In this document: in pieces, positions 1-64,000 of the stretch
Position numbering within the stretch: position 1 is the first letter of the stretch
How the letters are laid out: each line of letters starts with the position of its first letter
Made by a program: the position numbers and the translations under genes
Notes under the pieces: generated by a model
What the model saw: the letters and a program-made list of their open reading frames with translations, nothing else
What the model was told of the DNA's origin: nothing
Databases searched by the model: none
DNA from: Alphaproteobacteria bacterium
GTDB lineage: Bacteria > Pseudomonadota > Alphaproteobacteria > Elsterales > Elsteraceae
DNA: 64,000 bases
Direction of reading: 5' to 3'
Assembly (NCBI GenBank): GCA_004292755.1
Contig: RDXE01000029.1
Span: forward strand, 62,001 to 126,000

Positions 1-1860
1 CGACAATCCCGCCTGCTCATACTGTCGCTGCGGCGTGTCATGATCCAGATAGAGATCGGGCAACACCATCGGGCGGACGGCGAGGCCGCGGTCCAACAGT
101 CCCTCAACTGCAAGGTGATGCAGCACGTGGGACGCGAAGCCGCCAATTGCCCCTTCCTCAATCGTGATCAGGCAGCGATGCTCCCGCGCGAGGCGTGCGA
201 CCAGATCCGTGTCGAGTGGTCGGCAGAAGCGGGCATCGGCGACGGTCACAGACACGCCCATCGCCGCAAGAGACTCTGCCGCTTCCAGTGCTGCGCCCAA
301 GCGGGTGCCGAAGGACAGGATGGCAGCCTCGGTACCCTCGCGCAGCACCCGACCGCGCCCAACCTCCAGGGGAGACAGGGTTTCCGGCAGCGGTACGCCC
401 ACCCCCTCGCCGCGTGGGAAGCGAAAGGCCGAGGGGCGGTCGTCAATCGCGAGGGCGGTTGCCACCATACGCACCAGCTCCGCCTCATCGGCGGCTGCCA
501 TCAACACCATGCCGGGCAACGCCCCGAGGTAGCCGATGTCAAAGCTGCCTGCATGGGTGGCGCCGTCGGCACCGACCAAGCCAGCGCGGTCAATCGCAAA
601 GCGCACCGGCAGCGATTGCAGGGCGACGTCATGCACCACCTGGTCATAGCCGCGCTGCAGAAAGGTGGAATAGATCGCGCAGACCGGCTTCAACCCCTCG
701 GTCGCCATGCCCGCGGCGAAGGTGACGGCGTGCTGTTCAGCAATGCCGACATCGAAGGTGCGGGTGGGAAAGCGCCGCTGGAACTTATCCAGCCCGGTGC
801 CAGTGGGCATCGCCGCGGTGATGGCAACCACAGTCGGGTCCGCCTCCGCTGCTTTGATCAGCGCGTCGGCGAACACCCCGGTGTAGGACGGTGCCGCTGG
901 CGTGGCCTTCGCCTGGGTACCCGTCACCGGATCGAACTTGACCACGCCGTGATAGCGGTCAGGTGCTGCTTCGGCCGGGGCATAGCCATGGCCCTTGCGG
1001 GTGCGGACATGGACCAGCACGGGGCCGGGATTGTCCCAGTCCCGCACGTTGCGCAACACCGGCAGCAAGTGGGTGAGGTCGTGCCCATCGACGGGGCCGA
1101 CATAGTAGAAGCCCAACTCCTCAAACAAGGTGCCGCCGGTCAAGTAGGTGCGCGCAAACTCCTCCGCCCGCCCCGCGGCCGCCCGGAAGGGGGAGGGCAA
1201 CAGGTCCGCCACCGAGCGGCCAACCTCCCGCAACGCATGGAATGGTTTGGAGGCGAGCAGCCGCACCAGATACTTCGACATCGCGCCGACCGGCGGCGCA
1301 ATCGACATATCATTGTCGTTCAAGATCACGATCAGCCGATTGGGCATCGACCCGGCATTGTTCATCGCCTCATAGGCCATGCCAGCCGACATGGCTCCGT
1401 CGCCAATCACGGCGATCACCCGGTTGTCGCGCCCCAACAAGTCGCGCGCCACCGCCATGCCGAGACCAGCGGAGATGGAGGTGGAGGAATGCGCCGTCCC
1501 AAACGGGTCAAACTCGCTCTCGCTGCGTTTGGTGAAGCCCGACAGGCCACCGCCCTGGCGAATGGTGCGGATGCGATCACGCCGACCGGTGAGAATCTTG
1601 TGCGGATAGGCCTGATGCCCAACGTCCCAGATCAGACGATCGGTGGGGGTGTCAAACAGGTGGTGGATGGCGATGGTCAGCTCGATCACACCCAGGCTGG
1701 CGCCCAAATGCCCACCGGTGCCCGACACGGCATCCACCAATTCCGCGCGCAGGTCCTTCGCCAGTTGTTGCAGCTGATCCAGCGACCAATTGCGCAAGTC
1801 TGCCGGCAGGCGGACCCGATCCAGCATTGGGGTGTGTGGTGGCACGGTATCTGAGGGCAC
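1..1860 (-). CDS. dxs: 1-deoxy-D-xylulose-5-phosphate synthase (3' end cut by window)
   Basis: TPP enzyme that condenses pyruvate with glyceraldehyde-3-phosphate, the first step of the MEP isoprenoid pathway. Reading the minus strand gives GTGGHLGAS near residue 48, the TPP-binding [17 protein letters not shown] near residue 150, and VGPVDGHD further on, all DXS hallmarks. About 620 codons are present; the family has about 640, so only a short C-terminal tail is missing. Start: a GGAGG lies 9 bases before a GTG at 1860; an in-frame ATG at 1869 directly abuts that GGAGG, so GTG is the better start. It follows ispA by about 20 bases as last gene of an xseB-ispA-dxs operon. Long open frames on the opposite strand here are mirror artefacts of GC-rich codon use. 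Confidence 0.97.
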
Positions 1861-1879
1861 GGGCGGCATCCTCCGTCGC

Positions 1880-2767
1880 TTACTTGCGGCGCTCCACCAC
1901 ATAGGTTGCGAGCTGACGGAGAGGGTTTGCGCGCTCACCGAACATTTCAAGGTGCTGCGATGCCTGAGCGGCCAGCCGCCGCGCCTGATCGCGCGCGCGC
2001 TCCACCCCCAGGATCGACACGAAGGTGGCCTTGCCCAGCGCCTCATCCCGGCGCAGGTCCTTGCCCACTTCGGCTGCGTCGCCCTCCACATCCAGCAGAT
2101 CGTCGGCGATCTGGAAGGCGAGGCCTAGTTCCTGGGCATAGGCGTGCAGCGCTTGACGGGCCTGCAGCGGTGCTTTGCCGAGGATGGCGCCACTGACAGC
2201 CGAGGCGATGATCATCTCCCCGGTTTTCAGGCGTTGCAGGCGGGTGATCGCGCCGATGTCGTACTCCGCCCGCTCCGGTGCGAGGTCCAGCACCTGCCCA
2301 CCGACCATGCCGGAGGGGCCAGCCGCCGCCGCCAGCGTCGCCACCAGCTCCACCCGAACCGCGGGATCCCCATGGGTCGCTGGGTCAGCCAGCACCGTGA
2401 AGGCGTGGGTCAACAGCCCATCGCCCGCCAGAATCGCCATCGCCTCGCCATAGGCCTTGTGGCAGGCGGGCTTGCCGCGCCGCAGGTCGGCATCGTCCAT
2501 TGCGGGCAGGTCGTCATGCACCAAGCTGTAGGCGTGGACCATCTCAATCGCCGCTGCCGCGCGCAGGGCACAGCCCTCCGCGACCGAGAACAGCGCTGCC
2601 CCCTCCATCACCAGAAAGGCGCGCATGCGCTTGCCCCCGCCCAGCGAGGCATAGCGCATCGCCTCCCACAACGGCGCGTCATAGCCCGGCGAGACGGGTA
2701 GCAAGCGGGCAAGAGTGGCTTCGATGCCGTCTGCGGCATCGGCCATGCGCTGGGCCAGATCGGTCAT
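1880..2767 (-). CDS. ispA: Farnesyl/geranyl diphosphate synthase (polyprenyl synthetase)
   Basis: Short-chain trans-prenyltransferase joining IPP to allylic diphosphates in the cytosol. It has 295 residues, normal for IspA. The first aspartate-rich motif is DDLPAMDD (85-92), followed by DLRRGKPA; the second is [12 protein letters not shown] (219-229), followed by the [13 protein letters not shown] segment typical of the family. [10 protein letters not shown] (43-52) is the substrate-binding region. Its ATG overlaps the xseB stop by 4 bases (ATGA), so the two are translationally coupled, and dxs follows directly. Product chain length cannot be fixed from sequence; C15 is the usual assignment in this operon. 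Confidence 0.95.
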
Positions 2768-3021
2768 GCACCCTCAAACGGCGTCGTGGTGGGGGGATCG
2801 CCTGCCGTGGCGTCGGCCCCGGTGACAATGCGGTCAATCCGCGCCTGCGCCTCCGCCAGCTTCGCCTCACAATGCCGCCGCAGCGCGGTGCCGCGCTCAT
2901 AGGCAGCGATCGCATCATCCAGCTTGCCCCGCCCGCCCTCAAGGTCGCGAACGATGGTCTCCAGTTCAGCAAGCGCCTCCTCAAAACTGAGGTCGGCGAC
3001 CGGGCGTGCATCAGCGCTCAT
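2764..3021 (-). CDS. xseB: Exodeoxyribonuclease VII small subunit
   Basis: Small subunit of exonuclease VII, which degrades single-stranded DNA together with XseA (not in this window). About 85 residues, with the diagnostic SFEEALAELETIVRDLEGG followed by a helical LDDAIAAYERGTALRRHCE and AEAQARI. The chosen ATG at 3021 has AGGG 8 bases upstream; an in-frame upstream start at 3057 would add 12 non-conserved residues. The C-terminal tail after residue 70 is low-complexity (TTTPFEGA). First gene of the xseB-ispA-dxs operon, an order common in proteobacteria. Confidence 0.93.
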   Translation of the reverse strand: MSADARPVADLSFEEALAELETIVRDLEGGRGKLDDAIAAYERGTALRRHCEAKLAEAQARIDRIVTGADATAGDPPTTTPFEGA

Positions 3022-3105
3022 GGGCGGCACCCTAGGCAGAGAGCCGTGGCTGGGCAAGGGGTCAGGTCATGACGCACGGTGAGGCGTTCGGGTCACGGGC
3101 AGGCG

Positions 3106-3134
3106 TTTACGATCCAAGTTACCAGCGCTATTCT
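3106..3134 (+). promoter_or_regulatory. Candidate sigma-70 promoter for the vapBC module
   Basis: TTTACG (3106-3111) and TATTCT (3129-3134) are separated by 17 bases and lie about 26 bases before the antitoxin start, with a GAAGGGG ribosome-binding site in between. The spacing is good but the boxes are only partial matches, so this is a suggestion. Confidence 0.35.
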
Positions 3135-3160
3135 TGTTCGCATAGCTGAAGGGGCTGCTC

Positions 3161-3400
3161 ATGCCGTTTACGATTGACGATCCGCGGGCAGTTGACCTTG
3201 CCCGGGACCTTGCGGCTCTTCGTGGTACGACCATCACGCAAGCTGTGATTGCCGCGTTAGAGGCTGAGACCCAGCGGGAGCGTGCAGCAAAGCCGCTCGC
3301 TGCAAGTCTCCTCGCCATTGCTGACGAGTTGCAGGCACGATCCCGTCCTGGCGGACACCGCATGACCCCGGAAGAGATTGATGAGCTCTGGGGGCCGTGA
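3161..3400 (+). CDS. VapB-type antitoxin (Rv0623/PSK operon transcription factor family)
   Basis: A 79-residue protein beginning MPFTIDDPRAVDLARDLAAL, followed by TTITQAVIAALE. This is the N-terminal DNA-binding pattern of the Rv0623-like VapB antitoxins, in which the phrase about alleles, LAxLxGxTxTEAV, is conserved. The C-terminal half, ending TPEEIDELWGP, would wrap the toxin active site. Partner PIN toxin starts 6 bases after its stop. These antitoxins usually repress their own operon by binding the promoter as a toxin-antitoxin complex. RBS GAAGGGG is well placed. Confidence 0.85.
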   Translation: MPFTIDDPRAVDLARDLAALRGTTITQAVIAALEAETQRERAAKPLAASLLAIADELQARSRPGGHRMTPEEIDELWGP

Positions 3401-3406
3401 CGCGGA

Positions 3407-3832
3407 ATGATGCTTGATAGCTCCGCAGCCATCGCGCTGCTCGCGAAAGAGCCCGCGGGTCCCCGTATCGCTGACGCTTTAGCGCGTGCCCAGAGCGTGT
3501 TCACTGTTCCCACCGTTCGATTAGAAACAGTCATGGTACTGTCGACTTTGCTGAAGGTGGAGCCGGAAGTAGCAAACGCTGCGGTGAATACCTTATTTGA
3601 ACGGTGTAGTATCACCTTAGTTCCAGTTACCGACAGAATTGCGACGAAGGCAGTATTGGCATTCGCACAGTTTGGTAAGGGACGCGGTCATCCAGCGCGA
3701 CTGAATTTTGGTGACTGTCTAGTATATGCCGCTGCGAAGGTTAGCATGTTGCCATTACTCTTTATTGGCAGTGATTTCATTCACACTGACATAGTAAGCG
3801 TTCTTGATGATCCTCGGCCACCAGACGTGTAG
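3407..3832 (+). CDS. VapC-type PIN-domain ribonuclease toxin
   Basis: 141 residues with a PIN-domain acidic set: MMLDSSAAIALL (first Asp), TVRLETVMVL (Glu), LNFGDCLVYAAAK (Asp of the central helix) and a final GSDFIHTDIV (Asp). PIN toxins cut RNA, often tRNA, in a magnesium-dependent way. It is encoded directly after the antitoxin and probably co-transcribed. The second half of the gene (about 3580-3830) is visibly richer in A/T than the surrounding core genes, consistent with horizontal mobility of such modules. The 150 bases after the gene up to 3983 hold nothing I recognise. Confidence 0.88.
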   Translation: MMLDSSAAIALLAKEPAGPRIADALARAQSVFTVPTVRLETVMVLSTLLKVEPEVANAAVNTLFERCSITLVPVTDRIATKAVLAFAQFGKGRGHPARLNFGDCLVYAAAKVSMLPLLFIGSDFIHTDIVSVLDDPRPPDV

Positions 3833-3983
3833 GGGGCGTGACTTCCCTGGTTCTTTGTTCCCACCAGCTCCACACCCAGTGTTGCAGCGTTTGAATGAAC
3901 TATGGAAAGGCTATTTCGCGTTGGATGGGCGATGACACGCGGACTATCGCCCGTCCCCTGCGATTGGTTGTGTACTGGGCGCC

Positions 3984-6389
3984 TCACCCCCCAGCCACCC
4001 GCAGATGGCGCAGCGGGCGGCCTTGGGTGAGGGATTGGGCGGCGCGCAGGATGCCGGACGCGTCGATGCCATAGTGGTGGTAGAGGTCGGCGATGGTGCC
4101 GGTTTGGCCGAAATGCTCCACGCCGAGCGAGCGGGTGCGGTGACCGGCCACGGCGCCCAGCCAGGCGAGGGTGGCGGGGTGGCCGTCGATCACGGTGACC
4201 AGGGCGCAGTGGGGCGGCAGGCTGCCCAGCAGGCGCTCAATGTGGCTGGTGGCGTGGACGAGGCCGCGCTCGCGCGCGCGCTGGGCCGCGGTCCAGCCGG
4301 CATTCAGCCGGTCGGCTGAGGTGATGCTGAGCAGGCCAACATCGCGCCGGTCCTCGGCCATCAGGCCAACGGCGTCAATGGCTTCAGGGGCGACGGCGCC
4401 GGTGTAGGCGACCACCACCTGAGCATTGGGGCCGGGACGGCGCATCCAGTAGGCACCGTCGATGACATCCTGTGCCAACTCCGGTGTCATCGCACGCTGG
4501 GGCTGGTCCACCCCGCGGGTGGACAGGCGCAGGTAGACAGACCCACCGGTCTCATCGCGCAGCCAGGTGCGCTCGTCCGGGTCACCCTCGCCATCGCGTT
4601 GCAGATAGTCGAGCGACCAGCGCAGAATCACCGCCAACTCATCGACAAAGGCAGGCTCAAAGGCGGCCAGCCCATCCTGGGCGAGGCCAACCAGCGGCGT
4701 GCCGATGGACTGGTGCGCGCCCCCCTCGGGCGCCAGGGTCACACCAGAGGGCGTCGCCACCAACAAGAAGCGGGCGTCCTGGTAGCAGGCATAGTTCAAC
4801 TGGTCGGCACCGCGATAAATGAACGGGTCATAGACCGTGCCAATCGGCAGCAACCGCACACCATTGATGCTGTGGGACAAACCCAGGGCCGACAGCATGG
4901 TGAACAGGTTTGCCTCGGCGATGCCCAACTCCAGATGCTGGCCCCGTGGCGAGGCATCCCAGGTGAAGGTGGAGGGGATGCGCTCGGCCCGGAACACGTC
5001 GGCCATTGCCTCGCGCGCAAACAGGCCGCGGCGGTTGACCCAGGCCCCCAGGTTGGTCGACACGGTCACATCGGGTGCCGTGGTGACGATGCGGGCGGCC
5101 AAGGCGCTGTCGCTGCGGGCGATCTCGTGCAGGATCTGCCCGAACCCGGCCTGGGTGGAGAGCGGCTTGCCCGTCTGCTGGGGGGCAGGCAGGGTGGCGG
5201 GCACCGGCACCACCGGGGCGGCAAGGCGCCGGGTGCCACCTGCAAAGAACGGAGCCGTGGACAGGAAGCGCTGGAGGTCCGCTGCGGGCAGGGCAGCCCC
5301 CTCCCATTTCTCCCACTCCTGACCGGGGCGCACCCCCATCGCGGTGCGAAAGCCGTCCATCTGGGCCGGAGTCATCAGCCCGGCATGGTTGTCCTTGTGG
5401 CCCGCGAGCGGCAGGCCGAAGCCCTTAATGGTGTAGCAGATGAAACACACCGGCCGGGTGTGGCGTGCGGCGGCCTCAAACGCCTCTAACAGCGAGGGCA
5501 GGCAATGGCCGCCCAGATTGGTCATCAGCGCTTGCAACTCGGCATCGCTGCGCCGCTCGATCAGGTGCGTGACTGGGCCTTGGTCGCCAATCTCGTCCAG
5601 CAGGCGGCGGCGCCACGCGGGCCCGCCCTGGAAGGTGAGGGCGGAGTAGAGCTGGTTCGGGCAGGTCTCAATCCAGCGGCGCAAGGCCTCGCCGCCGGGC
5701 TCGGCAAAGGCGGCCTGTTGCAGCCGCCCGTGTTTCACCACCACCACGTCCCAGCCGAAATTGGCGAACATCGCCTCAAACTTCTGCCACAGGCCCTCGC
5801 GAATCACGGCGTCCAGGCTTTGACGGTTGTAGTCGACCACCCACCAGGTGTGGGACAGGCCGTGCTTCCAGCCCTCAATCAGGGCTTCGTAAATGTTGCC
5901 CTCATCCATCTCGGCATCGCCGATCAGGGCGACCATGCGGCCCTTCGGGCGCTCGCCCAGCCAGCCATGGGCGGCGACGTAATCCTGCACCAGGGCGGAG
6001 AACAGCGTTTGCGCCACCCCCAACCCAACCGAGCCAGTGGAAAAATCCACGTCATCACTGTCTTTGGTGCGCGAGGGGTAGGACTGCGCGCCCTTGAATG
6101 CCCGGAAGGCTTCCAGCTTGGCGCGGGTCTGATTGCCGGCAAGGTATTGCAGGGCGTGGAACACCGGCGCTGCGTGCGGCTTCACGGCCACCCGATCCTC
6201 CGGGCGCAACACCGCGGCGTAGAGGGCGGTCATGATCGTCGCCAGCGAGGCGGACGAGGCCTGATGCCCCCCCACCTTCACTTGATCAGCGGCGCGCAGG
6301 TGGTTGGCGTTGTGAATGGTCCACGCCGCCAGCCACAATGCCCGCCGCTCAATCTCCGCTAGATATGGCAGTCGCGGATCTGTGGTCAT
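3984..6389 (-). CDS. AceE-like transketolase / 2-oxoacid dehydrogenase E1-type protein
   Basis: About 801 residues, related to the homodimeric pyruvate dehydrogenase E1 (AceE) and transketolase. HNANHLRAADQVKVGGHQAS (27-46), PSRTKDSDDVDFSTGSVGLG (105-124) and the TPP/Mg motif GDAEMDEGNIYEAL with DYNRQSLD (158-193) are clear. The C-terminus carries VEHFGQTGTIADLYHHYGID, as in AceE. It is somewhat shorter than AceE (about 890), and no E2/E3 subunit gene is nearby, so the substrate is uncertain: pyruvate, 2-oxobutyrate or a transketolase-type reaction are all possible. The start ATG at 6389 begins the conserved region; a longer open frame to 6650 is non-conserved and overlaps the divergent acetyltransferase gene. 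Confidence 0.88.
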   Translation of the reverse strand: MTTDPRLPYLAEIERRALWLAAWTIHNANHLRAADQVKVGGHQASSASLATIMTALYAAVLRPEDRVAVKPHAAPVFHALQYLAGNQTRAKLEAFRAFKGAQSYPSRTKDSDDVDFSTGSVGLGVAQTLFSALVQDYVAAHGWLGERPKGRMVALIGDAEMDEGNIYEALIEGWKHGLSHTWWVVDYNRQSLDAVIREGLWQKFEAMFANFGWDVVVVKHGRLQQAAFAEPGGEALRRWIETCPNQLYSALTFQGGPAWRRRLLDEIGDQGPVTHLIERRSDAELQALMTNLGGHCLPSLLEAFEAAARHTRPVCFICYTIKGFGLPLAGHKDNHAGLMTPAQMDGFRTAMGVRPGQEWEKWEGAALPAADLQRFLSTAPFFAGGTRRLAAPVVPVPATLPAPQQTGKPLSTQAGFGQILHEIARSDSALAARIVTTAPDVTVSTNLGAWVNRRGLFAREAMADVFRAERIPSTFTWDASPRGQHLELGIAEANLFTMLSALGLSHSINGVRLLPIGTVYDPFIYRGADQLNYACYQDARFLLVATPSGVTLAPEGGAHQSIGTPLVGLAQDGLAAFEPAFVDELAVILRWSLDYLQRDGEGDPDERTWLRDETGGSVYLRLSTRGVDQPQRAMTPELAQDVIDGAYWMRRPGPNAQVVVAYTGAVAPEAIDAVGLMAEDRRDVGLLSITSADRLNAGWTAAQRARERGLVHATSHIERLLGSLPPHCALVTVIDGHPATLAWLGAVAGHRTRSLGVEHFGQTGTIADLYHHYGIDASGILRAAQSLTQGRPLRHLRVAGG

Positions 6390-6470
6390 GGCGCCGTGCT
6401 CCCCGATAGGCTGGGGCAGACTGCCGCACCAGCCGCGGCGAGGGAAGGGGCGGTCGAGAGGGGAGGACTG

Positions 6471-6923
6471 ATGACAAACGCATGGGTGGTTCGCGCCGTA
6501 ACGGCTGCGGATCTCACAACTGCACGGGCAGCGCTGGCCCTGTTTCGCCGCGCCTTTGAGGAAGCGGACGGGGAGGCGCCCAGTGACGAGCATCTTGCCG
6601 CTTGGCTCGCCACGCCGACCCAGCTGCTGCGGGTGGTGGTGGATGCTCAAGGAGCGGTCCTCGGGGCTGCCAGCGCCTTCGTGCTATCGCTGCCGCGCAC
6701 CCCGGTGCCGGAGGTTTATCTCTATGACCTTGCCGTGGACGAGGCGCATCGCCGCCAAGGTATCGCGACGGCGCTGATTCAGGATTTGCGTCGGCATGCG
6801 GGTGCCTGTGGTGCTGCGTGCGTCTACGTCCAGGCCGATGCGGAGGATGACGCGGCGCTTGCCCTCTACGCCCGCCTCGGGCACCAAACAGCCGTCTACC
6901 ACTTTCAGTTTCAACCGGTGTGA
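6471..6923 (+). CDS. AAC(3)-I-like GNAT N-acetyltransferase
   Basis: A 150-residue GNAT protein. The acetyl-CoA P-loop is RRQGIATALI (94-103). The run EVYLYDLAVDEAHRRQGIAT (81-100), then VYVQADAEDDAALALYARLG (118-137) and the YHF end, closely follow the pattern of gentamicin 3-N-acetyltransferases AAC(3)-I as I recall them (IYIYDLAV, YVQADYGDDPAVALYTKLG, HFD). The length matches that family (about 150-156). RBS GGGAGGA precedes the ATG by 3 bases. The gene is divergent from the AceE-like gene across 81 bases, with no integron or transposon sequence nearby, so it appears to be an ordinary chromosomal gene. Whether it modifies aminoglycosides or another amine is unknown. Confidence 0.85.
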   Translation: MTNAWVVRAVTAADLTTARAALALFRRAFEEADGEAPSDEHLAAWLATPTQLLRVVVDAQGAVLGAASAFVLSLPRTPVPEVYLYDLAVDEAHRRQGIATALIQDLRRHAGACGAACVYVQADAEDDAALALYARLGHQTAVYHFQFQPV

Positions 6924-7065
6924 TGCGGACGCGGCCTGCCCACCCCCTCTGCTACAGCAAGGGAGCACTGCGCGCGGCATGACTTGATCCGCTTTGCCCA
7001 ACCGGGTCGGATGACGGTTCGGCCAGCGCAGGGTGCGCTGCGGGTTGGGACGTAGGGCAACGGGC

Positions 7066-8319
7066 ATGGCATCACCGGCGACACCGCCTTTCGCAGCCTC
7101 CGACCGCTGGTTCCTGGCGCTGTTGGGGGTCAGCCAGATCGTCGCCTGGGGCTCGTTGTTCTACACCTTCCCGGTCATGGTGGCGCTGATGGCGCCGGAG
7201 TTTGGCGTGGATGCACCGGGGCTGTACTGGGTGGTGTCTCTGGGCCTCGCGATTTCCAGCCTGGGTGCCTATCCGGTGGGGCGCGCGATTGATGCAGGCT
7301 ATGGCCGTGCAGTGATGACTGTCGGCGGTGTGGCCGGGGCGCTTGGGCTGTGGCTGTGGTCGCTGGCCACCGCACCAGTGTGGCTGGGGGTGGTGTTTGT
7401 CGTGATCGGGGCCGCCTCGGCGATGACCCTCTATGAGCCTGGGTTCGCTGTTGCCGCCCGCCGTCTTGGGCCGACCGCCCGCAGTGGGATTGCGCAATTG
7501 ACGCTGTGGGGCGGCTTTGCCTCCACCGTGATGATTCCGATTGTGCAGGCCGGTGTGGAGTGGTTCGGCTGGCGCCAGACACTGCTGCTGCAGGCGGGGT
7601 TGGTGCTGGTGGTGTGTGCGGGGCTGCCGTTGCTGGTGATCCAGTCCCGCCGCGACCGTGGCGGTGCTGGGCCCGCAGCTGAGGCTGAGGCGGAGCGCAG
7701 CCAGATCGTGCCCAAGCTGCTATCCTACCGGGTGTTCTGGGTGTTTGCCGCTGCGATGGTGCTGTACTCGCTGGTGATGACCGGGTTCATCACGCACTTG
7801 TTCCCGCTGTTGCTCGAGCGCGGCCTGCCGTCCGAGAGCGTGGTGGCCGTGTTCGCCGTGGTTGGTCCGGCCCAGGTGGCGGCCCGGCTGCTGGTGTGGC
7901 GGGTGGCTGACACTCTACCCGCCCGCAGGCTGGGATTGATGGCGATGAGTGGCTTTACGCTGTCGATGGTGGGTTTTGCGCTGCTGCCAACCACTGTGCC
8001 GCTGATGATCGCGGCTGCTGTGCTCTATGGCGCGTCGAACGGTGTCATGACCATCTCCCGCAGTGCAGCGATTCTGGAGATGCTGTCGCGCCACCACTAC
8101 GGCACCGTGGCCGGAACAGTCATGGCGCCTGCGATTGCTGCGATGGCGGCCGCCCCCTGGGCTGCTGCTCTGGGCTGGGGCGTGCGGGATAGCTACACCC
8201 TGCCGCTCGTGATGGCGGTGGGTCTCGCTGGAACAGCGACTGCTTTGTTCTGGTTGGCTGGTCGCTGGTCGCTGCAGGGCACAAATCCCCTCGCCAATGG
8301 GAGCGACTCTGGCGCATAA
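7066..8319 (+). CDS. MFS transporter
   Basis: About 417 residues with twelve probable transmembrane segments, beginning RWFLALLGVSQIVAWGSLFY. A GRAIDAGYGRAVM loop follows TM2 (the MFS loop 2-3 motif in relaxed form) and a central hydrophilic linker (RRDRGGAGPAAEAEAERS) separates the two six-helix halves. The substrate cannot be inferred. The start is set at ATG 7066; an in-frame upstream start at 7033 would add 11 basic residues without a better RBS. It is followed after 30 bases by a hypothetical gene, which may be co-transcribed. Confidence 0.9.
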   Translation: MASPATPPFAASDRWFLALLGVSQIVAWGSLFYTFPVMVALMAPEFGVDAPGLYWVVSLGLAISSLGAYPVGRAIDAGYGRAVMTVGGVAGALGLWLWSLATAPVWLGVVFVVIGAASAMTLYEPGFAVAARRLGPTARSGIAQLTLWGGFASTVMIPIVQAGVEWFGWRQTLLLQAGLVLVVCAGLPLLVIQSRRDRGGAGPAAEAEAERSQIVPKLLSYRVFWVFAAAMVLYSLVMTGFITHLFPLLLERGLPSESVVAVFAVVGPAQVAARLLVWRVADTLPARRLGLMAMSGFTLSMVGFALLPTTVPLMIAAAVLYGASNGVMTISRSAAILEMLSRHHYGTVAGTVMAPAIAAMAAAPWAAALGWGVRDSYTLPLVMAVGLAGTATALFWLAGRWSLQGTNPLANGSDSGA

Positions 8320-8349
8320 CGCCGCGGAGACCCGAAGGGGAGCATCGGC

Positions 8350-8940
8350 ATGTTGGCGATGAAGGCGCTGGATCGATTGGATGGCGTCGTCCAGGACGCG
8401 CTGGAGCGCTTTGTCCCCGCCGGTCTCCAAGTCGCCTTCGAGGTGAATGAGGATGGCATCCGCGCCGTGGGCGTTGGCGATTCCGGCGCCAGCCTGCCGG
8501 ATCGCCCGCGCCAAATGCTGGCCGGAGCAGTTGCGGGTTGGGCGGCTCAAGCAGGAGAGGCATTCGGCGCCTCGTTCTTGATCAGTGCGCGGCATACGAT
8601 CACGCCGGGCTCTGGCTATTCGGACCCCGTGATGCTGCCGGATCTGGCGTTTTTGCACGTCTCAATGATGAAGCGGGGCGATCCCAGGGCCAATGCCACC
8701 CAGTCAACTCTGACGCTGCGGCCAAACGCCGCCCAACCAATGCCCGCGAATGGTGCATTGAATCAGTTTTTCACCACTCTTATCCCGCAGCGGCGCGATT
8801 GGTTCGAGGGTATTGTCCTATTGCAGGTGTTCACCGGCACGCGACAGGCGCGCTGGTCGGGTCAGGACCAGGCTCAGCTCACGCGGTTGTATGAAACTGT
8901 GATTGTTCCCTGGCCAGGACCACCCCGGAAGCCGCGCTAA
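8350..8940 (+). CDS. Hypothetical protein
   Basis: 196 residues, not recognised. It has a good RBS (AAGGGGAG, 7 bases before ATG) and codon use like its neighbours. The protein is soluble-looking, with no signal peptide or membrane segment. A mixed helical N-terminus (LDRLDGVVQDALERFV) is followed by a strand-rich middle and a basic, proline-containing tail (PWPGPPRKPR). Only 30 bases separate it from the preceding MFS gene. No catalytic motif is evident. Confidence 0.7.
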   Translation: MLAMKALDRLDGVVQDALERFVPAGLQVAFEVNEDGIRAVGVGDSGASLPDRPRQMLAGAVAGWAAQAGEAFGASFLISARHTITPGSGYSDPVMLPDLAFLHVSMMKRGDPRANATQSTLTLRPNAAQPMPANGALNQFFTTLIPQRRDWFEGIVLLQVFTGTRQARWSGQDQAQLTRLYETVIVPWPGPPRKPR

Positions 8941-9034
8941 ACCGGCTTCAGGCGCCTCATGCTGTCAAAGTCGGTCAAGGTTACTGTCGTTCTATCTGAG
9001 CGAACGATTTTGCTTGGCGAGCGACACCAAATGG

Positions 9035-9075
9035 CCCTAAAAAGAGGGCCGCACGAGGCGGCCCGAAGTTTAGGG
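9035..9075 (+). ncRNA. Nested inverted repeat, candidate structured RNA or mRNA leader
   Basis: An outer stem CCCTAAA (9035-9041) / TTTAGGG (9069-9075) encloses a symmetric internal loop AAGA/GAAG. Inside is a perfect 7-bp GC stem GGGCCGC (9046-9052) / GCGGCCC (9058-9064) with loop ACGAG. The right outer arm runs straight into GGAGG (9074-9078), so the fold would occlude a strong Shine-Dalgarno sequence. No start codon follows at the normal distance. It could be a leader structure of the secreted-protein gene downstream or a small RNA. Confidence 0.5.
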
Positions 9076-9081
9076 AGGAAA

Positions 9082-9099
9082 CGTCTGCTCGCGCAGACG
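9082..9099 (+). ncRNA. Second perfect hairpin of the same leader
   Basis: CGTCTGC (9082-9088), loop TCGC, GCAGACG (9093-9099). It sits 6 bases after the nested repeat and just before the candidate starts of the next gene (GTG 9116, ATG 9143). There is no T-run after it, so it is not a classic terminator. Confidence 0.45.
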
Positions 9100-9142
9100 A
9101 GAAACATATAAGCCAGTGGCTCCCGTTGTGCAATGCAGCAAA

Positions 9143-9724
9143 ATGATCAATGCCATGTGCCTAGCGCGTGGCATTTTTGCCATCTGGGCCCTTGCCCTCG
9201 GTTTTCTGGCTCCTAGCGCCAGTTTTGGGCAATCGGGCGAGCGGTTTGAGCGCTTGATGGAGCAAGCGTTTCAAGCCATGGGCGACCGAATTGCCGGGGA
9301 TAATGTGCGTCTGCGAACAACAGATCGCACCGGCGCACGCGAAGTGCGCCAAGTGTTCGACCATGTGCAGGAACTGGCGCTGATGGCGATCGACGGGCGG
9401 TCACCAGACCCGGCGGCTCAGGCCTATCTGCGGGCGGAGGGGTTGCGCGCGGGTCTGGCGTGTGTGTCCGACATCCTGGCGCGCAGCCCGGTCGCCGCGA
9501 TGATGTTTCGCGCCATCGACCCGGACTTGCTGATCAATCTGGACACTGTTGAGTATCGCGAGATCCAGCAGCGCTACATCCAGGAAAACGGCCTGCGCCT
9601 ATCCGAGCGCACCCAAGAGAACCGCCGCCAGCGCGCTCAAGCCTATGTGAGCGGTCGCTTGCTGATGGTCACCTACTGCCAACGCATCGGCGATCAAGTG
9701 AACCGCGCCCTAGCGGGCGGCTAG
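9143..9724 (+). CDS. Hypothetical secreted protein
   Basis: About 193 residues, not recognised. The N-terminus MINAMCLARGIFAIWALALG followed by FLAPSASFGQ is a signal peptide with probable cleavage before Gln-Ser-Gly. The mature part is helical and charged (QQRYIQENGLRLSERTQENR) with two cysteines (around ACVSD and TYCQR) that could form a periplasmic disulphide. Start is uncertain: ATG 9143, ATG 9155 or GTG 9116 are in frame and none has a standard RBS. The strong GGAGG at 9074 is too far upstream, separated by a hairpin. Confidence 0.65.
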   Translation: MINAMCLARGIFAIWALALGFLAPSASFGQSGERFERLMEQAFQAMGDRIAGDNVRLRTTDRTGAREVRQVFDHVQELALMAIDGRSPDPAAQAYLRAEGLRAGLACVSDILARSPVAAMMFRAIDPDLLINLDTVEYREIQQRYIQENGLRLSERTQENRRQRAQAYVSGRLLMVTYCQRIGDQVNRALAGG

Positions 9725-9746
9725 ACACTGTTGGGCGGCATTCATC

Positions 9747-10130
9747 TCACATACCCACTGGGCTGACATTGTAGTGGGCGGCATAGGCGTTCTCGAGCGA
9801 GGGCAGAATCTCGACTATATCGAAGTATGTTCCCCAGAAGCGGCTTTCTCGGAGATGCTCGACCAGGGATTGATACTGTTCTAGGCTGGCTGTTTCCCAG
9901 ACGATGACATCAGAAACCCTTGCATTGTACGCCTCACAGTCAAAGAAGCGCATAGCAACTTTTGGGTGTCTGGCCAGGATCGGATTGATTTCATTGCGCA
10001 GAAAATCAAATCGCTGCTCTGGGCGCAAAAGTAACCAGGTTGGCAGCGTGCGAACCAGCATAAAGATAGTGAACGAGATGCGCTTTGGCTCGTCCGAAGG
10101 CTTGTTTGCCGTCATAGATTCAAGCGTCAT
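9747..10130 (-). CDS. Darcynin-family protein of unknown function
   Basis: 127 residues matching the pattern of the darcynin family: FTIFMLVRTLPTWLLLRPEQR, shown here only in part, then ARHPKVAMRFFDCEAYNARV, DVIVWETASLEQYQSLVEHL and FWGTYFDIVEILPSLENAYA. The family is small and has no established function to my knowledge. The gene is less GC-rich than neighbours and is divergent from a TetR regulator 135 bases away, an arrangement that often means the regulator controls the gene. The start at 10130 lacks a clear RBS; ATG 10115 is an alternative. Confidence 0.75.
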   Translation of the reverse strand: MTLESMTANKPSDEPKRISFTIFMLVRTLPTWLLLRPEQRFDFLRNEINPILARHPKVAMRFFDCEAYNARVSDVIVWETASLEQYQSLVEHLRESRFWGTYFDIVEILPSLENAYAAHYNVSPVGM

Positions 10131-10265
10131 TGGTATATCTCCGTATTGCAGATGGTAGGGTGTCAGTCAAACAGCTTCGTACTTTATGGAGTCCGTAGCC
10201 TTGACTGGAGTGAGAATACCGGGAGAAGCTTTCGGCGCAAACTCGCATCTGAGCAAAGAGCAGTC

Positions 10266-10883
10266 ATGACGGCACAGCACCCGTTAACTCCGCGCCGGCA
10301 GCCGAGTCAGCGGCGCTCTCAGGCGACCGTTGAGGTGATCCTGACTGCTGCGGCTCAGGTTTTGGATCGCACCGGCTTGGCCGGATTCACCACCAATGCC
10401 GTTGCTGAACGGGCGGGCGTCAGCATCGGTTCAGTGTATCAGTACTTTCCAAACAAAGATGCCATCACCGCTGCCCTGATTGCGCGCTCCAGCGCCAGTT
10501 TGCGGACCGCCCTTGCGAGTGCGATTGATCAGGCAACTGGCCAGCCGCTTCACACGGGATTGACGTTGCTGGTGCGCGCAGCTGTCGCCCATCAACTCGC
10601 CCGACCGGCGCTGGAACGCACGCTTGATCAGCAAGAACTCCGATTGGGATTGGCTGTGGCGGACGCGGCTAACCTCATGCTGCTGCGCGCTGATCTGATC
10701 AGGTTTCTGGACCATCACCAGGGCACTCTGACCTCACCGGATCACGCCTCGCTGGCCAGCGATGCCCTCGCGATTGCACGCGCGTTGATCGACGGGGCTG
10801 CATGTCGCGGTGAGTTGGATGCTCAGCGTCTCGAGCGGGATGTGGTAAGAACGCTGATAGCGTTCCTGGCCGGGCCATCCTAA
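10266..10883 (+). CDS. TetR-family transcriptional regulator
   Basis: About 205 residues. The N-terminal helix-turn-helix has the TetR signature: VILTAAAQVLDRTGLAGFTT, then AVAERAGVSIGSVYQYFPNK with DAITAALIAR. The C-terminal ligand/dimerisation half is divergent, so no effector can be named. ATG 10266 is the natural start; a longer open frame to 10146 adds 40 residues not expected in the family. It is divergent from the darcynin gene; in the spacer the arms CAGTCAA and TTGACTG form a wide inverted repeat, too far apart to call an operator with confidence. Confidence 0.88.
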   Translation: MTAQHPLTPRRQPSQRRSQATVEVILTAAAQVLDRTGLAGFTTNAVAERAGVSIGSVYQYFPNKDAITAALIARSSASLRTALASAIDQATGQPLHTGLTLLVRAAVAHQLARPALERTLDQQELRLGLAVADAANLMLLRADLIRFLDHHQGTLTSPDHASLASDALAIARALIDGAACRGELDAQRLERDVVRTLIAFLAGPS

Positions 10884-10933
10884 CGATCACCGCCCCCGGT
10901 CCAAATCCCACCGCCCGCCGACCCGGACCCGGC

Positions 10934-12370
10934 CTATGCCAATGGTCGAACCGGTGCCGCGGGGTCAAACTCTGGCGTGTCGTAGGCCAGCATGCCGTGA
11001 TAGTGCGCCTCCAAGTCGGCTTCGAACAACCGGCGACCGATAGCGCCAACCAGCTTTGGAATCGCAAACTTCATCCCGTTGATGGAGCTGCCGGACGGGC
11101 CGAACGACAAGGTGGCGGCGAAGCTGAACAGGTGGATCGACGACAGCCATGGTGCTGTGCCCGCGGTGCGCTCTTGCAAGGTGAAGCCGTCGCCCAGATA
11201 GGGGAACAGGCCCATCCGCTCATCGCTCAACGCAGCGGGCGGGGTGTAGCGGTCGCGCCAGCGGGCGATGAGCGGGTTTAGGGCTTGCAGTTCCGGCTGC
11301 AGGCTCGCGTCCATCGCGAAGCCCGTGCCAGCGACGACGAAATCAACCACATGGCGTCCCTGTGGGGTTTCGATCTCAACGCCAGCCGGGGTCGCACGGG
11401 TGCTGAGAAACGGCGCGCCGGTGACCACGCGGAAGCCCGCATGGCGTCGGCACCGCTCCCAGGTTTCTACCGGCAGCGCCTCCCGAATGCCCAGGAGATG
11501 GTGCATGAACCGCCAACGCTCGGCGTCGGGCAGGCTGTGGAAGTGGCGCAGAAAGCCGTGAAACGACAACCACTTGTAGGGCTGGATGCGCTGGAGGGCC
11601 GGGCGGCGGCAGAACAGCGTCACCTCTGCCCCATGCTCCAGAGCTGTGGCGGCATTGTCGAAGGCCGATGCCCCCGCGCCCAACACCGCGACCCGCTTGC
11701 CACTGAGGGCTGGGAAGTCAATCGGCTCAGCGGTGTGGGCCCGGAGCGGGGCGGGTAGGGACGCCACCACCTCTGGCATCCACCAGCGCCCCGGTGATTC
11801 GATGCCTGTCGCCAGCACCAGCGCGCGGGTGGCGAGGTGGTAGCGCCCTTCCGGCCCCTCAACTTCGGCGATCATACCCCCCGTGGTTGGGCTGACACCG
11901 ATCAGCCGCGTGCTGTGGCGCACTGGCAGGTCCAGCACCCGGCGATACCAGCTGAGATAGGCTGCCCAGGACTCCTTGGGAATCTTGCCCAGTGCCTCCC
12001 ACGCCGATCGGCCGAATTGCGCCTCAAACCAGGATTGATAGGCGAGGGAGGGGATATCGAGGTCCGGCCCGTTGACCGACTTCCAGGAGCGCAGGGTCTT
12101 CATCCGCGCGAAGCTTAGCCACGGCCCCTCCGTGTCTGGCTCGGCTTTGTCGATCACCAGGATGTTGGTGATGCGCTCCTGCTTTAGGCCGAAGGCGGCG
12201 GCCAGCCCACCTTGCCCGGCGCCAACGATCAGCACGTCAAGCATCGCAGTGCCATCGGCGGTTGAGCGGGGGCGCACCCAGTCCAGCTCTGGATAGGCGA
12301 TGATCTGGAGGTCGTGGCGCACCCGCGCTTCCAGCGCTGCGAGGCCGTCGTGAGCAAGCAAACTGTCCAT
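10934..12370 (-). CDS. FAD-dependent NAD(P)-binding oxidoreductase (flavin monooxygenase-like)
   Basis: About 478 residues. An N-terminal FAD-binding Rossmann motif DVLIVGAGQGGLAAAFGL starts near residue 44, and a second NAD(P) motif KRVAVLGAGASAFDNA lies mid-protein; an ATGIESPG-type ATG segment precedes it. This two-dinucleotide layout is that of flavin-containing monooxygenases and related hydroxylases/BVMOs; the full FMO fingerprint is not obvious. LFSFAATLSFGPSGSSINGM is near the C-terminus. The ATG at 12370 starts just before the conserved region. It is divergent from the ECF sigma factor gene across 118 bases, so regulation by that sigma factor is possible but unproven. Confidence 0.85.
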   Translation of the reverse strand: MDSLLAHDGLAALEARVRHDLQIIAYPELDWVRPRSTADGTAMLDVLIVGAGQGGLAAAFGLKQERITNILVIDKAEPDTEGPWLSFARMKTLRSWKSVNGPDLDIPSLAYQSWFEAQFGRSAWEALGKIPKESWAAYLSWYRRVLDLPVRHSTRLIGVSPTTGGMIAEVEGPEGRYHLATRALVLATGIESPGRWWMPEVVASLPAPLRAHTAEPIDFPALSGKRVAVLGAGASAFDNAATALEHGAEVTLFCRRPALQRIQPYKWLSFHGFLRHFHSLPDAERWRFMHHLLGIREALPVETWERCRRHAGFRVVTGAPFLSTRATPAGVEIETPQGRHVVDFVVAGTGFAMDASLQPELQALNPLIARWRDRYTPPAALSDERMGLFPYLGDGFTLQERTAGTAPWLSSIHLFSFAATLSFGPSGSSINGMKFAIPKLVGAIGRRLFEADLEAHYHGMLAYDTPEFDPAAPVRPLA

Positions 12371-12488
12371 ATCCGCTAGCCTATCGGACTGCTCCGCCGG
12401 TTCAACCGCTGCAATCGAATGGTTATCGGTTCGATGCCTAGCCTTTGCCCGCGATCCGGCGACACTGCCCTCAACACTGGGAGACGCG

Positions 12489-13064
12489 ATGATGCGCGAC
12501 GCAAGAGAGTGGCACGCCAGCACGCACACCGATTGGGCCCTGATGATGCAGGCAGCCCAAGGGGGTGACACGGTGACCTACCGCCGTTTGCTGCGTGACC
12601 TCGTCCCGTTCCTGCGTGCGATGGCGGTGAAGGTGACGGGTCGGCCAGACATGGCGGACGACGTGGTGCAGGAAACCCTGATCGCCGTGCACAGGGTGCG
12701 GGCCAGCTATGACCCGGCCCGCCCGTTTCAGCCTTGGGTTGTCTCCATCCTGCGCCGCCGTGCCATCGACCTCCTGCGCGCCCAGGGCCGCCGCGGCCAA
12801 ACGGCTGACCTGATCGATGCCGCCAACATCGCCGACCCGCACAGCACCAATGCCGTCGATCAAATCGAAGCACGCCAGACCCTGGCTCAGGCGCTGTCAG
12901 CGCTTACGCCCGGTCAACGCCAGGCCATCGAATTGATGAAGCTGCGCGAGCTGTCCTTGAAGGAAGCGGCCCACGAAAGCGGCCTGTCGATCCCCGCCCT
13001 CAAGGTCGCCACCCACCGTGCGGTCAAAGCCCTCAGCGCCGCTTGGGGGCATCGGGCGCTGTGA
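12489..13064 (+). CDS. ECF-type sigma-70 family RNA polymerase sigma factor
   Basis: 191 residues with only sigma-2 and sigma-4 regions. Region 2 reads FLRAMAVKVTGRPDMADDVV then QETLIAVHR and PWVVSILRRRAIDLLR. Region 4 reads LSALTPGQRQAIELMKLREL then SLKEAAHESGLSIPALKVAT, the -35 recognition helix-turn-helix. RBS GGGAGA precedes the ATG pair. No anti-sigma gene (for example a DUF1109/NrsF type often found next to alphaproteobacterial ECF factors) is adjacent: upstream is a divergent oxidoreductase and downstream a toxin module. An inverted repeat ATCGAA-N10-TTCGAT lies at 12414-12435 in the divergent spacer. Confidence 0.92.
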   Translation: MMRDAREWHASTHTDWALMMQAAQGGDTVTYRRLLRDLVPFLRAMAVKVTGRPDMADDVVQETLIAVHRVRASYDPARPFQPWVVSILRRRAIDLLRAQGRRGQTADLIDAANIADPHSTNAVDQIEARQTLAQALSALTPGQRQAIELMKLRELSLKEAAHESGLSIPALKVATHRAVKALSAAWGHRAL

Positions 13065-13131
13065 GGCGGTGTGCGCGCGTGGCGGTCAATGCCTTGATGC
13101 TGCCTGACCGCATCGTATACCTTGTCTGGGT

Positions 13132-13566
13132 ATGAGGATTGTGCTGGACACAGACGTGCTGGTCGCCGCCATCCAGAGCCCAACGGGCGCGTCTCGTGAA
13201 ATACTCAGCATGATCCTCAGCAGAAAGGGGAGTGGCGCGCTGTCGATAGCGGTTTCGACGGCACTGTTCTTGGAGTACGAGGCAGTGCTGCTTCGGTCTG
13301 AACGCCTTGCGGCGGCAAAGGCCACGCCAACCGATATTGCTGATGTGCTCAATGGACTGGCGGAGGTGGCGGTGCCAGTTGGTTTGGCCTATCGTCTGCG
13401 GCCAACAGGTGCACATGCCGACGATGAACTGGTCGTTGAGACGGCAGTCAATGGCATTGCCGATGTGATCGCGACCTTTAATGTACGCCATGTCCAAAGC
13501 GCCGCCGCTCGCTTTGGCATCGCAGTGGAAACACCTAGTAAAGTCCTGCGGAGGATCAGATCATGA
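13132..13566 (+). CDS. PIN-domain toxin of a putative toxin-antitoxin pair (COG1569 type)
   Basis: 144 residues: MRIVLDTDVLVAAIQSPTGA with two early aspartates, ALFLEYEAVLLR with the conserved Glu, HADDELVVETAVNGIADVI with the acidic pair, then TFNVRHVQSAAARFGI and the family ending VETPSKVLRRI. Predicted Mg-dependent ribonuclease. Unlike the module at 3.2 kb the toxin comes first and its stop overlaps the antitoxin ATG by 4 bases (ATGA). A short inverted repeat ATACC-N7-GGTAT (13117-13133) overlaps the start codon and could be the autoregulatory operator. Confidence 0.87.
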   Translation: MRIVLDTDVLVAAIQSPTGASREILSMILSRKGSGALSIAVSTALFLEYEAVLLRSERLAAAKATPTDIADVLNGLAEVAVPVGLAYRLRPTGAHADDELVVETAVNGIADVIATFNVRHVQSAAARFGIAVETPSKVLRRIRS

Positions 13567-13817
13567 GTATGACAACAATCCCGCTGCGACTGCCCGAGGA
13601 TCTCAAGACGTTGGCGACCGAGCAGGCTGAGGCGATGGGTGTTAGCCTGAATCAGTATGTAGGGATGACTTTGGCAATCCGGGTCGGCGCCCAGGCCGAG
13701 GCCGAGGCTTTTTTCGCACGGCGTGGCGCGTGCGGCTCTCGAGAGCGAGCTTTGGCAGCATTGGCGCGGATCGGAGGCGCCGATGAGCCGACCGATGAGG
13801 ACCGGATCAATCTGTGA
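13563..13817 (+). CDS. Ribbon-helix-helix antitoxin (HicB-like C-terminal fold)
   Basis: 84 residues with an RHH DNA-binding start: TTIPLRLPEDLKTLATEQAE, then AMGVSLNQYVGMTLAIRVG. The C-terminal part (ALAALARIGGADEPTDEDRI) would contact the PIN toxin. It is translationally coupled to the toxin by a 4-base overlap. RHH antitoxins of this class bind the operon promoter as dimers and neutralise the toxin. Confidence 0.82.
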   Translation: MSMTTIPLRLPEDLKTLATEQAEAMGVSLNQYVGMTLAIRVGAQAEAEAFFARRGACGSRERALAALARIGGADEPTDEDRINL

Positions 13818-13877
13818 GCAAGAGTGCCTGCGTCGGCGGGGTAAGATCATCAGCTGAGGTTTCGGTGCTCTGCTGAA

Positions 13878-13923
13878 AATAGAGACAAGAAAGATTGGCG
13901 GGACCTGTCCTTTCGTCTCTATT
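13878..13923. repeat. Imperfect 46-base inverted repeat
   Basis: AATAGAGAC (13878-13886) and GTCTCTATT (13915-13923) are perfect 9-base arms; inside them AAAG (13890-13893) can pair with CTTT (13910-13913). It lies 60 bases after the antitoxin stop. It could be a terminator for the toxin module, though no clean T-run follows, or a small mobile repeat. Confidence 0.45.
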
Positions 13924-14122
13924 CTGCTCTGATGCAGATGGCAGTCGCGTCAAAACAAACAGCGTGTGTTAAGATCAAGCTGACTAGGGTTCTGATAACA
14001 ACAACTTCCACAAAGAAGCTCTTGTCTCGTATGCACCAACGCAGAAAGGGTGAGCTCCTTGAGGCACCGGTAATTGGTAACGCGAAACCCTTCAATAACA
14101 GCCATCAGGATCGTCCAGGCAT

Positions 14123-14154
14123 CCTCCCCCAGCCACCGGGATGGCTGGGGGAGG
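14123..14154 (-). terminator. Strong hairpin after the cox-like operon
   Basis: CCTCCCCCAGCCA (14123-14135) and TGGCTGGGGGAGG (14142-14154) form a perfect 13-bp stem with a 6-base loop, 8 bases beyond the coxM stop. On the minus strand no T-run follows, so it is either a terminator without a U-tract or an mRNA-stabilising 3' hairpin. Confidence 0.55.
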
Positions 14155-14162
14155 GGTGTCGG

Positions 14163-14960
14163 TTAGCCAGCGGCGGCGACGGCGCGTTTGGCCATGACGG
14201 TGATCAGGTGGGCGCGGTACTCGGCACTGGCGTGGATGTCGCTGTTGAGGCCATCGGAAGAGACGGTCACCCCGTCCAACGATCCCGCAGCGAAACCTTT
14301 GGCAGTCAGGGCAGCTTCCAGCTCGGTTGCGCGGAACACCCCACCACCAGCACCGGTCACGGCAACGCGGATGCCGGAGGCGGTGTCAGCGACGAACACC
14401 CCCACGATCGCATAGCGCGAGGCGGGGTTTGGGAACTTCGCGTAGGCTGCCCGCTTTGGTTTCGGGAAGCGCACGGCGGTCACCAACTCATCGTCTTCCA
14501 GCGCGGTTGAGAACATGCCGGTGAAGAAGTCATCGGCTGAGAGTTCGCGCTTGCTGGTCACAATCGTGGCACCCAAGCCCAGGCAGCCAGCTGGATAGTC
14601 AGCAGCAGGGTCGTGGTTTGCAATCGAGCCACCAATGGTGCCGCGATTGCGAACCTGCGGGTCGCCGATGCCTTCGGCCAGGGCGGCGAGTGCTGGGATG
14701 GCACCCTGCACCTCGGCACTGTGCGCCACTGCCGCGTGCTTGGTCATGGCACCAATGGTGACGGTGTCCCCCGCCACCGTGATGCCCGCCAACCCCTCGA
14801 TGCTGCCGAGATCGACCAGCGCGGAGGGGGCAGCCAGACGCTGCTTCAAGGTTGGGATCAGGGTTTGACCACCGGAGACGACCTTGGCATCGCCATCGGC
14901 CGCCAGGGCAGCCGCGGCCTCGGCAACAGTTTTCGGCTTCTGATAGGTGAATGCGTACAT
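14163..14960 (-). CDS. CO-dehydrogenase-like medium (FAD) subunit
   Basis: About 265 residues of the molybdenum hydroxylase FAD subunit: MYAFTYQKPKTVAEAAAALA, then AKVVSGGQTLIPTLKQRLAA (FAD-binding GGQTL motif), NRGTIGGSIANHDPAADYPA (second FAD motif, TIGGSIANHDPAAD) and the C-terminal CO_deh_flav_C region with RYAIVGVFVA. It transfers electrons from the 2Fe-2S subunit to the acceptor. It is last in the coxG-S-L-M order and lies 16 bases after coxL. ATG 14960 is the family start; an open frame to 15053 is out-of-family. Confidence 0.92.
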   Translation of the reverse strand: MYAFTYQKPKTVAEAAAALAADGDAKVVSGGQTLIPTLKQRLAAPSALVDLGSIEGLAGITVAGDTVTIGAMTKHAAVAHSAEVQGAIPALAALAEGIGDPQVRNRGTIGGSIANHDPAADYPAGCLGLGATIVTSKRELSADDFFTGMFSTALEDDELVTAVRFPKPKRAAYAKFPNPASRYAIVGVFVADTASGIRVAVTGAGGGVFRATELEAALTAKGFAAGSLDGVTVSSDGLNSDIHASAEYRAHLITVMAKRAVAAAG

Positions 14961-14976
14961 CGAACCTGCCCCCTCG

Positions 14977-17358
14977 TTACGACCGCGTGCCAGCTTGGAT
15001 CGCGCGCCACACTTTTTCCGGCGTGGCTGGCATGTCCATGTGGGTGACGCCATAGCCCTTCAGCGCGTCCACCACGGCGTTCATCACCGCTGGCGGCGAG
15101 CCGATGGCCCCAACCTCGCCGCAGCCCTTCACCCCCAAGGGATTGTGGGTGCACAAGGTCGTGTGATTTTCCACATGGAAGGACGGCAAGTCATCCGCCC
15201 GCGGCATGCAGTAATCCATCATCGAGCCAGTGAGAAGCTGGCCGCTGTCGTCGTACACACACTGCTCCAGCAAGGCTTGCCCAATGCCTTGGGCGACCCC
15301 GCCATGGATTTGACCTTCCACGATCATCGGATTGATCACGCGCCCGACATCATCCACAGCGGTGAACTTCACCACCTTGGTGACACCAGTTTCGGGATCA
15401 ACCTCCACCTCGCAGATATGGGTGCCACCGGGATAGGTGAAGTTCTTCGGATCGTAGAAGGCGGTTTCCTCCAGACCCGGCTCCAGCTCATCAATCGGGT
15501 AGTTGTGCGGCACATAGGCAGCGAGGGAGATTTCCGGCAAGCTCTTCTGCCGATCAGTGCCAGCCACCTTGAACAGGCCATCCTTGAACTCGATGTCGCT
15601 TTCAGCTGCTTCCAGCAGGTGTGCTGCGATCTTCCTGGCCTTGGCGATGATCTTGTCACACGCCTTCACGATCGCCGACCCGCCAACGGCCAGAGAGCGC
15701 GAGCCATAGGTGCCCATGCCGAACGGCACATTGGCAGTGTCGCCATGGACAATCTCAACCGAGTCAATGCCAACACCCAGGGCGTCGGCCACCACTTGGG
15801 CGAAGGTGGTCTCATGCCCCTGGCCATGGCTGTGGGTGCCTGTGAACACCGTGACCGAGCCGGTTGGGTGAACGCGAATCTTGCCCACTTCAAACAGACC
15901 AGCGCGGGCACCCAGCGATCCAACCACGGCCGAGGGGGCGATGCCGCAGGCTTCGAGGTACGTCGACAGACCAATGCCGCGCAGCTTGCCTGCCGCTTCG
16001 CTGGCGGCCTTGCGGGCGGCGAAACCGTCATAGTCCGCGGCCTTCAGGGCCGCATCCAGACAGCCCGCATAGTCGCCGCTGTCATACTGCAGGGCGACGG
16101 GGGTCTGGTACGGGTAGGCATCGGCTGGAATGAAGTTGCGCCGACGGATTTCCGCCCGATCAATGCCAGAGACGCGGGCAGCTTCGTCCACCAAGCGTTC
16201 CAGTAGGAAGGTTGCTTCGGGGCGACCCGCGCCACGATAGGCATCCACCGGCGTGGTGTTGGTGAACACCGCCTTAACCTCGGCATAGATCGCCGGGGTC
16301 TTGTACACCCCTGCCAGCAGGGTGGCGTACAGATAGGTCGGCACGGCCGGGGCGAAGGTGGAGAGATACGCCCCCATGTTGGCGAGGGTGGAGACGCGCA
16401 GCGCCAGGAACCGGCCCTCGGCATCCATCGCCAATTCGGCGTGGGTGACGTGGTCGCGACCGTGGGCATCGGTCATGAAGCTTTCCGTGCGCTCGGCCGT
16501 CCACTTCACGGGACGCTTCAGTTTGGCCGCTGCCCAGGTGCAGATCGCCTCTTCCGCGTAGTGATAGATCTTAGACCCAAAGCCACCGCCAACATCGGGT
16601 GCCAGCACGCGCAGCTTGTGCTCAGGAATCTTCAGCACAAATGCACCCATCAACAGCCGGATGACGTGCGGGTTCTGCGAGGTGGTGATCAGCGTGTGCT
16701 CGCCGGTGGCGGGATTGAAATCGCCCAGCGCCGCGCGCGGCTCCATCGCATTCGGGATCAAACGATTGTTGACCAGATCGATGGTGGCGACTTGCGCCGC
16801 TGACGCAAAGGCAGCGTCCACCGCCGCCTTATCGCCAATGTGCCAGTCATAGCAGATGTTGTTCTTGGCGTCCTCCCACACCAAAGGCGCGCCATCCACT
16901 GTTGCTTCTGTTGTGGTCGCAACAGCCGACAGCGCCTTGTATTCAACCTCTAGCGCCTCAGCGGCATCCTTTGCTTGGGCAAGCGTGTCGGCGATCACCA
17001 CTGCCACGGTGTCACCGACGTGGCGCACGCGGCCAACGGCAAGGGCGGGATGTGGCGGTTCCACCATCGGCGAGCCGTCTTTGGAGTGGATTTGCCAACC
17101 GCAGGGCAGGCCACCCACACCATCAGCAGCCATGTCGGCGCCGGTGAACACCGCGCGCACGCCAGCCATAGCCTTGGCGGCAGTGGTGTCAATCGAGACG
17201 ATCTCAGCATGCGCCATCGGTGAGCGCAGCAAATAGGCGTAGAGCTGGCCCGGACGATTGATGTCGTCGGTGTAGTTGCCCTTGCCGGTCAGGAATCGCA
17301 AATCCTCGCGCCGCTTCACGCTGGCGCCGATTTGATACGTCATCGGTGCATCAGGCAT
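14977..17358 (-). CDS. Form II CO-dehydrogenase-like molybdopterin large subunit
   Basis: 793 residues, the Mo-cofactor catalytic subunit of the xanthine oxidase family. The active-site loop near residue 370 reads AYRGAGR. That is the signature of form II CoxL-like proteins; verified aerobic CO dehydrogenases (form I) have AYXCSFR. Other family motifs: [33 protein letters not shown] in the variant [16 protein letters not shown], and [20 protein letters not shown] with the catalytic Glu. CO oxidation should therefore not be assumed; a carbonyl or heteroaromatic substrate is equally possible. GGGGG 6 bases upstream supports ATG 17358. Confidence 0.93.
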
Positions 17359-17361
17359 GGA

Positions 17362-17832
17362 TCACCCCCGCATCGCGGCAGCGGCGTGCTGCACGGCCTT
17401 GACGATGTTGTGATACCCGGTGCAGCGGCAGATGTTGCCCTCCAGCCACTCGCGGATCTCGGCTTCGCTGGGCGATGTGTTGTTCTGCAACAAATCAACA
17501 GCGCTCATCACCATGCCGGGGGTACAGAACCCGCACTGCAGGCCATGATGCTCCCGGAAAGCCTCCTGCACCGGGTGCAGAGTGCCATCGGTTGCCAGCC
17601 CTTCAATGGTGGTGACGCTGGCGCCGTCGGCCTGGACGGCCAGCATGGTGCAGCTTTTGACACTGGCGCCGTTGACATGCACGACGCACGCGCCGCACTG
17701 GCTGGTGTCACACCCGACGTGGGTGCCAGTCAGCGCCAAATGTTCGCGCAGAAGCTGCACCAGCAACGTCCGCGGTTCAACCGTCGCCGTCACGGCTGCG
17801 CCGTTGACGGTGAGCGAGACCTCGACCTGCAT
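17362..17832 (-). CDS. CO-dehydrogenase-like small subunit, 2x[2Fe-2S]
   Basis: 156 residues. The plant-ferredoxin-type cluster cysteines are C41, C46, C49 and C61 ([13 protein letters not shown]) and the second cluster uses C100, C103, C135 and C137 ([14 protein letters not shown]). This subunit passes electrons from the Mo site to FAD. A good RBS (GGGAGGAA) lies 6 bases before ATG 17832. coxL starts 3 bases after its stop. The subunit is shared by all molybdenum hydroxylases and does not define the substrate. Confidence 0.94.
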
Positions 17833-17884
17833 TGACTATTCCTCCCGATCCGACACGTGCATGGTGTATCCGCCGGAAGGAGGG

Positions 17885-17901
17885 GTGCCGGTGCCCGGCA
17901 C
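17885..17901. repeat. Perfect hairpin between coxG and coxS
   Basis: GTGCCGG (17885-17891), TGC, CCGGCAC (17895-17901), in the 145-base gap between coxG and coxS. It may adjust relative expression of the two parts of the operon by termination or RNA processing. Confidence 0.4.
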
Positions 17902-17977
17902 AGAGATTGTTATTGGTATTCGCCCCCTTCAGCGACCGAACCAAGCTTAGCGCACAGACCGGGGGCGTCGTCCACCC

Positions 17978-18625
17978 TCAACCGAAGACAAGTGCAAGCC
18001 AGACCAGCAGCGTGGCGCCAAGCGCCAAGCCACCCATCCACAGGCCGGGGGGCAGGCCATTGCCACTGTCATACACGGCAGGCTCGTGATGATGATCATG
18101 TCCATGCCCGCTTGCATGACCATGGTCCTGCCCGTGATCCGATTGGGCGGCGTGATCGGCTGCTGGTGCCTCTGGGACGGCCGGTGTCGCCACCAGGGCG
18201 CCAAACTTCTCAAAAAACTCCTTCGCGTAGGATTTCGCAGTGGCGTCGATCAACCGCGCGCCCAGCTGGGCCAGCTTGCCACCGATCTGTGCATCCACTT
18301 GATAGGCTAGGCGGGTGCCTCCCGCCTCCGCGTCACTCAACTGGACACTCGCGCCACCCTTCGCAAAGCCCGCGACTCCGCCCTGACCCTCGCCCGAGAT
18401 GCGATAGCCGTTGGGCGGGTCCAGATCGGACAGGGTGACGGCACCCGTGAAGCTCGCCTTCACCGGGCCCACCTTGGCGACCACCTTGGCTGTGAAGCTC
18501 GTTGGGGAGGTACGCTCCACACTCTCGCAGCCAGGGATGCACTGCTTCAGAATGTCGGGATCGTTCAGCGCATCCCACACGACGTGACGGGGTGCCTGGA
18601 TGACCTGGTCGCCAGACATCTGCAT
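17978..18625 (-). CDS. CoxG-like SRPBCC protein with His-rich linker and C-terminal membrane anchor
   Basis: 215 residues. The first about 145 form the CoxG/SRPBCC lipid- or quinone-binding fold: MQMSGDQVIQAPRHVVWDAL, PDILKQCIPGCESVE and SGEGQGGVAGFAKGGASVQL. A histidine-rich stretch follows (158-180, DHGHASGHGHDHHHEP), then one transmembrane segment (194-214, LWMGGLALGATLLVWLALVF). CoxG proteins help attach the hydroxylase to the membrane and electron acceptor; the anchor fits that. The His-rich linker could bind metal; this is inference. It is the first gene of the cox-like operon and is divergent from the antiporter gene. ATG 18625 starts the conserved fold. Confidence 0.88.
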   Translation of the reverse strand: MQMSGDQVIQAPRHVVWDALNDPDILKQCIPGCESVERTSPTSFTAKVVAKVGPVKASFTGAVTLSDLDPPNGYRISGEGQGGVAGFAKGGASVQLSDAEAGGTRLAYQVDAQIGGKLAQLGARLIDATAKSYAKEFFEKFGALVATPAVPEAPAADHAAQSDHGQDHGHASGHGHDHHHEPAVYDSGNGLPPGLWMGGLALGATLLVWLALVFG

Positions 18626-18800
18626 AGGGGGTACTCCGGCCAAGAACAAACGGCGCGAGTGTGGTCTGGCGGGAGTGATCCTGTCCAGTCTCGCCGCCAG
18701 AAGCATTGGACGCCAACCCCCGTGGTCGAGTAGGGTCCGCGCCACACCGTGGGACGGGGGAATGGTCCGGCGGATCAAAGGGTTGAAGGGGGCGTTGGGG

Positions 18801-20249
18801 ATGCAACAACGATCAGTCAGGGGCTTGGCACTGGGGAGCGTGGCGCTCGCTGTGTTGGGTTTGGTGCTTGTGACTGCGCCTGCCCTGGCTGCCGGCAAGG
18901 ATGCGCGCGCTGCAGACGGTGCCGCGCTCAGCCTGCTGTGGGGCTTGCCCTTCGCAGGTATGCTGCTGTCGATTGCGCTGTGTCCGTTGCTGATACCCCG
19001 TATTTGGCACCACCACTACGGCCACATCTCTTATGGCTGGGCGGCCTTGTTCTTGGTACCGTTTGGCCTGACCTATGGGGCCGACACGGCGTTGTATGAG
19101 GCCGTGCACGTGCTGGCAGGCGAATACATCCCGTTCATGATTCTGCTGACCGCATTGTTTGTGGTTGGAGGAGGGGTGTTGCTGCGTGGGCAGCTGTCTG
19201 GCTCCCCGCTGTCCAACACAACGATCCTGGGCATTGGCACCGTGCTGGCGGGGTGGATGGGTACCACGGGTGCGGCCATGCTGCTGATCCGTCCGTTGAT
19301 CCGCGCCAATGCCCATCGCGCCTACAATGCCCATGTCTTTGTGTTCTTTATTTTCCTGGTGGCAAACATTGGGGGGTCGCTGACGCCACTGGGTGATCCG
19401 CCGTTGTTTCTGGGGTTCTTGCAGGGAATCGATTTCTTCTGGTTTTTTGAGTTTTTGTTGGTCAAAACAGTTTTCCTATCCGTCATCCTGCTGGCGGTGT
19501 TCTTCGCGATAGACACCTATATCCATCGTCGCGATGGCGGCTTTAAGCCTGCCCCTGGTGCGGGTCAAACCAAGCTGTCGGTGGAGGGGCTGGTCAATTT
19601 CGCGCTGCTGGGTGCAGTGATCGGTGCCGTGCTGATCAACGGCGTGTGGAAGTCAGGCGTTGAGATCACTGTTTACGGTACCAAGGTCAGCCTGCAACAG
19701 TTGGTCAGCAGTGGTTTGCTGTTGGTGATTGCTGGCTTGTCCATGAAGCTGACGCCGAAGCAGTTGCGCGATGACAACCAGTTCACCTGGGCGCCGATGG
19801 TGGAGGTATACAAGCTGTTCATCGGCATCTTCCTTACCATCATCCCAGTGCTGGCAATTCTGCGCGCCGGACCCGATGCTGCGCTCGGCTGGTTGATCAA
19901 GTCGGTCTCGTCGAGCGATGGTCAGCCGATCAACTGGATGTACTTCTGGATCACAGGTGGCTTGTCGTCGTTCCTTGACAATGCGCCATCCTGGTTACTG
20001 ATGTACAACGTCGCCGGTGGCGGGGCGGAGCGAATGATGACCACCTTCGCGCCAACTCTGGTCGCGATTTCCGCTGCAGCAGTGTTCATGGGTGCCAACA
20101 CCTACATCGGCAACGCCCCCAACTTCATGGTCAAGGCGGTGTGTGAGGAGCGCGGCGTGCGCATGCCCTCGTTCTTTGGCTATATGGCGTGGGCTGGCTG
20201 CGTGCTGGTGCCGCTGTTCGTCGTGATGACCTTCCTGTTCTTCACATAG
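18801..20249 (+). CDS. CitMHS_2-type sodium:proton antiporter-like membrane protein
   Basis: About 482 residues, strongly hydrophobic with 11-13 membrane segments. The first (SVRGLALGSVALAVLGLVLV) is signal-like and ends TAPALA. Conserved-looking polar motifs in membrane regions: GTTGAAMLLIRPLIRANAHR, NIGGSLTPLGDPPLFLGFLQ, GGLSSFLDNAPSWLLMYN and MGANTYIGNAPNFMVKAV, the pattern of the sodium:proton antiporter/ion transporter superfamily (NhaD, CitM, ArsB). ATG 18801 has only a weak GGGG upstream; ATG 18762 (13 residues longer) is an alternative. The histone-deacetylase-like gene begins 3 bases after its stop. Confidence 0.85.
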   Translation: MQQRSVRGLALGSVALAVLGLVLVTAPALAAGKDARAADGAALSLLWGLPFAGMLLSIALCPLLIPRIWHHHYGHISYGWAALFLVPFGLTYGADTALYEAVHVLAGEYIPFMILLTALFVVGGGVLLRGQLSGSPLSNTTILGIGTVLAGWMGTTGAAMLLIRPLIRANAHRAYNAHVFVFFIFLVANIGGSLTPLGDPPLFLGFLQGIDFFWFFEFLLVKTVFLSVILLAVFFAIDTYIHRRDGGFKPAPGAGQTKLSVEGLVNFALLGAVIGAVLINGVWKSGVEITVYGTKVSLQQLVSSGLLLVIAGLSMKLTPKQLRDDNQFTWAPMVEVYKLFIGIFLTIIPVLAILRAGPDAALGWLIKSVSSSDGQPINWMYFWITGGLSSFLDNAPSWLLMYNVAGGGAERMMTTFAPTLVAISAAAVFMGANTYIGNAPNFMVKAVCEERGVRMPSFFGYMAWAGCVLVPLFVVMTFLFFT

Positions 20250-20252
20250 GCG

Positions 20253-21362
20253 ATGCATCGCCACGTCGCGCCGTGGTTGGTGGGGGCGGAGATTTATCGG
20301 CGCTCCAGCTACGGTGCGGCGCATCCGCTCGCAATTCCGCGCGTCAGTTCAACGGTTGACCTGATCACAGCCCTTGGCTGGCGGGAGGACAGTCGCTGGC
20401 GCACCGCGCCTCTGGCCCGTCCTGACCAATTGATGGCCTACCATGACCCCACCTACATCCGTGCTGTGCAGCGGGCCGAGGCGCGCCGCCGTGTCGCGAC
20501 GGCGGATCGGGACCGCTATCAGGTGGGCATCAATGGCAATCCAGTGTTTGCCGAGGTGTACCGCCGCCCTGCGACCTCTGCGGGGGCGACGCTGGCTGCC
20601 ATCGACTGGCTGGCCGAGACCAGTCTGATCCACAGTTTGCCCGGTGGCACACACCATGGCATGGCCGATCGCGCCGCGGGCTTCTGCTACTTCAACGATG
20701 CAGTGCTGGCAATCCGCAAGGCCTTGGCGCGCGGACTGGCACCGGTTGCCTACATCGATTTCGATGCCCATCATGGCGATGGTGTTGAAAGCGGTGTTGG
20801 CTGCGACCCTCGCGTGCTCTGCCTGTCGATCCATGAGGCGGGACGGTGGCCGCACACCGGCATGGTCTTGCGCCCCCCCGGCACCCAGGCGCGCAACCTG
20901 CCGGTGCCGCCGGGCTTTAATGATAGCGAGCTGGCCTTCTTGGTCGATAGCGTGGTGATCCCGCTGCTTCAGCGCTGGCAGCCAGCCCTGGTCGTGGTGC
21001 AGGCCGGGTGCGATGCCTTGGCGGACGATCCGATGAGCGGCCTTAGTCTGTCGAACCAGGCGCTGTGGCGCGCAGTTGCCGCGACCGTGGCGGCGGCTCC
21101 GCGTGCGATTGTGACCGGTGGTGGCGGATACAATCCTTGGGCCGTGGCGCGGTGCTGGGCTGGGTTGTGGGGCACGCTGGATCACCAGTCGACCCCAGCC
21201 CGGCTGCCGTCTCCGGCCGAGGCGGTGCTGCGCGGCCTGTCATGGCGCCATCGTCTGGGGCGACAGCCGCCCGAGCACTGGTTCACCACCCTGGTTGATC
21301 CGCCCAACCATGGCCCGATCCGCGCCGAGGTGCGGGGTTTGGTGGCGCCGAGCCTTGCGTGA
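20253..21362 (+). CDS. Histone-deacetylase/AcuC-family zinc deacetylase
   Basis: 369 residues of the arginase-deacetylase fold. Catalytic motifs are intact: GGTHHGMADRAAGFCYFNDA (His pair), IDFDAHHGDGVESG (zinc Asp-His), QAGCDALADDPMSGL (zinc Asp) and GGGGYNPWAVARCW. Bacterial members deacetylate lysines (AcuC), polyamines or other acetyl-amides. No acetyl-CoA synthetase AcuA partner is adjacent, although two acyl-CoA synthetases lie elsewhere in the window. The start codon is 3 bases after the antiporter stop, so the pair is almost certainly co-transcribed. Confidence 0.9.
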   Translation: MHRHVAPWLVGAEIYRRSSYGAAHPLAIPRVSSTVDLITALGWREDSRWRTAPLARPDQLMAYHDPTYIRAVQRAEARRRVATADRDRYQVGINGNPVFAEVYRRPATSAGATLAAIDWLAETSLIHSLPGGTHHGMADRAAGFCYFNDAVLAIRKALARGLAPVAYIDFDAHHGDGVESGVGCDPRVLCLSIHEAGRWPHTGMVLRPPGTQARNLPVPPGFNDSELAFLVDSVVIPLLQRWQPALVVVQAGCDALADDPMSGLSLSNQALWRAVAATVAAAPRAIVTGGGGYNPWAVARCWAGLWGTLDHQSTPARLPSPAEAVLRGLSWRHRLGRQPPEHWFTTLVDPPNHGPIRAEVRGLVAPSLA

Positions 21363-21432
21363 GCGATCTCATCACGCCTAGACGAACAGGGCTGGCCCGG
21401 CCACACTGCGACCAATTGTCCAGGAGGATCGT

Positions 21433-22182
21433 ATGTCGCAGTTGCAGTTGGCGACGTGGCCGGAAGTCGAAACCTACCTCGCGCGGTCCACGGGGATCAT
21501 CATTCCCATCGGCTCCACCGAGCAGCATGGCCCCAATGGTCTGATCGGCACCGATGCATTGACGGCCGAGATGGTCGCCCGTGCCGTGGGCGAGACCGTG
21601 GGCGCTCTGGTTGCGCCGACGATCTCGGTCGGCATGGCGCAGCATCATCTCGGGTTTCCGGGGTCGATCACGCTGCGTCCGTCCACCCTCATGGCCGTGA
21701 TTGTCGACCACGTCGCCTCGCTGGCGCGGCATGGCTTTGATCGGTTCTTCTTCGTCAACGGCCATGGCGGCAACATTGCCACCACCACGGCAGCGTTCTC
21801 GGAGATTTATGCCGAACGCTCCCTCCACCCTGCGGGCAACCGCCCCGGTGTGCGCTGCAAGCTACGCAATTGGTGGGAGGGGCCGGAGACCGAGGCACTG
21901 TGCAAAACCCTCTATGGCGATGCGCTGGGCAGTCACGCCACCCCCTCAGAAGTGGCGATGACGTGGCACGGCTTTCCGCACGCCATCAAGCACGCGACCA
22001 TGGCACCGCGCATAGCGCCGACAGGTGCCTTCCACGATGCGGATGACTATCGCAGCCGCTTTCCCGATGGCCGCATCGGCTCTGACCCCACCCTGGCCAC
22101 TGCAGCCGACGGCGCCCGCATTCTGGACATCGCAACCCGCGAGGTCGCAGCCGATTACCGCGCGTTTGTGCAAGAAGCTTAA
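21433..22182 (+). CDS. Creatininase-family amidohydrolase
   Basis: 249 residues. Family motifs: IIIPIGSTEQHGPNGLIGTD (metal-binding Glu/His), VNGHGGN (metal His) and GSHATPSEVAMTW (catalytic loop). Members open cyclic amides (creatinine, 3-dehydro-scyllo-inosamine or FAPy compounds, or the mycofactocin precursor). No mycofactocin genes are nearby, so the substrate is open. AGGAGG before the ATG at 21433 is an excellent RBS. The 70 bases before it contain no obvious terminator. Confidence 0.9.
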   Translation: MSQLQLATWPEVETYLARSTGIIIPIGSTEQHGPNGLIGTDALTAEMVARAVGETVGALVAPTISVGMAQHHLGFPGSITLRPSTLMAVIVDHVASLARHGFDRFFFVNGHGGNIATTTAAFSEIYAERSLHPAGNRPGVRCKLRNWWEGPETEALCKTLYGDALGSHATPSEVAMTWHGFPHAIKHATMAPRIAPTGAFHDADDYRSRFPDGRIGSDPTLATAADGARILDIATREVAADYRAFVQEA

Positions 22183-22267
22183 CGCTAAGCCAAGATTTCC
22201 GACCTGGGCCTATGGCCGAGGCACAGAAGCGATCCATGTTGCTTCTCAACCTCAGAGGGGCGGCGAA

Positions 22268-22654
22268 ATGTCTCAAACGATGCTGGCGGCTGGTGCGACG
22301 ATCATCCCGTTCCCGCAACGCCCAAGTGCCGCCGCTGCAGCCCCTCCCGCTGGCACTACCCCCGCCTCGCGTTTGACAGAGGTGCTGGTACTGATGGATC
22401 AAGCCGCCAGCACCAATGCACAGGCGCTGACGACTATTGGCGAATCCTTGGCCGCTGTCGGCCGCGCCTTGGGCGAGACTGTGGAGCGGCTGGACAAAGC
22501 GGTTCAGTCCATTGATCCCGGCATTCAACGGGCAGTTGAGGTTCGCTGTGACACCGATTCGGTGATCGCCGCCATCGACAGCGGTGATCTGGCTGCCATG
22601 GAGGATGTTCGCCAGCGATTGCTCAGCCAACGGATGGTGGCTCAGCAGGCGTAG
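22268..22654 (+). CDS. Hypothetical helical protein
   Basis: 128 residues, not recognised. ATG 22268 is preceded by AGAGGGG at good distance. The first 35 residues are low-complexity (IIPFPQRPSAAAAAPPAGTT). After that come long amphipathic helices, such as RLTEVLVLMDQAASTNAQAL and GETVERLDKAVQSIDPGIQR, likely a coiled coil. Its 3' end overlaps the end of the convergent class II aldolase gene by 13 bases. Confidence 0.65.
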   Translation: MSQTMLAAGATIIPFPQRPSAAAAAPPAGTTPASRLTEVLVLMDQAASTNAQALTTIGESLAAVGRALGETVERLDKAVQSIDPGIQRAVEVRCDTDSVIAAIDSGDLAAMEDVRQRLLSQRMVAQQA

Positions 22655-23409
22655 TCCGGCTCGTCGCGGTCCAACAGGCGCTTCAAGGCGGCAAAGTGCC
22701 GATGCGCTTGGGGTGGGCATTCTGCTGCCATCTGGCGTGCCGTTGCCTCCACCACCTCTGGCGCCAACTGGCGCAATGGTCGGCCCTGGCTAACTGCCAG
22801 CACCTGCAACTGGGCTGCGCGTTCCAAATAATACAATTCGTCCCACGCCTCGGCGACACTGGCACCGGTGACCACCACGCCGTGACTGGCCAGCATCGCG
22901 ACAGGCCGGTCACCCATGGCAGCGGCAATGCGATCCCCCTCCTGATGATCGAGGGCGAGGCCATTGTAGTGATCATCATACGCAATGCGATTGTGAAACC
23001 GCAGAGCGGTTTGCGAGACCGGCTCCAGCCGCCCGCCATCGATCAGCGTGAGCGCGGTCGCGTAGGGCATGTGGGTGTGCAGCACAGCCGTCGCCGCCGG
23101 ATGGCGCCGGTGAATCGCTGCGTGGATGAACAAAGCAGTTGGCTCTAGCCCGTGGCGTCCAGCCAGCACGGTGCCGTGGGCGTCGCACAGCACCAGATCG
23201 CTGGCCGTCACCTCCGACCAATGCAATCCCCAGGGGTTGATCAAGAACCGGTCGCTAGCACCTGGCAGCATCACGGAGAAGTGATTGCAAATGCCCTCGT
23301 GAAATCCGTGGCGGACAGCAAGCCGCAGGGCGGCCGCCAAATCCACGCGCGCTTGCTGCTCAATCGATGGGTCAGCGGCATCGGTGCGGGGCAGGGTGAT
23401 GATCGACAC
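22642..23409 (-). CDS. Class II aldolase/adducin-family protein
   Basis: 255 residues. The zinc-site motif VLHTHMPYATALT and the later LASHGVVVTGASVAEAWDEL with the third His follow the class II aldolase pattern, as do GICNHFSVMLPG and INPWGLHWSEVTASDLV. Known members cleave or epimerise sugar phosphates (fuculose-P aldolase, ribulose-P epimerase). Longer relatives like this one are often in carboxylate or sulphonate catabolism. No sugar kinase or dehydrogenase lies alongside, so the substrate is unknown. Confidence 0.88.
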   Translation of the reverse strand: MSIITLPRTDAADPSIEQQARVDLAAALRLAVRHGFHEGICNHFSVMLPGASDRFLINPWGLHWSEVTASDLVLCDAHGTVLAGRHGLEPTALFIHAAIHRRHPAATAVLHTHMPYATALTLIDGGRLEPVSQTALRFHNRIAYDDHYNGLALDHQEGDRIAAAMGDRPVAMLASHGVVVTGASVAEAWDELYYLERAAQLQVLAVSQGRPLRQLAPEVVEATARQMAAECPPQAHRHFAALKRLLDRDEPDYAC

Positions 23410-23528
23410 GCGGTGGTTCCCCCCAATCCAAGTGGATCAAGGGGCTAGTTTAGACCAGTTCGCAGCCCAGGGGAATCACCGGGCGGCGTGAACGCTCCCG
23501 CGAACCCAAGAGGCTAGGGCGGTACCCG

Positions 23529-24050
23529 TCAGCGCTGACGGGCAATGGGGACCGGCGCCTCCCCCCCAACCGTCACCGTCACGGGTGCTGCATGCATGCG
23601 TTTGCTGCGCAAGAACACCGCCTTCAAGGCGGCGCGCGGCGTCAGACAGCCGCTGCTGGCAGCGAACACGGCGTGGGCGCCCGCGATCATCACCAGCGCC
23701 GCAAACCACGACCAGCCCCACACATCCACTGCCCCCCAAACGGCCACAATGGTCAAGACGGGCTGGGCCACCAATCCCACAGCGATCACCAAGGGCATGG
23801 CGGCCAGCGCCGGGATCGTCATCAGCGACGTGAGCGCTGAAAGAGCGGCTGCGACAGCGATGCCGAACAAGACGGCATAGCTGATGGCATAAACACCAAA
23901 TCGAACCAACGGATGCCCCCCGGCAATGACCACGCCCGACCGGTTGGTCACCACCGGGCGGGTCAGACAGTTGGCAGTATCACCCGCTATGATACAGCTC
24001 TCGAGATCAAAGGCTGTCGCGCGGCAATCTGGCCTAGTGGGCGATGTCAA
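23529..24050 (-). CDS. Hypothetical integral membrane protein
   Basis: Up to 173 residues, not recognised. Four hydrophobic stretches are visible, for example VRFGVYAISYAVLFGIAVAA, IPALAAMPLVIAVGLVAQPV and FAALVMIAGAHAVFAASSG, with a basic tail (VFLRSKRMHAAPVTV). It may be a small four-helix membrane protein. The first about 45 residues are hydrophilic and the start could be later. It lies between the amidase and aldolase genes on the same strand. Coding is supported mainly by the consistent hydrophobic pattern. Confidence 0.55.
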   Translation of the reverse strand: MTSPTRPDCRATAFDLESCIIAGDTANCLTRPVVTNRSGVVIAGGHPLVRFGVYAISYAVLFGIAVAAALSALTSLMTIPALAAMPLVIAVGLVAQPVLTIVAVWGAVDVWGWSWFAALVMIAGAHAVFAASSGCLTPRAALKAVFLRSKRMHAAPVTVTVGGEAPVPIARQR

Positions 24051-24149
24051 ACGGATCGAACTGTCTGACCTCTTCCACCAAACCTTGTTCTTGTCAGCTG
24101 CGGTCGCGAATACTGAAAATCATTGCAGCGCGAACCAACCACACGAGGT

Positions 24150-25319
24150 CTACGCAGACCAGTCTGCAGCAAGCGCCAGCAGCGCCCGGTCAGCTCCGCG
24201 CGGGCCAATCAGCGACAGGCCGACGGGTCCTGAGGCGCGGGCTCCCGGCAGGGACAGTTGCGGCAAGCCGGACAAGCCGCCGAGGCAGGTGAACGGGATG
24301 ATGCGATCCCGGGTCACCTCGAACCCATCGGGCGGGGTCGTGCGCAGGGGGGCAACGACAGGTGAGGTTGGCAGCGCCAACACCGCATCGTCGCCCAGCA
24401 ACGCATCAAGGGTGGCCATCACGTCTGCTTTGACCCTGCGGCCTGCGTCGGCTGCCTCTTTAGTCACCGTCGCGGCCCAAGTGAACCGGCGGCGGACATC
24501 GGCGCCGAAGTTCGGCTTGGCACTGGAAATCCAGGCACCGTCGGTTTGCCAGCCTTCAAAGCCCTGAATCATCCGGAATGCCACGGCCCAAGCGGCCAGA
24601 GCATCGCCCGCCACTTGGATTTCCTCCACCTGCGCAAAGCGCTGGGCCAGGGAGGGCAGCTTTTGACGCCATGCCGTCACGACTTCAGCATCGGCGCGCG
24701 CCACCATGTCCGTGGCAATCAGGAGCCGAGTTGGCCGCGGCGCTGGCTTGGCATCGGCTGGCAGCAAGACGTCATACCCAGCGCGCAGCATCGATCCCGT
24801 CCGCGCGAACAGCCCAACAGTGTCGAACGACGGCGCAAGGTCATGCACCCCCTCGGCACTGATCCGCCCATGGGTTGGGCGCAGGCCGAACAAGCCGCAG
24901 AAGCTGGAGGGAATTCGGATGGAGCCGCCAGTATCCGTGCCCAGAGCCAAATCCACCAGCCCGCCAGCCACAGCGGCTGCCGACCCAGAGGAGGATCCAC
25001 CTGGGACCCGGTCCGGTGCGGCGGGATTGGTTGGCGTGCCGTAGTGAGCATTGCGTCCAAACAATCCGAACGCCAATTCATCGGTCAGAGTTTTGCCCAC
25101 CAAGGTGGCACCCGCCGCCAACAGGGCAGCCACCGCAGCGGCATCCTTGGCCGCAGGCGCCCGGCCTGTCTGGAAATCTGGCGTACCAGCACCGGTCACC
25201 ACACCGGCAACGTCGAACAGATCCTTTGCGGCAAAGGTCAGTCCTGACAGCGGACCACTGGCCGCCCCAGGCCGGACTGCCAGCGTGTCTGACCGAAAGG
25301 CACCGAGATAATCTTCCAT
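24150..25319 (-). CDS. Amidase (amidase-signature family)
   Basis: 389 residues, short for the family (usually about 450-500). The Ser-cisSer-Lys triad is present: Lys in LTFAAKDLFDVAG, the cis-Ser in RVPGGSSSGSAAAVAGGLVD and the nucleophile Ser in TDTGGSIRIPSSFCGLFG. The tail ends PGARASGPVGLSLIGPRGAD, typical of AtzE/hydantoin-type amidases. GatA itself would need gatB/gatC, which are absent. The 277 bases upstream (25320-25596) form a divergent spacer to the TPP enzyme gene; I see an ACCTG-CTTAA-CAGGT inverted repeat there but no clear promoter. Confidence 0.88.
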   Translation of the reverse strand: MEDYLGAFRSDTLAVRPGAASGPLSGLTFAAKDLFDVAGVVTGAGTPDFQTGRAPAAKDAAAVAALLAAGATLVGKTLTDELAFGLFGRNAHYGTPTNPAAPDRVPGGSSSGSAAAVAGGLVDLALGTDTGGSIRIPSSFCGLFGLRPTHGRISAEGVHDLAPSFDTVGLFARTGSMLRAGYDVLLPADAKPAPRPTRLLIATDMVARADAEVVTAWRQKLPSLAQRFAQVEEIQVAGDALAAWAVAFRMIQGFEGWQTDGAWISSAKPNFGADVRRRFTWAATVTKEAADAGRRVKADVMATLDALLGDDAVLALPTSPVVAPLRTTPPDGFEVTRDRIIPFTCLGGLSGLPQLSLPGARASGPVGLSLIGPRGADRALLALAADWSA

Positions 25320-25596
25320 TCCGCCCGTCTCCCTGTCCCGTGTGGGTCAAGCAAGACGGATCGCACCGGCTGGCTTGATGCACACATCACTGCGTTCCCG
25401 GACCTGGTGGTTAAGCCGCCCGAGGCTCAGGCGTCTCCATCAGGTCATGGCCCATTTGGCCGCCTCGGCGTCAGGGGCATAGCAGAGCTGTGCCGATGCG
25501 TCTTCCGCCGGTTGGCGCGAGCGGAATGTTGCAAACCCCGCACCACCTGCTTAACAGGTCAGCAGGAGTTTTGGCGCGCGAGGGGGCGCAGATCGC

Positions 25597-27309
25597 ATGA
25601 CGGGCAGAACAGCCACCGGCGGCCAATTGATTGTTGAGGGGTTGGTGACCCACGGCGTTGACCTTGCCTTTACAGTCGCAGGGGAAAGCTATCTTGAAGT
25701 GCTGGATGCAGCCGTCGATGCGCCATCCCTGCGCTTGATCACCTGCCGGCAGGAGGGTGGTGCGGCGTTCATGGCCGAAGCGGTGGGCAAGTTGAGCCAT
25801 CGCCCTGGCGTTGCCATGGTCACCCGCGGCCCCGGTGCCTGCAACGCCGCCATCGGCGTTCACACCGCCCACCAGGATTCAACGCCGATGGTGCTGCTGG
25901 TTGGCCAAGTGGCCCGCGGCATGATGGATCGCGAGGCGTTTCAAGAGGTTGACTTCCGCAAGATGTTCGCTCCGCTTGCCAAGTGGGTGGCGCAGATCGA
26001 TCAAGCCGAGCGGATTCCAGAGTATCTGGGTCAGGCATTCCAGGTCGCGACCTCGGGCCGTCCTGGCCCCGTGGTGCTGGCCCTGCCGGAGGACATGCTG
26101 CGCGATCGAGTCGTGGTGAAAGACCGCGGTGCCTATCAGCCGGTGCGCGCTCATCCCGGTGCAGCAGATCTGGCGCGTCTGCGCGCCCTGCTGGCAGAGG
26201 CCAAGCGTCCGATGCTGCTGGTTGGCGGTGGTGGCTGGACCGACGAGGCGGCTGCCGATGTGCAACGCTTCGCCCTCGCCAATGACATTCCGGTTTGTTC
26301 CTCGTTCCGGCGCCAGGATGTGATCGACAACCGGGTTGCGGTGTGGGCTGGCGACCTTGGTACGGGCGCCAATCCCGCACTGGTCCGCCGCCTGGGCGAG
26401 GCCGACCTCGTGATCGCCGTGGGCGCACGATTGGGCGAGATCACGACCCAGAGCTACAGCGCGCTGGCGATCCCAGAGCCTCAGCAGCGCCTGATCCACA
26501 TCCACCCAGCTGCTGAGGAGCTGGGGCGGGTGATGCGGCCCGTGCTTGGCATTCAAGCTGGCATGCCGGAAGCGGCTGCGGCTCTGGCCCAGTTGGACCC
26601 GGTCGCTGGAAGCTGGGGCGCGTGGCGGGCCGCGGCGCGCGCGGACTATGACGCTCAGCTGGTGCCGACAGCGACCAGCGCCAGTCTTGACCTTGGACAG
26701 TGCATGCGTCGCCTGGATGCGCACCTACCGGACGACAGCATCATCACCATTGACGCTGGCAACTTTTCCGGCTGGGCGCAGCGGTTCCTAAGCTATCGCC
26801 GACCCGGTCGCCAATTGGGGCCAACCTCTGGTGCCATGGGCTATTCCGTGCCAGCCGGTGTGGCCGCAAAGATCCGCAGGCCCGGTGCGCGCGTGGTCTC
26901 CTTCGTTGGTGATGGTGGGTTTTTGATGACCGGCCAGGAACTTGCCACTGCCTGCCAAGAGGCGGAGCGCACAGGCGGCGGGCCAATCATCCTGGTGTTC
27001 GATAACGGCATGTACGGCACCATCCGGATGCACCAGGAGCGGCGGTTTCCCGGTCGAGTGTCCGCCACGCGGCTGCACAACCCCGATTTCGTCGCACTTG
27101 CCCGCTCCTACGGGGCGTTCGGTGCCAAGGTTGAGGAAACCGATCAGTTCATGGACGCCGTGCGCGCAGCCGAAGCCCATGGTGGACCGGCCGTCCTGCA
27201 TCTGGCGGTGCCGCCGGAGCAAATCACCACCCGCCAAACCATCGCCGAGCTGCAGGCCCAGAGCCGCGCCCGTCTGGCTGCTGGCAAAGGGTTTGAGGAG
27301 CATACCTAG
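25597..27309 (+). CDS. Thiamine-pyrophosphate enzyme, acetolactate-synthase-like
   Basis: 570 residues with the three ThDP-enzyme domains. The catalytic Glu is in ITCRQEGGAAFMAEAVGK, the central domain has PMLLVGGGGW, and the C-terminal cofactor motif is VVSFVGDGGFLMTGQELATA with FDNGMYGTIRMHQERRFPGR. The family includes acetolactate synthase, benzoylformate decarboxylase, oxalyl-CoA decarboxylase and sulphoacetaldehyde acetyltransferase. There is no ilvN regulatory subunit gene downstream, so this is unlikely to be the biosynthetic IlvB. Substrate unknown. Confidence 0.9.
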   Translation: MTGRTATGGQLIVEGLVTHGVDLAFTVAGESYLEVLDAAVDAPSLRLITCRQEGGAAFMAEAVGKLSHRPGVAMVTRGPGACNAAIGVHTAHQDSTPMVLLVGQVARGMMDREAFQEVDFRKMFAPLAKWVAQIDQAERIPEYLGQAFQVATSGRPGPVVLALPEDMLRDRVVVKDRGAYQPVRAHPGAADLARLRALLAEAKRPMLLVGGGGWTDEAAADVQRFALANDIPVCSSFRRQDVIDNRVAVWAGDLGTGANPALVRRLGEADLVIAVGARLGEITTQSYSALAIPEPQQRLIHIHPAAEELGRVMRPVLGIQAGMPEAAAALAQLDPVAGSWGAWRAAARADYDAQLVPTATSASLDLGQCMRRLDAHLPDDSIITIDAGNFSGWAQRFLSYRRPGRQLGPTSGAMGYSVPAGVAAKIRRPGARVVSFVGDGGFLMTGQELATACQEAERTGGGPIILVFDNGMYGTIRMHQERRFPGRVSATRLHNPDFVALARSYGAFGAKVEETDQFMDAVRAAEAHGGPAVLHLAVPPEQITTRQTIAELQAQSRARLAAGKGFEEHT

Positions 27310-27360
27310 GACGCACCCCTAGCCGGGTTCGATCTGACAAGGAGCGGGGAAGGGCACGGG

Positions 27361-28809
27361 TCAAGCCGGTGATACACCGACCTGCTCCAGCGTTGCGACC
27401 AGCAGCCTGGGATTAATCATCAGGTTGCCGTCTACGGCGTGCGCCAGCATCAGGTGATGGTTCAACCCCAGCACGTGGCTGAGGTAACTGAACCATCCCC
27501 CCTGGTTCGAGTCGGCGATGAACTCGATGATGGTTGTGCCGTGACGACAAGCGACCAGATTCGTGAAAGCTCCGCCGTGGGGGCCAATCACGACCTCGGC
27601 CGACGCAAAAAGGTTCAGTTGCTGCTCAATCGGCAACTGCCCTGGAATCACCCGCTCAAAACCGTAGGGTTTCAGGGTGTCGAATATCTCCGCGTCATTG
27701 AGGACCAATCGTCGGCCCGCATCGACACGGCTAATGTACAGGCGGCGGGGCGGTCCCGCCCTTAGTCGCTCCCTCACGCGGTCGCGAACCCATTCAACGG
27801 ACTGCGGCGAGGGAAACCGACCGGGATGATCAGCATTGGCAATATACGCTAGGCGATGCTGCATCCGGCTCAGGGGCAAGGCGTACAGGCTTTCGCCATA
27901 TCCCAGAAACTGTAGTATGGGTGCGAAGATCCGTTGACCGTCTGCCGGTACAGCAATCTGGAAGCCGAACTCATCGATCAAATGCTGACAGAACCGTAGT
28001 CGCGGAATGAAATCAAAAAAGCAATGATAGTAGCTGGAAGCAAAACTATCATGGATAAAGATCAAATTTTCACTGCTGTAGTCAAGCTTTGCATTCCACA
28101 GATGCTGAGAAATTACTTCAAGGATGAAGGATGGCGTGAAATCCTTTGGTAACTCTCGCTTACCAATCATGCTGGGGTGTCCAGCTTCGCAGAAGATTGT
28201 TCCCATGGAGCTGATTGTGATGGCGTCTGGTAGGACCAGTGCACCGAATGTGTCAGCCTCGATCTTTTGGTGATAGGATAAATGAACAAAGCTTTCTTCG
28301 GTGTGAAGGGTGGTGGTCCAAGGTAAATCCTCCTCTACACCTTGGCGTGCCTCAATCCATCCACCCGGCGGGGGTGACAGTATCCAATCGATGACTGACT
28401 GTTCGGGCGGTCTGATTTGATTAACGAACGTGTATCCTGGTCGCACACGGAAACATGATGGGTCCAAACCTGGGAAAATCTTGAGGACATACTGTGCCAG
28501 CAAGCCCAAAAGGCTACGCCGACGAAGGCAGTGTTCAACCAATTGAAGCCAGAATGGAAAGTCTGTCGGATTGGGATTGGCAAGCAAAGCCGCGAGTGGT
28601 GTTTGCCTGGCGCCAGTTGGCAGCCCAAGAATTGCGGCTTCCAGCGCGATGGCCCGATCAAGGGTGTCGTGATCGGCTTCGCTCAACCCATCTGGTCTTG
28701 GGAGCGAGTGCCAACAGCCAATAGGGATTTCCGACCCATCATAGTCCAGATAAGCCAAGAGGGCCTGGGTATCCCCAGCCGCGATCAACTCAGACAACCG
28801 TGGGGTCAT
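27361..28809 (-). CDS. GT61-family glycosyltransferase
   Basis: About 482 residues. The C-terminal half carries GT61 marks: FIHDSFASSYYHCFFDFIPR, RRLYISRVDAGRRLVLNDAE, IPGQLPIEQQLNLFASAEVV and IGPHGGAFTNLVACRHGTTI. Bacterial GT61 proteins glycosylate surface polysaccharides. The N-terminal half is not recognised. The stretch 27960-28500 is much more A/T-rich than flanking genes, which suggests recent transfer or mosaicism. ATG 28809 is chosen because it begins the region with codon use like the rest. The metallo-hydrolase gene ends 25 bases upstream on the same strand, so the two may form one unit. Confidence 0.82.
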   Translation of the reverse strand: MTPRLSELIAAGDTQALLAYLDYDGSEIPIGCWHSLPRPDGLSEADHDTLDRAIALEAAILGLPTGARQTPLAALLANPNPTDFPFWLQLVEHCLRRRSLLGLLAQYVLKIFPGLDPSCFRVRPGYTFVNQIRPPEQSVIDWILSPPPGGWIEARQGVEEDLPWTTTLHTEESFVHLSYHQKIEADTFGALVLPDAITISSMGTIFCEAGHPSMIGKRELPKDFTPSFILEVISQHLWNAKLDYSSENLIFIHDSFASSYYHCFFDFIPRLRFCQHLIDEFGFQIAVPADGQRIFAPILQFLGYGESLYALPLSRMQHRLAYIANADHPGRFPSPQSVEWVRDRVRERLRAGPPRRLYISRVDAGRRLVLNDAEIFDTLKPYGFERVIPGQLPIEQQLNLFASAEVVIGPHGGAFTNLVACRHGTTIIEFIADSNQGGWFSYLSHVLGLNHHLMLAHAVDGNLMINPRLLVATLEQVGVSPA

Positions 28810-28834
28810 GGGGATCGGTTCCAGTCCAGCCCCC

Positions 28835-29653
28835 TTACAGGGTGATCGTGGAGCGCTCCCGCGCAACAAAGCAGTTTTCCATCATCGCCTTGGCTTCGGC
28901 TTCGATCGCATGCATGCGATCGTCGGTATGCTCAGGATCGTGGTGGAAGATGCAGTATTGGCGCACATGCGCTTTGCGCGCCAGCCGTACGCCTTCCTGC
29001 CATGTGCTGTGACCCCAGCCAACTTTGGTCTTGTACTCATCGTCAGTATAAGTGGCGTCGTAGATAAACAAATCCACTTTGTCGATTAGCTTCAGAACGT
29101 GCTTATCCAGGGTGCCTGCGGTGTGTTCGGTGTCGGTGACATAGGCGACGGACTTGCCGCCAGCTTCAATGCGATACCCGCAGGCACCGTTGGGGTGGTT
29201 CAGCGGTGCGGTTTTGATCGTGAACGGCCCGATCTTGTGAACCTTGCCGATTGGGAAATCGACGAACCGGAACCTGCCGCCCATGTTGTCGAGCTGCACA
29301 GGAAACACGGGATCGCGCATGAATTGAGCGAACACGTCGCGCACACCGCCCTTGTCGTGCAGGTGGCCCGCCATGATCGTCAGATCGAAGTGGCCCATCC
29401 AGGCAGGAGCAAAGAAGGGGAAGCCCACGATGTGGTCGGTGTGGGAATGGGAGAGCAGCAAGGTCGCCTTCTGGACCCGATTGCGGGCGAGGTGTTTGCC
29501 CAACTGCCAAATTCCAGTCCCGGCATCCAGAATTAACCATTCGTCACCGCAGCTGACGGAGACGCAGCTGGTGTTGCCCCCAAATTCCATGTGTTGAGGG
29601 GTGGCACACGGAAAACTTCCCCGCACGCCCCAGAACGTGACCTCGACGGTCAT
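28835..29653 (-). CDS. Metallo-beta-lactamase-fold hydrolase
   Basis: 272 residues. Motif 1 LILDAGTGIWQLG precedes the zinc signature LLLSHSHTDHIVGFPFFAPA (HxHxDH). Later ligands are in NHPNGACGYRIEAGG, AYVTDTEHTAG and IYDATYTDDEY, with HSTWQEGVRLARKAHVRQYC near the end. This is the pattern of RNase Z-like or cyclic-phosphodiesterase-like MBL proteins that begin TFWGVRGSFP. The specific substrate is unknown. It lies just upstream of the GT61 gene. Confidence 0.9.
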   Translation of the reverse strand: MTVEVTFWGVRGSFPCATPQHMEFGGNTSCVSVSCGDEWLILDAGTGIWQLGKHLARNRVQKATLLLSHSHTDHIVGFPFFAPAWMGHFDLTIMAGHLHDKGGVRDVFAQFMRDPVFPVQLDNMGGRFRFVDFPIGKVHKIGPFTIKTAPLNHPNGACGYRIEAGGKSVAYVTDTEHTAGTLDKHVLKLIDKVDLFIYDATYTDDEYKTKVGWGHSTWQEGVRLARKAHVRQYCIFHHDPEHTDDRMHAIEAEAKAMMENCFVARERSTITL

Positions 29654-29710
29654 GCCTTGCCCGTCCCCCCCTTACTGGGCCGAATTCCCTGACCGGACCG
29701 TAACACAGTT

Positions 29711-31015
29711 TCACCCCCCGCTGTCTTGGGTTTTTTTGTGGCGACGCGTGTTGTCCTGTCTGGCATCAGGCGTGGTGAGCATCAACACCAGCCCAAGACA
29801 GAAAAACCCCACAATAATACTCATACCGAGACGCTGGCTGTCCGTGACCTCCGTCACACGAGCGACCAGAAAGGGTCCTAAAAACGCAGTTGCCCGGCCT
29901 GCCAGCGCGAGGCTTCCAAACAGACGTCCGCGCTGGGACGGGGGCGCCAGACGCGCCAGATAACTGCGTGAGGCCGCTTGAAGCGGACCAAAACACGCAC
30001 CCAGCGCCAAGCCCAACGCCCAGAACCACGTGGCGGAGGTAACCAGCAGCAGTGCGACCGACAGGACGATCAGTGCCGACAGTGCGATCAGAATAACCCG
30101 CTTTGGGCCGATGCGGTCATCCAGCAGCGCAAAGGCCGCCGCACCCAGCCCGCCAGTCGCATTGAGGGCGATTCCGAACAACAGCACATCGTTGATCGTC
30201 ATCCCAAAGCTGCCCGCAGCGTAAATGCCGCCGAAGGCAAACAGCGTGTTCAGGCCATCGGTGAACGCCATGTAGGCCAACAGGTAGCGCAGCAATCCGG
30301 GCTGGGCGCGCAGCTCCTGCCACAAGGCTTTGAGCGAACTGGCGGACGCCTGCTCCACCGGCTCAGCGTCGGGCACGAACACAAAGAAGGGCAGGGCGAA
30401 CAGCACCAACCAACCAGCCGCCAGAAGTGCCACCGCCCTGACATGCTCGGCCGAACCGCGATCCAGGCCGAACGGGGGAACTGCCGGTTGAATCAAGACA
30501 ACCAGTGCCAACCCCAAGCACACGAGCCCCCCCGCATACCCAAGTCCCCAGCCGAGGCCAGAGACCAATCCCAACCGCTCAGGCGACGCGACCCGAGGCA
30601 GCAAGGCGTTGTAAAGGGCGCATTGCACTTCGAATGCAATGTTGCCGATCGCCACCAACACCAACGCCAACCAGAGGGAGGAGGGGGCAGGCTCCACAAA
30701 CCACAGCCCCGCTGTCGCGCAGGCCATGATGGCAAGGCTGATCGCGATCAGCGGCTTGCGCTGGCCGGTGCGGTCGCTGAATGCCCCGATCATCGGCGAC
30801 AGCACGGCGATGATCAGGGAGGAGGCCGACAACATATCCCCCCAGCGAACGGTGCCCACCTCCGGCGAGGGGGCGACAGCGGAGGTGACATAGGTGGCGA
30901 TCACAAAGGTGAGCACCACTGTGGGGAAGGACGAGTTCGCCCAATCGAACACGCACCACGCGACCGCCGCCCGACGGTTCGACCCTAAGGATGTTGGGGC
31001 GCGCTCAAAACTCAC
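29711..31015 (-). CDS. MFS transporter, Atg22/UMF1-like
   Basis: About 434 residues with twelve membrane segments. The N-terminus AAVAWCVFDWANSSFPTVVL resembles the vacuole-effluxer Atg22-like branch of MFS, which starts with a YDWANSAF-type motif. A GAFSDRTGQRKPLIAIS loop 2-3 motif is present. It is divergent from kynU, so export or uptake of a tryptophan/kynurenine-related compound is a possibility, but this is only context. The start is uncertain: GTG 31015 gives a sensible N-terminus but lacks a clear RBS; upstream in-frame ATG 31099 is possible. Confidence 0.83.
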   Translation of the reverse strand: MSFERAPTSLGSNRRAAVAWCVFDWANSSFPTVVLTFVIATYVTSAVAPSPEVGTVRWGDMLSASSLIIAVLSPMIGAFSDRTGQRKPLIAISLAIMACATAGLWFVEPAPSSLWLALVLVAIGNIAFEVQCALYNALLPRVASPERLGLVSGLGWGLGYAGGLVCLGLALVVLIQPAVPPFGLDRGSAEHVRAVALLAAGWLVLFALPFFVFVPDAEPVEQASASSLKALWQELRAQPGLLRYLLAYMAFTDGLNTLFAFGGIYAAGSFGMTINDVLLFGIALNATGGLGAAAFALLDDRIGPKRVILIALSALIVLSVALLLVTSATWFWALGLALGACFGPLQAASRSYLARLAPPSQRGRLFGSLALAGRATAFLGPFLVARVTEVTDSQRLGMSIIVGFFCLGLVLMLTTPDARQDNTRRHKKTQDSGG

Positions 31016-31052
31016 GCGTCTGCAATAGCTTATTTGTCGATCTAACACCACT

Positions 31053-31062
31053 GCATTAATGC
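31053..31062. promoter_or_regulatory. Palindrome in the divergent MFS/kynU spacer, candidate operator
   Basis: GCATTAATGC is a perfect 10-base palindrome in the 114-base spacer, 67 bases before kynU and 38 after the MFS start. Kynurenine genes in other bacteria are controlled by Lrp/AsnC-type KynR or similar regulators, none of which is encoded here. Confidence 0.3.
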
Positions 31063-31129
31063 CCAAACCGGCTCGACAGTACGACCGGCAGCGGCTAAGC
31101 ATGCCCTGGTTCCGGGGGGAGAGAGCGAC

Positions 31130-32362
31130 ATGGTGACACGGGCAGAGGTGCTGGCACTGGATCAGGCGGACCAGTTGGCTGGCTTCCGCGACCGCTTTGT
31201 GCTGGACGACGGCTTGATCTACCTGGACGGCAATTCCCTGGGTGCCCTGCCCAAGCACACGGCTGCCCGCGTCGCCGATGTGGTCAGTCGGGAGTGGGGC
31301 CGCGACCTGATCACCAGCTGGAATCGCAACGATTGGATCGGCATGCCCACCCGGATCGGCGACAAGATCGGCCGATTGATTGGGGCGGCACCGGGCCAGG
31401 TGGTCTGTTCTGATTCGACCTCGATCAATGTGTTCAAGCTTGCGGCGGCCGCGCTGGCCTTGCGCCCCGGTCGCCGGGTGGTGGTTTCGGATCGCGGCAA
31501 CTTTCCAACCGATCTCTACATGATCCAAGGCCTAGCCGAGTTGACCGGCGGCGGGGTTGAGTTGCGGCTGGTCGATGAAACGGAGGTCAGTGCCGCGATC
31601 ACCGAGGAGGTCGCCTGTGTGATGCTGACCGAGGTGAATTATCGCACCGGCTGGCGTCATGACATGGCGGCGGTCACGGCGGCGACCCACGCGGCAGGTG
31701 CGATCTCGCTGTGGGACCTCGCCCACTCGGCGGGTGCGTTTCCCGTGGCGCTGGATGCGGTGGGGGCCGACCTCGCCGTGGGCTGTGGTTACAAGTATCT
31801 GAACGGCGGGCCGGGTGCGCCCGCTTTCCTGTATGTGGCTCAGCGCCACCAGGACAGCATCCGCCCACCCCTGTCGGGGTGGTTGGGGCATGACGCGCCC
31901 TTTGCCTTTGACCTTGGCTATCGCCCCGCCGCCGGTATTCAGCGCAACGTTTGCGGCACCCCGCCGGTGCTGTCGATGGCGGCGCTGGAATGTGGCGTCG
32001 ACATCTTGCTGGAGGCAGACCTGGATGCCATCCGGGCGAAATCAGTCGCTTTGGCTGACCTGTTCCACACCCTGGTGGAGGAGCGGTTGCCCGGCACCTT
32101 TGGCATCGTCAGCCCGCGCGACGCAGCACGGCGCGGCTCGCAGGTGTGCCTGACCCACGAGGCGGGGTACGCCATCGTCCAGGCCCTGATCGCCGCCCGC
32201 GTCATCCCCGATTTCCGCGCGCCCAACATCCTGCGCTTCGGCCTGACCCCGCTCTATGTCCGTTTCGGTGATGTTTGGGACGCGGTCGACCGCCTTGTCA
32301 CCATCATGGAGACCAAGACGTGGCAGCAGCCGGAGTTTCAGGTGCGCGCGAAGGTGACGTAA
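31130..32362 (+). CDS. kynU: Kynureninase
   Basis: PLP enzyme splitting kynurenine or 3-hydroxykynurenine to anthranilate (or hydroxyanthranilate) and alanine in tryptophan catabolism. 410 residues, typical. The N-terminus has IYLDGNSLGALPKHTAARV; the PLP region reads LWDLAHSAGAFPVALDAVGA and the Schiff-base lysine is in DLAVGCGYKYLNGGPGAPAF. The motif IRPPLSGWLGHDAPFAFDLG is characteristic. GGGGGAGAG is a good RBS. kynA lies convergent 18 bases beyond the stop, and kynB (formamidase) is not in the window. Confidence 0.96.
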   Translation: MVTRAEVLALDQADQLAGFRDRFVLDDGLIYLDGNSLGALPKHTAARVADVVSREWGRDLITSWNRNDWIGMPTRIGDKIGRLIGAAPGQVVCSDSTSINVFKLAAAALALRPGRRVVVSDRGNFPTDLYMIQGLAELTGGGVELRLVDETEVSAAITEEVACVMLTEVNYRTGWRHDMAAVTAATHAAGAISLWDLAHSAGAFPVALDAVGADLAVGCGYKYLNGGPGAPAFLYVAQRHQDSIRPPLSGWLGHDAPFAFDLGYRPAAGIQRNVCGTPPVLSMAALECGVDILLEADLDAIRAKSVALADLFHTLVEERLPGTFGIVSPRDAARRGSQVCLTHEAGYAIVQALIAARVIPDFRAPNILRFGLTPLYVRFGDVWDAVDRLVTIMETKTWQQPEFQVRAKVT

Positions 32363-32380
32363 GAAACGGAGCAGGGACCG

Positions 32381-33217
32381 TTACAAATCCGTGCGCAGGT
32401 CCCACAATTCTGGGAAGAACGGGCGACCGACGGCGCGTTTCAAGTAACCGACACCAGCCGTGCCGCCGGTGCCGGTTTTGAAGCCGATAATGCGTTGGAC
32501 GGTGGTGACGTGGCGGAAGCGCCAGAGTTGGAAGCTGTCTTCCACGTCCACCAACTCCTCGGCCAGTTCGTACAGGTCCCAGTGGGTGGTGGGATCGCGG
32601 TAGACGGTGATCCAGGCGGCTTTCACACTGTCATTGGCTTGATACGGGCTTGCCGGATCGCGCGCCAGATGGCTTGGATCAATCGCAAAGCCGCGCCGGG
32701 CCAACAGCGCGATGCAGCAATCATACAAGCTTGGTTCGCCCAACAGGGTGGTGAGCTGGTCGACCAAGTCCGGGCGATGGCTGTGGGGCCGGATCATCGC
32801 TGGGTCCTTGGAGCCCAGCAGATATTCCAGCGTGCGATATTGATAGGACTGAAAGCCTGAGGAATGGCCGAGCTTGTCCCGGAACGACAGATAGTCGGCC
32901 GGCGTCATGGTGCTGAGCACGTCCCACTGGGCGATCAACTGGGTCTGGATGCGGCTGACCCGCGCCAGCATCTTGAACGCCGGGCGCAGATCGCCATCGC
33001 CTTGCAGCAGTCGCCGTGCGGCCAGCAATTCATGGATGGCGAGCTTCATCCACAGCTCAGCTGTCTGGTGCATGACGATGAACAGCATCTCGTCATGGCT
33101 GTCCGACAGTGGCTTCTGGGCCGCCAGCAGCGTGTCGAGGTCAAGATAATCCCCGTAGGACATGGCCTTCGAGAAATCGGTGTGGGCGCCTGACGGGTCG
33201 ACCGGAGACATGCTCAT
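32381..33217 (-). CDS. kynA: Tryptophan 2,3-dioxygenase
   Basis: Haem enzyme opening the indole ring of L-tryptophan to N-formylkynurenine. About 278 residues. Family motifs: [40 protein letters not shown] (with the substrate-binding His), [20 protein letters not shown] and [20 protein letters not shown] (haem His in FRHV), followed by [13 protein letters not shown]. The gene follows the 85-residue hypothetical gene; the stop of that gene overlaps a possible GTG start at 33232, but ATG 33217 is the more usual choice. It is convergent with kynU. Confidence 0.95.
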
Positions 33218-33228
33218 CGCGGTGGCAA

Positions 33229-33486
33229 TCACTGTTTCCAACGGGTTGGGTTGTGGCGACCGGTTCGGATGTCGTCAATCGTTTCTGCCAACACGCCGAC
33301 CACCGCCTCTTCCCCATGGAAGCGGCGATACCAACTGACCCCTGCGCCAATCAGCACAGCGGAGACCAGCGCGGGGTCAATGCCGCGGTCCAGGCAATCG
33401 CCAATGGCGCCGAGAACCAGCCGTTTGGCGTCCTCGAACGCTTCGTCATCGTCGCCCTGCGGCGTTGCCTGCTGCAGTGTGGCCAT
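33229..33486 (-). CDS. Small hypothetical protein upstream of kynA
   Basis: 85 residues, not recognised. It is acidic and helical ([40 protein letters not shown]), ending [17 protein letters not shown]. Its stop codon lies 11 bases before, or overlaps, the kynA start, so it is very likely the first gene of a two-gene unit with kynA. No known kynurenine-pathway accessory protein matches. A 7+7-base inverted repeat lies just upstream (33507-33531). Confidence 0.7.
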
Positions 33487-33506
33487 GTCCGGCCTCCCTC
33501 GCCGCG

Positions 33507-33531
33507 TGATTCGGAGTGAACCCGCGAATCA
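33507..33531. promoter_or_regulatory. Inverted repeat upstream of the kynA unit
   Basis: TGATTCG (33507-33513) and CGAATCA (33525-33531) with an 11-base spacer, about 21 bases before the start of the small gene on the minus strand. Its position suits a repressor or activator site. Confidence 0.35.
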
Positions 33532-33584
33532 TGCTAACCCGATCAACTGTCGGCTTGCCAAGCCATTCCGGGCGCGGCGTAAGG

Positions 33585-34784
33585 TCATTGGTGATGGGCG
33601 GGGGCGGTAAGGCCGTCGATCAAGTCAGCCTCCACCTCGGCCAGTGGCCGCAGAGCCTCAGCGCCGATGCCAATCAGACGAAAGGCGGTGCCGTCCGCTG
33701 CCTCAATCAACAGGGCCTCAGCCGCGCTGAGGATTGGGCCGATGGCATTGGTTGGTCGGTCCAGCGCACGGTGGCGGGTGCGGGTGTCAAACCCCGCGGT
33801 CTTCAGCTTCAACACAGCTGTGCTGGCCACCTTGCCACTGGCGGCAAGGCGGGGGCCCAGGCGGCGCGCCAGGCCGGCCAAGGTCTCCCGCAGCACTTGG
33901 GGGTCTGTCGTGGGCTCAGAGAAGGTGGTTTCAGCCGACAGGCTTTTGAGCGGGCGTGAGGGGACGACCCGGCGCCGATCCTCCCCATGGGCTTGGGCGG
34001 CCAGCTGCGCGCCCATTGCGCCATAGTCGCGGATCAAGGTGCGTGGGTCGGCCGCTTGCAGATCGGCGATGATGCGCATGCCATCGGCTTCCAGCCGCCG
34101 GGCCAGGGCAGCACCAACCCCATGGATCGCACCGACGGGCCGCGGGGCCAGAAAGCCCGCCGCCTCAGCCCGCCCGATCACGGCAAAGCCCCGTGGCTTA
34201 TCCAGATCGCTGGCCATCTTGGCGAGGAACTTGCCGTAGCTGAGGCCAATCGAGACGGTGATGCCGATGTCACGCTCAATCATCAGGGCCAGCTGCGCCA
34301 GCACGCGCGCGGCCCCAGCGGGATGGTCGGAGAGGTCAAGATAGGCTTCATCAATTGACACCGATTCGACCAACGGCGTCACCGTCCGCATCAAGGCCTT
34401 CACCCGCCGACCGACAGCCGCATAGCGCCCGTGGTCGGGGCGAATCACGACAGCGTCAGGGCAGCGCTCCAGCGCTTTGAACATCGGCATGGCGGAGCGC
34501 ACGCCAAATTGACGCGCAACATAGCAGCAGGCGGCCACAACACCCCGATGGCCGCCACCGACGATCACAGGGCGATGGGTTAAATCCGGCCGACCAAGCT
34601 TCTCAACAGTGGCAAAGAACGCATCACAGTCTATGTGGGCGATCGACAGGCTGTGCAGTTCGGGGTGCGCGACAATTCGTGGCGCTGCGCACACAGGACA
34701 GCGGTTGGGCGCGCGTTTGCCCGTGCCGCTGGTGCCGCAGGCGCGGCAAAGCCACCCAAGTCCTGGAAGGTCATCATCGCCCAT
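33585..34784 (-). CDS. dinB: DNA polymerase IV (Y-family), zinc-ribbon form
   Basis: Error-prone translesion polymerase. About 399 residues. An N-terminal CRACGTSGTGKRAPNRCPVC looks like a four-cysteine zinc ribbon, a feature I associate with alphaproteobacterial DinB. Catalytic acids are in IAHIDCDAFFATVEKLGRPD and ESVSIDEAYLDLSD; the palm has IERDIGITVSIGLSYGKFLA and helix-hairpin-helix region VGAIHGVGAALARRLEADGM. ATG 34784 (MGDDDLPGLGWLC) starts the conserved N-terminus. No canonical LexA box was searched for. The 273-base spacer to divK holds no gene I can see. Confidence 0.93.
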   Translation of the reverse strand: MGDDDLPGLGWLCRACGTSGTGKRAPNRCPVCAAPRIVAHPELHSLSIAHIDCDAFFATVEKLGRPDLTHRPVIVGGGHRGVVAACCYVARQFGVRSAMPMFKALERCPDAVVIRPDHGRYAAVGRRVKALMRTVTPLVESVSIDEAYLDLSDHPAGAARVLAQLALMIERDIGITVSIGLSYGKFLAKMASDLDKPRGFAVIGRAEAAGFLAPRPVGAIHGVGAALARRLEADGMRIIADLQAADPRTLIRDYGAMGAQLAAQAHGEDRRRVVPSRPLKSLSAETTFSEPTTDPQVLRETLAGLARRLGPRLAASGKVASTAVLKLKTAGFDTRTRHRALDRPTNAIGPILSAAEALLIEAADGTAFRLIGIGAEALRPLAEVEADLIDGLTAPAHHQ

Positions 34785-35057
34785 GGTCCCGTCCGCTGTG
34801 TATCGCATCGACAAAGCCAAGCGCATCGGCTTTAGTTGGCCTCAGTCAACCGCTGCAACACCAGGGCGGAGTTTGGGTGCGAACAAAGGCGCTGCTGCGT
34901 CGTTGGTCCCGCCAGTCCTGGACCAGTGGTCGGACGACCCGATGCCATCGGGCGCCAATCGGTCGCGGCTGCGCGCTGCCTGGGACGTCTGGGCCACGCA
35001 CAGACGTTTGAGCAGGCAGAGAGGTGGTTGATGGTAGGGCAGGAACAGGAGGGCGCA

Positions 35058-35429
35058 GTGCCAAAGACGATCCTGATCGTCGAAGACAACGAGCTGAACA
35101 TGAAGCTCTTTCACGATCTGCTGGAATCGCAGGGATATGCGACCTTGCAATCCGGCGATGGAATGGAGGCTCTGCGTTTGGCCCGCCAGCATCGTCCGGA
35201 CTTGATTTTGATGGATATCCAATTGCCAGAGGTCTCTGGCTTGGAAGTCACCAAATGGCTGAAGGAAGATGAAGAACTGCGGTCGATCCCAGTGATTGCC
35301 GTCACGGCGTTTGCAATGAAAGGGGATGAAGAGAAAATCCGCGAAGGCGGGTGCGAAGATTATCTCGCTAAGCCGATCTCGGTCTCAAAGTTCCTTGAGA
35401 CGATCAAGCGTTTTGTCGGACAGGCGTAA
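35058..35429 (+). CDS. divK: Single-domain response regulator DivK
   Basis: A stand-alone receiver of about 123 residues: [20 protein letters not shown] with the acidic pocket, phosphoacceptor D53 in [20 protein letters not shown], the switch Thr in [16 protein letters not shown] and Lys in [13 protein letters not shown]. The D53 position equals that of Caulobacter DivK. GTG 35058 has GGAGG 5 bases upstream; ATG 35031 is an in-frame alternative. In alphaproteobacteria DivK controls the DivJ/PleC-CckA-CtrA cell-cycle circuit. pleD follows after 2 bases, the conserved arrangement. Confidence 0.95.
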
Positions 35430-35431
35430 CC

Positions 35432-36841
35432 ATGCCCGGACGCGTGCTGATCGTTGACGACATTTTACCCAACATCAAGTTGCTGGAAGCAAAACTTACC
35501 AGCGAGTACTATGATGTTCTCTCGGCAGATAATGGTCCTACTGCGATTAAGCTCGCCAAAAGTGAGTCGCCGGATCTAATACTGCTGGATGTGATGATGC
35601 CGGAGATGGATGGTTTTGAGGTGTGCGAACGCCTAAAAGCCGATCCGGAAACCCATCATATCCCAGTCATCATGGTGACTGCCCTATCCGACACTGCCGA
35701 CCGTGTGCGCGGGTTGGAGGCAGGGGCTGACGATTTCTTGTCAAAGCCAGTGCGCGACACGCCGTTGTTTGCGCGCGTGCGGTCGCTGATCCGCCTGAAG
35801 CAGTTGATGGATGTCTGGCGGGTCCGGGAAACCACCTCCAACCGGTTGGGCATGCCGCCCACCGCCGTGCCACCGGTGCTGGAGGCGGTGCCGGGGCGGA
35901 TTCTGCTGGTGGATGATAGCGCCATCGACAGCGTCGCCATTGGCGAGGCGTTGTCGGCTGAGTTGCATCAGCTCAGTCGCGTCGAGTCGACCGATGCCGC
36001 GATGGAGGCGATTGCCAGTCGTCCGTTTGATTTGGTGCTGCTGGCGTTGCACATCGCCGCTGGCGACCCGCTGCGTCTCGCCAGCTTGGTGCGCAGCCAT
36101 GTGGACGAAACCGTGCGCTCCATGCCGATTGTCTTGATGGCCGAAGATGATGGCGACATGGCGCAAATCGCCAAAGCGCTGGATCTTGGGGTCAGCGATT
36201 ATGTGATGAAGCCGGTTGATCGCCAGGAATTGATCGCCCGGGTGCGCACACAGATTCGGCGCCGACGCTACCAAAGCCGTCTGCGCGCCCACTACGAGAC
36301 CTCGATCACCCTTGCCACCACCGATGCTTTGACCGGCGTGCCGAATCGGCACTATTTCGACACCCATATCGAGCAACTGTTTAGTCGGGCGCTGGAAAGC
36401 TCCAAGCCCTTGTCGATTGCGTTGTGTGATGCTGACCATTTCAAGCGCGTCAACGACACCTATGGTCACGCCGTGGGCGATGAGGTTCTGGTGGAACTGG
36501 CGCGCCGCCTTGGGCGTAACCTGCGCAGCCTCGACTTGGTTGCCCGCATCGGTGGCGAAGAGTTTGTGGTGGTGATGCCCGACACGCCCCCCAGCCAAGC
36601 CCTGCGCATTGCGGAGCGACTGCGCACCAAAGTCTCCGAGGAGCCGTTCCTGGTTGGCGACGGCATGCGTCTGCCCGTAACCACCTCGATTGGCGTGACC
36701 AGCCATAGCCCGCAGGACGTGATGGCGGCCGATCTGATGAAGCGCGCGGACGAGGCGATGTACCGCGCCAAACGCGGCGGTCGCAATCAAGTGGTGGGTG
36801 ATTTTCCTGCGGCGGTGATGAAGCAGGCCGAGGGGGCATAG
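35432..36841 (+). CDS. pleD: Diguanylate cyclase response regulator PleD
   Basis: 469 residues, REC-REC-GGDEF. The first receiver has phosphoacceptor D53 (LILLDVMMPEMDGFEV). The second receiver (155-275) lacks an aspartate at the equivalent place (DLVLLALHIA), as expected for a dimerisation adaptor. The cyclase has GGEEF (374-378), with the inhibitory RxxD site RSLD at 365-368 directly upstream, so c-di-GMP product inhibition should be intact. Phosphorylated PleD makes c-di-GMP to drive motile-to-sessile transition. Operon with divK. A short GC hairpin (36832-36848) overlaps its stop codon. Confidence 0.95.
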   Translation: MPGRVLIVDDILPNIKLLEAKLTSEYYDVLSADNGPTAIKLAKSESPDLILLDVMMPEMDGFEVCERLKADPETHHIPVIMVTALSDTADRVRGLEAGADDFLSKPVRDTPLFARVRSLIRLKQLMDVWRVRETTSNRLGMPPTAVPPVLEAVPGRILLVDDSAIDSVAIGEALSAELHQLSRVESTDAAMEAIASRPFDLVLLALHIAAGDPLRLASLVRSHVDETVRSMPIVLMAEDDGDMAQIAKALDLGVSDYVMKPVDRQELIARVRTQIRRRRYQSRLRAHYETSITLATTDALTGVPNRHYFDTHIEQLFSRALESSKPLSIALCDADHFKRVNDTYGHAVGDEVLVELARRLGRNLRSLDLVARIGGEEFVVVMPDTPPSQALRIAERLRTKVSEEPFLVGDGMRLPVTTSIGVTSHSPQDVMAADLMKRADEAMYRAKRGGRNQVVGDFPAAVMKQAEGA

Positions 36842-36877
36842 CGCCCCCCCCCGTCTGACCGACTGAGCGGCCAGCGA

Positions 36878-38503
36878 TTACAACTCCTTCGCCCGGTCGC
36901 GCAGCACGTACTTCTGAATCTTGCCGGTGGAGGTTTTTGGCAGCGGGCCGAACACCACGGTGCGGGGAATCTTGTAGTGGGCCATCCGCTCCCGGCAGAA
37001 CTGGATGATCTCTTGCTCGCTGACGGAGGATGCGTCCTTCAGGGTGATGAACGCGCATGGCGTTTCACCCCATTTCTCATCGGGTCGCGCAACCACGGCC
37101 GCCTCTAGCACTGCAGGGTGGCGGTACAGCACCCCTTCCACTTCGATGGTGGAGATATTCTCCCCACCCGAGATGATGATGTCCTTGGATCGATCCTTCA
37201 GCTCGATGTAGCCATCGGGGTGCATGACCCCCAAATCGCCGGTATGGAACCAGCCACCGCGGAAGGCGGCTTCACTGGCGCTGGGATTCTTCAAGTACCC
37301 CTTCATCACGACATTGCCGCGCATGAACACTTCCCCCATCGCCTCACCATCGGGGGTGACGGGGGTCAGCGTGGCGGGATCGGCGACCATCAAGCCATCG
37401 AGCACGGGATAGCGCACGCCTTGGCGTGCCTTCAAACGGGCTTGCTGGTCGATCGGCAGGCTGTTCCACTCAGGATGCCATTCGCACACGGTCACCGGCC
37501 CATACACTTCCGTGAGGCCATAGACATGGGTGATGCGGAAACCCTGGGCCTCCATCGCCTCAATCACGGCCGCGGGCGGAGGGGCTGCCGCCGTCATCAG
37601 TTGGACCGGATGGGGCAGGGGCTTGCGCTGGTCAGCGGTCGCATTGATCAGCATGCCCATAACAATCGGTGCGCCACACATATGCGTCACGCCGTGCTGG
37701 GCAATGGCCTCGAACATCGCCGTCGCCTCCACGCGCCTCAGGCAGACATGGGTGCCAGCATAGGCTGTGATGGTCCAGGGGAAGCACCAGCCGTTGCAGT
37801 GGAACATTGGCAGGGTCCACAGGTACACAGGCTGGTCTGGCAGATGCCACACCATGCCATTGCCCATGGCATTCAGGTACGCACCGCGATGGTGATACAC
37901 CACGCCCTTCGGATTGCCGGTGGTGCCGGATGTGTAGTTGAGGCTGATGGCCTGCCATTCATCCTGCGGCAACAGGGGCTGGAAGGTGGGGTCGCCGGTC
38001 TCCAGGAAGGCCTCGTACTCCAGGGTGCCGACAGTCGTGTTGCTGGGGGCAAGGGTGTCCAGCACGTCCACCACCAAGGGCTTGGTCTCCATCAACGCCA
38101 GAGCCTTGGCGATCACGGGAGCGAATTCCGGATCGGTCAACAGCACCTTGGTTTCTGAGTGCTGCAGCATGAAGGCAATGGTTTCCGCATCCAGCCGGAT
38201 GTTGAGGGAGTTCAGCACCGCCCCCGCCATCGGCACGCCGAAATGCGCCTCCAGCATCGCGGGGACGTTGGGCAGCATCGCCGCCACGGTCTCACCCGGC
38301 TGCACTCCGGCGCGCACCAGGGCGGAGGCTAGCCGCAAGCTGCGTTGGTGAAACTCCTGATAGCTGCGGCGCAGCTCGCCATGCACGATGGCAGTCCGAC
38401 TGGGATAAATCGCAGCCGAGCGCGCCAGAAACCCTAAGGGAGTGAGCGGCACATGGTTGGCCGCATTGCGCTCAAGACCGACATCATAGATCGAGTGATG
38501 CAC
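36878..38503 (-). CDS. AMP-binding acyl-CoA synthetase
   Basis: About 541 residues of the ANL superfamily. The P-loop is LNYTSGTTGNPKGVVYHHRG, then HVYGLTEVYGPVTVCEWHPE, WFHTGDLGVMHPDGYIELKD, RSKDIIISGGENISTIEVEG and the acyl-activating Lys in PKTSTGKIQKYVLRDRAKEL. Such proteins activate medium-chain or methylthio-propionate-type acids; the substrate cannot be fixed. GTG 38503 is preceded by GGGGAGAG at 5 bases and begins HHSIYDVGLERNAANHVPL, the usual N-terminus of this subgroup. Divergent from the prpE-like gene; convergent with pleD. Confidence 0.92.
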   Translation of the reverse strand: MHHSIYDVGLERNAANHVPLTPLGFLARSAAIYPSRTAIVHGELRRSYQEFHQRSLRLASALVRAGVQPGETVAAMLPNVPAMLEAHFGVPMAGAVLNSLNIRLDAETIAFMLQHSETKVLLTDPEFAPVIAKALALMETKPLVVDVLDTLAPSNTTVGTLEYEAFLETGDPTFQPLLPQDEWQAISLNYTSGTTGNPKGVVYHHRGAYLNAMGNGMVWHLPDQPVYLWTLPMFHCNGWCFPWTITAYAGTHVCLRRVEATAMFEAIAQHGVTHMCGAPIVMGMLINATADQRKPLPHPVQLMTAAAPPPAAVIEAMEAQGFRITHVYGLTEVYGPVTVCEWHPEWNSLPIDQQARLKARQGVRYPVLDGLMVADPATLTPVTPDGEAMGEVFMRGNVVMKGYLKNPSASEAAFRGGWFHTGDLGVMHPDGYIELKDRSKDIIISGGENISTIEVEGVLYRHPAVLEAAVVARPDEKWGETPCAFITLKDASSVSEQEIIQFCRERMAHYKIPRTVVFGPLPKTSTGKIQKYVLRDRAKEL

Positions 38504-38613
38504 TGACGCTCTCCCCTTGCCCCCAAGATGGCCCCGCGCGCATCGCTGCCGAGTGTCGCGTTGGGGCCGATGTTTTGTCGCAGGATTTCGCCTTTCGGAG
38601 CGATTGGCAACCA

Positions 38614-40566
38614 ATGCCAACGGGCAGAAACTGCCGCAGTCCGGGGCACATTAGAAAAACAGCCCCGAGTTGGAGGAAACCGTCATGGCCGGACCCTACG
38701 CCGCTTGCCGATCCAGAGGGGTTCTGGGCAGAGGCGGCGTCAGCCGTCACATGGACCAAACCCTGGGATCGGGTGCTGGATGATACCAACGCCCCCCTGT
38801 ACCGTTGGTTCACGGGCGGTGAACTGAATACATCTTACAATTGTTTGGATCGTCACGTCGAGGCTGGTAACGGGGAGCGCACGGCGCTGATTTATGACAG
38901 CCCGGTAACCAACACGAAAACGATCTGGAGTTATCAGGCGCTGCGCGACCGGGTGGCGCGCATTGCCGGGATGCTGCGCGGTTTGGGCGTGGGCAAGGGT
39001 GATCGCGTGTTGATCTACATGCCGATGATCCCTGAAACCATGATGGCGATGCTGGCGGTCGCGCGCCTCGGTGCCATTCATTCGGTGGTGTTCGGGGGGT
39101 TCGCAGCCAATGAGTTGAAAGTACGCATTGACGACGCCCAGCCGAAAGTGATCCTCGCAGGCTCCTGCGGGATCGAGGTTCAGCGCATCGTCCCCTACAA
39201 GCCGCTGCTGGATCACGCGATCGAGCTTGCGACCCACAAGCCGGACTCAGTGGTCCTCTGGCAGCGTCCCCAGGCGCAGGGCAGCTTGGTCGAAGGGCGC
39301 GACTATGATTGGGCGGCTTTGGAGGCTGCTGCCAGCGCGGTGGACTGCGTGCCCGTGGCGGCGACGGACCCGCTGTACATCCTCTACACATCGGGCACCA
39401 CCGGCATTCCAAAAGGCGTGGTGCGCGACACCGGTGGCCACCTGGTGGCCCTGACCTGGAGCATGCGCGCGATTTACGATATCGGGCCGGGCGATGTGAT
39501 GTTCACCGCTTCCGACCTCGGTTGGGTGGTCGGGCACAGCTACATCTGCTACGCGCCGCTGGCCGTGGGTGGTACGACCATCCTGTATGAAGGCAAGCCC
39601 GTCGGCACACCAGATGCGGGCGCATTCTGGCGGGTGATTGCAGAGTATGGCGTGAAGGTGATGTTCACCGCCCCCACTGCCTTCCGTGCGATCAAGAAAG
39701 AAGACCCGGAGGCGGCGCTGGTCAAACAATATGACCTTAGCCGATTCAAGGCGCTATTCCTGGCGGGGGAGCGTTGCGACCCCGACACACTGCGCTGGGC
39801 CGAGCGAATCCTTGGGGTGCCGGTGGTTGATCATTGGTGGCAGACCGAGACGGGATGGCCGATCTGTGCCAACCCGCTTGGCATTGAACAGTTGCCTGTG
39901 AAGGCTGGGTCCCCCACCGTGGCGATGGCGGGCTGGAATGTTCAGGTGCTGGATGCTGAGTTGAAGCCTGCGGCTGCCGGAGAGATTGGCTCCCTGGTGG
40001 TGAAACTGCCGCTGCCGCCCGGCGCATTGCCAACGCTGTGGCAGAATGAGGACGGGTTCCGCCGCTCCTACCTCAATGATTTCCCTGGCTACTACAAGAC
40101 AGCCGACGCGGGCATTGTGGATGAGGATGGCTATGTCTTCGTGATGTCGCGCACCGACGACATCATCAACGTCGCCGGTCACCGTCTCTCCACCGGCGGG
40201 ATGGAGGAGGTGCTGGCCTCTCACCCGGATGTTGCCGAGTGCGCCGTGATCGGCGTTGCAGATGCACTGAAAGGTCAAGTGCCACTGGGCTTTGTTGTGC
40301 TGAAGGCTGGCGTCACCCGGTCCGAGGACGACATTGTCAAGGAGATCGTCCAGTTGGTGAGGGACCGCATCGGCCCCGTTGCGGCGTTCAAAACCGCGAC
40401 TGTCGTGAAGCGCTTGCCAAAAACCCGATCAGGCAAGATCCTACGCGGGACGATGCAGAAAATCGCCGATGGCGAGCAGTGGAAAATGCCTGCAACCATT
40501 GACGATCCGGTGATTCTGGACGAAATCACCGGCAACTTGAAGGAGATTGGCTACGCCAAACCCTAA
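38614..40566 (+). CDS. prpE: Propionyl-CoA synthetase-like, with apparent N-terminal frameshift
   Basis: About 640 conserved residues beginning LADPEGFWAEAASAVTWTKP, then WDRVLDDTNAPLYRWFTGGE, ILYTSGTTGIPKGVVRDTGG, DLGWVVGHSYICYAPL and the C-terminal Lys in LPKTRSGKILRGTMQKIADG, the PrpE pattern (propionate to propionyl-CoA). The oddity is the start. A strong GGAGGAA (38672-38678) sits 6 bases before ATG 38685, but that ATG is in another frame and reaches a stop about 100 bases on. The frame of the conserved protein has only upstream ATG 38614 or TTG 38575, and those extra residues (for example CRSPGHIRKTAPSWRKPS) do not resemble a PrpE N-terminus. A small deletion near 38700 would explain it. 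The coordinate given uses ATG 38614. Confidence 0.82.
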   Translation: MPTGRNCRSPGHIRKTAPSWRKPSWPDPTPLADPEGFWAEAASAVTWTKPWDRVLDDTNAPLYRWFTGGELNTSYNCLDRHVEAGNGERTALIYDSPVTNTKTIWSYQALRDRVARIAGMLRGLGVGKGDRVLIYMPMIPETMMAMLAVARLGAIHSVVFGGFAANELKVRIDDAQPKVILAGSCGIEVQRIVPYKPLLDHAIELATHKPDSVVLWQRPQAQGSLVEGRDYDWAALEAAASAVDCVPVAATDPLYILYTSGTTGIPKGVVRDTGGHLVALTWSMRAIYDIGPGDVMFTASDLGWVVGHSYICYAPLAVGGTTILYEGKPVGTPDAGAFWRVIAEYGVKVMFTAPTAFRAIKKEDPEAALVKQYDLSRFKALFLAGERCDPDTLRWAERILGVPVVDHWWQTETGWPICANPLGIEQLPVKAGSPTVAMAGWNVQVLDAELKPAAAGEIGSLVVKLPLPPGALPTLWQNEDGFRRSYLNDFPGYYKTADAGIVDEDGYVFVMSRTDDIINVAGHRLSTGGMEEVLASHPDVAECAVIGVADALKGQVPLGFVVLKAGVTRSEDDIVKEIVQLVRDRIGPVAAFKTATVVKRLPKTRSGKILRGTMQKIADGEQWKMPATIDDPVILDEITGNLKEIGYAKP

Positions 40567-40582
40567 GTGCTCCCACCTTGGT

Positions 40583-41548
40583 ATGGTCTTGCTCGCGCTG
40601 CTGCTGCATGGGCCAGCAGCAGCCCAGGTGGGTGTGCGCTTGGCTGATGCGCCTGCTGGCACGGAGCAGGCGTTTGGCACCTTTCTGTTAGAGCCGTTTC
40701 ACCGGGCCTTCGCCGTAGGGCCCAATGGGCGCGTCGGCGTTGCCAGCGCGGCCGATAGTGACGCCGACGCCATTGGACAGGCGTTGCAGCACTGCGGGGA
40801 GGGCTGCCGCGTGATCGCCGTCGGCGACCGCTTGGACGACCAACCCCGCCCGCCGCCGCCGCCCATTGCGCTCGGTCCCGTGCGCAGCGATCCCGACTAC
40901 CCACTGCGTGCCCCCGCTGCGGCAACGGGGGTGGTGATCTGGAACCATGGCAGTGGTCCCGATCCCAGCCAGATCGCGCGCTATCCCGACGCCTGGATGC
41001 GTCACCTGTTCGCGGATGGCTGGGACATCGCGGTGTTCGACCGCAGCCGGGCGGAGGATCAGTTGACGGTGGGCCGCGACCGGTTGGTGGAGGCCATCGC
41101 CCATCTGCGCGGCCATGGCTATCGCCGGGTTGTGCTGGCGGGGCACAGCCGCGGTGCCTGGCTAGCGCTGCTGGCGGCGACTACAGCTGAACTGGCGCCC
41201 GATGCTGTCATCGCCCTTGCTCCCGCCATCCACGGCACCAATCGCCCCGGCAATGTCCGCTTTCAACAGGCTTTGCCCCAATGGCTGGAGCTTGTGGCGG
41301 CGCTGCCCCCGCGGGTTGGCCTAGCGCTGGTGACCTTTCGGGCCGACCCGTTTGATCCCGACCCGCAAGCCCGGGCTGCGGCGGCGGCCAGCCCACGCTG
41401 TCACGCCTTCCTGCTGCCTGAGCCGCCTTGGTCAGAAGGGCACGGTGGCGGCATGGACCTTGGCTTCGCCCGTGCGTTCGGCCCGCTGATCACCCAGTTC
41501 CTCCGCGACACGCACGCCGCCCATTGCGGGGACCGCGGGCAGCGTTAG
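40583..41548 (+). CDS. Secreted alpha/beta-hydrolase-like protein
   Basis: About 321 residues. It begins with a short signal peptide MVLLALLLHGPAAAQVGVRL. The fold is suggested by VVIWNHGSGPDPS (oxyanion region), the nucleophile elbow VLAGHSRGAWLALLAAT and a late His in PPWSEGHGGGMDLGFA, giving a Ser-Asp-His set of an alpha/beta hydrolase. Substrate unknown. It starts 16 bases after the prpE-like stop; RBS is poor. The 268 bases after it (41549-41816) contain no gene I can support. Confidence 0.75.
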   Translation: MVLLALLLHGPAAAQVGVRLADAPAGTEQAFGTFLLEPFHRAFAVGPNGRVGVASAADSDADAIGQALQHCGEGCRVIAVGDRLDDQPRPPPPPIALGPVRSDPDYPLRAPAAATGVVIWNHGSGPDPSQIARYPDAWMRHLFADGWDIAVFDRSRAEDQLTVGRDRLVEAIAHLRGHGYRRVVLAGHSRGAWLALLAATTAELAPDAVIALAPAIHGTNRPGNVRFQQALPQWLELVAALPPRVGLALVTFRADPFDPDPQARAAAAASPRCHAFLLPEPPWSEGHGGGMDLGFARAFGPLITQFLRDTHAAHCGDRGQR

Positions 41549-41816
41549 CCAAGGTGCGCCGTTGAGATGGTTCAAGCGTCCGGCTGGCTCGGCAAGGCTG
41601 GACATGGCCGTCCTGCTTTCCGGCGACGCCTGCGACGCTGTTAACCGGCGGCAGCGGATGGATGACCTCAAGACCCAACCCAGTCGCTCTCGTGCGGCCA
41701 TGGTGTCATGCGCGCTGTGAGTGGCACGTCACCAGCGAAATCGCGTCTCCTGGATCGCGGCCTCTTGTGCAGGTCACCGCGATTACAACGCCGTTTGGCA
41801 GGCCAAATTCAGTGGG

Positions 41817-42965
41817 TCAGCGCGCACCCATCAATCGCGCCCAGAGGGCCAGCAGTACGATGGTGGTGGGCAGGATCAGCAGCTGCACGATGACTGCGCC
41901 GTCGGTCAGATAAAGGGCTGCGGAGCACAGCATCGAGACAAAGATTCCAGCGATGAACACATCCAGGCTGCGCTGCCCGCACCACACCAGCGGCTGCATC
42001 CAGCGGGTACGAAAAATCGCAGCACCGCGAGGGATCAGCCGGGCTGCGACCAGGGCAACCGACAGCGCATGGGCCAGCAGCAGCGGGCTCAAATTCCCTT
42101 TGTCCATCCAATCCCACAACCCAACCAGCAGCGTGGGCGTGCCGAGCCAGTCATGAAACACCCAGGACAGGCGCACCGGAATGCCCAATGCCACCAAAGC
42201 CGCTGCGGGCCAGATCAGCCAGCTGAGCTTGGCCAGCGGGTCAATGCCCAAGATCTTGCGACGCCCAAGGTAGGCGCCAAGGCAGAAGGCAAATTGCCAG
42301 GCGAGTGGGTTGAAGGTCCAGGGCGCGCCGTCCGGCACTGTCATCGGTGACCAGCCGGTGACCTGCACAGCCAGATAGATCAGGGCGGAAGGGGCAAGGC
42401 TCCACCAGCCCCACGAGAGTGGCAAGAGCATCACCGCTGGCAGCCCCAGCATCAACAGAATGAACAGCGGCAGCACATCGAGGAACGGCGGCTGATAGAG
42501 CAGCAGTAGGGCCGCCAGTGCCATACCGCCAGCATCGGCCAGCATCGGCGCGTAGGGGTGCGGATGAAGATAGGCCCAGGTGGGCGCCACCATCAAAATT
42601 GCCTCAACCAAAGCCAGGAACGCCAGCACCATCACCAAATGCCGCACATACAAACCGCGCACGCGGGCGGCCAAATCCCCCCAGGCGGCGCGGAATCCAT
42701 CATTCCGGCACTTACGCTCAAACACACTGGCGAGCATGAAGCCGGAGAGGAACACGAACAGTTCCGAACTATCAGAAAAGCCAAGCTGCTTATGGATCAA
42801 AAAGGCAGCCCAGGCCGCCTCCACATGGCTCCAGCAGATAAACACCTGCAGCAGACCACGCAACCCGTCCAGCCGCTGGTCGCGCAACGGTGGCGGCAGG
42901 GTTGGTCGGGTGCGTGGGCGCGTCGCCTCAGAGCTGGAGATGGAGGTCGCGTCCGTCATTGTCAC
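41817..42965 (-). CDS. OpgC-domain membrane protein (glucan succinyl/acyltransferase-like)
   Basis: 382 residues with about ten membrane segments: LDGLRGLLQVFICWSHVEAA, FSDSSELFVFLSGFMLASVF, HLVMVLAFLALVEAILMVA and others. The early RLDGLRG and SELFVFLSGF phrases are those of the OpgC family, which attaches succinyl groups to periplasmic glucans; related acyltransferase-3 proteins modify surface polysaccharides. No opgG/opgH synthesis genes are nearby. ATG 42965 follows a gap of 165 bases to the divergent TTC38-like gene. Confidence 0.85.
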   Translation of the reverse strand: MTMTDATSISSSEATRPRTRPTLPPPLRDQRLDGLRGLLQVFICWSHVEAAWAAFLIHKQLGFSDSSELFVFLSGFMLASVFERKCRNDGFRAAWGDLAARVRGLYVRHLVMVLAFLALVEAILMVAPTWAYLHPHPYAPMLADAGGMALAALLLLYQPPFLDVLPLFILLMLGLPAVMLLPLSWGWWSLAPSALIYLAVQVTGWSPMTVPDGAPWTFNPLAWQFAFCLGAYLGRRKILGIDPLAKLSWLIWPAAALVALGIPVRLSWVFHDWLGTPTLLVGLWDWMDKGNLSPLLLAHALSVALVAARLIPRGAAIFRTRWMQPLVWCGQRSLDVFIAGIFVSMLCSAALYLTDGAVIVQLLILPTTIVLLALWARLMGAR

Positions 42966-43130
42966 TTAGCCTATCACGGGTCATCCGGGTCTCGGTAAGT
43001 TCGCTGCCGACCCCCACTGGGTTACCAGTGCAGCTATAGCGCGCTTTGGTTCACCAAAACAATTGACGCGCGTCGGTATCACCGGGCACCGATAGTCCCA
43101 GCATAACAATGGGCATTGGGGGATGCGCGC

Positions 43131-44405
43131 ATGGAGATTGATCGCTGGGGCTTGCCGATCGCTGAGGCATCGGTCGCGGTGGCAGGGCATCTGGGCGATG
43201 CATGGCTTGCCTATGGCGCCTTGCGCCAAAGCGCCGGCGATCACTTGAAGGCCGCATTCGCCGACGGGGCCGAGGTGCCCCTGGTTCGTCTGAGCCGTGC
43301 CGCGTTTCTAATGCTGTTTGCCCGGGCGGACTTTGCGGCGAAGGCTGCAGCAGACCTTGCCCTGGTGCCCGCCAGTCTGCCCGCGCGCGAAGCGGCCTAC
43401 CGCGATGCCGTCAAAGCCTGGATCGACAACCGCTTCGAGGCCGCAGCCGAGCGGTTGAAGGAGCATCTGGCGATCGCGCCGACGGATTTTCTGGCGGTCA
43501 AGCTGCAGCAATACCTGTTGTTCTATCTTGGCAGCGGTGCCGCGATGGCAGCTGCCTCGCAGCGGTTGATTGACGCCTGGGGCGATGCTGTGCCCGGCTC
43601 GGCGCTGATCTATGGCTGCCGCGCGTTTGATCTGGAGGAGGCGGGCGCACTGGCCGAGGCCGAGATGATCGGGCGCGCGGCCGTGGAGCGCGAGCCGCTG
43701 GACCTTTGGGGCACCCATGCTGTTGCCCATGTTCTGGAGATGCAGGGCCGTGCCGTGGAGGGACTGGCTTGGCTCAGCCAGTGCGAGCCACATTGGCAGG
43801 GGGCAAACCCGTTCATCGGCCATGTCTGGTGGCATCGCGCGTTGATGCTGTTGACGTTGGGGCGGATGGACGAAGCGCTTGACCTCTATGACGGCGCGGT
43901 CGCCGGGTCGGGCAGCGACGATACCCTTGATTTGGCGAATGCGGTGTCGCTGTTGTGGCGGTTGCAGCGCCATCAAGCGCCCATCGGCGATCGCTGGCAG
44001 CGGCTTGCGCTCATCTGTCGGCGCCGCGCGATGGACGTGATGCTACCGTTCCTGGATTTGCATTTGGCACTTGCCTTTGCTGAGGCAGAGCAGGAAGCCG
44101 ATTTGAGCGATCTGGTCGGCCGTATCGCCGCGCGCTGCCACGACGACACCACCGCTGGCCGGGTGCACAAGGCAGTCGGCCACCGGGTTGCGACGGCGCT
44201 ACTCGCCATGGCCCGTGGCCACCGTGCCGAAGGCTTGGCCGCCCTGGTCCCCGCGCTGGAGGACCTGACTGCGATTGGTGGCAGCCATGCGCAGCGCGAC
44301 GTGTTCTGGCAAGTCGCCATCACGGCAGCCCATGCCGAGGGCAGCCACCCGCTTGCCACCACGCTCCTGGCCCAACGGCCAGGCTATGTTCGCGACCCAA
44401 CCTGA
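43131..44405 (+). CDS. Tetratricopeptide protein, TTC38-like
   Basis: About 424 residues of helical repeats. The diagnostic block is LWGTHAVAHVLEMQGRAVEG then WLSQCEPHW, NPFIGHVWWHRALMLLTLGR and MDEALDLYDGAV, the pattern of the TTC38 family shared by bacteria and animals; its biochemical role is unknown. ATG 43131 begins MEIDRWGLPIAEAS and has GGGGG upstream. No obvious functional partner is adjacent. Confidence 0.85.
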   Translation: MEIDRWGLPIAEASVAVAGHLGDAWLAYGALRQSAGDHLKAAFADGAEVPLVRLSRAAFLMLFARADFAAKAAADLALVPASLPAREAAYRDAVKAWIDNRFEAAAERLKEHLAIAPTDFLAVKLQQYLLFYLGSGAAMAAASQRLIDAWGDAVPGSALIYGCRAFDLEEAGALAEAEMIGRAAVEREPLDLWGTHAVAHVLEMQGRAVEGLAWLSQCEPHWQGANPFIGHVWWHRALMLLTLGRMDEALDLYDGAVAGSGSDDTLDLANAVSLLWRLQRHQAPIGDRWQRLALICRRRAMDVMLPFLDLHLALAFAEAEQEADLSDLVGRIAARCHDDTTAGRVHKAVGHRVATALLAMARGHRAEGLAALVPALEDLTAIGGSHAQRDVFWQVAITAAHAEGSHPLATTLLAQRPGYVRDPT

Positions 44406-44499
44406 TCAGGAACAAGCGAGCGATTGGGCTTGATCCGGTCTCGCCTCGCTTGACCGGGTCCAGTGATCCTCGGCTGCTGTGCGCTAACCGTTTTGTCGG

Positions 44500-44539
44500 T
44501 TGTCTTCTGTGGATGGATGGATATACTCGTTGTTACAAC
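44500..44539 (+). promoter_or_regulatory. Candidate promoter and palindrome for the NYN gene leader
   Basis: TTGTCT (44500-44505) and TATACT (44522-44527) are 16 bases apart. Immediately downstream is GTTGT-T-ACAAC (44529-44539), a palindrome covering the expected start of transcription, which could be an operator. A transcript would begin near 44533-44535 and run into two hairpins before the NYN start. Confidence 0.5.
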
Positions 44540-44542
44540 CCA

Positions 44543-44560
44543 CCCACAGCTTGCTGTGGG
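44543..44560 (+). ncRNA. Leader hairpin 1 upstream of the NYN gene
   Basis: CCCACAGC (44543-44550), TT, GCTGTGGG (44553-44560): a perfect 8-bp stem with minimal 2-base loop at DNA level, about 10 bases into the predicted transcript. Confidence 0.55.
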
Positions 44561-44563
44561 CTC

Positions 44564-44596
44564 AAAGGCCGCGGTGGTCTAGTCACCGCGGCCTTT
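44564..44596 (+). terminator. Leader hairpin 2, terminator-like, upstream of the NYN gene
   Basis: AAAGGCCGCGGTG (44564-44576), loop GTCTAGT, CACCGCGGCCTTT (44584-44596): a perfect 13-bp stem with A/T ends, followed by GCTTTTG. It resembles an intrinsic terminator with a short T-run, placed between promoter and the NYN ribosome-binding site (GGGAGG, 44607-44612). Leaky termination here would give an abundant short RNA and little mRNA. Confidence 0.55.
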
Positions 44597-44616
44597 GCTT
44601 TTGATAGGGAGGCAGA

Positions 44617-45282
44617 ATGCGAACTTTTGTGTATATTGATGGGTTCAATCTCTATTATAGGATGCTGAAAGGATCGCCTAAACTTAAATGGTTAAATCCC
44701 AAACAGTTGGCGAGTGATTTGCTGTCTCCCGCAAACAAGGTTGAGCGTGTTTGTTTTTACACGGCCCGTATCTCGCCGCGGCCTTCCGATCCTAACGCAC
44801 CTGCGCGTCAAGCAATTTATCTTAAAGCCTTGGCGTCGGTGCCGGAAATCCGTGTTCACACCGGCTCATTTTTAACCTCTGAAGTTTGGATGCCGCTCAC
44901 GCAACCACCTGAAGCAAGACCAAAAGTCTACAATTGGTCTCAACCGCTGCCAAAAGCAGTTCGGGTGGTGAAAACTGAAGAAAAAGGAACTGACGTGAGC
45001 CTTGGTGCTCATCTGGTCCGGGATGCTTTCACCAACATGTTTGATGTGGCAGTTGTTCTCACAAACGACTCAGATCTTATAGAGCCGATTCGAATTGCTG
45101 TGCAAGACGCCAAAAAGACGGTTGGCTTGTTTGCCCCCGTAGAGCATCCCAACCAAGGATTGAAGGCCGTGGTATCGTTCTGTCGACATGTCCGCAAGCA
45201 ACATTTATCCAAAGCACAGTTTCCCGACCCTGTCGTCCTGCCCGACGGGAGCTTGGTCACGCGGCCATCTTCTTGGCGATGA
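44617..45282 (+). CDS. NYN-domain (PIN-like) ribonuclease
   Basis: 221 residues of the NYN/LabA-DUF88 family. The metal-binding acids are visible: D8 in TFVYIDGFNLYYRML, D126 in VKTEEKGTDVSLGAHLVRDA, and D151/D153 in VAVVLTNDSDLIEPIRIAVQ, followed by KKTVGLFAPVEHPNQGLKAV. NYN proteins are RNA-cleaving PIN relatives. The gene is clearly lower in GC than its neighbours, a sign of transfer. It stands alone behind its own promoter and two hairpins. The RBS is strong. No antitoxin or phage-defence protein gene is next to it. Its role is unknown. Confidence 0.9.
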   Translation: MRTFVYIDGFNLYYRMLKGSPKLKWLNPKQLASDLLSPANKVERVCFYTARISPRPSDPNAPARQAIYLKALASVPEIRVHTGSFLTSEVWMPLTQPPEARPKVYNWSQPLPKAVRVVKTEEKGTDVSLGAHLVRDAFTNMFDVAVVLTNDSDLIEPIRIAVQDAKKTVGLFAPVEHPNQGLKAVVSFCRHVRKQHLSKAQFPDPVVLPDGSLVTRPSSWR

Positions 45283-45303
45283 CTCGCCTCAGGTCATCGC
45301 CTG

Positions 45304-46404
45304 CTACACTCGGAGCAGTGCGCCATCGCCCGCATCGGTCAGCAGCCAGAGGTGCCCGTCGGGGCCCTGGCGGACGTCGCGGATGCGACCGATCTCGCGT
45401 TCCAGATGGCGCTCTTCGCGCACCACGCGGGGGCCATCGAGGACCAGACGCACCAGCATTCGACCTGCCAGCGCGCCAGAGACGAGGCTGCCTTGCCAGT
45501 CCGGGCGGCGCGGGGAGGTGACGAAGGCAAGACCGGCAGGCGCGATGGAGGGTGTCCAAAGGTGCAGCGGGTCCTCAATGCCGGGGGCGCTGCGCAGCTC
45601 CGTGATCGTCATGCCGCTGTACTCAACACCGTGGGTCACCACCGGCCAGCCGTAGTTGCGACCAGCCCGCAGCACGTTCACCTCGTCGCCGCCGCGTGGG
45701 CCATGGTCGGTGATCCATGCCTCGCCCGTGGTGGGATGGACGGCCAGACCCTGCGGGTTGCGATGGCCCCAGGAGTGAATCTCCGGTCGCGCGTCGCTGC
45801 GGCCGACGAGAGGATTGTCGGTCGGCACGCGGCCATCCTCGTGCAATCGCAGCACCTTGCCCGCCAGATCATCCAGCCGTTGGGCGCGTTGGCGCTGGTT
45901 GCGCTCGCCCACCGTCGCCAGCAGGGTGCCATCGGGCAGAAAGGCGAGGCGACAACCGAAATGGTGACCGCCCGCTTGGCGCGGTGTTGCTTCGATCAAC
46001 ACCTGGAACCCCTCCAGCCGCGCGCCGTTCAGCCGGGCGCGGGCGATGGTCGTGGCCGCCCCGTCCGCGTGCGGTGCTGCGTAGGACAGATAGATCCAGC
46101 CATTGGTGCCAAAGCGCGGATGCGCGACCACATCCAAAAGGCCGCCTTGATTGACGGCATGGACTGGCGGCACGCCCGCGACCGGCTCCGGCTGCAAGCG
46201 ACCATCGACGATCAGACGCAAGCGCCCTGGTCGCTCGGTCACCAGTTGGCGACCATCGGGCAGGAACGCCACTGCCCAGGGATTCTGCAGGCCACGCACC
46301 ACCTCCACGGGCTGTAGCGCCGCGGCGTGAGTGGGGCGAGAGATCACGGACGTGGTGGTCAGGGCCGCAGCCCCCACCAACAGCGAGCGACGGTCAAGGC
46401 GCAT
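45304..46404 (-). CDS. PQQ-dependent sugar dehydrogenase (Asd/Yli type)
   Basis: About 366 residues. The N-terminus [20 protein letters not shown] has twin arginines and a hydrophobic stretch, a probable Tat signal ending near THAA, so the protein should be periplasmic. Propeller motifs: [80 protein letters not shown] and [12 protein letters not shown], the soluble aldose/sorbosone dehydrogenase pattern. SD AAGGGGAG is 6 bases before ATG 46404. No PQQ biosynthesis gene is in the window. Confidence 0.92.
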
Positions 46405-46495
46405 TGGCATCTCCCCTTGGCGGACCGTCGCACGGACGGTCAACAGGCAAATGGGGATTGGCGGGCATCGCGTCACCCCCTATCGTCGCGCCGCC

Positions 46496-47446
46496 ATGAT
46501 CATCCATGCCGCTCATCGCCACCTGCTCGGCATCGAGGGGATGTCGCCCGACGACGTGACCCGCTTGCTGAACCGCGCCGAGGCTCACGCCGCGGGCACA
46601 ATCGATCCCGCCCAGCTGCGCCAAGGATTGCGCGGGCGGACGGTGGTCAATCTGTTCTTTGAAAACTCCACGCGCACCCGCACCTCGTTTGAGCTGGCGG
46701 GCAAGCGGTTGGGCACCGACGTGATCAACATGGCGGTCGCCGCCAGTTCGGTCTCCAAAGGCGAGACCTTGATCGATACCGCGCAAACCCTGAACGCTAT
46801 GCGGGTTGACCTGCTGGTCGTGCGCCACCCGGAGTCCGGGGCCGTGCAGCTGCTGGCAAAGGCCGTCGATTGTTCGGTCATCAATGGCGGCGATGGCAGC
46901 CACGAACATCCAACCCAGGCGCTGTTGGATGCTTTGACCATCCGCCGCCGAAAGGGCCGCCTGGAGGGGTTGGAGGTTGCGATCTGTGGTGATGTCGCCC
47001 ACAGCCGGGTTGCCCGCTCCAACATCCTGCTGCTGACGCTGATGGGCGCCAGGGTCCGCGTGGTTGCCCCACCCACCTTGCTGCCGACTGACATCGAGCG
47101 GATGGGGGTCGAGGTGCACCATCGCATGGCCAGCGGTCTTGCCGGTGCTGACATCGTGATGATGCTGCGCTTGCAGAAGGAACGGATGGCTGCGGCCTTG
47201 GTGCCGTCCGTGCGGGAGTATTATCATTTCTATGGTCTCGACCGCGCCAAGCTGGCTGTCGCGAAGCCCGATGCCCTGGTGATGCACCCCGGTCCGATGA
47301 ACCGCGGTGTGGAAATTGATGGCGAGGTTGCTGACGACCTCGACCGTTCCCTGATCCGGGATCAGGTGGAGATGGGGGTGGCGATCCGTATGGCCTGTCT
47401 GGAGTGGCTGTTGGGGCAACTTCCACCGCCCGGAGGTGCTGCGTGA
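46496..47446 (+). CDS. pyrB: Aspartate carbamoyltransferase catalytic subunit
   Basis: Second step of pyrimidine synthesis: carbamoyl phosphate plus aspartate to carbamoyl-aspartate. 316 residues. Motifs: [20 protein letters not shown] (carbamoyl-phosphate site), [48 protein letters not shown] and [22 protein letters not shown] 46496 gives the usual N-terminus. The stop overlaps the pyrC' GTG by 4 bases (GTGA). No pyrI regulatory gene is present; in this class the pseudo-dihydroorotase downstream is the partner. Confidence 0.96.
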
Positions 47447-48717
47447 ACCGGTTGGTCGTCCGCAACGCGCGGCTGTTGGATCCCGCAACGCGCCTTGATC
47501 AGGTGGGCGATCTGTTGGTGCTGGACGGACGGATCGCCGATCTTGGCTCTGTTGGCCCTGTGTCGGGCGCGCGGGTGGTCGATGCGACGGGCTGGGCCTT
47601 GATGCCTGGGCTGATTGATCTGCGCGTCGCCAGCCGGGAGCCGGGCGCCGAGCACATCGAGACCTTGGCCAGTCTCGCTGATGCGGCAGTGGCCGGGGGT
47701 GTCACCACGGCTGCGGTGCTGCCAGCCACCGACCCGCCGATTGAAGAGCCGGCCCTGGTGGAATTGATCCTGCGCCAGTCCGACCGCATCGGGCGTGCCC
47801 GGCTCCGCCCTTGGGCGGCGTTGACCCGCGGGTTTGGTGGTCAGGTGTTGGCGGAGATGGGGCTGCTGAGCGCGGCTGGTGCCATCGGGTTCAGTGATGG
47901 CGGGCACCCAGTCGCCCATGCCGGGGTGATGCGCCGCGCCTTGGCCTATGCCCGCACCTTTGATCGCCCGGTCATGAACCACCCTTCCGACCCCGGTCTG
48001 GTTGGTGTGGCGACTGAGGGTGAGTTGGCAACCAGAGCTGGCTTGAGTGCGACGCCAGCGATTGCCGAACGGATGATGCTGGAGCGCGATCTGGCCCTCG
48101 TCGCGCTGACTGGCGGGCGCTACCACGCTGGCCCGATCACGACAGCGGCGGGCGTTGCCGCGATTCGCCGGGCGAAGCAGGATGGGCTGCCAGTCACTGC
48201 CGACACGGCACTGCCGTACATCGCCTTGAATGAAGTCGCGATTGCTGACTATCGCACCGACGTGAAGGTCTGGCCGCCGCTGCGCAGCGAGGCGGATCGA
48301 CAGGCTGTGGTCGCGGGCCTAGCCGACGGCACGCTGGATGCACTGTCGTCGGACCATCAACCGCACGACGCCGATGCCAAGCGGTTGCCCTATAGCCACG
48401 CCGCCGCAGGCATCGCCGGAGTTGAGACCTTGCTGGTGTTGGCCTTGGAGCAAGTTCACACCGGCAGCGTCGGTCTGTTGGACATGCTGGCGCGGTTGAC
48501 CACTGGCCCCGGCAGCATCATCGGCAGTGACGCGGGGCGGCTTGCCCGCGGATGCCCGGCTGATCTGGTGTTGGTCGATCTTGATCGGCCCTGGCGCATT
48601 GATGCCGATGCCTTTCGCTCCAAGGCCCGCAACACCCCGTTTCACCGCCGTCCCGTCCAAGGGCGCATCATCGCCACTGTGGTTGGTGGTGAGGCGGTGT
48701 TTGGAACGCTGCCATGA
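47443..48717 (+). CDS. pyrC: Dihydroorotase-like protein PyrC' (PyrX), probably inactive
   Basis: About 424 residues of the type I dihydroorotase family. The metal-binding HxH near the N-terminus is lost: where active enzymes read GLIDLHVHLREPG, this one reads [13 protein letters not shown] (positions 56-68). The later His/Asp region reads MNHPSDPGL instead of an HxxD/HAED type motif. [15 protein letters not shown] and [12 protein letters not shown] are kept. In Pseudomonas and alphaproteobacteria such a protein, coupled to pyrB, is a structural partner of the transcarbamoylase without activity. An active dihydroorotase would have to be elsewhere. Start GTG overlaps the pyrB stop. Confidence 0.9.
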
Positions 48718-49328
48718 TCGACCCGCCGATGGAGCTACGCTTTCTGCTGCCACTGGGTCTGGCGGCCTTCGGGGCGTACCTGTTGGGCTCAATCCCCTTT
48801 GGCTTGCTCCTCACGCGCATGGCGGGGTTGGGCGATATCCGCGCGATCGGCTCTGGCAACATTGGGGCAACCAATGTGCTGCGCACGGGTCGCAAGGGCC
48901 TGGCCGCGGCGACGTTGCTGCTGGATGGGCTGAAGGGCGCTGTGGCCGTGCTGATCGCCGGGCGGTACGGGCCAGACATGGCAGCGATCGCGGCACTGGC
49001 CGCCGTGATCGGGCACATCTTTCCAGTCTGGCTGGGCTTTCGTGGCGGCAAGGGCGTTGCGACGGCGCTCGGCGTGTGGTTCGCGTTGGCTTGGCCGGTG
49101 GCTTTGGCGTTGTGTGCAATCTGGGCCGGGATGGCGGCGGTGTTTCGCATTTCCTCCCTTGCGGCGTTGACTGCTGTGGTTGCCTCCCCCCTGCTCGCAT
49201 GGATGCTGGCTGATGCCTTGCGGGCAGAGGTGGCGCTGCTGATGGCGGTGCTGGTGGTGTTTAAGCACCATGCCAATATCCGCCGCTTGATCGCTGGGAC
49301 AGAACCGAAAATCGGTCGGAAGGCGTGA
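48714..49328 (+). CDS. plsY: Glycerol-3-phosphate acyltransferase (acyl-phosphate dependent)
   Basis: 204 residues, five membrane segments; transfers an acyl group from acyl-phosphate to glycerol-3-phosphate, the first step in phospholipid synthesis. PlsY motifs are intact: [40 protein letters not shown] (motif 1), [20 protein letters not shown] (motif 2) and [18 protein letters not shown] (motif 3). The ATG overlaps the pyrC' stop by 4 bases; pyrB-pyrC'-plsY is one operon. Confidence 0.96.
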
Positions 49329-49379
49329 CGTCTCGATCGTACCGCGCTACCATTGCGGCGCGCGGTAGGGGACCACGCG

Positions 49380-50774
49380 ATGTCGCATGAAGACCGCACG
49401 GATGATGACCGCAAGGGCCTGATGCAGCGGCTGGCTGGCGCCTTGTTTGAGGAGGCGTCGGAACCGATCGGTCCGGCCCAGGACGCCGGTGTGCCTCCCG
49501 TTGCGCGCTCGACGGGTGTGCGCCACCCGGATGCTGATGTGCGCGCCCATGAGGCGCGCACCGCGCAGACGAAGTTTGAACATCGCCTGTCCGAAGTGCT
49601 GAGCACGCAGCGCCCCGTGGTCGCAGGCCGCCTGCACACCATTGATCTTGACGATATCCGCCAGCAGTTCGGCCCGCGCTGGCAGCAGGTGGCCCATCGC
49701 GCGATGGAAATTGCAGCAGGCGTGATTGAACACCGGCTTGCCGCGGCTGATGTGATGGCGCCCGTCGATGATGTGGCGTTTGTTGTGCTGTTCGCCGAGT
49801 TGGCGGAGCCAGAGGCGCAGTTCAAAGCAGCCGTGCTCGCCCGCGAAATTCGCGAGAAGCTGTTGGGCGAGTTAGGGGCAGGCTGCGTCCGCGCTGTCTC
49901 CGCCCAGGTCAGAGTTGTGGAGCCGCCAGTCGCAGGCGCACCGGTGCCGGATTTTGCGGCTCTGGCGTCGTCGTTTCGCGCCGTCGCGAAACCAGTCCCG
50001 CGGCTGGAGCCGATTCCCGATCTGATTGCGGCGGGTGAGGCACCGCCCCAGGTGGCAGTGGATTTTCGCCCGATGTGGTTCCCCGCCAAAGGCGTGGTCC
50101 CTGCGTTCACCGTGCGGCTGAGGGTGCGAGACCCCGATGGATCGGTGCGGGAGGGGTGGGCGGCCTATCGTCAAGGCATCGGACGGCCAAGCCTCGCCGA
50201 ACTGGATCGCCAAGTCCTGGCTCTGGCGGTGCTGGACCATCGCCGCCTGTTCGCTCAGCATGGCCGGTGCGTGCTGCATGTGCCGTTGCACACCGCGACT
50301 TTGCTGGATCACCTCGGCGGCAAGCTGTTGGACTTGATCCGCCTACAGTCCGAAGCACAGCGGCGCTTTCTGTTGGTGGAATTGCACGACCCCCGGGGTC
50401 TGTTGACCAGCGACCAGATCGGGCGGGTGGTGGACCGCTTGAGGCCCCTGGTTCGGGGTGTCGGTGTGGCCTCTGGTCCGGCACCGGCGGATGTGGATCG
50501 CGTTGCCCGTGCTGACGCCACCCTCGCGGTGCTGGATTTGGAGGCGCTGGCCCACCAGCGCTCAGCCGTGAGCAATTTGACCGCGGGCCTGTCGGCGTGG
50601 GTGCGCGCCGCCCGCAGCCAACGTCTGCAAACCGCGATCCACGGCATCGACTCATCCGAGCTGCTGACTGCTGCCATCTCCTCCGGTGCAGACTTCTTGT
50701 CGGGCTTGGCCGTGGCACCCGATGAGCCTGCCCTGCAGGCCGCGCATACCTTCAGGCCCCCAACGCAGCGCTGA
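49380..50774 (+). CDS. Degenerate GGDEF/EAL-like protein
   Basis: 464 residues. Residues about 85-165 have the length and hydrophobic spacing of a GGDEF domain, but the signature region reads APVDDVAFVVLFAE where an active cyclase has an R-GGDEF-like motif. Residues about 228-450 align by eye with EAL domains: FRPMWFPAKGVVPAFTVRLR, RRFLLVELHDPRG and the end IHGIDSSELLTAAISSGADF, resembling EGVET-x-x-QGYL. The EAL, LTE and DDFG catalytic positions are not conserved. It is therefore probably not an enzyme but a c-di-GMP-related sensor or scaffold. The first 60 residues are hydrophilic. GGTAGGGG is a good RBS. Confidence 0.75.
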   Translation: MSHEDRTDDDRKGLMQRLAGALFEEASEPIGPAQDAGVPPVARSTGVRHPDADVRAHEARTAQTKFEHRLSEVLSTQRPVVAGRLHTIDLDDIRQQFGPRWQQVAHRAMEIAAGVIEHRLAAADVMAPVDDVAFVVLFAELAEPEAQFKAAVLAREIREKLLGELGAGCVRAVSAQVRVVEPPVAGAPVPDFAALASSFRAVAKPVPRLEPIPDLIAAGEAPPQVAVDFRPMWFPAKGVVPAFTVRLRVRDPDGSVREGWAAYRQGIGRPSLAELDRQVLALAVLDHRRLFAQHGRCVLHVPLHTATLLDHLGGKLLDLIRLQSEAQRRFLLVELHDPRGLLTSDQIGRVVDRLRPLVRGVGVASGPAPADVDRVARADATLAVLDLEALAHQRSAVSNLTAGLSAWVRAARSQRLQTAIHGIDSSELLTAAISSGADFLSGLAVAPDEPALQAAHTFRPPTQR

Positions 50775-50871
50775 TGCCCCCACGCCGGGGATGCGCCCAC
50801 CATCGCCCCCTGGCTAAGGTTGACAGGTCCGGTGCGGGAGGGACGCGCCAGACCATGTGGGGAGGGGGGAT

Positions 50872-52371
50872 ATGACCAGTCCAATCAAAGCGGCTCTGGC
50901 TGCAGGTGAGTCCGTCGGGGCCCTATGGCTGGGGTTGGGCAATCCGTCCGTTGCCGAGATGGCGGCCGATGCTGGCCCGGACTGTGTGATCTTCGATGCG
51001 CAGCACGGCCTGTGGACCCGGCAGACCCTAGAGGCGGGCATTGGCCATGTGCGCGGCCGGGTGCCAGCCCTGGTGCGCACGGCCGACAACACCCTTAACA
51101 GCATCAATCAGGCGTTGGATGCCGGTGCCGTTGGCGTGATCGTACCCCTGGTGGAGACTGCCGAGGAAGCAGCCTTCGCCGTTGCCGCCGCCAAGTATCC
51201 CCCCGATGGCAATCGCTCGGCAGGGGGGCTGCGGCCGATCATGAACTGGAAGCCCTATGTCGCCAGCGCCAACAGCGAGACGCTGGTGGGCGTGATGATT
51301 GAGACCAAGCGCGGGTTGGAGAATGCCCGCGCCATCGCGGCGACGCCGGGGCTGGACCTCGTGTTCATCGGGACGACGGACCTTGCCCTGTCGCTGGGGG
51401 TGTTTCCCGACAATGGCCCGGTGCATGAGGCGGCGTTGATGACCATCCTCGCCGCCTGTCGGGAGGCTGGCATCGCCTGCGGTGCCTTCACGGGATACGC
51501 CCCGCTAGCAGCGCTGCGCCGGTCCCACGGATTTCAGATGACCGTCGTAGCCGATGATGGCTCGTTGCTGCACGCCCACATGAAACAAGCGGTTGCCCGC
51601 TTTCGTCCGGGCAAGCCGTTCAGTCTGGCTGGACGCACGGCGCTGGTGACGGGGGCCAATCGCGGCATTGGCGTGCATCTGGTTCAAGGCTTGTTAGACC
51701 ATGGCGTGGTTCGCGTTTATGCAGCCGCGCGCGACCCGGCTTCCGTGAATGCCAGCGACGGCCGGGTGGTGCCCCTGGCCCTGGATGTCACCAGTTCGAG
51801 CCAGGTGCGGGCCGCGGCTCGGCAATGCCGGGATGTGGACCTGTTGATCAACAATGCCGGGGTGAATTTCAACACCGGCCTGTTGGTGGAGGGGCGCGAT
51901 ACCTACGCCCGGCGTGAGATGGAGGTGAACTACTTCGGCACCCTCGCCATGACGCGCGCCTTTGCACCCGTGCTGAAGCGCAACCGGGGGGGCATTCTGG
52001 TCAACATGTTGTCGATTCTGGCGCGACAGAACTTACCCGCGATGGGCTCGCTGTGCGCCTCTAAGGCGGCGGCCTTATCGTTGACTCAAGCAACACGGGC
52101 AGAGCTCGCAGCTCAAAAGACCCATGTTGTCGCCGTGCTGCCAGGGGCCGTGGACACCGACATGACCCGCGACTTCCAGGGTCCAAAGGTGGCGCCAGCG
52201 CAAGTGGCGGCGGAAATCCTGGACGGGTTGGAGCGTGGGTTGGAGGAGATTTATCCAACCGAGATGGCGGCCGGGGTGGCCACCGGCCTTGCCCTCGACC
52301 CCCAGGGGACCGAGCGGATGTTCCAAGGCTTCCTGCCCGGTCCCGCCGTCGCGGCACGGGGTGGACAATGA
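50872..52371 (+). CDS. HpcH/HpaI aldolase fused to a short-chain dehydrogenase-like domain
   Basis: About 499 residues. Residues 1-245 form an HpcH/HpaI class II aldolase: VIFDAQHGLWTRQTLEAGIG, ALDAGAVGVIVPLVETAEEA, GVMIETKRGLENARAIAATP and FIGTTDLALSLG, with H45, E144 and D170 as likely catalytic or metal residues. Residues 250-499 form an SDR domain: TGANRGIG (260-267) and NNAG (327-330), but the active-site YxxxK reads LCASK (394-398), so the catalytic Tyr is Leu. There is almost no linker. GGGAGGGGGG is a strong RBS. The aminotransferase gene overlaps the stop by 4 bases. The aldolase half is probably active; the SDR half may be non-catalytic. Confidence 0.85.
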   Translation: MTSPIKAALAAGESVGALWLGLGNPSVAEMAADAGPDCVIFDAQHGLWTRQTLEAGIGHVRGRVPALVRTADNTLNSINQALDAGAVGVIVPLVETAEEAAFAVAAAKYPPDGNRSAGGLRPIMNWKPYVASANSETLVGVMIETKRGLENARAIAATPGLDLVFIGTTDLALSLGVFPDNGPVHEAALMTILAACREAGIACGAFTGYAPLAALRRSHGFQMTVVADDGSLLHAHMKQAVARFRPGKPFSLAGRTALVTGANRGIGVHLVQGLLDHGVVRVYAAARDPASVNASDGRVVPLALDVTSSSQVRAAARQCRDVDLLINNAGVNFNTGLLVEGRDTYARREMEVNYFGTLAMTRAFAPVLKRNRGGILVNMLSILARQNLPAMGSLCASKAAALSLTQATRAELAAQKTHVVAVLPGAVDTDMTRDFQGPKVAPAQVAAEILDGLERGLEEIYPTEMAAGVATGLALDPQGTERMFQGFLPGPAVAARGGQ

Positions 52372-53462
52372 CGGCGATGATCCCTCCGGCCTACATCACG
52401 GATGCGGGCCCCCAGGGCATGCCTGGGGCGGAGCGTCCACTGGACCTGATTGACCTGTCTTTAAACGAAAGTCGCTTCGGTGCCTCGCCCCTGGCAGTGG
52501 CAGCCGCAGCTGCGCGTGCGCAGCGCCTATCGCTCTACCCCGACCCAGCGTCGACGGACTTGCGCGCGGCGCTGGCCCGTCACACGGGGTTTGAGCCCGA
52601 GATGCTGGTTTGCGGCAACGGTTCGGAGGAGCTGTTGGACGTGCTGGTGCGCCTGCATTGCCGCCCAGGCGACGAGGTCTTGATCGATCAGCACGGCTTC
52701 ATCGGCTTCCATCTGTTCGCGATGCGCTCCGGCGCCAGGCTGGTGCGGGCTCCGGACCGGGCGATGACAACAGACGTGGACGCCCTGGTGGCTGCGATCA
52801 CGCCGCGCACGCGGGTGATCTTCCTAGCCAACCCCAACAATCCGACCGGGACGTGGATTCCTGCGGCTGACTTGGCGCGCTTGGTGGCGGCGGTGCCCAG
52901 CACCATCGTGCTGGTGATCGACAGCGCGTATGCCGAGTATGTTGACGGGGTGGATTATGACGATGGCGCCCGCTTCGTGGCCGGGCGCGAGAACGTCGTC
53001 ATGGCGCGCACCTTTTCCAAAGCCTATGGCCTCGCCGCAGTGCGGGTTGGGTGGTGCTACGCGTCCGCCCGCATGGTGCGCTTGATCAACCGGGTGCGCG
53101 GTGTCGGTAACGTCAACGCGCTGGCCCAAGCCGCTGCCATTGCCGCTTTGTCGGACCAAGACCATCTGGCCGCCGTGCGCCGTGCCACAGCGGCTGCCCG
53201 CACCCAACTCAGGGAGGGCCTGACCCGCCTGGGCTGCCATGTCTGGCCCTCGGTCACCAACTTCCTGCTGGTGCGCTTGCCCGAGGGCTGCAACCGCTCC
53301 CCCGAACAGATCGCTGCAAGCCTGCTGGCCGACCACAACATCCTGATCCGCCCCACCACCGACTACGGCATCACCCAGTCTTTACGCATCACGGTCGGCA
53401 CCGCTGCCGAAAACGAGACCCTGCTGGCCGGAGTGGCGCAGGTTCTGCTGTCGGCTGCTTGA
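52368..53462 (+). CDS. PLP-dependent aminotransferase, HisC-like
   Basis: 364 residues, fold type I, class I/II. Motifs: LSLNESRFGASPLAV, LVCGNGSEELLDVLVRLHCR, VIFLANPNNPTGTWIPAADL, VIDSAYAEYVDG and the PLP lysine in MARTFSKAYGLAAVRVGWCY. This is the histidinol-phosphate aminotransferase subgroup, but HisC-like enzymes also act on aromatic and other amino acids. No his operon is near; coupling to the aldolase-SDR fusion by a 4-base ATGA overlap suggests a joint pathway. The following 154-base gap to 53616 is empty. Confidence 0.9.
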   Translation: MTAMIPPAYITDAGPQGMPGAERPLDLIDLSLNESRFGASPLAVAAAAARAQRLSLYPDPASTDLRAALARHTGFEPEMLVCGNGSEELLDVLVRLHCRPGDEVLIDQHGFIGFHLFAMRSGARLVRAPDRAMTTDVDALVAAITPRTRVIFLANPNNPTGTWIPAADLARLVAAVPSTIVLVIDSAYAEYVDGVDYDDGARFVAGRENVVMARTFSKAYGLAAVRVGWCYASARMVRLINRVRGVGNVNALAQAAAIAALSDQDHLAAVRRATAAARTQLREGLTRLGCHVWPSVTNFLLVRLPEGCNRSPEQIAASLLADHNILIRPTTDYGITQSLRITVGTAAENETLLAGVAQVLLSAA

Positions 53463-53616
53463 GAGATTGGGTCGGGCTGTTTGGACGGGTCGGACTGGGC
53501 AACCTGTCAGTACGGGAGAGGGCCAGCCGCGATCAGCCGTTGAGGGTGGGCAGATTGCTGACAACCTCGACGGCGTGATCGCCGGACGTGGCCGCCTCCA
53601 CCCAACCCAGGACGGG

Positions 53617-54243
53617 TCACGACCGCTTGGCAGCGTGAGCGAGGAGAGCGTCGGCGACGGCGGAGATTTCTTGGGCCGCGGGGGAGGAGGGGGCGTATTC
53701 GGTGATGCCTTGGCCGCTGAGCAGGCTTGCCTGCAGCGGCGCGCGGTTGCCGACGCGGTGCTGCAGGATCGGTACGCCGAATTCGGCTGCGCGTTCCACC
53801 ACCAGTTCAGCTGCACGGGACCGCGGTGGCACGCGGTTGAGCACGATCACGGCTGGGCGGCGTTCTTCCTTTGCCAGTTGCAGCGTCGCTTCGGTTGCCC
53901 ACAGGTCCATGATCGAGGGTTGCAGCGGCACCACCACCAGAGAAGCGGCGCGCACGGCAAGTTTTGCTTCGGTCTCGGCATGCGGGGGGCTGTCGATCAG
54001 CACCACGTCATGGTCGCGGGCAAGCCGTTCCACTTCGGCTGCGATTCGCCAGCCGCCCAATGCCATGATGCGCGGCCAGGGTCGGCCCTCCCGCAGCTTG
54101 TCCCACCGGATCAGGCTGCCCTGCGGGTCGATGTCAACGGCTGCCACTCGCAAGGTTCGGCTCCACGCGACGGCAAGATGCAGCGCCAGCGTGGTCTTGC
54201 CTGCACCACCCTTCTGCTGGGCGATGGTGATTGTGGTTGCCAT
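53617..54243 (-). CDS. ParA-family ATPase
   Basis: 208 residues. Deviant Walker A: ITIAQQKGGAGKTTLALHLA; Walker A-prime/B: VAAVDIDPQGSLIRW and HDVVLIDSPPHAETEAKLAV. Short orphan ParA/MinD proteins of this size position protein complexes (chemoreceptors, carboxysomes, plasmids). There is no parB gene or parS-like repeat nearby. ATG 54243 begins MATTITIAQQKGG, with GGGAGGA a few bases upstream. Divergent from the Sua5 gene across 114 bases. Confidence 0.9.
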   Translation of the reverse strand: MATTITIAQQKGGAGKTTLALHLAVAWSRTLRVAAVDIDPQGSLIRWDKLREGRPWPRIMALGGWRIAAEVERLARDHDVVLIDSPPHAETEAKLAVRAASLVVVPLQPSIMDLWATEATLQLAKEERRPAVIVLNRVPPRSRAAELVVERAAEFGVPILQHRVGNRAPLQASLLSGQGITEYAPSSPAAQEISAVADALLAHAAKRS

Positions 54244-54357
54244 GGCCGTCCTCCCGCGACGCGACAAGATATGGTCGGAGATTCTCCGCCGCACCGCAAG
54301 GCTTTGACCATGACACGGCATTGACCGGCCCGGTCGCCTGGGGCACGGTGCGGGGCA

Positions 54358-55311
54358 ATGGCCGTCCTGACCCCCACACAAGACACGATCGCCGAAGCCG
54401 CAGGCCACCTGAAAGCCGGTGGCTTGGTCGTGATGCCGACTGAGACTGTCTATGGTCTTGCCGCCGATGCCACATCGGACCGCGCGGTCGCCAGCATCTA
54501 CGAGCTGAAGCAAAGACCCAGCTTCAACCCCTTGATCATCCATGTCGCCTCTCTGGCGATGGCGGAGCGCTGTGGGATGATGGACACCCGCGCGCGCTAT
54601 CTGGCCCGGCGGTTGTGGCCGGGGCCATTGACGCTGGTGGTGGCACAGCGGCCAGGGGCTGGCATCTCCCGGTTGGCGACGGCTGGGCTCGGCACCGTGG
54701 CGTTGCGCATGCCGGAGCATCCAGTCGCCCTGGCCCTGATCCAAGCGTTGGACCGCCCGGTTGCGGCCCCCTCCGCCAACCGGTCCGGGCGAATCAGTCC
54801 AACCACGGCGCAGATCGCAGCTGAGGGCTTGGGGCGCAGTGTCGCCTATGTGCTGGATGGTGGGGCCTGCCGGATCGGCGTTGAATCAACTGTGGTGGAT
54901 CTGTCGACAGATCCTGCCTGCCTGCTGCGGCCCGGTGCGGTGACGCGCGATCAATTGTCGGCAGCAATTGGCGAGTTGGCCGAGCCGGGCGAAACCATCC
55001 GCAGCCCCGGTCAGCTTGCGTCCCACTATGCGCCGGGGTTGCCCCTGCGGCTTGACCCGACTGAAATGCGGGAAGGCGAGGCGCTGCTGACCTTTGGCAG
55101 CAATGCTAGCCTGGAGGGGGCGGCAGCGGTGCTGAACCTGTCCCCGCGCGGGTCGTTGACGGAAGCGGCCGCCAACTTGTTCGCCTGCCTGCACGCGTTG
55201 GACCGGCCCGACCTCTACACCGGCATTGCCGCTGTCCGGGTGCCAAACACGGGCCTTGGCATTGCGATCAATGATCGCCTGCAGCGCGCCGCGGCCCCCC
55301 GCAGCAGCTGA
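54358..55311 (+). CDS. L-threonylcarbamoyladenylate synthase (Sua5, full length)
   Basis: Makes threonylcarbamoyl-AMP for the t6A37 tRNA modification. 317 residues with an N-terminal YrdC/TsaC domain (VVMPTETVYGLAADATSDRA, ELKQRPSFNPLIIHVASLAM, RRLWPGPLTLVV, PVAAPSANRSGRISPTTAQI) and the extra C-terminal Sua5 domain (SPGQLASHYAPGLPLRLDPT), which distinguishes it from short TsaC. Convergent with the crotonase gene; the stops are 7 bases apart. Confidence 0.94.
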   Translation: MAVLTPTQDTIAEAAGHLKAGGLVVMPTETVYGLAADATSDRAVASIYELKQRPSFNPLIIHVASLAMAERCGMMDTRARYLARRLWPGPLTLVVAQRPGAGISRLATAGLGTVALRMPEHPVALALIQALDRPVAAPSANRSGRISPTTAQIAAEGLGRSVAYVLDGGACRIGVESTVVDLSTDPACLLRPGAVTRDQLSAAIGELAEPGETIRSPGQLASHYAPGLPLRLDPTEMREGEALLTFGSNASLEGAAAVLNLSPRGSLTEAAANLFACLHALDRPDLYTGIAAVRVPNTGLGIAINDRLQRAAAPRSS

Positions 55312-55318
55312 CACGCGG

Positions 55319-56083
55319 CTAGAGGCCTCGAAACTGCGGTTTCCGCTTGGCCAGGAAGGCGGCCACGGCCTCTTGATAGTCGGCTGACTCCAAGCAGCGG
55401 TCGCGATGCTGGCGTAGCAGGGCAGGGTCGGCCCGGCCCGTGGCGAGTGCCGTCAACACAGCCTTTGCCCCGCGCACGGCAAGCGGGGCGCCATCCACAA
55501 TCCGCCCAGCCCACGCCGTTGCCTCCGCAAGGGCGGAGCCGGGGGTGAGGCAATCGACGAGGCCTGCCTGATGGGCTGCCGCTGCGTCCAGCCGATCAGC
55601 CGTGAGCAGCAAGCGCTTGGCCATCGATAGACCGCCCACGCGCAACAGCGCCTCGGTCTCCCGCGTGCCATACACAAGGCCGATGCGGGTGGCTGGGATG
55701 GCGAACAGCGCCGAGGTGCCTGCGACACGCAGATCCGCTGCCAAGGCAAGGCCAAAGCCGGACCCGAAGCACACACCGTCCACCGCCGCCAGCACGGGGG
55801 CGGCGATCCGGGCCAATGCCTCGTGCGCCTGATCCACAAGGCCTTCATAGGCGCGCCCGGCATCTGCGTTGGCGCGCGCTTGGGTGAACTCGGCAATGTC
55901 GGCACCGGCACTGAAGTGACCGCCCGCACCGGTCAGGATCACAGCGCCCAGGCTGTCATCCTGAGCCAACGCGGTGAAGTGTTGGGCGAGCGCCCGCCAG
56001 GTGTCCTGGTCAAGGGCGTTGCGCCGGTCTGTGCGCGAGAGGGTGAGCGTAACCACCGCATCCACGCGCTGAACCTCGATCAT
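55319..56083 (-). CDS. Enoyl-CoA hydratase/isomerase (crotonase) family protein
   Basis: About 254 residues. Crotonase motifs: TLSRTDRRNALDQDTWRAL, ILTGAGGHFSAGADIAEF (first oxyanion-hole strand and D) and LAAVDGVCFGSGFGLALAAD, where most hydratases have the GxxxGGG motif; here GSGFGLAL with altered residues suggests specificity other than simple hydration is possible. IGLVYGTRETEALLRVGG follows with Glu. ATG 56083 overlaps the MFS stop by 4 bases (ATGA), so the two are coupled. Confidence 0.9.
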   Translation of the reverse strand: MIEVQRVDAVVTLTLSRTDRRNALDQDTWRALAQHFTALAQDDSLGAVILTGAGGHFSAGADIAEFTQARANADAGRAYEGLVDQAHEALARIAAPVLAAVDGVCFGSGFGLALAADLRVAGTSALFAIPATRIGLVYGTRETEALLRVGGLSMAKRLLLTADRLDAAAAHQAGLVDCLTPGSALAEATAWAGRIVDGAPLAVRGAKAVLTALATGRADPALLRQHRDRCLESADYQEAVAAFLAKRKPQFRGL

Positions 56084-57366
56084 GAGCGTCGATGCTCCCG
56101 CGGTAGCAGCAGAAAGGCGGAATAGCCGCCAACCAGACAAGCGACGGCATAGAGGATCACAGCCTGATACCCGCCAGTCAGGTCGAATAACACGCCACCC
56201 AGGAAGGCACCAAGTGCGGCACCGATGCCATAGCCAGCCGTCATCGCGCCATAGATCGCGCCCAGGCGCGCACCGGCAAACAATCGTGCTGCCATGCTGG
56301 AAACAATTGGCCCGCGTGTTCCGGTGGTCAGGCCGTACACCACGATGAAGGCCGTCAGCAGGATCAGGTTCGGCGATGCTCCCAACGCCATCAACAGCAG
56401 CAATCCAAGGATGCTGAGAGCGAAGGAGATGCTGACCACGCGCGGCTGGCCAATGCGATCACTCAGCCAGCCCGCGCCAAAAATCCCAATTGCGGACAGA
56501 AAACCGGCAATGCCAAAGGCAGACGCGGAAAACAGCGGCTCGAATCCAATTTCGATCAAGTACGCCACAATCTGTGGAGCAATTGCGAACATGGCAGCCG
56601 AGGTCCAGAAGTACACACCCGTCAAACCCCAGAATGCCCGAGTGCTGAGGGCAGCGCGAAAGCTTGGCCCGCCTGCAGTGGCTGTCCGGGTCGGGGCTGG
56701 ATGCTCAATTGCAATGCGCCGAAATGGCATCAGGATGACGATCGGCACCAGCAGGGCCGCGACAGCCGCCTGGAAGTGGTAGCCGTCCCGCCAGTCGGAG
56801 GAGCGTTCCAGCACCCATTGGGTGGCGGGCACCAACAGCAGCATGCCCGTGCCCACACTGGCGAAGATCAGTCCCATCGCCATACCCATCCGCCCTGGGA
56901 ACAGGCGCACCAGCAGCGGCGTGTGGGCCACGCCGCCGAGGCAAGCGGCGCCAAAGCCAACGCAGACCCCCAGCACCAGCTTGAACTGCCACAGCGCGGT
57001 GAGGGAGGGGGCCACGAAGAAGGCACCGCCGAGCGCCGTCAGCCCGACCACGTAGACGATACGTTGCCCAAATCGATCGACCAACCAGCCAACCGGTAGG
57101 CCAGTGGTGCCGTTGACCAGCACAGCAACGGCGAAGATGCCCATCACCTCGGTGCGGCCCCAGCCAAACGCCTCTGACAGCGGCAGCAGGAACACAACAA
57201 AGCTTTCCACCAAGCCGCGACCGATCAGTGTCAACAGGCAGCAGCCGATCAACACCGGCCAAGCCAGCGATGAGAGAGAGGCGTGCGTCGGTGCGGAGAG
57301 GGGGGCGGGGCTCACGGAACGCAGGGTGGCGTCATCGGGGGAAGTCGTCCATGCTTGCAACCGCAT
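56080..57366 (-). CDS. MFS transporter
   Basis: About 428 residues, twelve membrane segments beginning LAWPVLIGCCLLTLIGRGLV. Motif PVGWLVDRFGQRIVYVVG is the typical MFS loop 2-3. The pattern and length fit monocarboxylate/oxalate-type carriers, but the substrate is not determined. The start is uncertain: ATG 57366 overlaps the start codon of the divergent gene at the same CATG; GTG 57315 would leave about 50 bases of spacer. The downstream crotonase gene is translationally coupled. Confidence 0.88.
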   Translation of the reverse strand: MRLQAWTTSPDDATLRSVSPAPLSAPTHASLSSLAWPVLIGCCLLTLIGRGLVESFVVFLLPLSEAFGWGRTEVMGIFAVAVLVNGTTGLPVGWLVDRFGQRIVYVVGLTALGGAFFVAPSLTALWQFKLVLGVCVGFGAACLGGVAHTPLLVRLFPGRMGMAMGLIFASVGTGMLLLVPATQWVLERSSDWRDGYHFQAAVAALLVPIVILMPFRRIAIEHPAPTRTATAGGPSFRAALSTRAFWGLTGVYFWTSAAMFAIAPQIVAYLIEIGFEPLFSASAFGIAGFLSAIGIFGAGWLSDRIGQPRVVSISFALSILGLLLLMALGASPNLILLTAFIVVYGLTTGTRGPIVSSMAARLFAGARLGAIYGAMTAGYGIGAALGAFLGGVLFDLTGGYQAVILYAVACLVGGYSAFLLLPREHRRS

Positions 57367-58294
57367 GGCAATCCTCTGTTTGTTGCACACCCTGTTTGGT
57401 CCGCGTCTTTTTCAGGCAGTGGCGGAAGCTCTGCCGGGGGAGGAGGTGCGGGTCTGGCCTGACGTTGGCGATGGGCGGGAGGTAAGCCACGCCTTGATCT
57501 GGCGCCCTCAGCCCGGCTTGTTCGACGCCCTGCCCAACCTGCGGCTGGTGTGTGCGACCGGTGCGGGCGTCGACCATTTTCTGGCCGATCCAACCTATCC
57601 CCGCCACGTGCCCTTGGTGCGCCAAATCGATGCTGGCTTTGCCCGCCGGATGGCGGACTATGTTTTGGCCTGGACGCTGTTTCATCACCGGGACGGGCGG
57701 CATTATCAGGCCAGTCAGCACTCCCGACAATGGCAACCGCGCGCAATGCGCGATGCCGGGGACATCACCGTTGGCATTCTGGGCCTTGGTCAGATGGGTG
57801 GTCTGGCAGCGGATGTGCTGGCGCACCACGGGTTTTGCGTCCGTGGGTGGGTCCAGCGTCCGCAAGCCAGACCCGGCGTGACCGTGGATGTGGGGCCGGA
57901 GGGGTTGACGCAGCTGCTCGCCGCGTCTGACATCCTGGTCAATCTGCTGCCGCTGACCCCAGCCACCCGGGGCATCCTGTGCCGGGATTTGTTTCAGCGC
58001 CTGAAGCCCGGTGCCGTGCTGATCAATGTTGGGCGCGGGCCGCATCTGGTGGAGGCCGATCTGATTCCGGCCCTGGATCATGGCCACCTGTCGGCTGCTG
58101 TGCTGGATGTGTTTCAAACCGAGCCTTTGCCCGAAGATCATGCCTTCTGGGGCGACCCGCGCATCACCATCACCCCCCATGTCTCCAGTTCGGCCAGCGA
58201 GACCACCGTTGCCCGCCACTTCGCCGACGCAATCCGCCGCGAGCGTGCCGGTGAGCCGTTGTTTGGCTTGGTTGACCTGACGCGCGGCTATTGA
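57365..58294 (+). CDS. Glyoxylate/hydroxypyruvate reductase A-like D-2-hydroxyacid dehydrogenase
   Basis: About 309 residues. The Rossmann motif is ITVGILGLGQMGGLAADVLA; catalytic Arg in INVGRGPHLVEADLI, Glu in LDVFQTEPLPEDHAFWGDPR and His in ITITPHVSSSASETTVARHF. This order fits GhrA. It would reduce glyoxylate or hydroxypyruvate with NAD(P)H. The ATG coincides with the minus-strand MFS start. A second enzyme of the superfamily lies 1.2 kb downstream. The AstE/AspA-like gene follows after 19 bases. Confidence 0.9.
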   Translation: MAILCLLHTLFGPRLFQAVAEALPGEEVRVWPDVGDGREVSHALIWRPQPGLFDALPNLRLVCATGAGVDHFLADPTYPRHVPLVRQIDAGFARRMADYVLAWTLFHHRDGRHYQASQHSRQWQPRAMRDAGDITVGILGLGQMGGLAADVLAHHGFCVRGWVQRPQARPGVTVDVGPEGLTQLLAASDILVNLLPLTPATRGILCRDLFQRLKPGAVLINVGRGPHLVEADLIPALDHGHLSAAVLDVFQTEPLPEDHAFWGDPRITITPHVSSSASETTVARHFADAIRRERAGEPLFGLVDLTRGY

Positions 58295-58313
58295 GCATCC
58301 AGCGTAAGAGAAA

Positions 58314-59465
58314 GTGATCGAGCCGATGACCAAGCAGTGTGAGCGCCTTGAGCTGTTGTCCGCCAGCCCCGGCACCCGGCGTCATCTGGTGGTGCACCGC
58401 TATCGCGGCAGCGCGGATGGGCCAAAAGCCTACTTCCAGGGGGCGCTGCACGCCGACGAGACGCCGGGCACCCTGGTGGCCCATCACTTGATCCGCCGCC
58501 TGGATGCTGAAGCAGCAGCAGGGCGCGTGCGGGGCGAAGTGGTGGTCGTACCGGTCGCCAACCCCATTGGGCTTTCCCAGGTGGTGGCGGGGCGGTTGAT
58601 TGGCCGCTTTGACCTGACCAGCCGTGGCAACTTCAATCGGGACTTCCCCGACGTTACCCAAGCCGTCGGCGATGCAGTGGCCAGCCAGCTGGGCCGCGAT
58701 GCTGCGCAGAATGTCCGCCTGATCCGCGCGGCCTTCGGCGCGGCGCTGGCGGCGTTGGAGCCGGTGACCGAGGTTCACCACTTGAAGGTGACGCTGCTGC
58801 GCCTTGCCCATGATGCGGATGTGGTGCTGGACATGCATTGCGATTCGGTCGCCCTGCCGCACCTGTACCTATCCACCGCGAGTTGGCCGGAGGGGCGTGA
58901 CCTATCGGCAGCGCTCGGCAGCCGCGCCACGCTGTTGGCCCTGGACAGCGGCGGCTCTTCGTTCGATGAGGTGTTCAGCCTGCTGTGGCATCGCTTGGCT
59001 GAGCGCTTTGGCCCCGATCTGCCGATCCCGATGGCCTGCCTATCGGGCACGGCCGAGTATCGCGGCCAGTTGGCCGTGTCCGATGCGGAAGCGGAGGCCG
59101 ATGCCGATGGTCTGATCCAGTTTCTGCGCCACCGTGGCATTCTGGATGGCCCAGCTGCCCTGCCGCCGCCTCAATGCGAGGCGACACCGCTCGAGGCCAC
59201 CGAGGTGGTGAAGGCCCCGACCTCTGGCATTCTGGTGCTCCACCGTCGCCTGGGCGAGCGTCTGGCGAAGGGGGATGTGTTCGCTTCGATCATCGACCCG
59301 ATGGCCGAAGACCAATCCACCGCCCGCACGTCCGTGACAGCTGGCACTGACGGCCTGTTCCTCACCCACTGCCTGCACCGCCAAGTGCGCGCGGGCCAAG
59401 GCATCGCGAAAATCGTCGGCACGGTCCCACTGCCCAGCCGCACGGGGGTGCTGGTGTCGGAGTAG
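58314..59465 (+). CDS. AstE/AspA-family (succinylglutamate desuccinylase/aspartoacylase) metallocarboxypeptidase-like protein
   Basis: 383 residues. Zinc motif YFQGALHADETPGTLVAHHL (H-x-x-E) and a downstream LDMHCDSVALPHLYL with the third ligand. GRFDLTSRGNFNRDFPD is the usual substrate region. C-terminal KAPTSGILVLHRRLGERLAK and TDGLFLTH give a barrel-like lid. Family members remove acyl groups from amino acids or ectoine-type compounds (DoeB-like). GTG 58314 or ATG 58326 may be the start. It lies between two D-2-hydroxyacid dehydrogenase genes. Confidence 0.88.
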   Translation: MIEPMTKQCERLELLSASPGTRRHLVVHRYRGSADGPKAYFQGALHADETPGTLVAHHLIRRLDAEAAAGRVRGEVVVVPVANPIGLSQVVAGRLIGRFDLTSRGNFNRDFPDVTQAVGDAVASQLGRDAAQNVRLIRAAFGAALAALEPVTEVHHLKVTLLRLAHDADVVLDMHCDSVALPHLYLSTASWPEGRDLSAALGSRATLLALDSGGSSFDEVFSLLWHRLAERFGPDLPIPMACLSGTAEYRGQLAVSDAEAEADADGLIQFLRHRGILDGPAALPPPQCEATPLEATEVVKAPTSGILVLHRRLGERLAKGDVFASIIDPMAEDQSTARTSVTAGTDGLFLTHCLHRQVRAGQGIAKIVGTVPLPSRTGVLVSE

Positions 59466-59484
59466 CCGTCAGCCATGCCCCCCC

Positions 59485-60441
59485 TCACACCACCCGGTCC
59501 GGTGGGTCGCGGCCCAGCAGGACGGCGTCGATGTTGTCCAGGGCTTTCATGCCCATGGCGGTGCGGGTATCGACTGTGGCGGAGCCGAGGTGGGGCAGGA
59601 GGACGGCGTTCTCCAGTGTGCAGTAGCCTGGGTGAAGGGCTGGTTCACCGCGAAACACGTCGAGACCGGCTGCCGCCAGATGACCGCTGGTCAGGGCGGC
59701 GATCACCGCCTCGTCATCCACCAGTGCACCGCGGGCGGTGTTGATGAGAACTGCCCCGCGGGGCAGGAGGGCGATCCGCTCAGCATTCAGCAGCCGGTCC
59801 GTCGCGGGTGTGGCGGGGGCATTGAGCGAGAGGATGTCCGACACCGCCAGCAGTGACTCCACTGTTGGGTGGTAGATTGCACCCTGCTCCTGATCGAGCG
59901 GTAAGCGGCTGCGGTTGTGGTAGTGAATCGCAAGGCCAAAGGCGCGCGCCCGGTGGGCCAGCGCTTGGCCGATCCGGCCCATTCCATAGATGCCGAGGCG
60001 CCGTCCGGCCACGTGGATGCCCATCAATTGCGTGGGGGTCCACCCCGTCCACTGGTTCGCGCGCACCAACCGCTCGCCTTCGCCGGCTCGGCGGCAGGCA
60101 GCGAGAATCAACAGCATGGCAATGTCGGCCGTGGCGTCTGTCAGCACGTCGGGTGTGTTGGTCACGATCAAGCCGCGGGCTTTGGCGGCGCCCAGGTCGA
60201 TGTGGTCCACGCCGACGGAGAAGGTGGCCAGCACCCGCACCGATGGCGGGAGGCGCTGGATCACGTTTGCATCGAACCGGTCCACGGCGCAGCCAAGAAT
60301 GGCTTCCACCGGGTGGGCGGTCAGCTCAGCCACTGTCAGCGGGCGGTCGTCCGGGTTGAGGCGAGTGGGCCAAGTGGCGACGGCGCGCTGCTCCACGGCG
60401 TCGGGCAGCGTGCGGGTGATCAACAGGCGCGGCGGTGTCAT
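59485..60441 (-). CDS. D-2-hydroxyacid dehydrogenase (glyoxylate reductase-like)
   Basis: 318 residues, NAD(P)-dependent. Motifs: ATFSVGVDHIDLGAAKARGL, GRRLGIYGMGRIGQALAHRA, catalytic Arg in LINTARGALVDDEAVIAALT, Glu in GLDVFRGEPALHPGYCTLEN and His in VLLPHLGSATVDTRTAMG. The length and pattern fit glyoxylate/gluconate-type reductases (GyaR/GhrB). Convergent with the AstE/AspA-like gene; the stops are 20 bases apart. Confidence 0.92.
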   Translation of the reverse strand: MTPPRLLITRTLPDAVEQRAVATWPTRLNPDDRPLTVAELTAHPVEAILGCAVDRFDANVIQRLPPSVRVLATFSVGVDHIDLGAAKARGLIVTNTPDVLTDATADIAMLLILAACRRAGEGERLVRANQWTGWTPTQLMGIHVAGRRLGIYGMGRIGQALAHRARAFGLAIHYHNRSRLPLDQEQGAIYHPTVESLLAVSDILSLNAPATPATDRLLNAERIALLPRGAVLINTARGALVDDEAVIAALTSGHLAAAGLDVFRGEPALHPGYCTLENAVLLPHLGSATVDTRTAMGMKALDNIDAVLLGRDPPDRVV

Positions 60442-60460
60442 GGCGCCCAGGGTGGCCGTA

Positions 60461-61162
60461 TCAGGAGATTTCGATCAAGAGCTTCTCCAGCACGGCTTGA
60501 TCGAAATCGCCCATGGAGGCAGCCGGGCGGACAAAGGCCTTTGGGCCACCGATCACACGAGCGCGGTAATAGCGATCCAGCCATGGGTCTTCGGTCAAGA
60601 TCGGCAGGCCATTGATGGTTACGCCGCGCACCACTGCGGCATCGCGGGCATAGATGGCGTCTGGCCCGTTGTTGTTGCGGCCATCGCCGGAGATATCGAT
60701 GACGCGGCGGCGAGGGGCATGGCCCACCCGGTTCAGCAGGGCCATCGATCCCTCAATCGCACCGGACAGGGAGGTGGCACTGCCCGGCTGGCGGATCACC
60801 CGCTCAATCGCTGCGGCAAACTCAAAGGCATCGCTGCGGTCACCGATGGTCACCCACGGCACCGACTGCTGAAAGCTGCCGTACCAAGACCATTGCGCGA
60901 AGGTGACGGCGATCACCTCATCAGGTCCGGAGGTGGCAGCCGCGATCACCCGCGGGTCGCGGAAGGCGCGGGCATAGCCGCTCAATTGCAGGCGAAACTC
61001 GTCATCATCGATGGAGAGCGAGGCATCGACCGCCAGCACCAGGGCCAAATCCACCGAGGTCTGGGTCTGCGCCTGCCCTGTGCGGGGGCCAAGACTGGCA
61101 CCCGCGATCCCGCCCGCCACCGCACCCAGCCATCGCAAGGCTTGGCGGCGGGCAGGGTTCAC
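60461..61162 (-). CDS. DUF1194 (VWA-like) secreted protein
   Basis: 233 residues. A basic N-terminus with twin Arg (NPARRQALRWLGAVAGGIAG) and GPRTGQAQ suggest a Tat- or Sec-type signal. The mature part has a von Willebrand A-like metal site: LVLAVDASLSIDDDEF (DxSxS) and RRRVIDISGDGRNNNG. DUF1194 proteins have no established function. GTG 61162 is the start; the phaC stop is 1 base upstream, so the two share a transcript. Confidence 0.85.
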   Translation of the reverse strand: MNPARRQALRWLGAVAGGIAGASLGPRTGQAQTQTSVDLALVLAVDASLSIDDDEFRLQLSGYARAFRDPRVIAAATSGPDEVIAVTFAQWSWYGSFQQSVPWVTIGDRSDAFEFAAAIERVIRQPGSATSLSGAIEGSMALLNRVGHAPRRRVIDISGDGRNNNGPDAIYARDAAVVRGVTINGLPILTEDPWLDRYYRARVIGGPKAFVRPAASMGDFDQAVLEKLLIEIS

Positions 61163-61163
61163 G

Positions 61164-62960
61164 TCAGGAGGCCTTAACCTTGACGTAGCTGCCGGGTGCG
61201 TCCTCGATCACCGGCAGTTTGCCGGTGCCGGGCACGCGGGCTGGCACCTTGCCAGCGCCATGCTTGCCAACCCAGGTGGCCCATTCCGGCCACCAGGAGC
61301 CTGGCTTTTGTTCCGCCTTTTCCAGCCACGCGTCGGGTGACTTGGTCAGGCGGCTGTTCGTCCAGTAGCAGTATTTGTTCGCCGCTGGTGGATTGACCAC
61401 GCCCGCGATGTGCCCCGAAGCGCTGAGGCAGAACTTCACCGGCCCGCTGAATGTTTGTGTGGCGGCGTAGGTGCTCTTCCACGGCGCAATGTGGTCTTCG
61501 CGAGTGGAAACGAAGAAGGACGGGGTTTTGATCTTGCGAATGTCCAGCGGGACGCCACCAAGCGTGATCCCACCCGGCTTCACCAGCAGGTTCTGCTGGT
61601 ACATCTTGCGCAGGTAGAAGGAGTGCATGGCCGCTGGCATCCGGGTGTTGTCCGAGTTCCAGTACAGCAGGTCGAACGGGAACGGGTCCTTGCCCAACAG
61701 ATAGTTGTTCACCACGAAGGACCAGATCAGATCATTGGCGCGCAGCATGTTGAAGGTGGTCGACATCGACCGACCATTCAAATAACCGTCGCGGTTCATC
61801 CGCTCTTCCAGCGCCTGCAGCTGCTCTTCATCAATGAACACCGACAGCTCGCCCGATTCCGCAAAGTCGGTCATGGTGGTGAAGAAGGTGGCTGACTTGA
61901 AGCGGTCGTCACCCTTTTCGACTTGATAGGCAAGGGTGGAGGTCAACAGCGTGCCGCCCAAGCAGTAGCCGATGACGTTGGCATCCACCTCCCCAGTGGC
62001 TTGCTCGATGGCGTCGAGGGCGGCAAGCGGCCCTTCGCGCATGTAGTCTTCAAAATCCTTCGCAGCCAGATCAGCATCTGGGTTGACCCAGGAGATCACG
62101 AAGGTCGTGAAGCCCTGATCGACGCACCACTTGATAAAACTGTTCTTTTCCCGCAAGTCCAGGATGTAGAACTTGTTGATCCAGGGTGGAATGATCAGCA
62201 GCGGACGCTTGTACACGTCCGGGGTGGTTGGGTTGTACTGGATCAGCTGCATCAGATCATTCTGGTACACCACCTTGCCGGGGGTGACTGCGATGTTCTC
62301 GCCGATCTTGAAGGCTTCCAGATCGGTCATGCGGATCGCCAGCTCGCCCTTGCCGCGCTCCAGATCGTCCAGCAGGTTGTTGAGGCCTTTGACCAGATTT
62401 TCGCCGCCGGTTTCCAGCGTGGCACGCAGCACTTCGGGATTGGTCATCACGAAGTTGGACGGCGCCATCGCATCGACGAACTGGCGTGTGTAAAAGTCCA
62501 CCTTCTTGGCCGTGCGCTCATCCAGCCCTTCCACCTGGGTCACCTGCCCGTGCATCCAGCGCGCGGTCAACAGGTAGGACTGCTTGAGATAGTCAAAGAC
62601 GAAGTTCTCGTTCCAGGCCGCATCCTTGAAGCGCCGATCATCGGCTGCAGGCGTGATCACCGGCTCTGCGTCGGTGCCCAGAACGCGCCGCGCCGTGCTC
62701 TGCCACAAGGACATGTAGTCCTGCCACAGGGTCACCTGCGCCTGGATCAGCTGGGCAGGATTGGTCATCAGCCGAGTTGCCATCTCGAAGAACGCCTGTG
62801 CGACGTTGGCTGGGTCGGCATGGCCGATCCCTGCCGAGCCCTGGCGCGCCATCCACTCGGTCACCATCCGCTGGGAGGTTTCAGCAATCCGTCCCATGGT
62901 GCGGGACCATTCGACTGGGTCCGGCAGCTTCAGAGTGGTATTGGGCTGCTCTTCAGACAT
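61164..62960 (-). CDS. phaC: Class I poly(3-hydroxyalkanoate) synthase
   Basis: Polymerises 3-hydroxyacyl-CoA into PHA granules. About 598 residues, the class I size. The lipase-like box ANVIGYCLGGTLLTSTLAYQ carries the catalytic Cys at 333; Asp is in TREDHIAPWKSTYAATQT and His in LSASGHIAGVVNPPAANKYC. ATG 62960 begins MSEEQPNTTLKLPD. A 30-base palindrome lies 37 bases upstream. The DUF1194 gene is directly downstream. No phaR, phaP or phaZ is within the window. Confidence 0.96.
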   Translation of the reverse strand: MSEEQPNTTLKLPDPVEWSRTMGRIAETSQRMVTEWMARQGSAGIGHADPANVAQAFFEMATRLMTNPAQLIQAQVTLWQDYMSLWQSTARRVLGTDAEPVITPAADDRRFKDAAWNENFVFDYLKQSYLLTARWMHGQVTQVEGLDERTAKKVDFYTRQFVDAMAPSNFVMTNPEVLRATLETGGENLVKGLNNLLDDLERGKGELAIRMTDLEAFKIGENIAVTPGKVVYQNDLMQLIQYNPTTPDVYKRPLLIIPPWINKFYILDLREKNSFIKWCVDQGFTTFVISWVNPDADLAAKDFEDYMREGPLAALDAIEQATGEVDANVIGYCLGGTLLTSTLAYQVEKGDDRFKSATFFTTMTDFAESGELSVFIDEEQLQALEERMNRDGYLNGRSMSTTFNMLRANDLIWSFVVNNYLLGKDPFPFDLLYWNSDNTRMPAAMHSFYLRKMYQQNLLVKPGGITLGGVPLDIRKIKTPSFFVSTREDHIAPWKSTYAATQTFSGPVKFCLSASGHIAGVVNPPAANKYCYWTNSRLTKSPDAWLEKAEQKPGSWWPEWATWVGKHGAGKVPARVPGTGKLPVIEDAPGSYVKVKAS

Positions 62961-62996
62961 CACACAAAGCCTCAATCAACAGGGCATGGAAGCGAT

Positions 62997-63026
62997 GGGT
63001 TTGCCGTCGCATGCGACCGCAAACCC
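62997..63026. promoter_or_regulatory. 30-base near-perfect palindrome upstream of phaC
   Basis: GGGTTTGC (62997-63004), C, GTCGCATGCGAC (63006-63017), C, GCAAACCC (63019-63026): only the two C:C positions break symmetry. It is 37 bases upstream of the phaC start codon, so it may be an operator for a dimeric regulator (such as a PHA-responsive repressor) or a hairpin in the leader. Confidence 0.5.
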
Positions 63027-63141
63027 CCCGTAGTGCCGGTTAAACCACATTCTGCCGCGTCCGTCCGGTGCCCACAACGCCGCGGCTTGCGGTCGCGCGT
63101 CTCAAGCGCGAAAACAGGCTCGCACACAGATGTGACACTGA

Positions 63142-63165
63142 CCGACGCGGTTTCACTTGCGTCGG
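63142..63165. repeat. Inverted repeat in the phaC/lipoprotein spacer
   Basis: CCGACGC (63142-63148) and GCGTCGG (63159-63165) with a 10-base spacer, about 100 bases before the lipoprotein start. Role unknown; it could be an operator or a stem. Confidence 0.3.
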
Positions 63166-63262
63166 CAGAGGATTTTGCCTGCTATGCCGCCGGTCGGGCA
63201 AGCTGGGGATCGTCGCGTGGGTTATCCCTCGGCTGCCAGTGGTTTGGAGAGATAGGCGTTCC

Positions 63263-64000
63263 ATGGCTCAGACGCGCTGCCCATTGCAACGGCCAGATGC
63301 TGCGCCCCAGCCGAGGACCAGCGCGCCGGTTGGCTCCTCGCGCGCGATCACCAGTGTGGGACTGGCGGCCTTGTTGCTCACGGGGTGTTCAACCCTGGAT
63401 GCAATCAACCCGTTCAGCGGGCCGTCGCGGCCCAGCGCTGCCACCGCCACCACCCAGGCGAGCCCGGCCCAGCCGGCTGCCACCGGGCAACCGATTCCGA
63501 ATCTCGGTACGGTGCCGCCCCGACCGCAAGTGGCCCCGCTGGCGGAGCGTCAAGCCGCGGTGCAGGGCCTGGTCGCCGATCGGCAGCGCGCGGAGTACAC
63601 CGACGAAGTATTTGTGCGCGGGCCAACCCCTGGGCCATCGCAATCGGTACCAGCCCCCGTCGCGGCGCCGCAGCGGGCGCCAGCGTCCGGTGTGGTGGCG
63701 CAACCAATGCCAGCCGCGCCGCCCGCCCCACCCGCGGAGCCGCCCTCAGCGCCAGAGGGGTTGGTTGCTCGTCCCCTTGGCCCCCCGGCAGGGACGACGC
63801 CGCGCGGCCAGCCGATGCCAGAGCCACCGGCACCGCCGCCGTCCCCCGTGGGACGCGGCCCCGATGGTGGTCCGCCCTTGCCGCCGCCAGGGCAGATTCA
63901 ACAAGCCCTTTCCGGCCAAGCCCCCGCAGCCGAGGAGCCGCGGCTGGCCGCCCTGATCTATTGGCAGCCGAACACCCGTGCACTGACGGCAGGGGATCGC
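63263..64000 (+). CDS. Proline-rich outer-membrane lipoprotein, probably OmpA-family (3' end cut by window)
   Basis: Reads open from ATG 63263 to the window end (246 codons). A lipobox LAALLLTGCSTLDAINPF gives lipidated C42, so the protein is a lipoprotein; the 41-residue stretch before it is long and the true start may be later. Then comes PNLGTVPPRPQVAP and VQGLVADRQRAEYTDEVF, a pattern I associate with alphaproteobacterial OmpA-type lipoproteins. A proline/alanine-rich linker (about 120-220) follows. The last residues, LIYWQPNTRALTAGDR, look like the start of an OmpA C-terminal peptidoglycan-binding domain. Frames on the other strand here are compositional artefacts. Confidence 0.78.
   Translation, partial: MAQTRCPLQRPDAAPQPRTSAPVGSSRAITSVGLAALLLTGCSTLDAINPFSGPSRPSAATATTQASPAQPAATGQPIPNLGTVPPRPQVAPLAERQAAVQGLVADRQRAEYTDEVFVRGPTPGPSQSVPAPVAAPQRAPASGVVAQPMPAAPPAPPAEPPSAPEGLVARPLGPPAGTTPRGQPMPEPPAPPPSPVGRGPDGGPPLPPPGQIQQALSGQAPAAEEPRLAALIYWQPNTRALTAGDR

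Follow-up and report, generated by a model that had tools for sequence, protein, structure and literature searches.

In the ToxIN, CptIN and TenpIN systems, an RNA partner is encoded 5' of an endoribonuclease behind one promoter, a Rho-independent terminator lies between the RNA and toxin genes, some members carry tandem repeats, and the systems are found on plasmids and prophages (PMC5086642). AbiF/RCd22 combines a stand-alone ribonuclease, an Abi_2 HEPN protein, with an adjacent noncoding RNA that neutralises the nuclease in cis and in trans (PMC12373285). AvcID combines an RNA antitoxin with a deoxycytidylate deaminase, an enzyme that does not belong to the ToxN family (PMC10511110). HEC-09, an Hma-embedded candidate in PADLOC, is a single-protein model that does not include the RNA gene described here.

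In this report, we analyze a locus in an alphaproteobacterial window (the whole stretch of DNA studied, 64,000 nucleotides) in which a predicted two-hairpin RNA precedes a gene for a protein of the same family as HEC-09. The window has the ToxIN-like order, in which one promoter is followed by an RNA gene, a terminator and then a toxin gene (44500-44617), although this order is not universal in the NYN family; tandem repeats in some members and carriage by plasmids and prophages are further likenesses. However, the predicted toxin has an NYN/PIN fold and is not a ToxN homologue, the RNA appears as nested hairpins rather than the known pseudoknot (all structures computed here are nested ones), the module often has a single unit, and its RNA is in some loci oriented convergently or divergently relative to the gene. 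Given the different fold of the toxin and the single unit of the window copy, we do not file the module under ToxIN, CptIN or TenpIN. With AbiF/RCd22 it shares a stand-alone ribonuclease, an adjacent noncoding RNA with two conserved motifs and a prophage location, whereas the HEPN-type Abi_2 protein is unrelated to NYN. By analogy, AbiF/RCd22 is a precedent for a non-ToxN nuclease neutralised in trans by RNA. AvcID also has an enzyme outside the ToxN family, but that enzyme is not a nuclease. A literature search that did not cover bioRxiv or most subscription papers found no report linking NYN or HEC-09 with an RNA partner as one system; a prior description is possible, and the NYN/RNA module is apparently an undescribed family of RNA-based toxin-antitoxin systems.

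The locus in the window

A sequence-only reading had proposed a promoter, a terminator hairpin with a T-run, a ribosome-binding site and an NYN ribonuclease gene, and all were found where it had placed them (Table 1). Promoter-like sites in the region number two, against 0.5 expected. The 13 Watson-Crick pairs read in the terminator-like hairpin (HP2) are present, or 16 pairs if G-U and the closing C-G are included, and CTTTT follows directly, reaching 44602. The first hairpin (HP1), read as 8 bp, proved to be one pair shorter. A GTTGT-T-ACAAC operator had also been suggested. The palindrome exists, but an operator role is unsupported, because relatives do not conserve its left half, and its right half is part of the conserved tag at the 5' end of the RNA.

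Table 1. Features of the RNA and NYN genes in the window
Feature	Position	Strand	Basis
Sigma70-like promoter of the RNA, TTGTCT-16-TATACT	44500..44527	+	Promoter search of region
Predicted trans-acting two-hairpin RNA, ~68 nt	44534..44602	+	Start inferred from -10 box, end inferred from U-run
Conserved single-stranded 5' tag, ACAACCC	44535..44541	+	Comparison with relatives
Hairpin HP1, CCCACAG-CTTG-CTGTGGG, CUUG loop, 7 Watson-Crick bp	44543..44560	+	
Hairpin HP2, AAAGGCCGCGGTG-GTCTAGT-CACCGCGGCCTTT	44564-44596	+	
HP2 and U-run, intrinsic terminator separating the RNA from the NYN gene	44563..44602	+	
Shine-Dalgarno region (AGGGAGG)	44604..44612	+	Sequence
NYN-domain ribonuclease, predicted toxin/effector, PADLOC HEC-09 family, 221 aa	44617..45282	+	

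The leader folds at -42.9 kcal/mol, compared with -29.3 +/- 3.2 for shuffled sequences (z = -4.3), and none of 200 shuffles was equally low. Both strands of the window were scanned for a C-rich tag followed by a hairpin, 0 to 4 nucleotides, a second hairpin and a T-run; the HP1/HP2 pair ranked first, with a score of 30.5 against 28.5 for the runner-up.

The low GC content that had been remarked on is evident: GC is 0.49 to 0.51 over the module and 0.65 to 0.69 in the flanks on both sides, and this island contains the leader, the NYN gene and nothing else. The neighbours are a gene for a 429-aa protein (43116-44405), in which no Pfam match was found, and an opposite-strand gene (45304-46476). 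The module thus resembles a two-part cassette acquired on its own. Insertion borders were sought by empty-site comparison, but relatives of the neighbour gene are just 33 to 38% identical, which is too distant.

Conservation and covariation of the RNA

Homologues were collected from genomes, plasmids, phages and viral contigs. Almost all of them share one RNA plan, namely a sigma70-like promoter, a 5' ACCC tag, HP1, 1 to 4 nucleotides, the HP2 terminator and a U-run, with variants of the C-rich single-stranded tag such as ACAACCC and ACCCC. In the 34 relatives compared, the distance from the end of a -10-like hexamer to HP1, which lies 3' of it, has a median of 14.5 nucleotides and is 8 to 22 nucleotides in 29 of them.

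An alignment of leaders had been proposed as a check, and both hairpins are indeed kept in homologues, with many compensatory changes. RNAalifold recovered both helices from a plain MAFFT alignment of 14 sequences. Two-sided (compensatory) changes occur in 14 of the 18 pairs of this alignment, in 14 of 17 pairs of a second group of 20 sequences and in 8 of 16 pairs of the core HEC-09 group, where the counts are of alignment cells rather than events and some pair changes stem from shared ancestry. Pairing is found in 93.7% of alignment cells, against 29 to 51% when partners are slid, and no shuffle reached the covariation score of the 14-sequence alignment. HP1 is dispensable for termination, yet it covaries by itself: two-sided changes affect five of its seven pairs, and its covariation score was reached by 0 of 500 shuffles.

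Covariance model R1 matches the window at 44531-44605 (71.2 bits, E = 2.8e-20), and in the same genome it revealed no other strong copy (next match 0.018) and no orphans. No Rfam 15 family matched the window RNA or ten related loci above its gathering score, and a search of the leader at a relaxed threshold returned chance matches only. Elsewhere in the window, the Rfam suhB/mmgR small RNA (RF00519) is matched just over its gathering score (9031-9105, reverse strand).

The RNA as a separate gene

The RNA is usually located 5' of the NYN gene; in Thiothrix unzii it lies 5' of a two-gene operon. Other arrangements are found in three RNAs that were outside the training sets of the covariance models. 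In actinobacterial members, the RNA is encoded 3' of NYN and in the opposite orientation. In Mycobacterium prophage MW584179, it closely follows the NYN gene in this way (L055 3192-3118, 45.9 bits), preceded by TTGACA and a -10-like box. A Paenarthrobacter plasmid carries a convergent RNA 3' of NYN (L049 2694-2629, 42.2 bits), and a Rhizobium plasmid a divergent RNA 5' of an NYN-containing operon (L047 1158-1082, 52.5 bits). The core HEC-09 clade (L061-L065), which fits the HEC-09 profile best (315 bits for L062), has the full series of promoter, tag, HP1, HP2 and U-run divergent from NYN; an initial view of this clade as RNA-less was overturned when the RNA was found on the other strand. Divergent RNAs also occur in Flammeovirgaceae (L010) and Thermus oshimai (L147), and -35/-10-like boxes precede the divergent RNAs. 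In all, an opposite-strand RNA, upstream or downstream of NYN, is present in at least nine loci from several clades. Moreover, five loci (L031, L034, L028, L038 and L064) contain duplicates of the entire RNA gene, each copy with a promoter and a terminator of its own, and these terminate before the next promoter.

A 5' leader could be neither on the opposite strand, in convergent or divergent orientation, nor duplicated together with a terminator of its own, so the RNA must act in trans. On this comparative basis, we regard it as a separate, predicted trans-acting RNA, not a leader.

Several of these loci have other features of interest. Two divergent RNA genes (778-832 and 1336-1389, reverse strand) stand beside one NYN gene in L064. 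The neighbourhoods of the Rhizobium and Paenarthrobacter genes are defence-like: NYN is beside a restriction endonuclease gene in the former (L047 2001-4511) and near a HEPN-domain gene in the latter (L049 1-2612).

Repeated HP1 units

No tandem repeats were found in the window, in agreement with the sequence-only reading, and the window copy has a single HP1 unit. Relatives differ in this respect. A 4.6-kb ColE1-like E. coli plasmid (L050) has four HP1 units of about 33 nucleotides each, and the stem of one unit carries compensatory changes. Each of two sister E. coli plasmids has five units, a different unit being duplicated in each plasmid, and Klebsiella plasmids of 4.6 to 5.7 kb have two copies of an HP1 variant, 53 nucleotides apart. 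The ACAACCC tag and a CNUG-loop hairpin are common to the E. coli repeat unit and the single HP1 of the window. By analogy, the copy-number behaviour of HP1 is that of type III antitoxin repeats.

In the repeat-bearing E. coli plasmids, a ColE1-type RNAI lies about 130 nucleotides 5' of the HP1 array (L050 344-445). A gammaproteobacterial subtype of the RNA is distinct: its HP1 is longer, with GCGATTAAGTT as a conserved motif, and its terminator is T-rich (L131 1583-1663, L129 1396-1482). This subtype sits 5' of NYN in a Klebsiella IncR plasmid, whose NYN protein has relatives in some 200 Klebsiella plasmids.

Linkage, distribution and decay

The RNA was found beside 57 of the 63 HEC-09-type NYN genes examined, from many phyla, with about 20 of the 57 identified by hairpin inspection without a model score and three (L071, L075 and L134) the least certain. 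In the tree of the 63 NYN proteins, 50 rows were first labelled RNA-positive and 13 "none"; the RNA was later found in seven of the 13 (L141, L010, L061-L064 and L137), and none was seen in the other six (L011, L030, L036, L072, L136 and L138).

Among 289 genomes of the class, 15 have the NYN gene, 15 have an RNA match classed as strong (at least 38 bits, a threshold set after seeing the gap to background) and 13 have both, compared with about 0.8 expected by chance. The two genomes with RNA only are toxin losses: in G279 the RNA is intact and what is left of NYN next to it is a C-terminal remnant, and G243 has a diverged RNA and no NYN. A second RNA in G065 (G065:C176) is not the orphan that it had seemed, as it adjoins a decayed NYN gene. 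Among R1 matches of 35 bits or less in other genomes, three were inspected (L126-L128); they have no nearby NYN and look like ordinary terminator pairs. Carriers of the module are small mobilizable plasmids, prophages and conjugative plasmids.

The NYN protein

The window protein belongs to the NYN and HEC-09 protein families. It matches Pfam NYN (PF01936) with 25.6 bits (cut-off 24.2, E = 2e-5) and the PADLOC HEC-09 profile PDLC04163 with E = 7.6e-42, and this profile is matched by every homologue tested. An AlphaFold2 model (pLDDT 90.2) has as its closest structures, by VIA comparison, the NYN proteins 2qip and MARF1 (Z 15.5-16.6); the model aligns with 2qip over 156 residues (Z 16.6, rmsd 2.7) and with the MARF1 NYN domain over 146 (Z 16.3, rmsd 2.5). 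The protein is not homologous to the ToxN, CptN and TenpN toxins and is assigned to NYN by sequence and fold; the VIA structure list contains no ToxN-like structures, an absence that alone excludes nothing. Residues D8, N11, E122, D126, D151 and D153 are identical in 63 of 63 homologues. Because the acidic residues are invariant, the enzyme is predicted to be active, and we interpret the protein as an NYN/PIN-fold nuclease with predicted catalytic activity.

Some NYN-family proteins are annotated "6-hydroxy-3-succinoylpyridine 3-monooxygenase" (HspA/nicB) in plasmid records (H104, H128, H129 and L140, the last being NZ_KX893538 87940-88896). This label is probably an annotation error that has been passed on from one plasmid record to another.

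Possible biologic role

We consider it likely that the locus represents a two-gene, mobile, type III-like module of RNA antitoxin and NYN toxin, a predicted endoribonuclease, in which the RNA most likely inhibits the nuclease. The sequence-only reading had offered an RNA-antitoxin-like partner as conjecture, and comparison of homologues supports it. That comparison provides the conserved RNA, its linkage to the gene, the trans arrangement and the predicted catalytic acids, from which we infer the transcription, binding, inhibition, toxicity, target and trigger of the module as follows. The RNA would be transcribed in excess from its own constitutive promoter, ending at HP2, which would restrict read-through, so that occasional read-through yields the ribonuclease. 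The RNA would act in trans on the NYN protein, most likely being bound and keeping it inactive, as type III RNA antitoxins do. A drop in RNA supply, on plasmid loss or on phage shut-off of host transcription, would free the nuclease to cut cellular or phage RNA.

Three observations count against the antitoxin reading: the single unit in the window, the six NYN rows without RNA, and a survey of Pseudomonas strains in which HEC-09 correlated with phage susceptibility, not resistance (PMC12447246). Linkage and covariation would also fit, equally well, an RNA that activates, guides or senses, as would the evidence for a separate gene, and HEC-09 is a candidate defence family. The RNA might thus be an activator, guide or infection sensor in a ribonucleoprotein effector, such that the nuclease depends on the RNA, or the complex is triggered when phages damage the RNA. 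We judge this unlikely, because retention of the RNA after enzyme loss, variation in HP1 copy number and the RNA-terminator-enzyme order seen in the majority of loci suit an antitoxin made in excess better. It is also rather improbable, in our estimate, that the RNA sets when or what an RNA-sensing or RNA-programmed NYN ribonucleoprotein cuts during phage infection. Such a nuclease-noncoding RNA immune effector on a PIN/NYN fold, comparable to the AbiF lineage (the proposed Cas13 ancestor), is a speculative idea to which we give little weight.

Two further explanations make no use of a trans-acting RNA. The position of the RNA directly 5' of NYN in most loci, and the fact that HP2 is a terminator, suit a cis-acting leader, either an attenuator or an autoregulatory site bound or cut by the NYN RNase on its own mRNA. 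The cutting of its own leader by the RNase had been the alternative in the sequence-only reading, and the RNA being a separate gene in several relatives argues against it. With opposite-strand RNAs in several clades and duplicated RNA genes ending at their own terminators, a cis-acting leader is largely refuted and very improbable. Alternatively, since intrinsic terminators are common and strong hairpin pairs turn up in the raw window scan at about 0.07 per kb and strand, one hairpin could simply terminate an upstream unit and the other be there by chance, with NYN as an unrelated orphan gene. Conserved promoter spacing, the covariation of HP1 and linkage across phyla speak against such a coincidence, which is refuted by these comparative data and to which we attach almost no probability.

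Conclusions

RNA-antitoxin systems rest on few protein folds. If the antitoxin/toxin reading is true, this widespread NYN/PIN-based family and its conserved RNA would bring to them both a protein fold and an RNA family that are new, and would account for hundreds of genes for an "NYN domain-containing protein" carried by plasmids of enterobacteria, Pseudomonas, Xanthomonas, Leptospira and Rhizobium. HEC-09, regarded as a defence candidate of one gene, would then have a hidden RNA partner, and tests of HEC-09 with the protein cloned alone may have missed it.
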